From Bacillota bacterium (GTDB taxonomy: Bacteria; Bacillota; Clostridia; Oscillospirales; Acutalibacteraceae), in NCBI GenBank assembly GCA_029008595.1, contig JAQXJH010000019.1, positions 1-37,756 of the forward strand: a DNA stretch of 37,756 nt, given 5' to 3'. Position 1 is the first letter of the stretch; every line of letters begins with the position of its first letter. Below, in pieces: positions 1 to 37,756 of this stretch. A model generated the notes under the pieces. The model was not told the origin of the DNA. It did no database searches and saw only the letters and a list, made by a program, of their open reading frames with translations. A program made the position numbers and the translations under genes.

Positions 1-294
1 CATTACATTCACCGGCACCTGGAGGAAGAGATCACGCTGGAGTCCCTGTCGAAACAGTTTTATCTTCCGAAACGGGAGACCTCCCGGCTGTTTCACAAGG
101 CTGCCGGGATGTCATTGGGAGAATATGTGGTCAAATGCAGGCTCGATCGGGCCGCGAATGCCCTGATCCAGGGAATGCGGGTGGACGAGGTATGCGCAAA
201 AGTCGGGTTCCGGAATCTGTCTCATTTCAGCAGAACCTTCAAGAAATATATGGAGCTCAGCCCAAAGCAGTATGCCCGGGCGCACAAACAGTAA
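1..294 (+). CDS. AraC-family transcriptional regulator, C-terminal HTH fragment (5' end outside window)
   Basis: Frame 1 is open from base 1: HYIHRHLEEEITLESLSKQFYLPKRETSRLFHKAAGMSLGEYVVKCRLDRAANALIQ...VGFRNLSHFSRTFKKYMELSPKQYA, a typical AraC/XylS double-HTH pattern. Confidence 0.93.
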   Translation, partial: HYIHRHLEEEITLESLSKQFYLPKRETSRLFHKAAGMSLGEYVVKCRLDRAANALIQGMRVDEVCAKVGFRNLSHFSRTFKKYMELSPKQYARAHKQ

Positions 295-322
295 CTGACC
301 CGCCTGCCGGGCGAAAAATTCC

Positions 323-360
323 CATCCTTTCTGCACCAAACGCAGAAAGGATGTTTTTTT
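323..360 (+). terminator. Rho-independent terminator after the AraC-family gene
   Basis: catcctttctgc-accaaac-gcagaaaggatg (12-bp perfect stem) followed by TTTTTTT. Confidence 0.92.
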
Positions 361-481
361 GCTGATAAAGTACGGTTTTTGGGATAATTATTCTGCGATA
401 ATAGGATCAGAACAAAGGATCCGGTCAGAATTTCCTTCTCCACAGCAGGAAACACCGGAACGAAACGAAAGGATGATCCAA

Positions 482-781
482 ATGACTGCTGTCAGAACCG
501 CAGGAGCATATCCGAAAACCGCCGAATCTCTCACAAAAAAAGCTGCTGCGCTCTGGCGCCGGCTCAACCGCACCGAAGAAGCCCCCAACGGCGGCTTTGA
601 CGATACCTACTGCATGTGCCGCTTTCTGCAGGCGCCACTCAACCGAGTGCTCGATTCCGCGATGCAGCGCATCACTTCTCCCTGTACTGTCCAGCCCGCT
701 GCGGCTGCGAAACCCCGCCGCAGAAGAGAATGCCCGATGCGCCCCGCAGCGGTGCGTCCTGCGCTCGAAGGCGACATATAA
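482..781 (+). CDS. Possible small hypothetical protein (99 aa)
   Basis: ORF from ATG 482 with a weak upstream aaaggat; no recognised family; Arg/Pro/Ala-rich C-terminus resembles non-coding translation. Confidence 0.3.
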   Translation: MTAVRTAGAYPKTAESLTKKAAALWRRLNRTEEAPNGGFDDTYCMCRFLQAPLNRVLDSAMQRITSPCTVQPAAAAKPRRRRECPMRPAAVRPALEGDI

Positions 782-918
782 TTTCCGTTTTGTAATATTA
801 AACTGATATATCACGATTTGTATCCATCTTTTTCTCTTTTCCGAAACAAATAATTCCTTTTCGCCAAAAAGGTGCTATAATATGTAGGAAGGAAACTCAG
901 CGGAAAGGATGAAAAAGA

Positions 919-1647
919 ATGGGTGCCAACGAATCGATTGCTCTGCTGCAAAAATGGATCGGCGAAAGCAGCCGGATCGTCTTCTTCGGCGGGGCAGGCG
1001 TCTCGACAGAAAGCGGAATCCCGGATTTCCGCAGTCAGGACGGTCTGTACCATCAGCATTATCGGTTTCCACCGGAAGAAATTCTGAGTCACTCCTTTTT
1101 TCTGCGGGATCCGAAAGAATTTTACCGGTTTTACCGCGAAAAAATGCTCTGCCTGACCGCGCAGCCGAACGCGGCGCACAAAAAGCTCGCCGAGCTGGAG
1201 CAGCACGGCAAACAGATCTCGGTGGTGACGCAGAACATCGACGGCCTGCACCAGAAGGCCGGCAGCAGAACCGTTTTTGAACTGCACGGTTCCGTTCTGC
1301 GCAATTTCTGCATGAAGTGCGGAAAGGCCTACAGCGCAGATTTTATCAAACAGGGAACCGGACTTCCGCTGTGCAGCTGCGGCGGCCTGGTCAAGCCCGA
1401 CGTCGTTCTGTATGAGGAAGGGTTGGACGACGCAACCGTAGCCGGAGCGGTGGATGCCATTGCGAACGCGCAGCTGATGATCGTTGCGGGCACCAGCCTC
1501 ACCGTTTACCCGGCGGCCGGTCTGCTGCGCTATTTCGGCGGCAGTCATCTGGTGCAGATCAACCGCACTGCCACGCAGCTTGACGAAACCGCCGATCTGC
1601 TCATCCGCGGCAGCGTCGGCGAAACGCTGGCGCAGATCCGGGCCTGA
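919..1647 (+). CDS. cobB: NAD-dependent protein deacylase, Sir2 family
   Basis: GAGVSTESGIPDFRS, TQNIDGLHQKAGS, ELHGSV, Cys pairs CMKCGKAY / CSCGG, VKPDVVLYEE, GTSLTVYPA are Sir2 motifs. Upstream -10 TATAAT near 876. Confidence 0.97.
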   Translation: MGANESIALLQKWIGESSRIVFFGGAGVSTESGIPDFRSQDGLYHQHYRFPPEEILSHSFFLRDPKEFYRFYREKMLCLTAQPNAAHKKLAELEQHGKQISVVTQNIDGLHQKAGSRTVFELHGSVLRNFCMKCGKAYSADFIKQGTGLPLCSCGGLVKPDVVLYEEGLDDATVAGAVDAIANAQLMIVAGTSLTVYPAAGLLRYFGGSHLVQINRTATQLDETADLLIRGSVGETLAQIRA

Positions 1648-1786
1648 AGCAGATCATTTTTCAGAAATCGCGGCAGCACAGGCCGCACATCTGTATTCTA
1701 TTCCGCGATTTGGCTCTTTGCAGCCTGTTTATACAATCTGACAAACCTGTGCTTCTGCGCAGGAACACGAAAGGAGAAATACCATT

Positions 1787-2131
1787 ATGGAACTCGAATT
1801 TCCGGTAATGATTTGTCTGGGTGGAGGCGACGGCGGCGAAGTTTCCGTCTGTGTTGAGGTAACGGACGAGGAATATGAACTGCTGATACAGTGCTGCCGG
1901 GAAGATGCAGAGATCGACGGTTATGACGGTCTGGAATCACTTTACGACCGCATTGCGGAAGCAGCTCGGGATGAGGACGAGTGCTGCAGCTCTGACGACG
2001 AAGAGGAAGAGACTTATTATGATGATGCCTACTATATGATTTCTTTTCCGGATGAGATCTGTATTGCAGCCGAATCAGATACGGAAGAAGACGAGGAAAG
2101 CGAATCGAACGAAGATTGCGAAGATCTTTGA
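1787..2131 (+). CDS. Small, extremely acidic, Cys-containing hypothetical protein (114 aa)
   Basis: ATG preceded by aaaggag; about 43 D/E, 3 R, no K and 8 Cys in 114 aa by hand count; followed by a terminator-like hairpin. Confidence 0.75.
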   Translation: MELEFPVMICLGGGDGGEVSVCVEVTDEEYELLIQCCREDAEIDGYDGLESLYDRIAEAARDEDECCSSDDEEEETYYDDAYYMISFPDEICIAAESDTEEDEESESNEDCEDL

Positions 2132-2221
2132 GTTCTGCTGCAGCATATCACCGGAAATCTCCGTATTGCCAACGGTCTGCAGCACTGTTTGCCGGTACTT
2201 CTGCCTGAATTTACACAACAT

Positions 2222-2274
2222 CAGCGCCGCCGACCGGTTCGGGTCAGCGGCGCTGCATTTTCTTTTATCCTTCT
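2222..2274. terminator. Intergenic terminator hairpin between convergent genes
   Basis: cagcgccgc cgaccggttcgggtca gcggcgctg, then cattttctttt on +. Confidence 0.7.
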
Positions 2275-3653
2275 TTTTTCCGGTACCGCAGGATCTCCGA
2301 CAGCGCCTCCCGGATATCCGCCATGGAGGAAAGGTCAAATTCCTGTTCCCCGTAGCGAAGCCGGTTGTAGCCGTCCGTGCATTTTCCGACCGGCGGAAGT
2401 CCTTCCGCAAGCGCATTGTGACAGATTTCAAGCGTGGTGTCGCTGACAGCCACAGGAACGCCCTGCAGCGCAATCCCCTGCAGGATCAGCCGGTAACCGG
2501 TGCGCATCGCCTGCGGGGAGTCCCCTGCTGCGGCAAACCTGCGGCAGGCGCGTCTCCATTTTCTCCGGTCGGCCGCAGAAAGATCCTCCTGCACCTCGCT
2601 GGTTTCCGATTCGATCTTTTCATCCGTTTCCGTATAATACTCGTTCTCGTCGCGCTCCGCCTTTTGCCGGCCGCCCCAGAGCAGCCTTCGGAAAGTCTCC
2701 CGGATCGTCCGCCAGACAGCGCGCAGAGCGGAAAAAATTTCATGGCGGTAATAATAGAGCAGAAAAACGAACCCGATCGCCAGAGCGATGCCGAAATAAG
2801 TCCAGAACGGGCTTGTCTCTCCCGGAGCAAGCTGCCCCATGACATCCTGCGAAACCTGTCCCTGCTCCAGCTCTTCCGAAGCGCTTTCGGCGTTTCCGCC
2901 GTTCGGCAGCAGTCCGAGCAGCCATCTCAGCATCGCCAGAAGTCCCCTGCCCGCCGCCGCAAGCAGCCATGCGATCGGCCGATAAAGCAGCAGAAGCAGG
3001 ATCAGCGCGGCAGCTGTCACGATCAGCAGACGGATATTATAGCTGCGGATCTTCTGCGGCAGGGCGTCGAACCGGTGATGGCGGCGCTGCATCATAAAAT
3101 CGATGCCGGCCTGATTGCAGCCGAACAGCACCAGCAGCATTCCGAAAAAGAGTGCGGCGGCAAACGGCGCAGGCCCGGCCGGATCGATCTGAAACAGCTC
3201 CGTTACCGCCAGCACAACGGCGTATTCCGTCAGGTAGCCGTAAAAAACGCGGAGCGAAAGAATTTCTCCGTAAGTGTAAAACCGCAGCCCGCCGACTGCC
3301 CAGAACGCCGCTGTACCCAGCACGGCCACATAGATCGCCGCAAAAGGATCCGTCCGCGCAAACAGAAACCAGACCGCCGCACCCGCCGCCGCACCCACAG
3401 GGATCGCCAGAAGGCGGCGCGGCGCCGAAGAAAGTCCCCAACGGTCTGCCAGCAGGCCGCAGCACCTTCCCGCAAAGCCGCAAAGCTCACAGGCCAGCAT
3501 CTGCAGAAAAAGCCTGCCCGCCGGCAGCGGCGTGACCCCGCCGGAGATCAGCCCGCTCACCACGGCATGACCGATCACCAGCAGCGGCAGCAGCGCCAGC
3601 GGAAGAAACAGAACCGCACAGAAATTCAGCAGCCAAAGCAGCTTCCGGTTCAT
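2265..3653 (-). CDS. Multi-TM membrane protein with DUF4129-like C-terminal region, MoxR/DUF58 operon
   Basis: Many TM helices, then a cytosolic tail RRKWRRACRRFAAAGDSPQAMRTGYRLILQG...; its start overlaps the DUF58 stop (3650-3653). Confidence 0.8.
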   Translation of the reverse strand: MNRKLLWLLNFCAVLFLPLALLPLLVIGHAVVSGLISGGVTPLPAGRLFLQMLACELCGFAGRCCGLLADRWGLSSAPRRLLAIPVGAAAGAAVWFLFARTDPFAAIYVAVLGTAAFWAVGGLRFYTYGEILSLRVFYGYLTEYAVVLAVTELFQIDPAGPAPFAAALFFGMLLVLFGCNQAGIDFMMQRRHHRFDALPQKIRSYNIRLLIVTAAALILLLLLYRPIAWLLAAAGRGLLAMLRWLLGLLPNGGNAESASEELEQGQVSQDVMGQLAPGETSPFWTYFGIALAIGFVFLLYYYRHEIFSALRAVWRTIRETFRRLLWGGRQKAERDENEYYTETDEKIESETSEVQEDLSAADRRKWRRACRRFAAAGDSPQAMRTGYRLILQGIALQGVPVAVSDTTLEICHNALAEGLPPVGKCTDGYNRLRYGEQEFDLSSMADIREALSEILRYRKKEG

Positions 3654-4786
3654 GCAGCACCCTCCTCTCCGCCGCGCACAGGCAAAAAGTACGAAGCGCT
3701 GCAGTCTTCGGGCAGCTCGGCGCCGTCCAGCGGCCGCGTCAGGATAAAATGCACCTGAACGCCTGCAAAGGCCTGCCGCCGGGCAAAATCGGCCATTTCG
3801 TCCTCCCAGTACGCCGTGATCAGGTAAACGTCGGTAGCAAGCGCTTCCCGGTTCAGCGAGGCGAGGAACGGCATCAGATTTTCGCTTTTTTCATTTTCCA
3901 TCCGCGCCAGCACACGAAGTTCATCAAAGAAAAAGTCCTCGCCGCTGCCCTGCCGCGTCACGGTGGCCGCCTTGCCCGGCATTCCCCCGTTCGCGATCAG
4001 CCGCATCGGGATCCCCTGCTCTGCCGCCTGTTCCAGACAGACTGCCGCCGCGCGGATCCCCTGTTCAATATCCTCCCCGTCGTGCCGGACTCTTGCTTCG
4101 TCCCGCCGTGTCTGCATGTTCAGGATCACGGCAACCGTCTGGTCGGAGGTACAGTCATGATTCCTCACCATGATCCTTCCTTCCCGCGCAGTTGCCGGCC
4201 AGTGGATCCTGTTGGCAGAATCGAATCTGGTATATTCCCGCACCCCTGAAACATAAAACGGATCGGTGATCAGCCGGCGGCGCACTACGGTTTCGCCGCT
4301 CAGTCCGCTCGGTGTCAGCGCCGCCGCTTCGGAATCCAATGGCTTCGGCAGCACCGTGACCTCTGCGCGGACGGCCACCGGCATGGAAAGCGATTCCCGC
4401 CCGAACAGGTCGGTCGCGACGATCGTAATTTTCCCCACTCCGAACACGCCCCGGCGCAGACATCTGACCTTCCACCGCCGCACGACGCGGTGATGGCTTT
4501 TCAGCACAAAAAAACTCGGCACGAACCGCGTCTGGTCGGTCACGACCGATTGCGAACCGGCGTAATCCAGCCATTTTGAAGTGCTGATCTCGGTTTTTGC
4601 CCACGGGATCGGAAGCCATTTGTTATTTGTTACGGTCTCCACCAGCTCGATTTCATCGCCTTCAAAGGCTTCGTCCGTGCTGAAATGGCATTCATAGGTC
4701 AGCTTTTTGTTCCAGAGCCGCAGATATACCTGATGCTCCGCAACAAAAAACACCAGAATAATCACAAGAAGAACAAAAAAGATCAC
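3650..4786 (-). CDS. DUF58 domain protein
   Basis: ...GVREYTRFDSANRIHWPATAREGRIMVRNHD... matches the DUF58 core (xYxxGDxxRxIhWkaTAR). Likely GTG start at 4786 with ggaggt SD; the ORF track extends to 4888. Confidence 0.9.
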   Translation of the reverse strand: MIFFVLLVIILVFFVAEHQVYLRLWNKKLTYECHFSTDEAFEGDEIELVETVTNNKWLPIPWAKTEISTSKWLDYAGSQSVVTDQTRFVPSFFVLKSHHRVVRRWKVRCLRRGVFGVGKITIVATDLFGRESLSMPVAVRAEVTVLPKPLDSEAAALTPSGLSGETVVRRRLITDPFYVSGVREYTRFDSANRIHWPATAREGRIMVRNHDCTSDQTVAVILNMQTRRDEARVRHDGEDIEQGIRAAAVCLEQAAEQGIPMRLIANGGMPGKAATVTRQGSGEDFFFDELRVLARMENEKSENLMPFLASLNREALATDVYLITAYWEDEMADFARRQAFAGVQVHFILTRPLDGAELPEDCSASYFLPVRGGEEGAA

Positions 4787-4814
4787 GGGAACACCTCCGC
4801 TCTGCGCACCGCCT

Positions 4815-5771
4815 TTATTCGGCGGATTCGATCGGCACGCGCGTTTCGGCCAGGATCTGGCGCAGCGCGGCCGCGGCCGGTTCTGCACCCTGTGTCAGAC
4901 TGCGCCCTTTGCAGAGAATGCGGTGCGCAAGCACGTCGGTACAGACCGCTTTCACGTCGTCCGGCAGCACGAAGTCGCGGCCATCCACTGCGGCATGCGC
5001 CTGCGCAGCTCGCTGCAGCGCCAGCGTTCCGCGCGGACTGACGCCCATACGGATCGCCGGGTGGCTGCGGGTCGCCGTGACCAGCGCGATCAGATAATCC
5101 TGAACGGCGCTGCCGACCCGGACGGTTCTGACCGCCTGCTGCGCCGCAATCAGTTCCTCCCGGCTGACCACCGCGCTCAGCGTATCCGCCGGGTCGCTCC
5201 CCAGCCGGGCAGAAAGCATCGATTTTTCGAATTCCGGCGCGGGATACCCCATGCTCAGCCGCATAAAAAAGCGGTCGAGCTGCGCTTCCGGCAGCGGAAA
5301 GGTTCCCTGAATCTCCACCGGGTTCTGCGTCGCAACCACAAAAAACGGCTTTTCCAGCGGATAGGTAACGCCGTCCACCGAAACCTGACGTTCCTCCATG
5401 CATTCCAACAGGCTCGACTGCGTCCGCGGCGTAGCGCGGTTGATCTCATCGCCCAGCAGGATGTTGGTGAACACCGGTCCGGGGCGGAACGTAAAATCCG
5501 CCGCCTTCTGGTCGAAGAAGTTCACGCCCGTCAGGTCGGACGGCAGCAGATCCGGCGTGAACTGCACCCGGTGAAACCGGCAGTCAATCGATCTTGCCAG
5601 CGCTTTTGCCAGCGTGGTCTTGCCCGTTCCCGGCAGATCCTCCAGAAGAATATGACCTTCGCACAAAACCGTCAGGATCACCTTTGCGATCACATCGCTT
5701 TTCCCCTGAATCACGCTTTCTATGTTCTTCTGCAGGCGCTCGGCCAGCGGCCGGATCTGAAGTATTTCCAT
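4815..5771 (-). CDS. MoxR-family AAA+ ATPase
   Basis: EDLPGTGKTTLAKALARSI (Walker A), GDEINRATPRTQSSLLECMEERQVSVDG (Walker B), ATQNPVEIQGTFPLPEAQLDRF. Confidence 0.96.
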   Translation of the reverse strand: MEILQIRPLAERLQKNIESVIQGKSDVIAKVILTVLCEGHILLEDLPGTGKTTLAKALARSIDCRFHRVQFTPDLLPSDLTGVNFFDQKAADFTFRPGPVFTNILLGDEINRATPRTQSSLLECMEERQVSVDGVTYPLEKPFFVVATQNPVEIQGTFPLPEAQLDRFFMRLSMGYPAPEFEKSMLSARLGSDPADTLSAVVSREELIAAQQAVRTVRVGSAVQDYLIALVTATRSHPAIRMGVSPRGTLALQRAAQAHAAVDGRDFVLPDDVKAVCTDVLAHRILCKGRSLTQGAEPAAAALRQILAETRVPIESAE

Positions 5772-6060
5772 CACGAGACATCCTTTCGTTTTTCTGTATT
5801 TGTGTGAAGTTTTGATGAAATCAATTAATTAGTTAACGAATTTATTTTTATTCTATCACCACTTTGAAAAAAACACAAGGTTATTATATAATTGATTTAT
5901 GATCAACTATTAATTATAAATTATAAATTTTACATATATAATCATTTTTTCTATTGACATTCATATGGTGTTGTGTTAAGCTTATTGTATAATAACAATT
6001 GATTTAAAGGTGATATTTATGTTTAAATAGCAATACTATCTTGTTAAGAAAAGATGTAAT

Positions 6061-7242
6061 TTGAAAGGAGAAAGAGGTATGAATTCTACAAGAAGTTACA
6101 AACATGTTGTCCTTTCTATGTTTCTTGCTTTTATAACACTAATATTGTCAATTACATCAGTTAGTGCGTTGGAGACATCTGTTTCATCTGATTTGCAAAC
6201 GGACGCTCGATTGCGCGTGCTCTTTCAGCAAAAATTAGATGAAATTAAAGAATCCGATAATACCTACATTTCCTCCATCAAAACGGCCACGGATTTTGAC
6301 GGCAAAGAATATTCAATTGTTGAATGTTGCCCCATTGGTTATATGATTTATAGTAATGATACAGGTGTTTTTGTCGAATATTCTCCATCATCATTCTCTC
6401 CGTATCTAAATTTCTCAGAATCATTATATTATGGGGGACCCACCTTTTACTATCGAAAAACAAACGATCAATTGATCCACACATTAGAACCCGATGAAAC
6501 AATTGCATATAACGATATACAAAAATACGCAAATAGCAGCCAGTACATGTATAATGTACTGTATGCACAAAAGGACACTAATGTTTTAAACTTTGTTAAT
6601 GGAAAAACTTCAAAGGATGACTTATTAGCAATTACCTCCTATGCTCTAACCGTAACTAATGGTGCTATTTCACATCCTGAATTTTATAGTAATCTCAGCA
6701 ACTTTGGTTATTGGAGTGGAGATAATCGATGTCCAAATGGTTGCTGCGGTTTCATCGGACTAAATATGCTGATCGCCTATCATGATAAATATAAAAACAA
6801 TTCTATTATGGATGATAAATATTGGTATGGGTCAGCGGGATCAAAAACTGGGTTATATAATCAGAATGCATCATTGACGAAATATTTATTTGATTTAGAT
6901 CCAAAATCTTCAACTACATCCATGCATATTCATTCTGTTATGAAGCAATATGTGCAACAACGTGGTGTTTCGGTGACACATACATCGTTGTGGGCACCTT
7001 TTTTTGGTGACAGCAATATTCGAGATAAAATTGACCATAATGTTCCGGTAGAATTATTTGGAAACATAGTTGATATGAATGATACCAGCAAAAATATTAA
7101 CCATGCTGTCGTTGCTTACAGGTATCGCCGCGAAACTGGAAATGGTACTGACAGCACCAGTTATACTGTTCATTACGGCTGGCCTGGTTATACTTCTGTT
7201 GTTGTAAAGTTTCCAATTGGCAGTATCTATTGCTTTGAGTAA
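6061..7242 (+). CDS. Secreted cysteine-peptidase-like protein (C39/C10-like fold suspected)
   Basis: SD aaaggagaaagagg; N-terminal signal peptide (VVLSMFLAFITLILSITSVSA); CPNGCCGFIGLNMLIAYHDKY (candidate catalytic Cys), NINHAVVAYRYR (candidate His), YTVHYGWPGY. Probable initiator is the ATG at 6079 (MNSTRSYK). AT-rich relative to surroundings. Confidence 0.75.
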   Translation: MKGERGMNSTRSYKHVVLSMFLAFITLILSITSVSALETSVSSDLQTDARLRVLFQQKLDEIKESDNTYISSIKTATDFDGKEYSIVECCPIGYMIYSNDTGVFVEYSPSSFSPYLNFSESLYYGGPTFYYRKTNDQLIHTLEPDETIAYNDIQKYANSSQYMYNVLYAQKDTNVLNFVNGKTSKDDLLAITSYALTVTNGAISHPEFYSNLSNFGYWSGDNRCPNGCCGFIGLNMLIAYHDKYKNNSIMDDKYWYGSAGSKTGLYNQNASLTKYLFDLDPKSSTTSMHIHSVMKQYVQQRGVSVTHTSLWAPFFGDSNIRDKIDHNVPVELFGNIVDMNDTSKNINHAVVAYRYRRETGNGTDSTSYTVHYGWPGYTSVVVKFPIGSIYCFE

Positions 7243-7275
7243 TATTGCTATCACATATCCTAAGGAGGGATTGAT

Positions 7276-7920
7276 TTGGGTCAACGCCGAAAAAACCGAC
7301 CGATCGTTTCTGCCGAAAGCGGAACAGTTCCGAAACATCTCCTGTTCCGCAAAAAATGGGTTGCTGCCGTCCTTTCTGCGCTTGCTCTGCTGCTGATTGC
7401 GGGCGCCGCTCTCGGAATTTACATTGCAGCTCATGTCCACGGAGCACCGGATGCCGACCCGGACTGGTCAAAAACCCATGTCAGTACGGACTCCGTCAAG
7501 GAAATCGACCGGTTCTGCGGTTCAATGGATCTGCTGTATTCAAAACTGGATTACGACCATGCTGCCGCAGTCTCCTTTGTGCTCGATTTTGACGAGGGCT
7601 GCCGGAATGACCCCTCCCGCTACAACACGCTGGACTGTTATCTTCGTTTCGATGCAGACGCCTGCGGCGATCGTCTGGAGCTGCAGATCGTTTTTCCAAA
7701 CAGCCGCAGCACGTCGGAACCCTCCCTTTACAAAACAGACGGAACCTTCGTGGTGCAAAACGGCATCCTGGTCGAGTATTCCGACCTTTCCGGAGAAGGG
7801 GGCTTTCACTTTGGCGGCTGCGCCAGATTTGAAAGCGGCGGAAACATTTATTATGTGGAAGCCAGCTCCGAACGGCGCGAGGACGTGCTGTTTCACTATC
7901 TGGAGCTTCTGACGGGATAA
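7276..7920 (+). CDS. Hypothetical single-TM protein
   Basis: TTG start with aaggaggg SD; N-terminal basic stretch, TM helix WVAAVLSALALLLIAGAALGIYIAA, soluble domain without recognised family. Confidence 0.75.
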   Translation: MGQRRKNRPIVSAESGTVPKHLLFRKKWVAAVLSALALLLIAGAALGIYIAAHVHGAPDADPDWSKTHVSTDSVKEIDRFCGSMDLLYSKLDYDHAAAVSFVLDFDEGCRNDPSRYNTLDCYLRFDADACGDRLELQIVFPNSRSTSEPSLYKTDGTFVVQNGILVEYSDLSGEGGFHFGGCARFESGGNIYYVEASSERREDVLFHYLELLTG

Positions 7921-8015
7921 TATTCGAAGAAGGAGCGCGGGATTTCGTTTGTACTCGCAGTTCCATTTGCAGGAACGCTTCGGGAGAAGCAGCGCGAAAA
8001 AATGGGCGTATTCGC

Positions 8016-8045
8016 TTGACAGATACGCTTGAAAAACAGTATAAT
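8016..8045 (+). promoter_or_regulatory. Sigma-A-type promoter of the glpP operon
   Basis: TTGACA (8016-8021), 18 nt, TATAAT (8040-8045). Confidence 0.88.
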
Positions 8046-8058
8046 AAGCGGGAGTAAT

Positions 8059-8107
8059 GGAGAGATGACGCGAGGGCGTGTGAAGCCCTGCTCATTTCTC
8101 CTTTTTT
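8059..8107 (+). terminator. Leader terminator/attenuator upstream of glpP
   Basis: ggagagatga...agggc-gtgtgaa-gccct...tcatttctcc followed by TTTTTT, only about 14 nt after the -10 box. Confidence 0.85.
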
Positions 8108-8157
8108 GCATGTCAGAGCGGCTTCCCGCGCTTTTGCGGGAGAAAGGGTGACGATTG

Positions 8158-8703
8158 ATGGAGCTTGCGGAGTCTCCGGTGATCGCGGCGGTGCGATCCC
8201 CGCAGGAATTTGAGGAAGCGCTGGTTTCTCCGGCCGAAACGCTGTTTCTGCTCAGCGCCAGTCTTCTCAGTCTGGAGGAAAACATCCGGCGCGCACACGA
8301 AAAGCAAAAGTGCGTGTTCGTTCATATGGATCTGGCCGAAGGGCTGGGAAAGGATTCTGCCGGGATCGCGTTTCTGCGGCAGCTTGGCACCGACGGCGTC
8401 ATCAGCACGCGCGGTTCGCTGATCCGCATCGCGCGGGAGCACGGGCTGCAGACGGTACAGCGCTTTTTCATCGTGGATTCGCACTCGGTGGAAACGGCGA
8501 TCGAATCCATCCGCACCTGCTCGCCGGATTGTGTGGAGCTGATGCCGGGGGTCGTTCCGAAAATTCTGCACAGGCTGTGTGAACGGGTTTCTGTCCCCGT
8601 GATTGCCGGCGGGCTGATCGAAACCAAAGAAGAGATCATTGCTGCAATCAACGCAGGAGCGGCGGCGGTTTCCACCGGACGCTCATCGCTATGGTACGAA
8701 TGA
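8158..8703 (+). CDS. glpP: Glycerol-3-phosphate-responsive antiterminator
   Basis: MELAESPVIAAVRSPQEFEEAL..., FVHMDLAEGLGKDSAGIAFL, DGVISTRGSLIRIAREHGLQTVQRFFIVDSHSVE, ELMPGVVPKI, PVIAGGLIETKEE: GlpP family motifs. Confidence 0.95.
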   Translation: MELAESPVIAAVRSPQEFEEALVSPAETLFLLSASLLSLEENIRRAHEKQKCVFVHMDLAEGLGKDSAGIAFLRQLGTDGVISTRGSLIRIAREHGLQTVQRFFIVDSHSVETAIESIRTCSPDCVELMPGVVPKILHRLCERVSVPVIAGGLIETKEEIIAAINAGAAAVSTGRSSLWYE

Positions 8704-8719
8704 AAGGACGGTTCCAACC

Positions 8720-10063
8720 ATGAAACACGATTATTCCTCTCTGCTCGGCAAACCGATCGCCTGCGGCTGCGGCCGGACGCATTTCTGCCCGATCGAACGG
8801 GTGGAAACCGGGGTCGGCGCCCTGAATGCGCTGCCGGAGATCCTTCTGGCACATCACTGGAACAACATCCTGATCGCGGCAGACGAAAACACCTTTGCCG
8901 TGTGCGGCAGCCGCGCGGAACAGCTTTGCCGGGAAACCGGCGCGGCGGTAACAACGCATGTTTTTTCCTCCCGCGGTTTTCTCGTTCCCGACGAGGCCGC
9001 CGTGTTCGGTCTTCTGAACGCATCATCCCACGAAACGCAGCTGATCCTCGGCATCGGCTCCGGCGTGATCAATGACATCTGCAAATATGTCGCGTTCAAG
9101 CTGAATCTTCCCTACGGCATCATTGCCACCGCCCCCTCGATGGACGGCTACGCTTCGGTGGGCGCGGCGATGATCACCAGCCGGATGAAGGTGACCTATT
9201 CGGCCCGCATGCCGCTGTTCATCATCGGCGATGCGCAGATCCTGCAAAGCGCTCCAAAGGAAATGATCCTTGCGGGATACGGCGATATGCTCGGCAAATT
9301 CACCGCGCTCAACGACTGGGAGCTTTCGCACCGGATCACCGGCGAGCACTACTGCTCCTTTGTGGCCGGTCTGGTGCGGGATGCGCTCAGCGACTGCATC
9401 TCCTGCGCTGCAGGGATCGCCGCAGGAGAGCCTGCCGCGCTGCAGACCCTGATGGACGGTCTGGTGATCACCGGCATCGCAATGAGCCTGATCGGGAATT
9501 CCCGCCCTGCCTCCGGCAGCGAGCACCATCTTTCGCATTATTATGAGATCACCGGCCTGCTGGACGGCACGCCCTATTTTCACCACGGCATCGATGTGGC
9601 GTATGCGTCGGTCATCTCCTGCGCCGCACGCCATTCGCTGGCAAGACTGCTGGCCGAAACGAAACCGGCGCCGTTTTTGCCGGACGAATGGGAACGGAAT
9701 ATCCGGCGCGTTTATTCCGCCGCAGCCGACGGCGTTCTGGAGCTGCAGGCACGGCTGCCGTTTTATGAGGAGGCCGCCGCTGCCGGGCGGCGCGCGGTTC
9801 TGGCCGAAAAGCGCAGCGAGCTGCTTGCGCTGGCGGCAGACGTCCCCACGCCCGAGACCCTTGCCGCTATGCTGGAAGAAGCCGGGCTTCCGCTTTCCCG
9901 GTTTTATGAGCAGTACGGCATCGAAAAGATCCGCGACAGTGTCCGTTATGCAAAGGATCTGAAGGATCGTTACACCGTCTGGTGGATGATGCATGATTTT
10001 GGCATTCTGGATGCCTTTGCGGCAGAGCTTTCCGTTCCACGCGGCAGCGCAGACAGGAAATAA
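8720..10063 (+). CDS. egsA: sn-glycerol-1-phosphate dehydrogenase (EgsA/AraM-like)
   Basis: GIGSGVINDICKYVAFKLNLPYGIIATAPSMDGYASVGAAM and GNSRPASGSEHHLSHYYE metal-binding region typical of G1PDH. ATG 8720 used. Confidence 0.92.
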   Translation: MKHDYSSLLGKPIACGCGRTHFCPIERVETGVGALNALPEILLAHHWNNILIAADENTFAVCGSRAEQLCRETGAAVTTHVFSSRGFLVPDEAAVFGLLNASSHETQLILGIGSGVINDICKYVAFKLNLPYGIIATAPSMDGYASVGAAMITSRMKVTYSARMPLFIIGDAQILQSAPKEMILAGYGDMLGKFTALNDWELSHRITGEHYCSFVAGLVRDALSDCISCAAGIAAGEPAALQTLMDGLVITGIAMSLIGNSRPASGSEHHLSHYYEITGLLDGTPYFHHGIDVAYASVISCAARHSLARLLAETKPAPFLPDEWERNIRRVYSAAADGVLELQARLPFYEEAAAAGRRAVLAEKRSELLALAADVPTPETLAAMLEEAGLPLSRFYEQYGIEKIRDSVRYAKDLKDRYTVWWMMHDFGILDAFAAELSVPRGSADRK

Positions 10064-10105
10064 TTCAAAAACATCCTTCGGAATCATCAGAAAAGAGGGC
10101 TTTTT

Positions 10106-10867
10106 ATGGAAATTGACCGTGTATTCGGACAAAGCAGCAGTCATGTGCTGGTGGCCGGTCACCGCGGGATCCGCGCCCGCTACCCGGAAAACACCATGCT
10201 TTCCTTCCGCAAAGCGATCGAACTTGGTGTGGATATGATCGAAATGGACGTCAACCTTTCCGCCGACGGGATCCCCGTCGTCATCCATGACAGACGGCTG
10301 GAGCGCACGACCGACGGAACCGGCTTTGTCGGCAGCAAAACGCTGCGGGAGCTGCAGCAGCTTGACGCCGGGGTTCGGTTCAACGGCGTTTTTCCCGGTT
10401 GCCGCATTCCGACGCTGGAAGAATTTCTTGCTCTGGCAGCAGAGCACCCTTCCCTGACGCTGAATGTGGAAATCAAGGAAATGACGGCGGAATGCGTCGA
10501 CAAAACCGTCGATCAGCTGCGCAGCTTCGGGCTGCTGGACCGGATCGTGATCGCCTGCTTTGACGCGGCCGTTCTGCGCTACGCTCACCGGAAGCACGGC
10601 GTCCGCACACAGGGCTTTCCGGAACATTATATGGCCAACTTTGACGCGCATACCTATGAATGCATGTACGCGGCGGGGATCGAGATGAGCGATCTGACGC
10701 CGGAGTTTTGCCGTGAGATGCTCGGCCGCGGCGTAGACCCCTGGGGCTACTGCCCCGACACCGACGAATCCGTTTATCAGGCGATCCGCGCCGGCGTGGC
10801 GGTGGTCACCTGCAACAATCCTGAGCCCGCTCTGCGCATTCTGCGCGAACAGGGCCTGCACCAATAA
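10106..10867 (+). CDS. Glycerophosphodiester phosphodiesterase (GDPD family)
   Basis: VAGHRGIRARYPENTMLSFRKAIELGVDMIEMDVNLSADGIPVVIHDRRLERTTDGTG, NVEIKE: classic GDPD motifs. Confidence 0.96.
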   Translation: MEIDRVFGQSSSHVLVAGHRGIRARYPENTMLSFRKAIELGVDMIEMDVNLSADGIPVVIHDRRLERTTDGTGFVGSKTLRELQQLDAGVRFNGVFPGCRIPTLEEFLALAAEHPSLTLNVEIKEMTAECVDKTVDQLRSFGLLDRIVIACFDAAVLRYAHRKHGVRTQGFPEHYMANFDAHTYECMYAAGIEMSDLTPEFCREMLGRGVDPWGYCPDTDESVYQAIRAGVAVVTCNNPEPALRILREQGLHQ

Positions 10868-10885
10868 CAGAAAGGCGGAACGCCC

Positions 10886-11677
10886 ATGCACCCCATCTGC
10901 AGCAAAAAACTGTTTCTGCTCGATATGGACGGCACACTCTACCTTGGGGACAAGCTGTTTCCTCAGACGCTGCCGTTTCTTTCTGCCATCCGTTCCCGCG
11001 GCGGCAGATACGTTTATGTAACGAACAATTCCTCAAAAAGTGTTGACGCTTATGTACAGAAACTCGCGCGGCTCGGCATTGCGGCAGCGCCCGGCGATTT
11101 TCTTACCTCCTCACAGGCAACCGCGCGTTACCTGCGCAAAACGTATCCCGAAACGCTGTTTTATGTGTTGGGGACGCATTCCCTGAAGCAGGAGCTTGCG
11201 CAGAGCGGCGTCGCGGTGACCGACCGGCTGTCCGATCAGGTCGGCGGGCTTGTGATGGGCTTTGATACCGAGCTCACGTTTCAGAAGCTGGAGGATGCCT
11301 GCCGCCTGCTGCTGCGGGACATTCCCTATATCGCCACAAACCCGGACTGGGTCTGACCCACGGAATTCGGCTTTGTGCCGGACTGCGGCTCCGTCAGCAC
11401 CATGCTGAAAAACGCGACCGGGAAATGGCCGAAATTCATCGGCAAGCCGGAACCGGAAATGATCCGGCTCGCGATGGAAAAGAACGGCTGCTCGCCGGAG
11501 GAGACGATCGTGATCGGCGACCGGATCTACACGGATATTGCCAGCGGGCTGAACGCCGGCGTTTCCACCGCGCTAGTGCTCAGCGGGGAAACCACGCGCG
11601 AGGTTCTGGAAGCCTCGGAGCAGCAGCCGGAATTTGTGTTTGATTCCGTCGGCGATATTGCCGCCCTGCTGCAGTGA
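10886..11677 (+). CDS. HAD-superfamily phosphatase (NagD-like subfamily IIA), interrupted by an in-frame TGA at 11354-11356
   Basis: MHPICSKKLFLLDMDGTLYLGDKLF...VTNNSSKS...YIATNPDWV[TGA]PTEFGFVPDCGSVSTMLKNATGKWPKFIGKPEPEMIRLA...VIGDRIYTDIASGLNAG. Both halves are in the same frame with no gap in the expected motif order. Confidence 0.85.
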
Positions 11678-11756
11678 CCCTTTTCTCCCGGCGGCGCGCC
11701 CTTGGAGAGGGGCGTTAATCACTACTACTATCTTACAGGAAGGAAGTTCTGCCCTT

Positions 11757-12449
11757 ATGTTTCGTCTGGAAACCCACTGCCACACCGCAGAGGTCAGCCG
11801 CTGCGGAAAAGTACCTGCGGCGCAGCTGGTCGAAGAACTCCGGCGCTCCGGTTTTGACGGCGCCGTGATCACCGATCATTTTTATCACGGTTATCTGGAT
11901 GCGATCCCCGGCAGCTGGAACGACAAAATGGATCATTATCTGGCCGGGTACTCTGCTGCCAGAGAGGCCGGAGAAAAAGTCGGCGTCCGCATTTACTGCG
12001 GGCTGGAATTCCGTACAACGGAAAGCCCTAATGATTACCTGATCTTCGGCGTGACGCCGGAGCTGCTTTACGCCGCGCCGGAGCTGCACCGCCTCTCCAT
12101 TCCGGAGCTGCGCGGGCTTGCCGACCGGGCCGGGCTGCTGATCGTGCAGGCGCATCCGTTTCGTACCGGGCTGTTCCGCGAAGACCCCGCCATGCTGGAC
12201 GGCGTGGAGGTGTACAACGGCAATGCGCGCCACGATTCCCGCAACAACGAGGCGCTGCGTTTTGCGCAGGAAAACGGTCTGCTGCTGTTTTCCGGCTCCG
12301 ATCATCACCAGACCGAAGACCGCGGGCGCGGCGGAATGGTGCTGCCGCGCGAACCGAAGGACGAAGCGGATCTGGTTCGCCTGCTGCCGCTTGGGGGCCT
12401 GCTGCCCGATATCCTGCTGAATTTTTTCCCGCCGAAAACAGAACTATGA
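11757..12449 (+). CDS. PHP-domain metal-dependent phosphoesterase
   Basis: FRLETHCHTAEVSRC, VITDHFYHGYL, IVQAHPFR, SGSDHHQTED. ATG 11757 with aggaagg SD. Confidence 0.9.
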   Translation: MFRLETHCHTAEVSRCGKVPAAQLVEELRRSGFDGAVITDHFYHGYLDAIPGSWNDKMDHYLAGYSAAREAGEKVGVRIYCGLEFRTTESPNDYLIFGVTPELLYAAPELHRLSIPELRGLADRAGLLIVQAHPFRTGLFREDPAMLDGVEVYNGNARHDSRNNEALRFAQENGLLLFSGSDHHQTEDRGRGGMVLPREPKDEADLVRLLPLGGLLPDILLNFFPPKTEL

Positions 12450-12468
12450 CTCTGTTGTTTCTTTTCTC

Positions 12469-12504
12469 CGGGCAGCCGCAGCAAAACGGCTGCCCGTTTT
12501 TTTT
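12469..12504 (+). terminator. Rho-independent terminator at end of glpP-PHP operon
   Basis: cgggcagccg-cagcaaaa-cggctgcccg then TTTTTTTT. Confidence 0.95.
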
Positions 12505-12670
12505 GCGCCGCACGGAAAAGGGGCCGGTTTCCTCTTTTTTTCAATTACCTTCTGGGCGGTATGATATACTTTTCCTTCTCTTTGAAAAAATGTTGATTGC
12601 TTTTTGTTTTTTAAACAACTTTATCAAAATTTCTGTCGCGATTTCTCTCACTAATTCGTTTCCTTAATAT

Positions 12671-12699
12671 TGCCTTGAAACGTCATATCATTTATAATA
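12671..12699 (+). promoter_or_regulatory. Candidate hppA promoter
   Basis: TTGCCT, 17 nt, TATAAT. Confidence 0.6.
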
Positions 12700-12705
12700 T
12701 CTACG

Positions 12706-12762
12706 ATAAATGACACGGTGCAAAAGGATGCCGCGGAACTTCTTTTTGCACCGTCTATTTAT
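12706..12762 (+). promoter_or_regulatory. Structured 5' UTR hairpin upstream of the membrane pyrophosphatase gene
   Basis: ataaat-gac-acggtgcaaaa...tttttgcaccgt-ct-atttat: long interrupted inverted repeat, not followed by a U-run. Confidence 0.6.
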
Positions 12763-12794
12763 GCCATATCACAGCAAAGGAAGGTAATCGAACC

Positions 12795-14903
12795 ATGAAC
12801 ATTCCCCCGGAATACCTGATCGTATTGGGATTGATCGTTCTCGCGCTTGCCTATGTCATCTTCAACTTTTTCCGCATCAAGAAGATGAACGAAGGAACCG
12901 CAGAAATGGCCGAAATGGCGGGCATCATCCGCAGCGGCGCTTCCATGTTCCTGAAGACGGAGTTCAGAACGATCGTCATCGTTGTCATTGCCATTGCAGC
13001 GATCCTCTCACTGTTTGTTGAGGCCACCAGCGGCATCACCTTTATTTTAGGCGCCTGCATGAGCAGCATCGTCTGCATTCTCGGTATGCGCAGCGCCACT
13101 TACGCCAACGTCCGTACCGCAAACAAAGCCCGCGAGTCCCTTTCCATCGGTGAAACGGTCAAGGTCGCGCTTTGCGGCGGCAGCATCAGCGGCCTGAGCG
13201 TACAGGCCTTCGGCATGCTGGGGCTTGTGGCTGTGCTGTTTCTGTGGGGAAACCCCACCACAGCGAAAGACGGTCATGGTCTTCTGGTCGATCTTTCGTG
13301 CAACGCTTCCATCATGCGCATCTCCACTTATTCGCTCGGCTGCTCCATTGTGGCCATGTTCAACCGCGTTGCCGGCGGCAACTACACCAAAGCGGCGGAT
13401 ATCTCTTCCGATATTCTCGCCAAGCTCCGTCACGACCTGCCCGAGGATGACAGCCGCGTTCCCAACGTGATCGCAGACTTCATCGGCGACAACGTGAATG
13501 ATATTGCCGGCAACTGCTCCGACCTGCTGGAAAGCTTTGTTGCAACCATCTCCGCTTCCATGATGATCGCGGTATTCGTTCTGAGCGACAGTGCCATTTT
13601 CCGCAACGCGCTGGTCTTCCCGATCGCCCTTGCCGGTATCGGTCTGCTCGGCTGCCTGGTCGGCCTTGGTTTTGCAGCGATCCGTAAGATGGGCGACAAC
13701 CCCTCCCGCGAGCTGAATCTGGCCACCTGGATCTCCGCCGGCGTTACGCTGGGGCTGAGCCTTGCGCTTTCCTTCTACATGTTCGGCGGAAACGTTGAGC
13801 TGCCCGCCGCGTTCAAGCTCGGCTGGATCTCTCCGTGGATCTCCACCCTGCTCGGCATCATCAGCGGCGTGGCGATCGGCATGATCACCGAATACTATAC
13901 CAGCACCGACTTCAAGCCCACCCGCAAACTGGCTGAAATGGCCACCGAGGGAGAAGCCTTTGTCATCACCAAGGGCGACGCAATCGGCTCCCGTTCCGTT
14001 CTGCTGCCCATTCTGCTCATCGGAATCTGCCTCTTCGTTTCCGGCTGGCTGTGCGGCACCTACGGCATCGCCATTTCCGCTCTGGGCATGCTTTCCTTCG
14101 TCGGCGCCACCGTTTCCATCGACGCCTTCGGCCCCATCGCCGACAACGCTGGCGGTCTGGCAGAATCCTGCCACCTGGCGCCGGATGTCCGCGTCATCAC
14201 CGATAAGCTCGACGCCGTCGGCAACACCACCGCTGCCGTGGGCAAAGGCTTCGCCATCGGCTCCGCAGCGTTTGCCACCGTTTCGCTGATCGTTTCCTAT
14301 GTTCAGAACTTCCCCGCAGGGCAGCAGGTTCTTGACTTTGCTTCCTTCGTCGTTGTCGCCGGCGGTATCATCGGCGGCGCGTTGGTGGAATATTTCGCCG
14401 CCATGCTCACCGACAATACCATCGACGCCGCCAAGATCATGGCGGATGAGGGCGACAAGCTGCTCTCCATCCCCGGCGTTCTGGAAGGCAGCGTGAAACC
14501 GGATTACGACAAGATGATCCAGACGGCCACCAAGGAATCGCTCCGCAAGATGATCGTTCCGTCCGTGCTGGCGATCATGGTCCCCGTGGTCGGCGGTTTC
14601 CTGTTCGGCATCGAATTTGTCGGCGGCCTGCTGATCGGCGCTACCATTGTGGCTATTCCGCGCGCCATCTTCATGGGCAACTCCGGCGGTGCTTTTGACA
14701 ACGCCAAGAAGTACATTGAAAGCGGCATGCTGGAAGGCCACGGCAAAAAATCCCCCGCTCACAAAGCTGCCGTTACCGGCGACACCGTCGGCGATACCCG
14801 CAAGGACGTTGTGGGCGTCGCGCTGGATATCTTCATCAAGACCATGTCCACCGTGGCGAACACGCTGGTCTCCGTCTTCTCCCGCTTTACTCTGTTCAAA
14901 TAA
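12795..14903 (+). CDS. hppA: Membrane-bound ion-translocating pyrophosphatase (K+-dependent type suggested)
   Basis: GGSISGLSVQAFGMLGL, RVAGGNYTKAADISSD, DDSRVPNVIADFIGDNVNDIAGNCSDLLESF, DAFGPIADNAGGLAE, DAVGNTTAAVGKGFAIGSAAF, GNSGGAFDNAKKYIE, GDTVGDTRKD. Confidence 0.97.
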   Translation: MNIPPEYLIVLGLIVLALAYVIFNFFRIKKMNEGTAEMAEMAGIIRSGASMFLKTEFRTIVIVVIAIAAILSLFVEATSGITFILGACMSSIVCILGMRSATYANVRTANKARESLSIGETVKVALCGGSISGLSVQAFGMLGLVAVLFLWGNPTTAKDGHGLLVDLSCNASIMRISTYSLGCSIVAMFNRVAGGNYTKAADISSDILAKLRHDLPEDDSRVPNVIADFIGDNVNDIAGNCSDLLESFVATISASMMIAVFVLSDSAIFRNALVFPIALAGIGLLGCLVGLGFAAIRKMGDNPSRELNLATWISAGVTLGLSLALSFYMFGGNVELPAAFKLGWISPWISTLLGIISGVAIGMITEYYTSTDFKPTRKLAEMATEGEAFVITKGDAIGSRSVLLPILLIGICLFVSGWLCGTYGIAISALGMLSFVGATVSIDAFGPIADNAGGLAESCHLAPDVRVITDKLDAVGNTTAAVGKGFAIGSAAFATVSLIVSYVQNFPAGQQVLDFASFVVVAGGIIGGALVEYFAAMLTDNTIDAAKIMADEGDKLLSIPGVLEGSVKPDYDKMIQTATKESLRKMIVPSVLAIMVPVVGGFLFGIEFVGGLLIGATIVAIPRAIFMGNSGGAFDNAKKYIESGMLEGHGKKSPAHKAAVTGDTVGDTRKDVVGVALDIFIKTMSTVANTLVSVFSRFTLFK

Positions 14904-14928
14904 GCAGAGCGCGGAAAACGAAAGAAAA

Positions 14929-14972
14929 AACACACCGGTCAGCCTCTTCCGGGGCCAGCCGGTGTGTTTTTT
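14929..14972. terminator. Bidirectional terminator between hppA and the GH78 gene
   Basis: aaacacaccgg...ccggtgtgtttttt. Confidence 0.85.
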
Positions 14973-14986
14973 ATTCCATGTATGTT

Positions 14987-17182
14987 TTATTTTTGCGAAA
15001 GATCGACCCTGATCCGGTTTTCACCGCCGTGGAGCACCGTTCTGCATGCTCCGCAGGAAAAATCCGCGGAAAGCTTTTCCGGCAGCCGGATCACAAAATC
15101 TGCGAAACCGTCCTTTTTGACATAGGAGACGGAAACCTCACCGGCGGGCAGCGTCCGTTTTCCGCGGACGCATTCCAATGCATCCACCAGCACCGGCGCG
15201 ATCACCGGTTCCGAATATCCCGCCGAACCCTCCTTCTGACGAATGCCGAGCAGATAATCAAACAGGCAGGCAGCAGCGGCGCCGAACATCGGGTGGTTAT
15301 GGGAACGTTCCTTGCAGGTGTTCGGCCAGTACTCCCAGAGCGAGGTCGCACCCGCGCGGCGCATGCCCTCGAAGGAGATCGCATCGTCGGAAAGCAGCAG
15401 CCGCGCAGCCAGTTCCCCATCGCCATGTTCAAACAGAACGCGCGTCACGATCTCCGTGCCGAAGATGCCCGTGTCATACCGTCCCAGCCTGCTGTAACAG
15501 GCCACCAGATTGCGGTAAGTCCTTTCATCCCCCAGCCCCAGATCGACAGCCATTGCGTTCGCTCCCTGCAGGCCGCCGATAAAATTGCCGTCCCATGTGT
15601 TGAAATAGGCCGCCGTAACAGCCATGCGCTTTTTCCGGAGCCGTTCTTCAAATGCCGGAATGTCGCGTTCGTTTCCCGTCAGGCAGGCAATTTCGATCAT
15701 TCTGTCCAGCGAGCGGATGTAAAAGCAGGTATTCACAAAGGCTGCCGGCAAAACCACGGAATTCGGCGCACACCAATCGCCCAGACACCATTCGCCTTCC
15801 TTATCGCTTGCCACCAGCTCGTTGACCGAATGCGCCTCCAGATAATCCAGATACCGCTTCATCTGCGCATAAAACCGCACGAGCGGTTCCTTGTCTCCGT
15901 AATGCCTGTAATACTGATACGGCACCTCCACGATCGCGCAGCCCCAGCCGCCGGGACCGCCGCCGCTGTGGGTATAAGGCGCCGTGTACTGCACATGTCC
16001 CGAGCAGCGATCCTGGCAATCGCCGATGTCCTCCATCCACTTGCGATAAAACGCCTGTGCGTCCAGCATATCCATTGCCGCATGGCAGGCGAGCTGGCCG
16101 TCGCCCGTATAACCCCGGCGCTCCAGATGGGGACAGTCGGAAGGGATCCCCGTATGCATGTTGGAAAGCTGCGTACTGAGATACGTCCGGTAGAGCCAGT
16201 TCAGTGTCTCCCGGCTGCATTGAAATTCCGACGTCACCGGAACATCCGAATGCACCGGCCGCACACCGATCGGCTCCGCTGCACCGGAAACCGAAAAATA
16301 GCGGAACGCAAACCAGGTAAACATCGGCTGAACGATCCGTTCCTTTCCATCCGATACAAACGAAAAACGCTGCCCGTGGTGAAACTTCATGTCGAGCGTT
16401 CCGTCCGCGCGGCGTTCCTCGGAAAACAGAACGGTCACCGTTTCCCCTTTTTTCGCCGTGATCCGAAAAACCGGCAGCGCCGAGCAGTTGCACCCTGCGT
16501 CATAATACGCTGCGTCCTCCGTTTTTGCAATGCACACCGCCGGCTGCAGCTCTCCCGCACGGTCGGCCGGGCAGTCGGAAAAGAGATATTCCGTCTGCAG
16601 CGGCTTTGCCGTTTCGGCATAGCTCCAGAGCCGGTCGTCAAAATCCTCCGTCAGCGCCTTTTCGTCAAAGGCGGTGTAATCCTGCTGTTCATATTGCGTA
16701 AAATAATATTCCCGGACGAAGCTTGCTCCGATTTTGTCCCGCCGGGAGGAAACAAACTCCTCCGTTCCGTCCCCGGTCTGTACCGTCAGCCGGTAAATCG
16801 CCTTCGGGTCGCCATAGCGTTCGTCGTCAAACGTATACCATCCGCCGCCGAAATGCAGCGCAAGCACATTTTCCCCTTCCCGCAGGAATTGTGTCACGTC
16901 ATACTGCGGGACATAAATGCGGTGACCCGTCAGCGTTTCTCCCGCCGGATGGCATTCGCGCGGCTCGTAATCCGTGGAAAGCGGCAGAAACAGATCCTCT
17001 GTGATTTCCCTGCCGTTGAGATAGCAATGGAAAAAGCCGAGTCCCAGGACGGAAAGCACCGCGCTCCTGATGTTGGATACCGTAAAACGGCTGCGCAGAA
17101 CGGAAAACCCGGCAGCACCGTCCGCCCCGGTTCCCGCCGCACACAGCCACTCCGCCGTTCCGAAAACGTCGTTCTGGTTCAT
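14987..17182 (-). CDS. GH78-type alpha-L-rhamnosidase
   Basis: SNMHTGIPSDCPHLERRGYTGDGQL (GH78 motif IPtDCPqReERlGWtGD), N-terminal sugar-binding region FFHCYLNGREI, six-hairpin-like repeats. ATG 17182 with ggagga SD. Confidence 0.88.
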   Translation of the reverse strand: MNQNDVFGTAEWLCAAGTGADGAAGFSVLRSRFTVSNIRSAVLSVLGLGFFHCYLNGREITEDLFLPLSTDYEPRECHPAGETLTGHRIYVPQYDVTQFLREGENVLALHFGGGWYTFDDERYGDPKAIYRLTVQTGDGTEEFVSSRRDKIGASFVREYYFTQYEQQDYTAFDEKALTEDFDDRLWSYAETAKPLQTEYLFSDCPADRAGELQPAVCIAKTEDAAYYDAGCNCSALPVFRITAKKGETVTVLFSEERRADGTLDMKFHHGQRFSFVSDGKERIVQPMFTWFAFRYFSVSGAAEPIGVRPVHSDVPVTSEFQCSRETLNWLYRTYLSTQLSNMHTGIPSDCPHLERRGYTGDGQLACHAAMDMLDAQAFYRKWMEDIGDCQDRCSGHVQYTAPYTHSGGGPGGWGCAIVEVPYQYYRHYGDKEPLVRFYAQMKRYLDYLEAHSVNELVASDKEGEWCLGDWCAPNSVVLPAAFVNTCFYIRSLDRMIEIACLTGNERDIPAFEERLRKKRMAVTAAYFNTWDGNFIGGLQGANAMAVDLGLGDERTYRNLVACYSRLGRYDTGIFGTEIVTRVLFEHGDGELAARLLLSDDAISFEGMRRAGATSLWEYWPNTCKERSHNHPMFGAAAACLFDYLLGIRQKEGSAGYSEPVIAPVLVDALECVRGKRTLPAGEVSVSYVKKDGFADFVIRLPEKLSADFSCGACRTVLHGGENRIRVDLSQK

Positions 17183-17226
17183 AACGCTCCTCCTCTGTTC
17201 CGATTCCATCTCCGTGAGCAGTCCGG

Positions 17227-17952
17227 TCAGACCTGTTCCAGCGGCTCCACCTGCGGACACGGAAAACCGTCGACCCGCTTCAGCGGCGCCGCCCACCGGG
17301 CAGCGTTCTGCAGAACCCGGATCACGTTCGGGTCATAATAGGTCGGGAACGTCTCGTGGCCGGGGCGGAAATAAAAGATCCGTCCCATTCCGCGGCGGAA
17401 GCAGCAGCCGCTGCGGAAAACCTCTCCGCCCGCGAACCAGCTCAGAAACACCAGCTCGTCCGGCTGCGGAATGCCGAACGGCTCGCCGTACATCTCTTCA
17501 TGCGGCAATTCAAAATGTTCGTCCAGCCCCTGCGCGATCGGATGCGAAGGGTCGACCGTCCAGATGCGCTCCTTTTCGCCGATCTCGCGCCATTTCAGGC
17601 TGCCGCTGGTACCGACCAGCTTCAGGAACGGTTTCGATTTGTGGGCGGAATGCAGAACCACCAGCCCCATTCCGTTCAGAACGTTCTGCGCAACGCGTTC
17701 CGCCACCTCGTCGGAAACCTGTCCGTGACCGCAATGCGCCCACCAGAACAGCACATCCGTCTGATCCAGCACCTCCTGCGTCAGGCCGTGTTCCGGCATA
17801 TCCATCGTGGCGGTTCTTGTCACAACGCCGTCCAGCGCGCCGACGGCCTGCGCCACCGCGCCGTGGATCCCTTGCGGATAAATCTTCGCCACCTCGGGCA
17901 TTTCCTTTTCGTGAAGGTTTTCGTTCCAGACTGTAACTCGGAGCACGTGCAA
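17227..17952 (-). CDS. ThuA-like (trehalose utilisation family) protein
   Basis: [78 protein letters not shown]. Apparent TTG start at 17952 after aaagga. Confidence 0.9.
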
Positions 17953-18064
17953 TCATCCTTTCCAGCGATTCAGCATCGAAAATCCGTGCAGTCTACCGTT
18001 CCGGCAGGCTGCCGCTTCTGCATCCCATGTTACAGCCGAAACAGCGGTTTGTCAACGAAAAAAA

Positions 18065-18250
18065 TCAATACTTTTTCATGCGGCGGTAGACGTCCAGAAC
18101 CAGCTGATACCGTTCGGGCGGCATTCCGTGAAACGGCACGTTGCTGGTGCAGAAAAAGTAGCCGCCGCCCGGCTTTGCATAGGTCAGGCAGTATTCCACG
18201 CTGTCGATCACGCAATTCCCGTGAATTTGCATTTTTTTGCGCCGCGGCAC
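18065..18250 (-). pseudogene. Probable C-terminal remnant of a uroporphyrinogen-decarboxylase-family protein
   Basis: NCVIDSVEYCLTYAKPGGGYFFCTSNVPFHGMPPERYQLVLDVYRRMKKY* resembles the URO-D C-terminal GGGyif...PPE pattern; only about 61 codons, with a stop immediately upstream. Confidence 0.5.
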
Positions 18251-18259
18251 TTAAAATGA

Positions 18260-18288
18260 TTGAACAAGCCGAACGGATTTGCTATAAT
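18260..18288 (+). promoter_or_regulatory. Promoter of hisS-aspS
   Basis: TTGAAC (18260-18265), 17 nt, TATAAT (18283-18288). Confidence 0.8.
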
Positions 18289-18358
18289 GAAAAGAAAAGC
18301 AAAGGCAGCCCGGAAAAACGGTTTGAAGCCCGGAGCTGCGAAAGGATGGACAGGAACG

Positions 18359-19711
18359 ATGGCATTATTGACAAAGGCCCCGCGCGGCACACAGGACGTT
18401 ACCCCAAAAGAAAGCGGAAAATGGCAGACCGTGGAACGCGTTGCACGCGAAACTGCGGCACATTACGGCTTTCATGAGATCCGCACGCCGGTTTTTGAGC
18501 ATACCGAGCTGTTCCTGCGCTCGGTCGGTGATACGACCGACGTGGTGCAGAAGGAAATGTACACGTTCAACGACAAGGGCGGCCGTTCTATTACGCTCCG
18601 GCCGGAGGGCACTGCCGGCGCTGCGCGCGCCATGGTGGAGCATGCGCTTTACAACGACGGTCTGCCGGTCAAGGTCTGGTATCAGACGAGCTGCTACCGT
18701 TACGAAAAGCCGCAGGCCGGCCGTCTGCGCGAATTTCACCAATTCGGCGTGGAATGCTTCGGCGCTTCGGAGCCTGCTGCAGACGCCGAGATCATCTGTC
18801 TGGCAAACTCGATCTTTGATTCGCTCGGCGTTACCGGGCTGGCGCTGCAGATCAATTCCATCGGCTGCCCGGCCTGCCGCGCGGAATACCATAAAGCGCT
18901 GCGCGAATATTTTGCCGCGCACACCGAGGAGCTTTGTGAGACCTGCCGGGAGCGGCTGGAACGCAACCCGATGCGCATTCTGGACTGCAAAAGCCCGGTC
19001 TGCTCCGAAATTGCCGCCGGAGCGCCGAAAATGATCGATTACCTCTGCGGCGACTGCCGGGCGCATTTTGACGCCGTACAGGATTACCTGACCGCAGCGG
19101 GGATCCCCTTTACCGTGAACCCGACCATTGTGCGCGGACTGGATTATTACACCCGCACCGTGTTTGAATTTGTTTCCACGCAGATCGGCGCGCAGGGAAC
19201 CGTCTGCGGCGGCGGCCGCTACGACGGCCTGATCGACGAGCTTGGCGGCGCGCACACCCCGTCCCTCGGCTTCGGGCTTGGAATGGAGCGCCTGCTGCTT
19301 CTGCTGGAGGCACAGCAGGTCGAGCTGCCGGAGGAGGAGCCCTGCGACCTTTACCTTGCCGCGCTCGGCAAAAACGCGCAGCGCGAGGTCTTTGCGCTGA
19401 TGCAGAAGGTGCGCGCGGAGGGTTTTGCGGCCGAATGCGATCTGAACGGACGCAGCCTGAAGGCCCAGATGAAATACGCCGATAAGATCGGCGCAAAATT
19501 TACGATGGTCATCGGCGACAGCGAACTGGAAGCCGGTGCGGCCCGATTGAAAAACATGGCGACCGGCGAGCAGCGCGAGGTTCGATTCAGCGAATTGCTT
19601 TCCAGCCTGTATGACGCACGGTTCGCCGGTGTGCTGGACGACATCGCCGATCTTGGCGGCATGGGGGACGAAGCGGACGCCCTGCTGAAAAAGATGCGGT
19701 CGGAAGAATAA
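18359..19711 (+). CDS. hisS: Histidyl-tRNA synthetase
   Basis: KAPRGTQDVTPKES, HEIRTPVFEHTELFLRSVGDTTDVVQKEMYTF, LRPEGTAGAARAMVEH, YQTSCYRYEKPQAGRLREFHQFGVE, GRYDGLIDELGG class II motifs. Confidence 0.98.
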   Translation: MALLTKAPRGTQDVTPKESGKWQTVERVARETAAHYGFHEIRTPVFEHTELFLRSVGDTTDVVQKEMYTFNDKGGRSITLRPEGTAGAARAMVEHALYNDGLPVKVWYQTSCYRYEKPQAGRLREFHQFGVECFGASEPAADAEIICLANSIFDSLGVTGLALQINSIGCPACRAEYHKALREYFAAHTEELCETCRERLERNPMRILDCKSPVCSEIAAGAPKMIDYLCGDCRAHFDAVQDYLTAAGIPFTVNPTIVRGLDYYTRTVFEFVSTQIGAQGTVCGGGRYDGLIDELGGAHTPSLGFGLGMERLLLLLEAQQVELPEEEPCDLYLAALGKNAQREVFALMQKVRAEGFAAECDLNGRSLKAQMKYADKIGAKFTMVIGDSELEAGAARLKNMATGEQREVRFSELLSSLYDARFAGVLDDIADLGGMGDEADALLKKMRSEE

Positions 19712-19722
19712 GAATGCTGCCT

Positions 19723-19740
19723 GCCGGCCGGACGGCCGGC
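19723..19740 (+). repeat. Perfect GC palindrome in the hisS-aspS intergenic gap
   Basis: GCCGGCCG-GA-CGGCCGGC, immediately before the aspS ribosome-binding region, no U-run. Confidence 0.7.
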
Positions 19741-19763
19741 GAGGAGGAAAGGATGAATCAGAA

Positions 19764-21560
19764 ATGCCGGAATTTATGACTGGTATGAAACGAACAAATT
19801 ATTGCGGAGAGCTTCGCATGAGCGACGCCGGCCGCGAAGTGGTGGTCTGCGGTTGGGTGCAGCGCCGGCGCGACCTCGGTCAGCTGATCTTTATCGACCT
19901 GCGCGACCGCACAGGAATCGTTCAGCTCGCTTTTGACGAACAGACCGATCGGGAAGTGTTTGAAAAAGCTTCTTCCGCCCGTTCGGAATTTGTGCTTGCC
20001 GCGCGCGGCGCTGTGCGGGAGCGTTCTTCCAAAAACATGGATCTTCCGACGGGAGAGATCGAAGTGGCCGTCTGTGAGCTTCGCATCCTCAGCGAAGCGG
20101 AGACGCCCCCGTTCGAGATCGTCGACCATTCCGCCACCGCCGAAGCCACCCGCCTGAAATACCGCTACCTTGACCTTCGCCGCCCGGAACTGACGAAGAA
20201 CATTCTCTTCCGTCATAAGGTGGCAAAGATCACGCGCGACTATTTTGACGAACAGGGCTTCATCGAAATCGAGACCCCGATGCTGATCCGCTCCACACCG
20301 GAGGGCGCGCGGGACTTTCTGGTTCCCAGCCGCATCCACAAAGGCAGCTTCTATGCGCTGCCACAGTCGCCGCAGCTTTACAAGCAGCTTTCCATGGTCG
20401 CCGGGTTCGACCGCTATATGCAGATCGCCCGCTGCTTCCGCGACGAGGACCTTCGCGCCGACCGCCAGCCGGAATTCACACAGATCGACCTTGAGATGTC
20501 CTTTGTGGAAATGGAGGATGTTCTGAAAATCGGCGAGGGCTTTATGCAGCGCGTATTCAAAGAAGCACTCGGCATCGACCTTCCTCTTCCGCTGCCCCGC
20601 CTGACCTACCGCGAAGCAATGGAACGCTACGGTTCCGACAAGCCCGATACGCGCTACGGCATGGAGCTTTACGATCTGAGCGATCTTGTCCGTGCAAGCG
20701 GCTTCTCCGTTTTTGCGAACGCAGTCGCAGGCGGCGGCAGCGTTCGCGGGATCACCGCCAAAAACGCCGTTTCCGCGCTGACGCGCAAGGAGATCGACAA
20801 GCTGACCGAAATGATCCGGGGCATCGGCGGCAAGGGGCTTGCCTGGATCCGCCTGACGCCGGACGGGATCACCTCCTCATTTGCAAAATTCATGAAGGAG
20901 GAAGAAATGCAGGCGATCCTGCAGCGCGCGGGCGCCGAAACCGGCGACGTCGTGCTGATCATCGCCGACACCAAAACGAGCCATGTGCTGCCGCAGCTCG
21001 GTCAGCTGCGCATCGAACTGGCCAAAAAGCTGAAACTGATCCCACAGGGTAAATATAACCTGCTCTGGATCGTCGAATTCCCGTTCTTTGATTACGACGA
21101 AGAGCTTGGGCAGTTTGTTGCGATGCACCACCCGTTCACCGCGCCGCTGCAGGAATGCCTTCCTTATCTGGAAAGCGACAAGGCCAATGTCCGCGCGCAG
21201 TGCTACGACCTGGTGCTCAACGGGATCGAACTGGCCAGCGGCTCCATCCGCATCACCAATCCGGAGCTGCAAAGCCGGATCTTCAAGCTGCTCGGTCTTT
21301 CCGACGAAGAGGCCTATGCAAAATTCGGTTATCTGCTTGATGCGTTCCGCTACGGTGCTCCGCCGCACGGCGGTATGGGGCTTGGGCTGGATCGTCTGGT
21401 GATGCAGCTGCTCGCCTGCGACAGCCTGCGCGATGTGATCGCCTTCCCCAAGGTACAGAACGCCAGCGAACTGATGACGGCTGCGCCGGCCGCTGTGGAT
21501 GCCGCTCAGCTCGCCGAGCTCGGCATTGCCGTTGCTGCGCAGGAAAAACCGGAAAACTGA
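19764..21560 (+). CDS. aspS: Aspartyl-tRNA synthetase
   Basis: VVVCGWVQRRRDLGQLIFIDLRDRTGIVQL, RYLDLRRPELTKNILFRHK, IETPMLIRSTPEGARDFLVPSR, QSPQLYKQLSMVAGFDRYMQIARCFRDEDLRADRQPEFTQIDLEMSF. Confidence 0.98.
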   Translation: MPEFMTGMKRTNYCGELRMSDAGREVVVCGWVQRRRDLGQLIFIDLRDRTGIVQLAFDEQTDREVFEKASSARSEFVLAARGAVRERSSKNMDLPTGEIEVAVCELRILSEAETPPFEIVDHSATAEATRLKYRYLDLRRPELTKNILFRHKVAKITRDYFDEQGFIEIETPMLIRSTPEGARDFLVPSRIHKGSFYALPQSPQLYKQLSMVAGFDRYMQIARCFRDEDLRADRQPEFTQIDLEMSFVEMEDVLKIGEGFMQRVFKEALGIDLPLPLPRLTYREAMERYGSDKPDTRYGMELYDLSDLVRASGFSVFANAVAGGGSVRGITAKNAVSALTRKEIDKLTEMIRGIGGKGLAWIRLTPDGITSSFAKFMKEEEMQAILQRAGAETGDVVLIIADTKTSHVLPQLGQLRIELAKKLKLIPQGKYNLLWIVEFPFFDYDEELGQFVAMHHPFTAPLQECLPYLESDKANVRAQCYDLVLNGIELASGSIRITNPELQSRIFKLLGLSDEEAYAKFGYLLDAFRYGAPPHGGMGLGLDRLVMQLLACDSLRDVIAFPKVQNASELMTAAPAAVDAAQLAELGIAVAAQEKPEN

Positions 21561-21600
21561 TTTTTGCGTCGAAACGCTCGCTGCAAAACAGCGGAAAACA

Positions 21601-21645
21601 ACAGCGCGGTCGGAAACCCGAAAAGGGTTTCTGACCGCGCTGTTT
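21601..21645 (+). terminator. Rho-independent terminator after aspS
   Basis: acagcgcggtcggaaaccc-gaaa-agggtttctgaccgcgctgttt. Confidence 0.88.
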
Positions 21646-21734
21646 GCGTTGGAAGCAATTTGTGAAGAAAATTCCGACCGGCAGAACCGGGGTACCGTCA
21701 GCAAGCCGAACGGCATTCCCGGCGGGTTCAAAGT

Positions 21735-22427
21735 TTATCCGGCCAGGTTTTCCTTTGCCGGCTGCGTCTGATCAACATACTCAGCGACAAACGGCTGCAG
21801 CTGCCGGGTAACCTTGGCGTTTTCCGGGATCCAAAGCGTTTTTCCGTCGTCTGAAACGGAGCAGCAGTCGATCAGATCGTTGATCTGATTCAGCAATGCC
21901 AGTTCCTCGGGGCTGTTCTGTACGTATGACGCATTGTTTTCCATCAGGGAAATCTGGGCGTGTGCCGCTAAGATAATGCCGTAATATTTTTTCTGAATGG
22001 CTGTTTTTTCATTCCTGATTTCATTGGAATCGGAACTGCTGATCACAGGCATCTGCTCTTCCAGATCTCTGACCTCTGCCAGCAGTCTGGCTTTTTCTTC
22101 CGCCAGGTAGTTTGATCCGGCAGCTTCCCTGCGGGCTTCCTCATGCAGCCGGTCGGTCTGGAAAGCGGCCTCCTCTTCCGTCAGATCGGGATGCTCCTGC
22201 ATATAGGCCTGCAGCTTCTGATCAAACAGCTTTGTGACGCTGATCGTTCTGTCGATCTCTTCGTTCTGCTGATTGACATAGTTCATTGCCGTTTCGTCTG
22301 TAAAAACAAGCGCATAATCTTCTTTTTGGAACATTCCCTTTTGATTTTGCTGTGCTGTGGCAGAATAAACGGGGAAAATCGCAAGGACGGCGACGACCAG
22401 AACAGACAATAAAATCTTTCTTTTCAT
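21735..22427 (-). CDS. Hypothetical secreted protein (signal peptide, coiled/helical)
   Basis: MKRKILLSVLVVAVLAIFPVYSATAQQ signal peptide; charged helical body; no recognised family. Confidence 0.75.
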   Translation of the reverse strand: MKRKILLSVLVVAVLAIFPVYSATAQQNQKGMFQKEDYALVFTDETAMNYVNQQNEEIDRTISVTKLFDQKLQAYMQEHPDLTEEEAAFQTDRLHEEARREAAGSNYLAEEKARLLAEVRDLEEQMPVISSSDSNEIRNEKTAIQKKYYGIILAAHAQISLMENNASYVQNSPEELALLNQINDLIDCCSVSDDGKTLWIPENAKVTRQLQPFVAEYVDQTQPAKENLAG

Positions 22428-22443
22428 GACTGATTACACCTCT

Positions 22444-23847
22444 TTAATCAAACAATTTCCAATAGACCTTTTCCACAGGAACAAACTGTTCTGCCGCGCG
22501 GGGCAGAAAACAGACCTTGTTGATGGAAAGCTCTGTGCCGCTGTACAGGTTTGCCCCCTGAGCGGGTACCGCCAGAATGCCACTGCAGAAAGGATACAGC
22601 TCGGTCCCCTCCGGCAGCTGGCTGCAGTCGACCGGCGTTGGGGCGGTATAGTTCAGGCGGTCGTTCTGCGCATCGTACTCCAGATAACCAAAGGTATAAT
22701 GCTCTCCGTTCACGGTTTCGAGCAGGATCCTGTTTCCGTTATCCTGCGTTCTGATTTCTCCGACCTCGCCGACCCCATCGACCTTTTCAAAGACGGGGTG
22801 CGTCTGCTGTTTTGGCTTTGAGGGGTCTTTGCCGGATTCCTCTGTCACGCGGCGGAAATCTTCCAGCTCCGGATACAGATACAGCCGGTTTTCCCCGTCC
22901 AGCGCCATGATGCAAAAATTCATTCCGCCACCCAGCAGATCGGCTGCGCGGATATCCAACGAAACCGGCTGGAATACGTTCCGGTCGGAGGAAATCAGCA
23001 TTTCTCCGTCATAGCCGTTGGCGTATCCCTCCGGGGAAGAGTAAACGGGAGCGGAATAAATCATGCCGTCCTCGCAGAGGATGTACAGCGACCGTTCGTT
23101 GGCCACGATCTTCCTGACCGGGCCGGGCGTCGTGACCTGAACCGGTTTGAAGTAGAATTCATCCGTGACCACAGAATATCCGCCGTAAAGGGACATGGTG
23201 CCGAGGCAATAAAGCTCACCCTGTTCCGTAAGAAGGAACGAATCGAATCCGTTGCTTTCCGCCTGAACAATTTTGCCTTCAAACGGATATTCGCGGTAGA
23301 TGCAGCGGTTGTCTTCGGTGTCTGCAACGTGTTCGGGCAGCGGAAAGTTGGGGACTCCAAAGATGCAGTAGACCTTTCCGCTCTCCCCCACGCAGAGATA
23401 CGGGGTAAGGAGGCTCATCTTTTCCGGGAGATTCATTTTCAGCAGAAGCGGTTCCCATGCATCGGTGCCGCTCTGCACCGCCTCGCTCAGACCGCCGAAC
23501 AGCTGCAGATAGCGCTGAGGAACATACAGCTCATTCTGTGCGCTGCAGACCTGATAGCGGCCGATGCAGGTGTTCAGATAACTGCCGCCGTCGGCAGCGG
23601 AGAAAACCTGCAGCGAGGTGTCTGAGCGGACGATGTCCAGCTGCTCAACCTGATCCACGAACAGCTGCGAAGCTGCTTGAACCGGGGCGGACGACGCCTG
23701 CGGCTCTGCAGAGGATACCGGTTCCTGCCGCGAAACAGCGCCGCTGCTTGCCGGAGCGGGATCGGGCAAGGGGGAACCGCAGGAGCACAAGAGGAACACG
23801 AGCGCTCCTGCAGCAGCAAAAAGAGTGTTTTTCCGAAGCTTTTTCAT
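22444..23847 (-). CDS. Lipoprotein with RCC1/beta-propeller-like repeats
   Basis: MKKLRKNTLFAAAGALVFLLCSCGS lipobox; repeated LLTEQGELYCLG..., NERSLYILCEDGMIYSA..., CIMALDGENRLYLYPE pattern. Start chosen at ATG 23847 (track extends to 23967). Confidence 0.78.
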   Translation of the reverse strand: MKKLRKNTLFAAAGALVFLLCSCGSPLPDPAPASSGAVSRQEPVSSAEPQASSAPVQAASQLFVDQVEQLDIVRSDTSLQVFSAADGGSYLNTCIGRYQVCSAQNELYVPQRYLQLFGGLSEAVQSGTDAWEPLLLKMNLPEKMSLLTPYLCVGESGKVYCIFGVPNFPLPEHVADTEDNRCIYREYPFEGKIVQAESNGFDSFLLTEQGELYCLGTMSLYGGYSVVTDEFYFKPVQVTTPGPVRKIVANERSLYILCEDGMIYSAPVYSSPEGYANGYDGEMLISSDRNVFQPVSLDIRAADLLGGGMNFCIMALDGENRLYLYPELEDFRRVTEESGKDPSKPKQQTHPVFEKVDGVGEVGEIRTQDNGNRILLETVNGEHYTFGYLEYDAQNDRLNYTAPTPVDCSQLPEGTELYPFCSGILAVPAQGANLYSGTELSINKVCFLPRAAEQFVPVEKVYWKLFD

Positions 23848-23963
23848 GGCGAATCCTCCAAACGGTGATTTGCTTTTGGGGGAGAAATCAGTTTTTAACT
23901 GGCACTCCACCAAAGCTTCATATTTACGCGGACGAATTTCGCAGAAAGTACTTTTCAGCAGGA

Positions 23964-24431
23964 TCAAGACTGTTTTACGGTGAATTCCGCAGCAAGCAGA
24001 TAAGTCCGACCCTCTGATCTCATCGTGAACAGATAGCGGTAGGTACCGTCAGGCAAATAGTCGTACAAATCATCCAGATTGATGACAAAGTACATGGAAT
24101 CTCTTGCCGGTAAAGGACAGTACCATATTTCAGGCAAGGTACTTTTGGGCGGAACCTGATACCACTTGCCGTCTACCGACACCTCAAGTGTCGGAGCACC
24201 TACTTCGACAACCGCTTCCGTGTAAAGAGAATTATACAGGGAGCCGTCAATGGCGTGACAAAGATTCGATTGCGACGTTACCTGACAGTCCCATGAAAGT
24301 TCGACAGACTTACTGTCGAGTTCTCTGCCGGGCTGCAATTCTGTCGTATTCCATGGATTGCGGGAACAACCGGATAATAACAGGAAAAGTATCAGCAGGA
24401 GTGAGGTAATCAAAAATAATGATCTTTTCAA
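23964..24431 (-). CDS. Putative lipoprotein, paralog of the next gene
   Basis: MKRSLFLITSLLLILFLLLSGCSRN lipobox; GKWYQVPPKSTL...LYDYLPDGTYRYLF. Confidence 0.78.
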   Translation of the reverse strand: MKRSLFLITSLLLILFLLLSGCSRNPWNTTELQPGRELDSKSVELSWDCQVTSQSNLCHAIDGSLYNSLYTEAVVEVGAPTLEVSVDGKWYQVPPKSTLPEIWYCPLPARDSMYFVINLDDLYDYLPDGTYRYLFTMRSEGRTYLLAAEFTVKQS

Positions 24432-24446
24432 AATTTACATCACCTT

Positions 24447-24947
24447 TCAGGGAATACAAAACGAAGCGCCAATTTGGTGCGTTTCTCCCCCTGCTGCAGA
24501 AAGCGGAATCAACAGCAGATATTCGCCCTTCGGCAGGAAATCGTAATAATCTGTCATATAATAAGACTGGAGTACCATGGAACATTTATTGAGCTGAACC
24601 CGATATTCTGCAGGGTCGGCATTCAGGTCTGCTTTGCGGGGAACCTCGTACCATTTTTCGTTCTTTGAGCAAACCAGCATAAAGTTATTGCCTGTACAGG
24701 AAAGTGTTTCATCTCCCCGATTGGTATAGGCCAGTTGGAGAATCTGATATGGTTTTGTATCATTTTGATCCACATCAAAATAAGAATCAAAATAATAAAA
24801 CACAAACACATTGGCCTCACAATTCACACAATTCTGCGGAACAGCAATTTCCCGCCAATCAGCTGGTTGGGATTCGCGTCTTGCAGAGCATCCCAATATA
24901 AGACTGACCAACGGAAAACTGAAAAGCATAAAAATAATCCGTTTCAT
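24447..24947 (-). CDS. Putative lipoprotein, paralog of 23964-24431
   Basis: MKRIIFMLFSFPLVSLILGCSAR lipobox; EKWYEVPRKADL...YYDFLPKGEYLLLIPL. Confidence 0.78.
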   Translation of the reverse strand: MKRIIFMLFSFPLVSLILGCSARRESQPADWREIAVPQNCVNCEANVFVFYYFDSYFDVDQNDTKPYQILQLAYTNRGDETLSCTGNNFMLVCSKNEKWYEVPRKADLNADPAEYRVQLNKCSMVLQSYYMTDYYDFLPKGEYLLLIPLSAAGGETHQIGASFCIP

Positions 24948-24960
24948 TCGGGATTCCCTT

Positions 24961-25131
24961 TCATTTTAGAGCATAGTCCAGCCGTATATTCTGATTAATT
25001 GATTCAATTGTACCCGATTCCTCGCTACATACAGTAAATTCAATGTTTAGGACACCCTGGGTATTCTGTTTCGTAGAACTACCTGATGAAGAAACCATAA
25101 TCGGTTCTGAAAATATCGGCGGCTTCTGCAT
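24961..25131 (-). CDS. Short hypothetical ORF (56 aa from the SD-preceded ATG; track extends to 25266)
   Basis: gcagaaaaggtgagtccgATG; no recognised family; possibly a truncated gene. Confidence 0.35.
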   Translation of the reverse strand: MQKPPIFSEPIMVSSSGSSTKQNTQGVLNIEFTVCSEESGTIESINQNIRLDYALK

Positions 25132-25541
25132 CGGACTCACCTTTTCTGCTTTTATTTTGCAGCGCTTTTGAGAGAAAAAGATCATTAAAAGCAAATGGAA
25201 CAAGGATTCGATAAAGAACGATTCTTCTTTTACAGGAAAATTATCCTTTATCTGTATTGTATACAATTTATGAGCAAAAGTAAATAGAAAAATCCCTCTT
25301 TTTATAAATTCAATAATAAAATGCGCAAAAAAGAAAGATTTGATGCATTCTCTTCGCCGGGAGCTTTTCGTACCAGCCGCGCGAAAAAGGACGATATCCC
25401 GTCGGGAAAAAGCGCGGCCGGGGTATAGAGGAAAAAAGCGTGCGCGGGTTCGCTTGCAGTTTGCCCGGCAAGGCGGTATAATAAATCAGAACAACCGAAA
25501 CGAAAAACGACAGACATTGCAGTCAGAAAAGGATAACAGGG

Positions 25542-26267
25542 ATGGATGAACTGACGACATACACCTGGAAAAAGGAGATCGCCTCCTATGAAGTGGATCG
25601 CAGCAACCGGCTGCGGCTTTCGACGATCCTGCGGCTGATGCAGGAATCCGGAGACCGGCAGACGGCGGAGGAGGATATTCCGTACGAGCAGGTCGTGAAA
25701 AAGGTCTGCATGGTGCTGATCTCGCGTTCGTCGGTTCTGGTGCACCGCTACCCGGCCGCGCGCGAGGAGCTGACCATGACGACGCTGCAGCGGGCGGTGC
25801 GCGGCGTCCGGATGTACCGTGATTTTATTTTTCGCGTCGGAGAAGAGACGGTCGTGGAAGCGACCAATGAATATTTCTGCGCCGATCTGCAGACGCGCCG
25901 CGTGATCCGTCCGGACGTTTACCTGAATTCCAATTTCAAAATGAATCAGTCCTTTGTGCCGGGCAACCCGCAGCCCAAACGGATCGCCCTGCCGGCGGAA
26001 ATGGCTCCGGCCGGGGAGCGCACCGTCTACGAGTCGTTTGTGGACAACAACGGTCATATGAATAATTCGTGGTACTGCGATTTTGCGGCCGATGCGCTGC
26101 CGGAGGAGCTGCAGCGCCGCCCGGTCAGGACCTTGTTTACCAACTATGTTCACGAGGCGCTGCCGGGCAGCACGCTTTCGCTTTTTACCGCGCAGCAGGG
26201 AGATACGGCGTTCGTGCGCGGCGATCTCGGCGCAGAGCAGAGCTTTGCGGTGGAGTTCGGGTATTGA
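25542..26267 (+). CDS. Acyl-ACP thioesterase (FatA/B-like hotdog)
   Basis: YEVDRSNRLRLSTILRLMQESGDRQ, ESFVDNNGHMNNSWYCDFAADALP, double-hotdog length and motifs. Upstream TTGCAG-17-TATAAT. Confidence 0.88.
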   Translation: MDELTTYTWKKEIASYEVDRSNRLRLSTILRLMQESGDRQTAEEDIPYEQVVKKVCMVLISRSSVLVHRYPAAREELTMTTLQRAVRGVRMYRDFIFRVGEETVVEATNEYFCADLQTRRVIRPDVYLNSNFKMNQSFVPGNPQPKRIALPAEMAPAGERTVYESFVDNNGHMNNSWYCDFAADALPEELQRRPVRTLFTNYVHEALPGSTLSLFTAQQGDTAFVRGDLGAEQSFAVEFGY

Positions 26268-26304
26268 CAGGCCGCCGGTTTGAAACGGAGAAGGAGTGGA
26301 ACCG

Positions 26305-27138
26305 ATGAAGTATCCGTACGGCAAGAACATTCTGATCACCGGCGCCGGCTCGGGGCTGGGCAAAAGCTCTGCAGAATATTTTGCGCAAGCAGGCTATTCC
26401 GTCTGGGGTGTTTCGCGTTCCTGCGGGCGCAGCGAACGGCAGGTCGGCGCCGGAGTGATCCGGATGCTGCCCATGGATGTGACGGATGACGCCTCGGTCG
26501 ATGCAGCGGCAGCCGAAATCCTGGCGCAGTCGGGAGGCATCGGCATCGTGCTGCACTGCGCAGGCTTCGGGATCGCCGGTGCGTGCGAGGACACACCTCT
26601 GGAGGCGGCCCATGCACAGATGGAGACAAATTATTTCGGCGTACTGCGTGTCAACCGGGCGATACTGCCGTCCATGCGCGCGCAGGGCTTCGGGCTGATC
26701 CTTGTGACAGGCTCCGTCGCGGGGCTGGTCTCCATTCCGTTCCAGTCGCATTACGCCTCCAGCAAATTTGCGCTGGAAGCAGCCGTGCAGGCGCTGCGCA
26801 TGGAAGGCCGCCCGTTCGGGATCCGCGCTGCACTGCTGGAACCGGGCGACACCCGGACGGGCTTTACCGGAGCGCGGAAGATGGCGCTGCCGGAAGCTTC
26901 GCCCTACCGCGCAGCCTGTGAGCGGGCGGTAGGAAAAATGGCGCACGATGAAGAAAACGGAAAACCGCCGGAATCGGTGGCAAAAAAGGCGCTGGCGCTG
27001 GCGCAGAAAAGGAATCCGCGCATGCATCATGTGATCGGCGCAGATTACCGTCTGCTGGCCGGACTAATCAAACTTCTTCCCGAAGGCGCCGTCGAAGCGA
27101 TCCTTCGCCGGATGTACTGCTCCGCGCCGCGCGGCTGA
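26305..27138 (+). CDS. Short-chain dehydrogenase/reductase
   Basis: NILITGAGSGLGKSSAEYFAQAGYSVWGVSR (TGxxxGxG), VLHCAGFGIAGACEDT, YASSKFALEAAVQALRMEG. Confidence 0.93.
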   Translation: MKYPYGKNILITGAGSGLGKSSAEYFAQAGYSVWGVSRSCGRSERQVGAGVIRMLPMDVTDDASVDAAAAEILAQSGGIGIVLHCAGFGIAGACEDTPLEAAHAQMETNYFGVLRVNRAILPSMRAQGFGLILVTGSVAGLVSIPFQSHYASSKFALEAAVQALRMEGRPFGIRAALLEPGDTRTGFTGARKMALPEASPYRAACERAVGKMAHDEENGKPPESVAKKALALAQKRNPRMHHVIGADYRLLAGLIKLLPEGAVEAILRRMYCSAPRG

Positions 27139-27194
27139 CGGAGCGTTCAAAGAACAGGATTCCGATCAATCAATAAAAAAGGCAGGTTTTTGAA

Positions 27195-27770
27195 ATGAGT
27201 CAACTGATCCTGGCGTCCGCTTCGCCGCGGCGCCGCGAACTGATGGAACAAACGGGTCTTGCATTCACCGTGATCCCTTCGGAAACGGACGAAAGCGCTG
27301 CCGAAGGGCTGCCGCCCAAAACCATGGTAAAGCATCTGGCGCGGCAGAAGGCGCTGGCCGTTGCGGCGGAACATCCGGATGCGGTCGTGCTCGGCGCCGA
27401 TACGGCAGTCGCCATCGACGGCGAGGTGCTTGGCAAACCAAAGGACGAGGAAGACGCCCGCCGGATGCTCCGGCTGCTTTCCGGCCGGGAACATTGCGTT
27501 CATACCGGCGTCTGCGTGGTGCTGCCGGGCGGAACGGCCATCACCTTCTGCGAAACCTCCCGCGTAACGTTCCGCGGACTTTCTCCGGATGCGATCGACC
27601 GCTACGTCGCCACAAAAGAACCGATGGATAAAGCGGGAGCATACGCGATTCAGGGGGAGGGCGCAAAGCTGGTGCGCGATTATTCCGGCGATTACACCAA
27701 TATTGTCGGGCTGCCGGCGTGGCGCGTGCTGCGTGTGCTGAACTGCCTGCAGCAGGACATTCCGTTCTGA
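27195..27770 (+). CDS. maf: Maf-family nucleotide pyrophosphatase
   Basis: LILASASPRRRELMEQTGLAFTVIPSETDE, VLGADTAVAIDGEVLGKPKDEEDARRMLRLLSG, EPMDKAGAYAIQGEGAKLVRDYSGDYTNIVGLP. Confidence 0.97.
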   Translation: MSQLILASASPRRRELMEQTGLAFTVIPSETDESAAEGLPPKTMVKHLARQKALAVAAEHPDAVVLGADTAVAIDGEVLGKPKDEEDARRMLRLLSGREHCVHTGVCVVLPGGTAITFCETSRVTFRGLSPDAIDRYVATKEPMDKAGAYAIQGEGAKLVRDYSGDYTNIVGLPAWRVLRVLNCLQQDIPF

Positions 27771-27820
27771 AGCAGCAAGAATGAAATTCCGCCGGCCGGC
27801 GGAGGAAGGGAGCAACCGGC

Positions 27821-28465
27821 ATGGAACGTTCGGAAATTCTGCGTCATATTGACCACACGGCGCTTTCCGCTGCTGTAACGCAGGCGGATATTGCGCGGCT
27901 CTGCAGCGAAGCGGAACAGTGGCAGACCGCATCGGTCTGCATTCCGCCGAGCTTTGTCGCGTGGGCGCACGCACAGTATCCCGCGGTGACCGTCGGAACG
28001 GTCATCGGCTTTCCGCTCGGCTACCACACAACGGCGGTCAAGCTTTGTGAAGCGCGGCAGGCGATCGCAGCCGGTGCGGCGGAGCTTGATACGGTGGTGC
28101 ATCTCGGAGATGTCAAAGCCGGCCTGTTCGATTGCGTCACAAGAGAGATCCGCCTGCTGAAGGAAGCGGCAGGCAGCCGGATCCTGAAGGTGATCGTGGA
28201 GACCTGTGAGCTGACGGAGGAGGAAAAACGGGCGCTGTGCCGCTGTGTGACCGAAGGCGGCGCGGATTACATCAAGACCTCCACCGGCTTCGGCAAAGCG
28301 GGCGCCCGGCTGGAGGATATCGCGCTGTTCCGGCAGGAGCTTGGCCCGAACGTCCGGATCAAGGCTGCCGGCGGGATCCGCACCCGGGAAGCGATGGAAG
28401 CCTTTCTGGCTGCCGGATGCGACAGGATCGGCACCAGCAGCGCGGCGGTTCTGTTCCGGGAATGA
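27821..28465 (+). CDS. deoC: Deoxyribose-phosphate aldolase
   Basis: LRHIDHTALSAAVTQADIARLC, VGTVIGFPLGYHTTAVK, LKVIVETCELTEEEK, ADYIKTSTGFGKAGA, IKAAGGIRTREAMEAFLAAGCDRIGTSSA. Confidence 0.98.
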   Translation: MERSEILRHIDHTALSAAVTQADIARLCSEAEQWQTASVCIPPSFVAWAHAQYPAVTVGTVIGFPLGYHTTAVKLCEARQAIAAGAAELDTVVHLGDVKAGLFDCVTREIRLLKEAAGSRILKVIVETCELTEEEKRALCRCVTEGGADYIKTSTGFGKAGARLEDIALFRQELGPNVRIKAAGGIRTREAMEAFLAAGCDRIGTSSAAVLFRE

Positions 28466-28519
28466 CCCGGAACCGGGTGATCGTGCGGAACAAAACCAAA
28501 ACAGAAGGAGAGTGCCGCC

Positions 28520-29284
28520 ATGCTGGGCGAATATCAGTATCATGTACATCTGAACAAGGGCGATGTGGGACGGTATGTTCTGCTTCCCGGTGATCCGGGG
28601 CGCTGCCGGACAATCGCCGCGCATCTGGAAAACAGCCGCTTTGTTTCTTCCAACCGGGAATTCACAACCTATACCGGAGAGCTGGACGGAGAAACGGTGA
28701 GCGTGGTCTCCACAGGGATCGGCGGCCCTTCGGCAGCGATTGCAATGGAGGAACTGATCAAGGTAGGCGCGGATACCTTTGTGCGCGTCGGAACCTGCGG
28801 CGGAATGAACCGGAATGTAACAGGAGGCGACCTTGTGATCGCAACGGCCGCCGTCCGCGCGGAGGGAACCAGCCGCGAATATCTGCCGCTGGAATATCCC
28901 GCAGCGGCGGATTTTGAGGTCGTCTGCGCGCTGGCAGAGGCGGCGGAGCAGAGCGGTTTCCGCCGTCATATCGGCGTTGTGCAGAGCAAGGATTCGTTTT
29001 ATGGGCAGCACGCTCCCGAAACGATGCCGGTGGCGGACGAACTGCTTTACAAGTGGAACGCTTGGATCGCCGGCGGATGCCTTGCGTCCGAAATGGAAAG
29101 CGCCGCCGTCTTTTCCGTTGCGGCGGTGCGCGGTGTGCGTGCGGGAACCGTGCTGCTCGCGATCATGAATAAAGACCGCCGCAAGCTCGGCCTGCCGGAC
29201 GAGGAATGCTACGAGATCGACCGCGCGATCTCCGTCGGGGTGGACGCCGTCCGCAGGCTGATCCGCAAAGACCGCGGGGAATAA
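28520..29284 (+). CDS. udp: Uridine phosphorylase / nucleoside phosphorylase
   Basis: YVLLPGDPGRCRTIAAHLEN, STGIGGPSAAIAMEELIKVGADTFVRVGTCGGM, CLASEMESAAVFSVAAVRGVRAGTVLLAI. Confidence 0.92.
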   Translation: MLGEYQYHVHLNKGDVGRYVLLPGDPGRCRTIAAHLENSRFVSSNREFTTYTGELDGETVSVVSTGIGGPSAAIAMEELIKVGADTFVRVGTCGGMNRNVTGGDLVIATAAVRAEGTSREYLPLEYPAAADFEVVCALAEAAEQSGFRRHIGVVQSKDSFYGQHAPETMPVADELLYKWNAWIAGGCLASEMESAAVFSVAAVRGVRAGTVLLAIMNKDRRKLGLPDEECYEIDRAISVGVDAVRRLIRKDRGE

Positions 29285-29323
29285 CGGCGGTCGCTATTTC
29301 AAGAAACAGATGAGGAAATCCGA

Positions 29324-30733
29324 ATGAAAAAATTTATTGGAGATAAAGCCTTTTACCGGAAAGTGTTTCTGATCGCGTTTCCGGTCATGATCCAGAACGG
29401 GGTCACGAATTTTGTCAGCCTGCTGGATAACCTGATGGTCGGCCAGATCGGCACCACGCAGATGAACGGCGTGGCGATCGCAAACCAGCTGGTCTTCGTG
29501 TTCAATCTGTTTATTTTCGGCGCAATTTCCGGCGCGGGAATTTTCGGCGCGCAGTTTTTCGGCCGCGGCGATTATGAAAATGTGCGCAATGTTCTTCGGC
29601 TGAAGCTTTACATCTGTCTGGCGATCAGCGCGCTGTGCATCACGGTGTTTGTTCTGTTCGGCAATCCGCTGCTTTCGCTCTATCTTTCCGAAGGCGGCGA
29701 AAGCGCCGGAAACCCGGAAGAGACGCTCCGGGCCGGCCATCTGTATCTGATGATCATGCTGATCGGTCTGATCCCGAGCGCGCTGACGCAGGCTCTGGCC
29801 GGAACTCTGCGCGAATCGGGAGAAACCGTACTGCCGATGAAGGCGGGGATCATTGCGGTGCTGGTCAATCTGGTGTTCAACTACCTGCTGATCTTCGGTC
29901 ACCTCGGGTTCCCTGCTCTCGGCGTCGCCGGTGCGGCGGCCGCGACCGTGCTGTCACGGTTTGTGGAAATCGGCATCATCCTGTTCGAGATCGTTCACAG
30001 CCGCGAACGCTTCCGTTTTCTGGACGGGCTTTTGTCCACCGCCAGGATCCCGGTTACCCTGCTGTGCAGCGTTGCAAAAAAGGGTTCGCCGCTGATGGTC
30101 AATGAGCTGCTCTGGTCGGTCGGCATGGCTGCGGTAACGCAGGCATATTCCGTGCGTGGTCTGGCGGTCGTCGCCGGCATGAATATTTCCACCACGGTCA
30201 CGAACCTGTTCAACATTGTATTCATGTCTTTGGGAACCTCGGTCTCCATCATCGTCGGGCAGCGGCTCGGCGCCGGAGAAACGGAAAAAGCAGTCGACGA
30301 CAACCGCAAGCTCACCTTTTTTGCGGCGGCTGTCTGCATTCTGGTCGGCGCCCTGCTGGCGGCTGCGTCTCCGCTGATCCCGCAGCTTTACAATACGGAA
30401 GAAAACGTACGCGCGCTGGCATCAAAATTTATCCTGATCTCCGCCGTCACGATGCCGCTGCACGCCATTGCGCACTGCACATATTTTACCCTGCGTTCCG
30501 GCGGGCGGACGGGCATCACCTTTCTGTTCGACAGCGTATATGTCTTATGCTTTACGCTGCCGATCGTCTGGCTGCTGACGCACGGAACGTCGCTGAAGAC
30601 GGCGGAGGTTTACCTGATCGCCCAGCTTTCGGACGGCGTCAAGGCGTTTATCGGTCTGCTGCTGGTGAAAAAACGCGTTTGGGTGCGCAATCTTGCTGTA
30701 ACTGCCGGACAGAGCACGGCGGAAGAAACGTAG
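29324..30733 (+). CDS. MATE-family efflux transporter
   Basis: 12-TM pattern; FPVMIQNGVTNFVSLLDNLMVGQIGTTQMNGVAIANQ; GTSVSIIVGQRLGAGETEKAVDDNRKL. Confidence 0.95.
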   Translation: MKKFIGDKAFYRKVFLIAFPVMIQNGVTNFVSLLDNLMVGQIGTTQMNGVAIANQLVFVFNLFIFGAISGAGIFGAQFFGRGDYENVRNVLRLKLYICLAISALCITVFVLFGNPLLSLYLSEGGESAGNPEETLRAGHLYLMIMLIGLIPSALTQALAGTLRESGETVLPMKAGIIAVLVNLVFNYLLIFGHLGFPALGVAGAAAATVLSRFVEIGIILFEIVHSRERFRFLDGLLSTARIPVTLLCSVAKKGSPLMVNELLWSVGMAAVTQAYSVRGLAVVAGMNISTTVTNLFNIVFMSLGTSVSIIVGQRLGAGETEKAVDDNRKLTFFAAAVCILVGALLAAASPLIPQLYNTEENVRALASKFILISAVTMPLHAIAHCTYFTLRSGGRTGITFLFDSVYVLCFTLPIVWLLTHGTSLKTAEVYLIAQLSDGVKAFIGLLLVKKRVWVRNLAVTAGQSTAEET

Positions 30734-30792
30734 AATATTCATTTTCTGCAGCAGCGGCGCAGAAAAGCGCGTTGTACACGGAACAGAATATA

Positions 30793-30834
30793 AAAAAACG
30801 CCGGGACAAATTTTGCGTTTGTCCCGGCGTTTTT
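30793..30834. terminator. Bidirectional terminator between convergent MATE and CPA2 genes
   Basis: aaaaacgccgggacaaa-ttttgcg-tttgtcccggcgttttt. Confidence 0.95.
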
Positions 30835-30838
30835 ACGG

Positions 30839-32182
30839 TTATTTACACGGTGCGGCGGCGTTCTTTATCTCCTGGTGATCGGCGGAATGATCGCTGATCG
30901 CTTCGGAGTAAATGGAAACTCCGCGCGCTTTGCCCTCCAGCGGCGGATGAGACTGATTTTTGAGCACCAGTTTGAGAAGGATCGGGCAGAGGATCGAGGA
31001 AAACACGATCAGAAAAATGGTGGAGACCAGCGGATCGATCCCGGCCAGAACGCCGTTTTCATAGTAGATCAGGCTCTGGCCGGTGGCGTACACAGCCAGA
31101 GCAACCTCACCGCGGGCGATCATGCCGCAGCCGATCGTCAGCGAATCGCGGCTGCTGTAATGAAATGCGCGGGCGATCCCGCCGCAGCCGAGGATCTTTC
31201 CGGCGATGCCGAGCAAGACGAAGACGGCGGCGAAGATCAGTCCGGAGGCCTGAAAATGGCTGAAATCCGCACTGATACCGATATAAGCAAAAAACATCGG
31301 AGTAAAGATCATGTAGCCGCTGACCACAACCTTGCGGTCCACAAATGAGGTATCATCCAGCCCGCTGAGCATCAGACCTGCCATGTAGGCTCCGGTGATG
31401 GCGGCAATATCGAAAAATTCTTCGGCACAGAACGCGTAAAAAAAGCACATGACGAGCGCGAAGATGCCGGTGCGGCGCTTGTGCGGGTATTTTTTGACCA
31501 TCCCCTTGAAAAACCAGCGGAGAAGCAGCCCAAGACCGATCGTGAACACAAAGAAGCCGAATGCCTTGAGCAGCGTCACGCCGATGCTGCCGCCGCCGTT
31601 CAGCCCGGTGATGATGCTGAGCGCGATGATGCCGAGAACATCGTCGATAATGGCCGCGCTGAGCACCGTGGTGCCGACATGGGTGTTCAGCTTGCCAAGC
31701 TCACGCAGCGTTTCCACCGTGATCCCGACGCTGGTCGCGGCCAGAATGCAGCCGACGAACAGCGCGTTCATGATCATGCCGTGGCTGGCTGCTCTGCCGG
31801 GCCAGCCCATAAACAGCAGAGCGCCGAAGGTGCCAAGCAGCACAGGAACCAGCACGCCTGCGCAGGCGATCGCGGTAGCTGCGGCTCCGCTCCGCTTCAA
31901 TTCCTTAAAATCGGTTTCCAGACCGCTGGAAAACAGAATGAAAACAACGCCGATCTGAGAAAAGCTTTGCAGAACATCCATTTCGGCGCTGGTGGGGTTG
32001 ACGATTCCCCCAAAGCTGCCCAGTCCGAGCCGGCCGACGATGGCCGGGCCGATCAGCAGACCGGCAAGGATCATGCCGACAACCTGCGGCAGGCCGAGAC
32101 TGCGTGTCAGCATACCGAGCAGCTTGGTCGACAGCAGGATCACGGCACAGTCAAACAGAATGTTCATGACGTTGAATTCCAT
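30839..32182 (-). CDS. CPA2-type cation:proton antiporter (Kef/NapA-like membrane domain)
   Basis: GLPQVVGMILAGLLIGP, SGLETDFKELKRSG, GCILAATSVGITVETLRELGKLNTHVGTTVLSAAIIDDVLGIIALSII, MIARGEVALAVYATG. ATG 32182 with aaaggag SD. Confidence 0.93.
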   Translation of the reverse strand: MEFNVMNILFDCAVILLSTKLLGMLTRSLGLPQVVGMILAGLLIGPAIVGRLGLGSFGGIVNPTSAEMDVLQSFSQIGVVFILFSSGLETDFKELKRSGAAATAIACAGVLVPVLLGTFGALLFMGWPGRAASHGMIMNALFVGCILAATSVGITVETLRELGKLNTHVGTTVLSAAIIDDVLGIIALSIITGLNGGGSIGVTLLKAFGFFVFTIGLGLLLRWFFKGMVKKYPHKRRTGIFALVMCFFYAFCAEEFFDIAAITGAYMAGLMLSGLDDTSFVDRKVVVSGYMIFTPMFFAYIGISADFSHFQASGLIFAAVFVLLGIAGKILGCGGIARAFHYSSRDSLTIGCGMIARGEVALAVYATGQSLIYYENGVLAGIDPLVSTIFLIVFSSILCPILLKLVLKNQSHPPLEGKARGVSIYSEAISDHSADHQEIKNAAAPCK

Positions 32183-32208
32183 AGTGTATTCTCCTTTGGT
32201 TCGGGCGC

Positions 32209-32258
32209 AAAAAACGACCTCTGCGCTTTTGTCAACCGGCTCAAAAGCACAGAGACCG
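32209..32258 (-). terminator. Leader terminator/attenuator hairpin of the CPA2 antiporter gene
   Basis: Minus strand CGGTCTCTGTGCTTTTG-agccggttga-CAAAAGCGCAGAGGTCG (17 pairs with GU wobbles) directly followed by TTTTTT, upstream of the start codon. Confidence 0.85.
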
Positions 32259-32308
32259 CCCTTGAAAATGGTGCGACCCATTTCAAACAGTTCAGTTTTC
32301 GGTTTTTT

Positions 32309-32337
32309 ATTATAGCCAGCCCAAACGGGAAAGTCAA
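32309..32337 (-). promoter_or_regulatory. Promoter of the CPA2 antiporter gene
   Basis: Minus strand TTGACT-17 nt-TATAAT. Confidence 0.85.
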
Positions 32338-32401
32338 TCTGCGATTTCGACAAAAAACACCGGAAACCGGCCGCGGTTTACAGGCGAACCCTGAAAACGC
32401 G

Positions 32402-33328
32402 CTATGCGCTGATGAGCCGGATGACCGCCGCCAGCACCGGCATGGTGAGGATGGAAAGCAGCGTGCAGAGCGTGACGCATTGCGAGGCAAGCGAAGCATC
32501 CAGCTTGTAGCGTGTGGAAAAGATCGTCGTAATGGCAGCGGTCGGGGCGCTGGCGACCAGCACCGAAGCGGCATACAGCTCATACGGCAGGTGAAGCGGG
32601 TAAAACAGCGCGGTCAGCGCGGCCGGGATCACCAGCAGGCGCAGCACGGCCACCGTATACAGGCGGGCCTGCGAAAAGCACCGCAGCAGGTTCGATTTTG
32701 CCACATAGCTGCCCACAATGATCATGGCGATCGGTGTGTTCAGAGCAGCGAGCATGGTCACGGTGCCGCCCAGCACCGACGGCAGGCGGATCTCGAACCA
32801 GAAAAGCGCGAATGCAATGACAAACCCAATGGTACCTGGGTTGAGCAGCGCCTTTCTGAGGGAGGCCTCCTTTTTTCCGCCCATCATCACGATGCCGGCG
32901 GTCCAGACAAGAACATTAAAAGCGATGACGGCCGCCGCTGCGTAAACCAGCGCGGAATCCCCCAGCGTGGCCTGCACCAGCGGAAGCCCCATGTAGCCGC
33001 AGTTGGAATACGTCATGGCGAAGCGAAGCACCCGCCGGTTGCCCGGCTGTTCTCTGCGGAAAAAGAGGAACGAAAGTGCCGTACCGATCACGATCGATGC
33101 CGTAATGATCCCGGCGGCGATCCCCATTTCCCGCACAAGGGTCAGATCCTTGTCGCGCTGCAGGGAATCGATGATGACGCAGGGCGAAACAATATTCATC
33201 AGAACGTAGGACATCTGGGATGCTCCGTCCTCTGTGATTTTGCCGCGGTGCGTCAGCAGCGCGCCGACGCCCATCATCAGGAACAGAGAAAGAACCTGTC
33301 CCGCAACTGTAAGAATATCCTGAAGCAT
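32402..33328 (-). CDS. AEC (auxin efflux carrier) family transporter
   Basis: 10-TM pattern; MTYSNCGYMGLPLVQATLGDSALVYAAA, LNTPIAMIIVGSYVAKSNL, ASAPTAAITTIFSTRYKLDASLASQCVTLCTLLSILTMPV. Confidence 0.93.
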   Translation of the reverse strand: MLQDILTVAGQVLSLFLMMGVGALLTHRGKITEDGASQMSYVLMNIVSPCVIIDSLQRDKDLTLVREMGIAAGIITASIVIGTALSFLFFRREQPGNRRVLRFAMTYSNCGYMGLPLVQATLGDSALVYAAAAVIAFNVLVWTAGIVMMGGKKEASLRKALLNPGTIGFVIAFALFWFEIRLPSVLGGTVTMLAALNTPIAMIIVGSYVAKSNLLRCFSQARLYTVAVLRLLVIPAALTALFYPLHLPYELYAASVLVASAPTAAITTIFSTRYKLDASLASQCVTLCTLLSILTMPVLAAVIRLISA

Positions 33329-33379
33329 AGCTGTTCTCTTCCTTTTTTACCAGATCAATCAGCGCCTGCCGCTGAAACG

Positions 33380-33718
33380 TCAGTTTTGATTTTCGTCGTC
33401 CGTGTTTTCTTCGGGGTCATCCTCCGCAGCCGTTTCCTCCTCCGTTTCATCGGACGGCATGGCCGCTTTGGATGCGCGGATGTCTTTTGCCATGATGACG
33501 GACAGCACGATGATCACCTCCAGCAGCACGGCGCGCTGCACCCAGACCGCCCAGCTGCCGGAAAGCGCCTGATTCGTCAGCTCATCGGCAAGAACCCATG
33601 CGCCCAGCAGGATCAGAAACGCGCCGAGCGGATAATAGAGCTTTTTTTCCCGCCCCAGACGAAAGATCAGCAGCAGACCAGAGGCAGCACAGATCGCCGC
33701 CATAAAATAAGCGTACAT
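33380..33718 (-). CDS. Small membrane protein with acidic C-terminal tail
   Basis: Three or four TM segments then MPSDETEEETAAEDDPEENTDDENQN. Confidence 0.7.
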   Translation of the reverse strand: MYAYFMAAICAASGLLLIFRLGREKKLYYPLGAFLILLGAWVLADELTNQALSGSWAVWVQRAVLLEVIIVLSVIMAKDIRASKAAMPSDETEEETAAEDDPEENTDDENQN

Positions 33719-33797
33719 TTCAACGACCTTCTTTGCTTACATAAAATAATAAAATTCCGCCGGATCCGGAAAACCGAACCGGCGGGAGAATACGGAT

Positions 33798-34145
33798 CTA
33801 TGCCTGAGGAGGCTGTCCGGAGGATTTTCTTCTGCCGCGGAGCTTCTTCTCTTTTTTTGCGTCCGGACTGCCGTCATCCATTTTTTTGTGCGCCTGATAA
33901 ACGCCGCAGCCGCAATAGAATACATATCCGGCCGCCACCGCCATCAGCACAAAATGCCCGAACGACGTCCATTCGGCGGCATTCCGCCAGCAGAGCAGCA
34001 GGATCCCGGAAAGCAGCGTCCACACCGCTTCGGCAAAAAAATAAAACGAAATCTGCCGCAGCAGCGGCAGATCGCGCAGCGGCTCACTGCGCAGCAGGCA
34101 CGCGACTGCCAGAAAGAACAGGCTGGAAATCGTTGCGACAAACAT
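33798..34145 (-). CDS. Small membrane protein with basic C-terminal tail
   Basis: ATG 34145 after aaagggtg; TM segments; tail KKEKKLRGRRKSSGQ. Confidence 0.65.
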   Translation of the reverse strand: MFVATISSLFFLAVACLLRSEPLRDLPLLRQISFYFFAEAVWTLLSGILLLCWRNAAEWTSFGHFVLMAVAAGYVFYCGCGVYQAHKKMDDGSPDAKKEKKLRGRRKSSGQPPQA

Positions 34146-34408
34146 GCGGTTCACCCTTTCTGCACCGCAAACGGATGCAGTTCTTGATATATAGTATAAT
34201 TCCCGCAAAGGAAACCGTCAAGTGCCGGGCGTTCTTTTCGCCGTGTTGACACAACGGCCGCAGGATTCCGGGGCAAAAAGGGTACAAAGCGCACTTGATA
34301 TTTTTGTGATTTTTTCGTAAAATAAACAGGAAGATATTTTTGCGGAAGAAAATTTCGCAGGCGGCGCAGTCCGAGCAGAACCACAGGGCCGCAGGAAGGA
34401 AAAAACGA

Positions 34409-35167
34409 ATGATGTTGGGCAGTATTGTTGAAGTGATTGCTGCCCGCAGATCGGAGGAAGATGCCCGGGAGGGAGCTTTGTCCTATCGCGGGCATATTTT
34501 TTGCAGCGGCGGAGAGGTGCCGGTCCGCCGGGAAGCGTTTGTCGTCGGGATCACCCGTGTACCGACCCGTTTTACCGGGCGCGTGCTTGCCGTCTGGAAC
34601 CGGCAGGAGGGCGCGCCGCCGGCGCTGGTCGTCGGCGTCCGGGATCGTGTCGTTTATGAGCCGGAACTGCGCCAGATGCTGAACGTTCCGCCGGAGGACG
34701 GAGAGATGCGCTGCCTTTATGAAAAATCGTGCGGCGCCGTGATTTTTCGCAGAGACGGCGGTCAGCTGCGCTTTCTGATCGTGAAAAACAAAAAGGGGCG
34801 CAACTGGGGTTTCCCGAAGGGACATGTGGAGCTTGGCGAAAGCGAAGAGCAGACCGCCCTGCGGGAGGTATGGGAAGAAACCGGACTGAATGTGCGGATC
34901 TGCAGAGGGTTCCGCGCGGTCAGCAGATATTCGCTGTGGAACTGCGCCAGCAAGCGGGTCGTATTTTTTCTGGCGGAAAGCCGCGGCGGAGAGGTGACCG
35001 TTCAGGAGGAAGAGATCGAGCGCGCCCGGTGGCTCCCGTATCCGGCGGCGATCAATTTTTTCCGGTTTGACAACGACCGGCGTGTGCTGAAAAGCGCTGT
35101 CAACTGGATGAACCGGCATCACATGATGGAAGATAATACAAATGAAAGGAACCGATCATTCCAATGA
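34409..35167 (+). CDS. Nudix hydrolase with an N-terminal domain resembling a degenerate inorganic-pyrophosphatase-like fold
   Basis: Nudix box GHVELGESEEQTALREVWEETGL; N-terminal SIVEVIAARR...FVVGITRVPTRFTGRVLAVWNRQEGAPPALVVGVRD. Upstream TTGATA-17-TAAAAT promoter. Confidence 0.9.
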   Translation: MMLGSIVEVIAARRSEEDAREGALSYRGHIFCSGGEVPVRREAFVVGITRVPTRFTGRVLAVWNRQEGAPPALVVGVRDRVVYEPELRQMLNVPPEDGEMRCLYEKSCGAVIFRRDGGQLRFLIVKNKKGRNWGFPKGHVELGESEEQTALREVWEETGLNVRICRGFRAVSRYSLWNCASKRVVFFLAESRGGEVTVQEEEIERARWLPYPAAINFFRFDNDRRVLKSAVNWMNRHHMMEDNTNERNRSFQ

Positions 35168-37365
35168 TGGATTATGCAGTAATTCTGGCAAAGCAATTCA
35201 ATGTGCAGCCGGGGCAGGTACAGAATGTGATCTCGCTGCTCGACGAGGGCAACACCGTTCCGTTTATTGCGCGTTACCGCAAGGAGGCGCACGGTTCGCT
35301 CGACGATCAGACGATCCGCGAGCTGAGTGAGAAGCTCGCTTATCTGCGCGGACTGGACGCCCGGCGGGAAGAGGTGCGCGGGCAGATCGAGGCGCTCGGC
35401 GCCATGACGGACGAGATCTCTGCATCGCTGGAAAATGCGCAGACGCTGGCGGAGATTGAAGATATTTACCGTCCTTACCGCCCCAAGCGCCGTACCCGCG
35501 CCTCCGTTGCCAAAGAGCGCGGTCTGCAGCCGCTTGCGGATGCGATTTTTGCGCAGGAACGCCGCTGCGACGACCCGCTGACCATGGCACAGGCTTATGT
35601 GGATGAAGAAAAACAGGTTCCGACCGCACAGGACGCGCTGGCCGGTGCGATGGATATCATTGCCGAGGCGGTCTCCGACAATCCTTCCGTGCGCAAACGG
35701 CTGCGGGTGGTGGCTGCCGCTCAGGGAAAGATCGTTGCCTGCGCGGCAAAGGAAGAGGACTCCGTTTACGCGCAGTATTACGACTACAGCGAACCGGTCG
35801 CAAAAATGGCGGGACACCGTGTTCTTGCCCTGGATCGCGGCGAGCGCGAAGAATTTTTAAAGGTTTCGCTGGACTTTGACGAGAACAAGGCGCTCTCGAT
35901 CATTGAAAGTGAAGTGGTCAGGGAAAATTCACCGTGCACGCAAACGGTGCGCGATGCGGCGCGGGATGCCTATGAGCGGCTGATCTTTCCGTCGCTGGAG
36001 CGGGAGATCCGTTCCGCGCTGACGGAACAGGCCGACGAACAGGCGATCCATGTGTTTGCCATGAACCTGAAAGACCTGCTGATGCAGCCGCCGGTCAAGG
36101 GAAAGACCGTGCTTGCGCTCGACCCGGGGTATGCCCACGGCTGCAAGGTTGCCGTCGTCAATCCCACCGGAAGTGTGCTCGATACCGGCGTGATCTACCC
36201 GGTGCCGCCGCGCAGCAAAATTGTCGAGGCAAAGGCGATCCTGAAGCGGATGATCGAGAAAAACGGCGTGGAGGTCATTGCCATCGGCAACGGGACAGCA
36301 TCGCGCGAGACGGAGATCTTTACAGCCGAACTGATTCGCGAAACAGGGCTGCCGCTTTCCTACATGGTCGTCAGCGAAGCAGGCGCATCGGTTTATTCGG
36401 CGTCCAAACTGGCAGTGTCGGAACTGCCGATGTTTGACGTCAATATCCGCAGCGCTGTTTCGATCGCACGCAGAATGCAGGATCCGCTGGCCGAACTGGT
36501 CAAGATTGACCCGCAGGCGATCGGCGTCGGGCAATACCAGCATGACATGCCGAAAAAACAGCTGGATGAAGCGCTCGGAGGCGTGGTAGAAAACTGTGTC
36601 AACCGGGTCGGCGTTGATCTGAATACGGCGTCGCCGGCGCTGCTTTCCCACATCGCCGGCGTCAATGATACGATCGCAAAAAACATTGTGGCTTACCGGG
36701 AGGAAAACGGCGGTTTTTCCAGCCGCGCGGAACTGAAAAAAGTGCCGAGGCTCGGCCCGAAGGCGTTCGAGCAGTGCGCGGGCTTTCTCCGTGTACCGGA
36801 AAGCAAAAATCCGTTGGATAATACTGCAGTTCATCCGGAATCATATGCGGCCGCCGGGCAGCTGCTGGAGCTTTGCGGCTATACCGACCGCGATGTGCGT
36901 TCCGGCGGGTTGAGCGGACTGCCGGAAAAGCTGGCTGCCTTAGGGGAAGAAGAGACGGCGAAGCGGCTGGGGATCGGCGTTCCGACTCTGCAGGATATTG
37001 TTGCGGAACTGATGAAGCCCGGACGCGATCCGCGCGATGAGCTTCCCCCTCCCCTGCTGCGGACGGATGTGCTTTCCATGGAAGACCTGAAGCCCGGCAT
37101 GGAACTGGACGGAACGGTGCGCAACGTTGCCGATTTCGGCGCGTTTGTCGATATCGGCGTGCATCAGGACGGTCTGGTGCATATTTCACAGCTTTGCGAT
37201 CGCTTTATCCGTCATCCGAGCGAAGCGGTAAAGATCGGCGACGTCGTCCGGGTCCGCGTTCTTGCTGTGGATGCGGTCAAAAAGCGTATTTCGCTGACCA
37301 TGCGGCTGGACAAGGGCAAAGAGGACAAAACAGCAGAAAAGAACCGGACAGGGGCCGCAAGATAA
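35164..37365 (+). CDS. tex: Tex-family RNA-binding transcription accessory protein (YqgF-like, HhH, S1 domains)
   Basis: NTVPFIARYRKEAHGSLDDQTIREL, ALDPGYAHGCKVAVVNPTG, GVGQYQHDMPKKQLDEALGGVVENCVNRVGVDLNTASPALL, S1 domain GMELDGTVRNVADFGAFVDIGVHQDGLVHISQL. ATGA overlap with Nudix stop. Confidence 0.98.
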   Translation: MMDYAVILAKQFNVQPGQVQNVISLLDEGNTVPFIARYRKEAHGSLDDQTIRELSEKLAYLRGLDARREEVRGQIEALGAMTDEISASLENAQTLAEIEDIYRPYRPKRRTRASVAKERGLQPLADAIFAQERRCDDPLTMAQAYVDEEKQVPTAQDALAGAMDIIAEAVSDNPSVRKRLRVVAAAQGKIVACAAKEEDSVYAQYYDYSEPVAKMAGHRVLALDRGEREEFLKVSLDFDENKALSIIESEVVRENSPCTQTVRDAARDAYERLIFPSLEREIRSALTEQADEQAIHVFAMNLKDLLMQPPVKGKTVLALDPGYAHGCKVAVVNPTGSVLDTGVIYPVPPRSKIVEAKAILKRMIEKNGVEVIAIGNGTASRETEIFTAELIRETGLPLSYMVVSEAGASVYSASKLAVSELPMFDVNIRSAVSIARRMQDPLAELVKIDPQAIGVGQYQHDMPKKQLDEALGGVVENCVNRVGVDLNTASPALLSHIAGVNDTIAKNIVAYREENGGFSSRAELKKVPRLGPKAFEQCAGFLRVPESKNPLDNTAVHPESYAAAGQLLELCGYTDRDVRSGGLSGLPEKLAALGEEETAKRLGIGVPTLQDIVAELMKPGRDPRDELPPPLLRTDVLSMEDLKPGMELDGTVRNVADFGAFVDIGVHQDGLVHISQLCDRFIRHPSEAVKIGDVVRVRVLAVDAVKKRISLTMRLDKGKEDKTAEKNRTGAAR

Positions 37366-37416
37366 CCTGGAATATAATCTGGAATAAAATTCCTGAAAAA
37401 AACTTTAAAATAACGC

Positions 37417-37445
37417 TTGACAAATCCATCCTGCCTTGATATAAT
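37417..37445 (+). promoter_or_regulatory. Strong promoter of tRNA-fMet
   Basis: TTGACA (37417-37422), 17 nt, TATAAT (37440-37445). Confidence 0.93.
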
Positions 37446-37460
37446 TATTAAGCTAAATAT

Positions 37461-37537
37461 CGCGGGATGGAGCAATCCGGTAGCTCGTTGGGCTCATAAC
37501 CCAAAGGTTGGTGGTTCAAATCCGCCTCCCGCAACCA
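37461..37537 (+). tRNA. Initiator tRNA-Met (CAT), CCA encoded
   Basis: CGCGGGATGGAGCAATCCGGTAGCTCGTTGGGCTCATAACCCAAAGGTTGGTGGTTCAAATCCGCCTCCCGCAACCA; C1-A72 mismatch and GGG/CCC anticodon stem pairs are initiator signatures. Confidence 0.96.
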
Positions 37538-37544
37538 AATAAAG

Positions 37545-37571
37545 ATCCCCCGGCTAAGCCGGGGGATTTTC
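37545..37571. terminator. Strong hairpin downstream of tRNA-fMet; terminator and/or IS200-like element end hairpin
   Basis: atcccccggctaagccgggggatttt. Confidence 0.85.
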
Positions 37572-37645
37572 ATATGCGGGCCTTGCCCTTCTCTACTAGC
37601 TACGCCTGAAGGCGTATATACGGTCTGGCACCCGCGAAGAGCTTG

Positions 37646-37756
37646 TTACTTGCTACCCGTAAACGGGTCGTATTCTTCCATCGTCAGTTGATCTGCCGCG
37701 GCATCTTCCTTCAACTGGTTCTGGATATACGCCGCTATCGCCTTTGTGTTCTTTCC
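37646..37756 (-). mobile_element. tnpA: C-terminal fragment of an IS200/IS605-family TnpA transposase (rest beyond right edge)
   Basis: Minus strand, open to the edge: GKNTKAIAAYIQNQLKEDAAADQLTMEEYDPFTGSK*, matching the C-terminal helix and DPFxGSK tail of IS200-like TnpA; flanked by small hairpins (acgcctgaaggcgt; cccccggctaagccggggg). Confidence 0.75.

Follow-up and report, generated by a model that had tools for sequence, protein, structure and literature searches.

Riboswitches of the Na+-I (DUF1646 motif) and Li+/Na+-II (nhaA-I and nhaA-II motifs) classes precede cation/proton antiporter genes, with the Na+-I and Na+-II riboswitches using intrinsic terminators (PMC9337991, PMC9646797). 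Premature termination before a transporter gene is likewise found in the leader of the E. coli spermidine exporter mdtJI, where it is Rho-dependent and involves an upstream ORF (PMC7815308). The leader described here, part of a window of 37,756 nt (the whole stretch of DNA that was analyzed), shares with the Na+-I and Li+/Na+-II riboswitches its position before an antiporter gene, but has no aptamer match and is not conserved in orthologs. As in mdtJI, a putative leader termination signal precedes a transporter gene; here, however, the signal is of the intrinsic type, and the leader showed no ORF carrying a Shine-Dalgarno (SD) sequence. In its architecture (a strong promoter, a short leader and an intrinsic terminator before SD and ATG), the locus resembles the Gram-positive leader attenuators of pyrG, L10 (RF00557) and GlpP-/LicT-type genes, yet it lacks a recognized protein-binding site and an Rfam match. 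It further differs from the pyrG leader in having no reiterative G start, its likely start being within or beside an A-run that precedes CC.

Anatomy of the antiporter leader

The locus comprises the following features, listed from the antiporter gene to its upstream neighbor:

30839–32182, minus strand: gene for a CPA2 (NapA-like) Na+/H+ antiporter, 447 aa (PF00999, TIGR00932, 4bwz)
32191–32197, minus strand: Shine-Dalgarno sequence AAAGGAG, free of leader hairpins
32209–32214, minus strand: U6 tract of the predicted terminator, read from the sequence, abutting hairpin 2 without a gap
32215–32258, minus strand: hairpin 2, predicted intrinsic-terminator stem (17 bp, 10-nt loop, −21.6 kcal/mol)
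32241–32265, minus strand: alternative, early-forming hairpin UCAAGGGCG/UGCUUUUGA (−8.0 kcal/mol, G-U-rich, mutually exclusive with hairpin 2)
32262–32286, minus strand: hairpin 1 (TTGAAATGG-gtcgca-CCATTTTCAA; 7 bp predicted, −6.7 kcal/mol)
32309–32337, minus strand: sigma70/sigmaA-type promoter TTGACT-17-TATAAT, matching 11/12 consensus positions
32359–32379, minus strand: weak terminator-like element before the promoter, from the terminator scan
32402–33328, minus strand: AEC-family transporter gene upstream of the antiporter, on the same strand and ending at 32402

The protein matches PF00999 (E 6.5e-59) and, under the curated cut-off, the CPA2 subfamily TIGR00932 (E 6e-43); its best solved relative is the Na+/H+ antiporter of PDB entry 4bwz (E 9.8e-36). 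A previous reading of the letters alone (hereafter the sequence-only reading) had named a CPA2 cation:proton antiporter, which the PF00999 domain and the similarity to NapA bear out, while its start codon was one base off (ATG at 32182, not 32183). In nearly all compared orthologs the protein begins with this M[ED]F or close to it, which means that the ORF list, by extending the frame further upstream, places the start wrongly. A leader peptide was considered and rejected: the antiporter frame is open through the leader, yet the ATG further upstream (32282) lacks an SD, and the orthologs start at the MEFN/MDFN methionine. The weak element at 32359–32379 is likely the end of the AEC-family transporter transcript.

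In the promoter, the –35 element TTGACT (32337–32332) is separated by a 17-nt spacer from the –10 element TATAAT (32314–32309), as the sequence-only reading had it; a promoter scan returned 2 sites with at least 9/12 matches per 1 kb, compared to 0.2 in shuffles. Transcription is expected to start near 32302 on the minus strand, giving a leader of ~120 nt, again the length given previously. About 44 nt, containing a single weak hairpin, lie ahead of the predicted terminator (~45 nt in that reading). The gap between the U-run and the ATG is 26 nt, and no second promoter was seen within it.

Hairpin 2 folds into a continuous 17-bp stem (32258–32242 paired with 32231–32215) that ends directly in TTTTTT, precisely as drawn before; a simple terminator scan, which allows loops of at most 8 nt, hence misses its 10-nt loop. 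Hairpin 1 is present at 32286–32262, but the 9-bp form drawn originally contains one bulge, and 7 bp are predicted. When the 219-nt intergenic stretch was shuffled preserving dinucleotides, a hairpin of −20 kcal/mol or lower abutting T5 or more arose in 8 of 3000 shuffles, and the fold of the whole leader has a z score of −2.3. No second copy of the leader was found in its own genome; an origin of the hairpin from a repeat or MITE was accordingly rejected.

The sequence-only reading had also paired GGGCG with the CGCCC past the U-run. The fold instead predicts GGGUCGCA of hairpin 1 as the partner of CGCCC (32279–32272 with 32209–32203), a pairing that can form only once the polymerase is beyond the terminator and thus cannot act as an antiterminator. 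The sole candidate antiterminator that could form before the second terminator arm exists is the alternative hairpin at 32241–32265; no structure of a stability comparable to the terminator was found among the leader folds, this one being the best, and without the terminator the best leader fold reaches −11.4 compared to −38.8 kcal/mol. The terminator surpasses the alternative hairpin so clearly in stability that the leader, as drawn, is unlikely to work as a self-contained RNA switch. Protein-dependent or fixed attenuators do not require a competing antiterminator, and the leader is easier to reconcile with antitermination by a protein or with partial termination at a fixed level; there is no indication of a ligand-binding aptamer.

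Related RNAs and ortholog leaders

At gathering level, Rfam identified a tRNA only in the whole window; the ortholog loci likewise yielded a tRNA and nothing else. With the leader region alone and E values up to 10, only two eukaryotic families appeared, far below their cut-offs and attributable to chance. None of the Na+-I (DUF1646), Li+ and Na+-II (nhaA-I, nhaA-II), c-di-AMP or other Rfam riboswitch models matched the leader, in agreement with the earlier remark that no known aptamer was recognizable. As a positive control, the same search does detect L10_leader in this genome. By DNA comparison to 150 genomes of the family, six short hits were obtained, none with the leader structure; the ones inspected, in L010 and L015, fall within coding genes, as expected of chance hits. 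When 300 genomes of the family were searched with R1, a covariance model built on the leader, no convincing related RNA came up: the two hits had E values of 0.001–0.002 per genome, which is about chance among 300 genomes, with the L103 hit being a hairpin of different sequence and the L104 hit lying in another context.

We compared the regions upstream of 19 orthologous antiporter genes (62–79% identity; not counting the copy in the window itself, one duplicate and one ortholog truncated at a contig end), all from genera other than that of the window's genome. A promoter with at least 10/12 matches was located within 220 nt of the ATG in 13 of the 19. Leaders vary in length and content: seven orthologs have leaders of 24–43 nt without a terminator, others leaders of 65–160 nt with unrelated hairpins, and those of the four genus-mates L019, L054, L059 and L060 differ from each other. 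Neither the sequence nor the structure of the window's leader RNA occurs in any of the 19. Conservation of the leader, whose absence the sequence-only reading had set as grounds for refutation, is thus lacking at the genus level and above, and a conserved new riboswitch class is not seen across these orthologous leaders; the hairpin arrangement seems specific to this lineage.

Some orthologs possess terminator-like elements of their own. Between its promoter and ATG, L019 (65% identity) carries a different hairpin of −22.3 kcal/mol with AATTTTTTG after it, and L018 has a weak leader hairpin. In L047 and L048, what precedes the antiporter gene is a terminator after a gene end judged glyA-like by eye; in L020, it is a tRNA with its terminator. 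No promoter is obvious between these terminators and the antiporter gene in either arrangement. These three antiporter genes sit 35–40 nt behind the tRNA or glyA-like gene terminator and, judging from this layout, may be expressed by read-through. Terminators close before the orthologs' ATG were in excess (Fisher p 0.02–0.07), which is only a hint, as synteny is shared, the criteria were loose and the gene caller was approximate.

Leader terminators elsewhere in the genome

Across 576 kb scanned in the genome, six sites, the antiporter's among them, combine a promoter (at least 10/12), a hairpin of −12 kcal/mol or lower with a U-run, an SD and an ORF of at least 100 codons. The remaining five precede a G3P_antiterm gene (PF04309, GlpP family; at window position 8102), the ribosomal L10 gene with its Rfam L10 leader RF00557 (L063:11881–12047), the CTP synthase gene pyrG, a gene for a polyamine-type ABC ATPase (potA-like, by eye), and a ThuA-domain gene, whose leader hairpin is weak. 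L10, pyrG and glpP-type genes are of types regulated by leader termination. That three of the five other sites belong to gene types attenuated in their leaders is the main positive argument for a real attenuator before the antiporter gene.

Two of these loci deserve separate mention. Positions 8000–8155 of the window (plus strand) hold a promoter with 12/12 matches, a hairpin of 17 bp (−26.1 kcal/mol) and a T-run, all ahead of the PF04309 gene for a G3P-responsive antiterminator; together they likely constitute an autoregulated GlpP-type leader. At L091 (~13290–13466), a promoter-like site, an 18-bp imperfect hairpin and a T-run stand before the potA-like ATPase gene (assigned by eye); this leader had no Rfam match.

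Competing explanations

We lean towards reading the feature as a leader attenuator, with a predicted intrinsic terminator before the Na+/H+ antiporter gene. What is directly observed is how the sequence is built, how seldom shuffles produce the like, and that known attenuator genes of the genome share this architecture; it is through anatomy, shuffles and company in the genome scan that the attenuator proposed by the sequence-only reading finds support. The promoter kept in most orthologs and the separate terminator-like hairpin of L019 are consistent with it, whereas the lack of conservation, the seven short leaders and the want of a comparable antiterminator argue against. We infer that termination itself occurs and that its efficiency is modulated rather than fixed. 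RNA polymerase would start at ~32302 from the strong sigmaA promoter, transcribe ~90 nt, and then meet hairpin 2 and U6, where part of the transcripts would be released ahead of the antiporter gene; an RNA-binding protein, elongation factors or nucleotide levels might tune how often this happens. If termination is indeed regulated, the antiporter gene would join the leader-attenuated genes in a little-studied group of Clostridia.

A constitutive partial terminator, which would reduce the output of a strong promoter by an unchanging proportion or stabilize the 5′ end without any regulation, is a possible explanation, though one we rate well below an even chance. The leader's lack of aptamer, antiterminator and conservation would suit it, and the read-through arrangements in L047, L048 and L020 suggest that read-through expression is tolerated; on the other side, the architecture is rare in the genome, and known regulated leaders account for half of the sites resembling it. 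The promoter-to-terminator unit also has the anatomy of a small RNA gene, of ~90 nt, with the antiporter expressed by read-through, but this is improbable given that such a gene is conserved nowhere among the genomes searched, that the 26 nt before the ATG offer no promoter, and that orthologs have promoters directly serving the antiporter. A riboswitch that senses ions or a metabolite through a very small aptamer is quite improbable. The proposal is a reasonable one in that the downstream gene does encode a Na+/H+ antiporter, a type of gene controlled by Na+ and Li+ riboswitches, of which Na+-I can use an intrinsic terminator (PMC9337991, PMC9646797). However, the Na+-I aptamer overlaps the terminator stem and no such aptamer is recognizable here; the short, weakly structured stretch before the terminator and the failure of Rfam, ortholog and covariance-model searches to return a relative also speak against the ion-responsive riboswitch that the sequence-only reading had put forward.

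Similarly doubtful is a lineage-restricted version, in which a tiny RNA sensor or protein-directed antitermination would control the NapA-type antiporter by ions or pH, relatives in the order having evolved different leader terminators at this place (L019, possibly L018, and the glyA/tRNA read-through of L047, L048 and L020). An ion riboswitch here would be important if true; the comparative evidence points elsewhere. Least probable of all, hairpin 2 might terminate the AEC-family gene, which ends upstream on the same strand, with the promoter match being fortuitous. Against this, the 11/12 promoter separates the AEC-family gene from the hairpin and has counterparts in 13 of the 19 orthologs, and a weaker terminator-like site (32379–32359) already follows the AEC gene.

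A minor feature of the leader attenuator favored here concerns its 5′ end: directly after the –10 box, around the likely start, a run of six A residues (32303–32308, minus strand) is followed by CC, a context in which slippage at initiation could occur.
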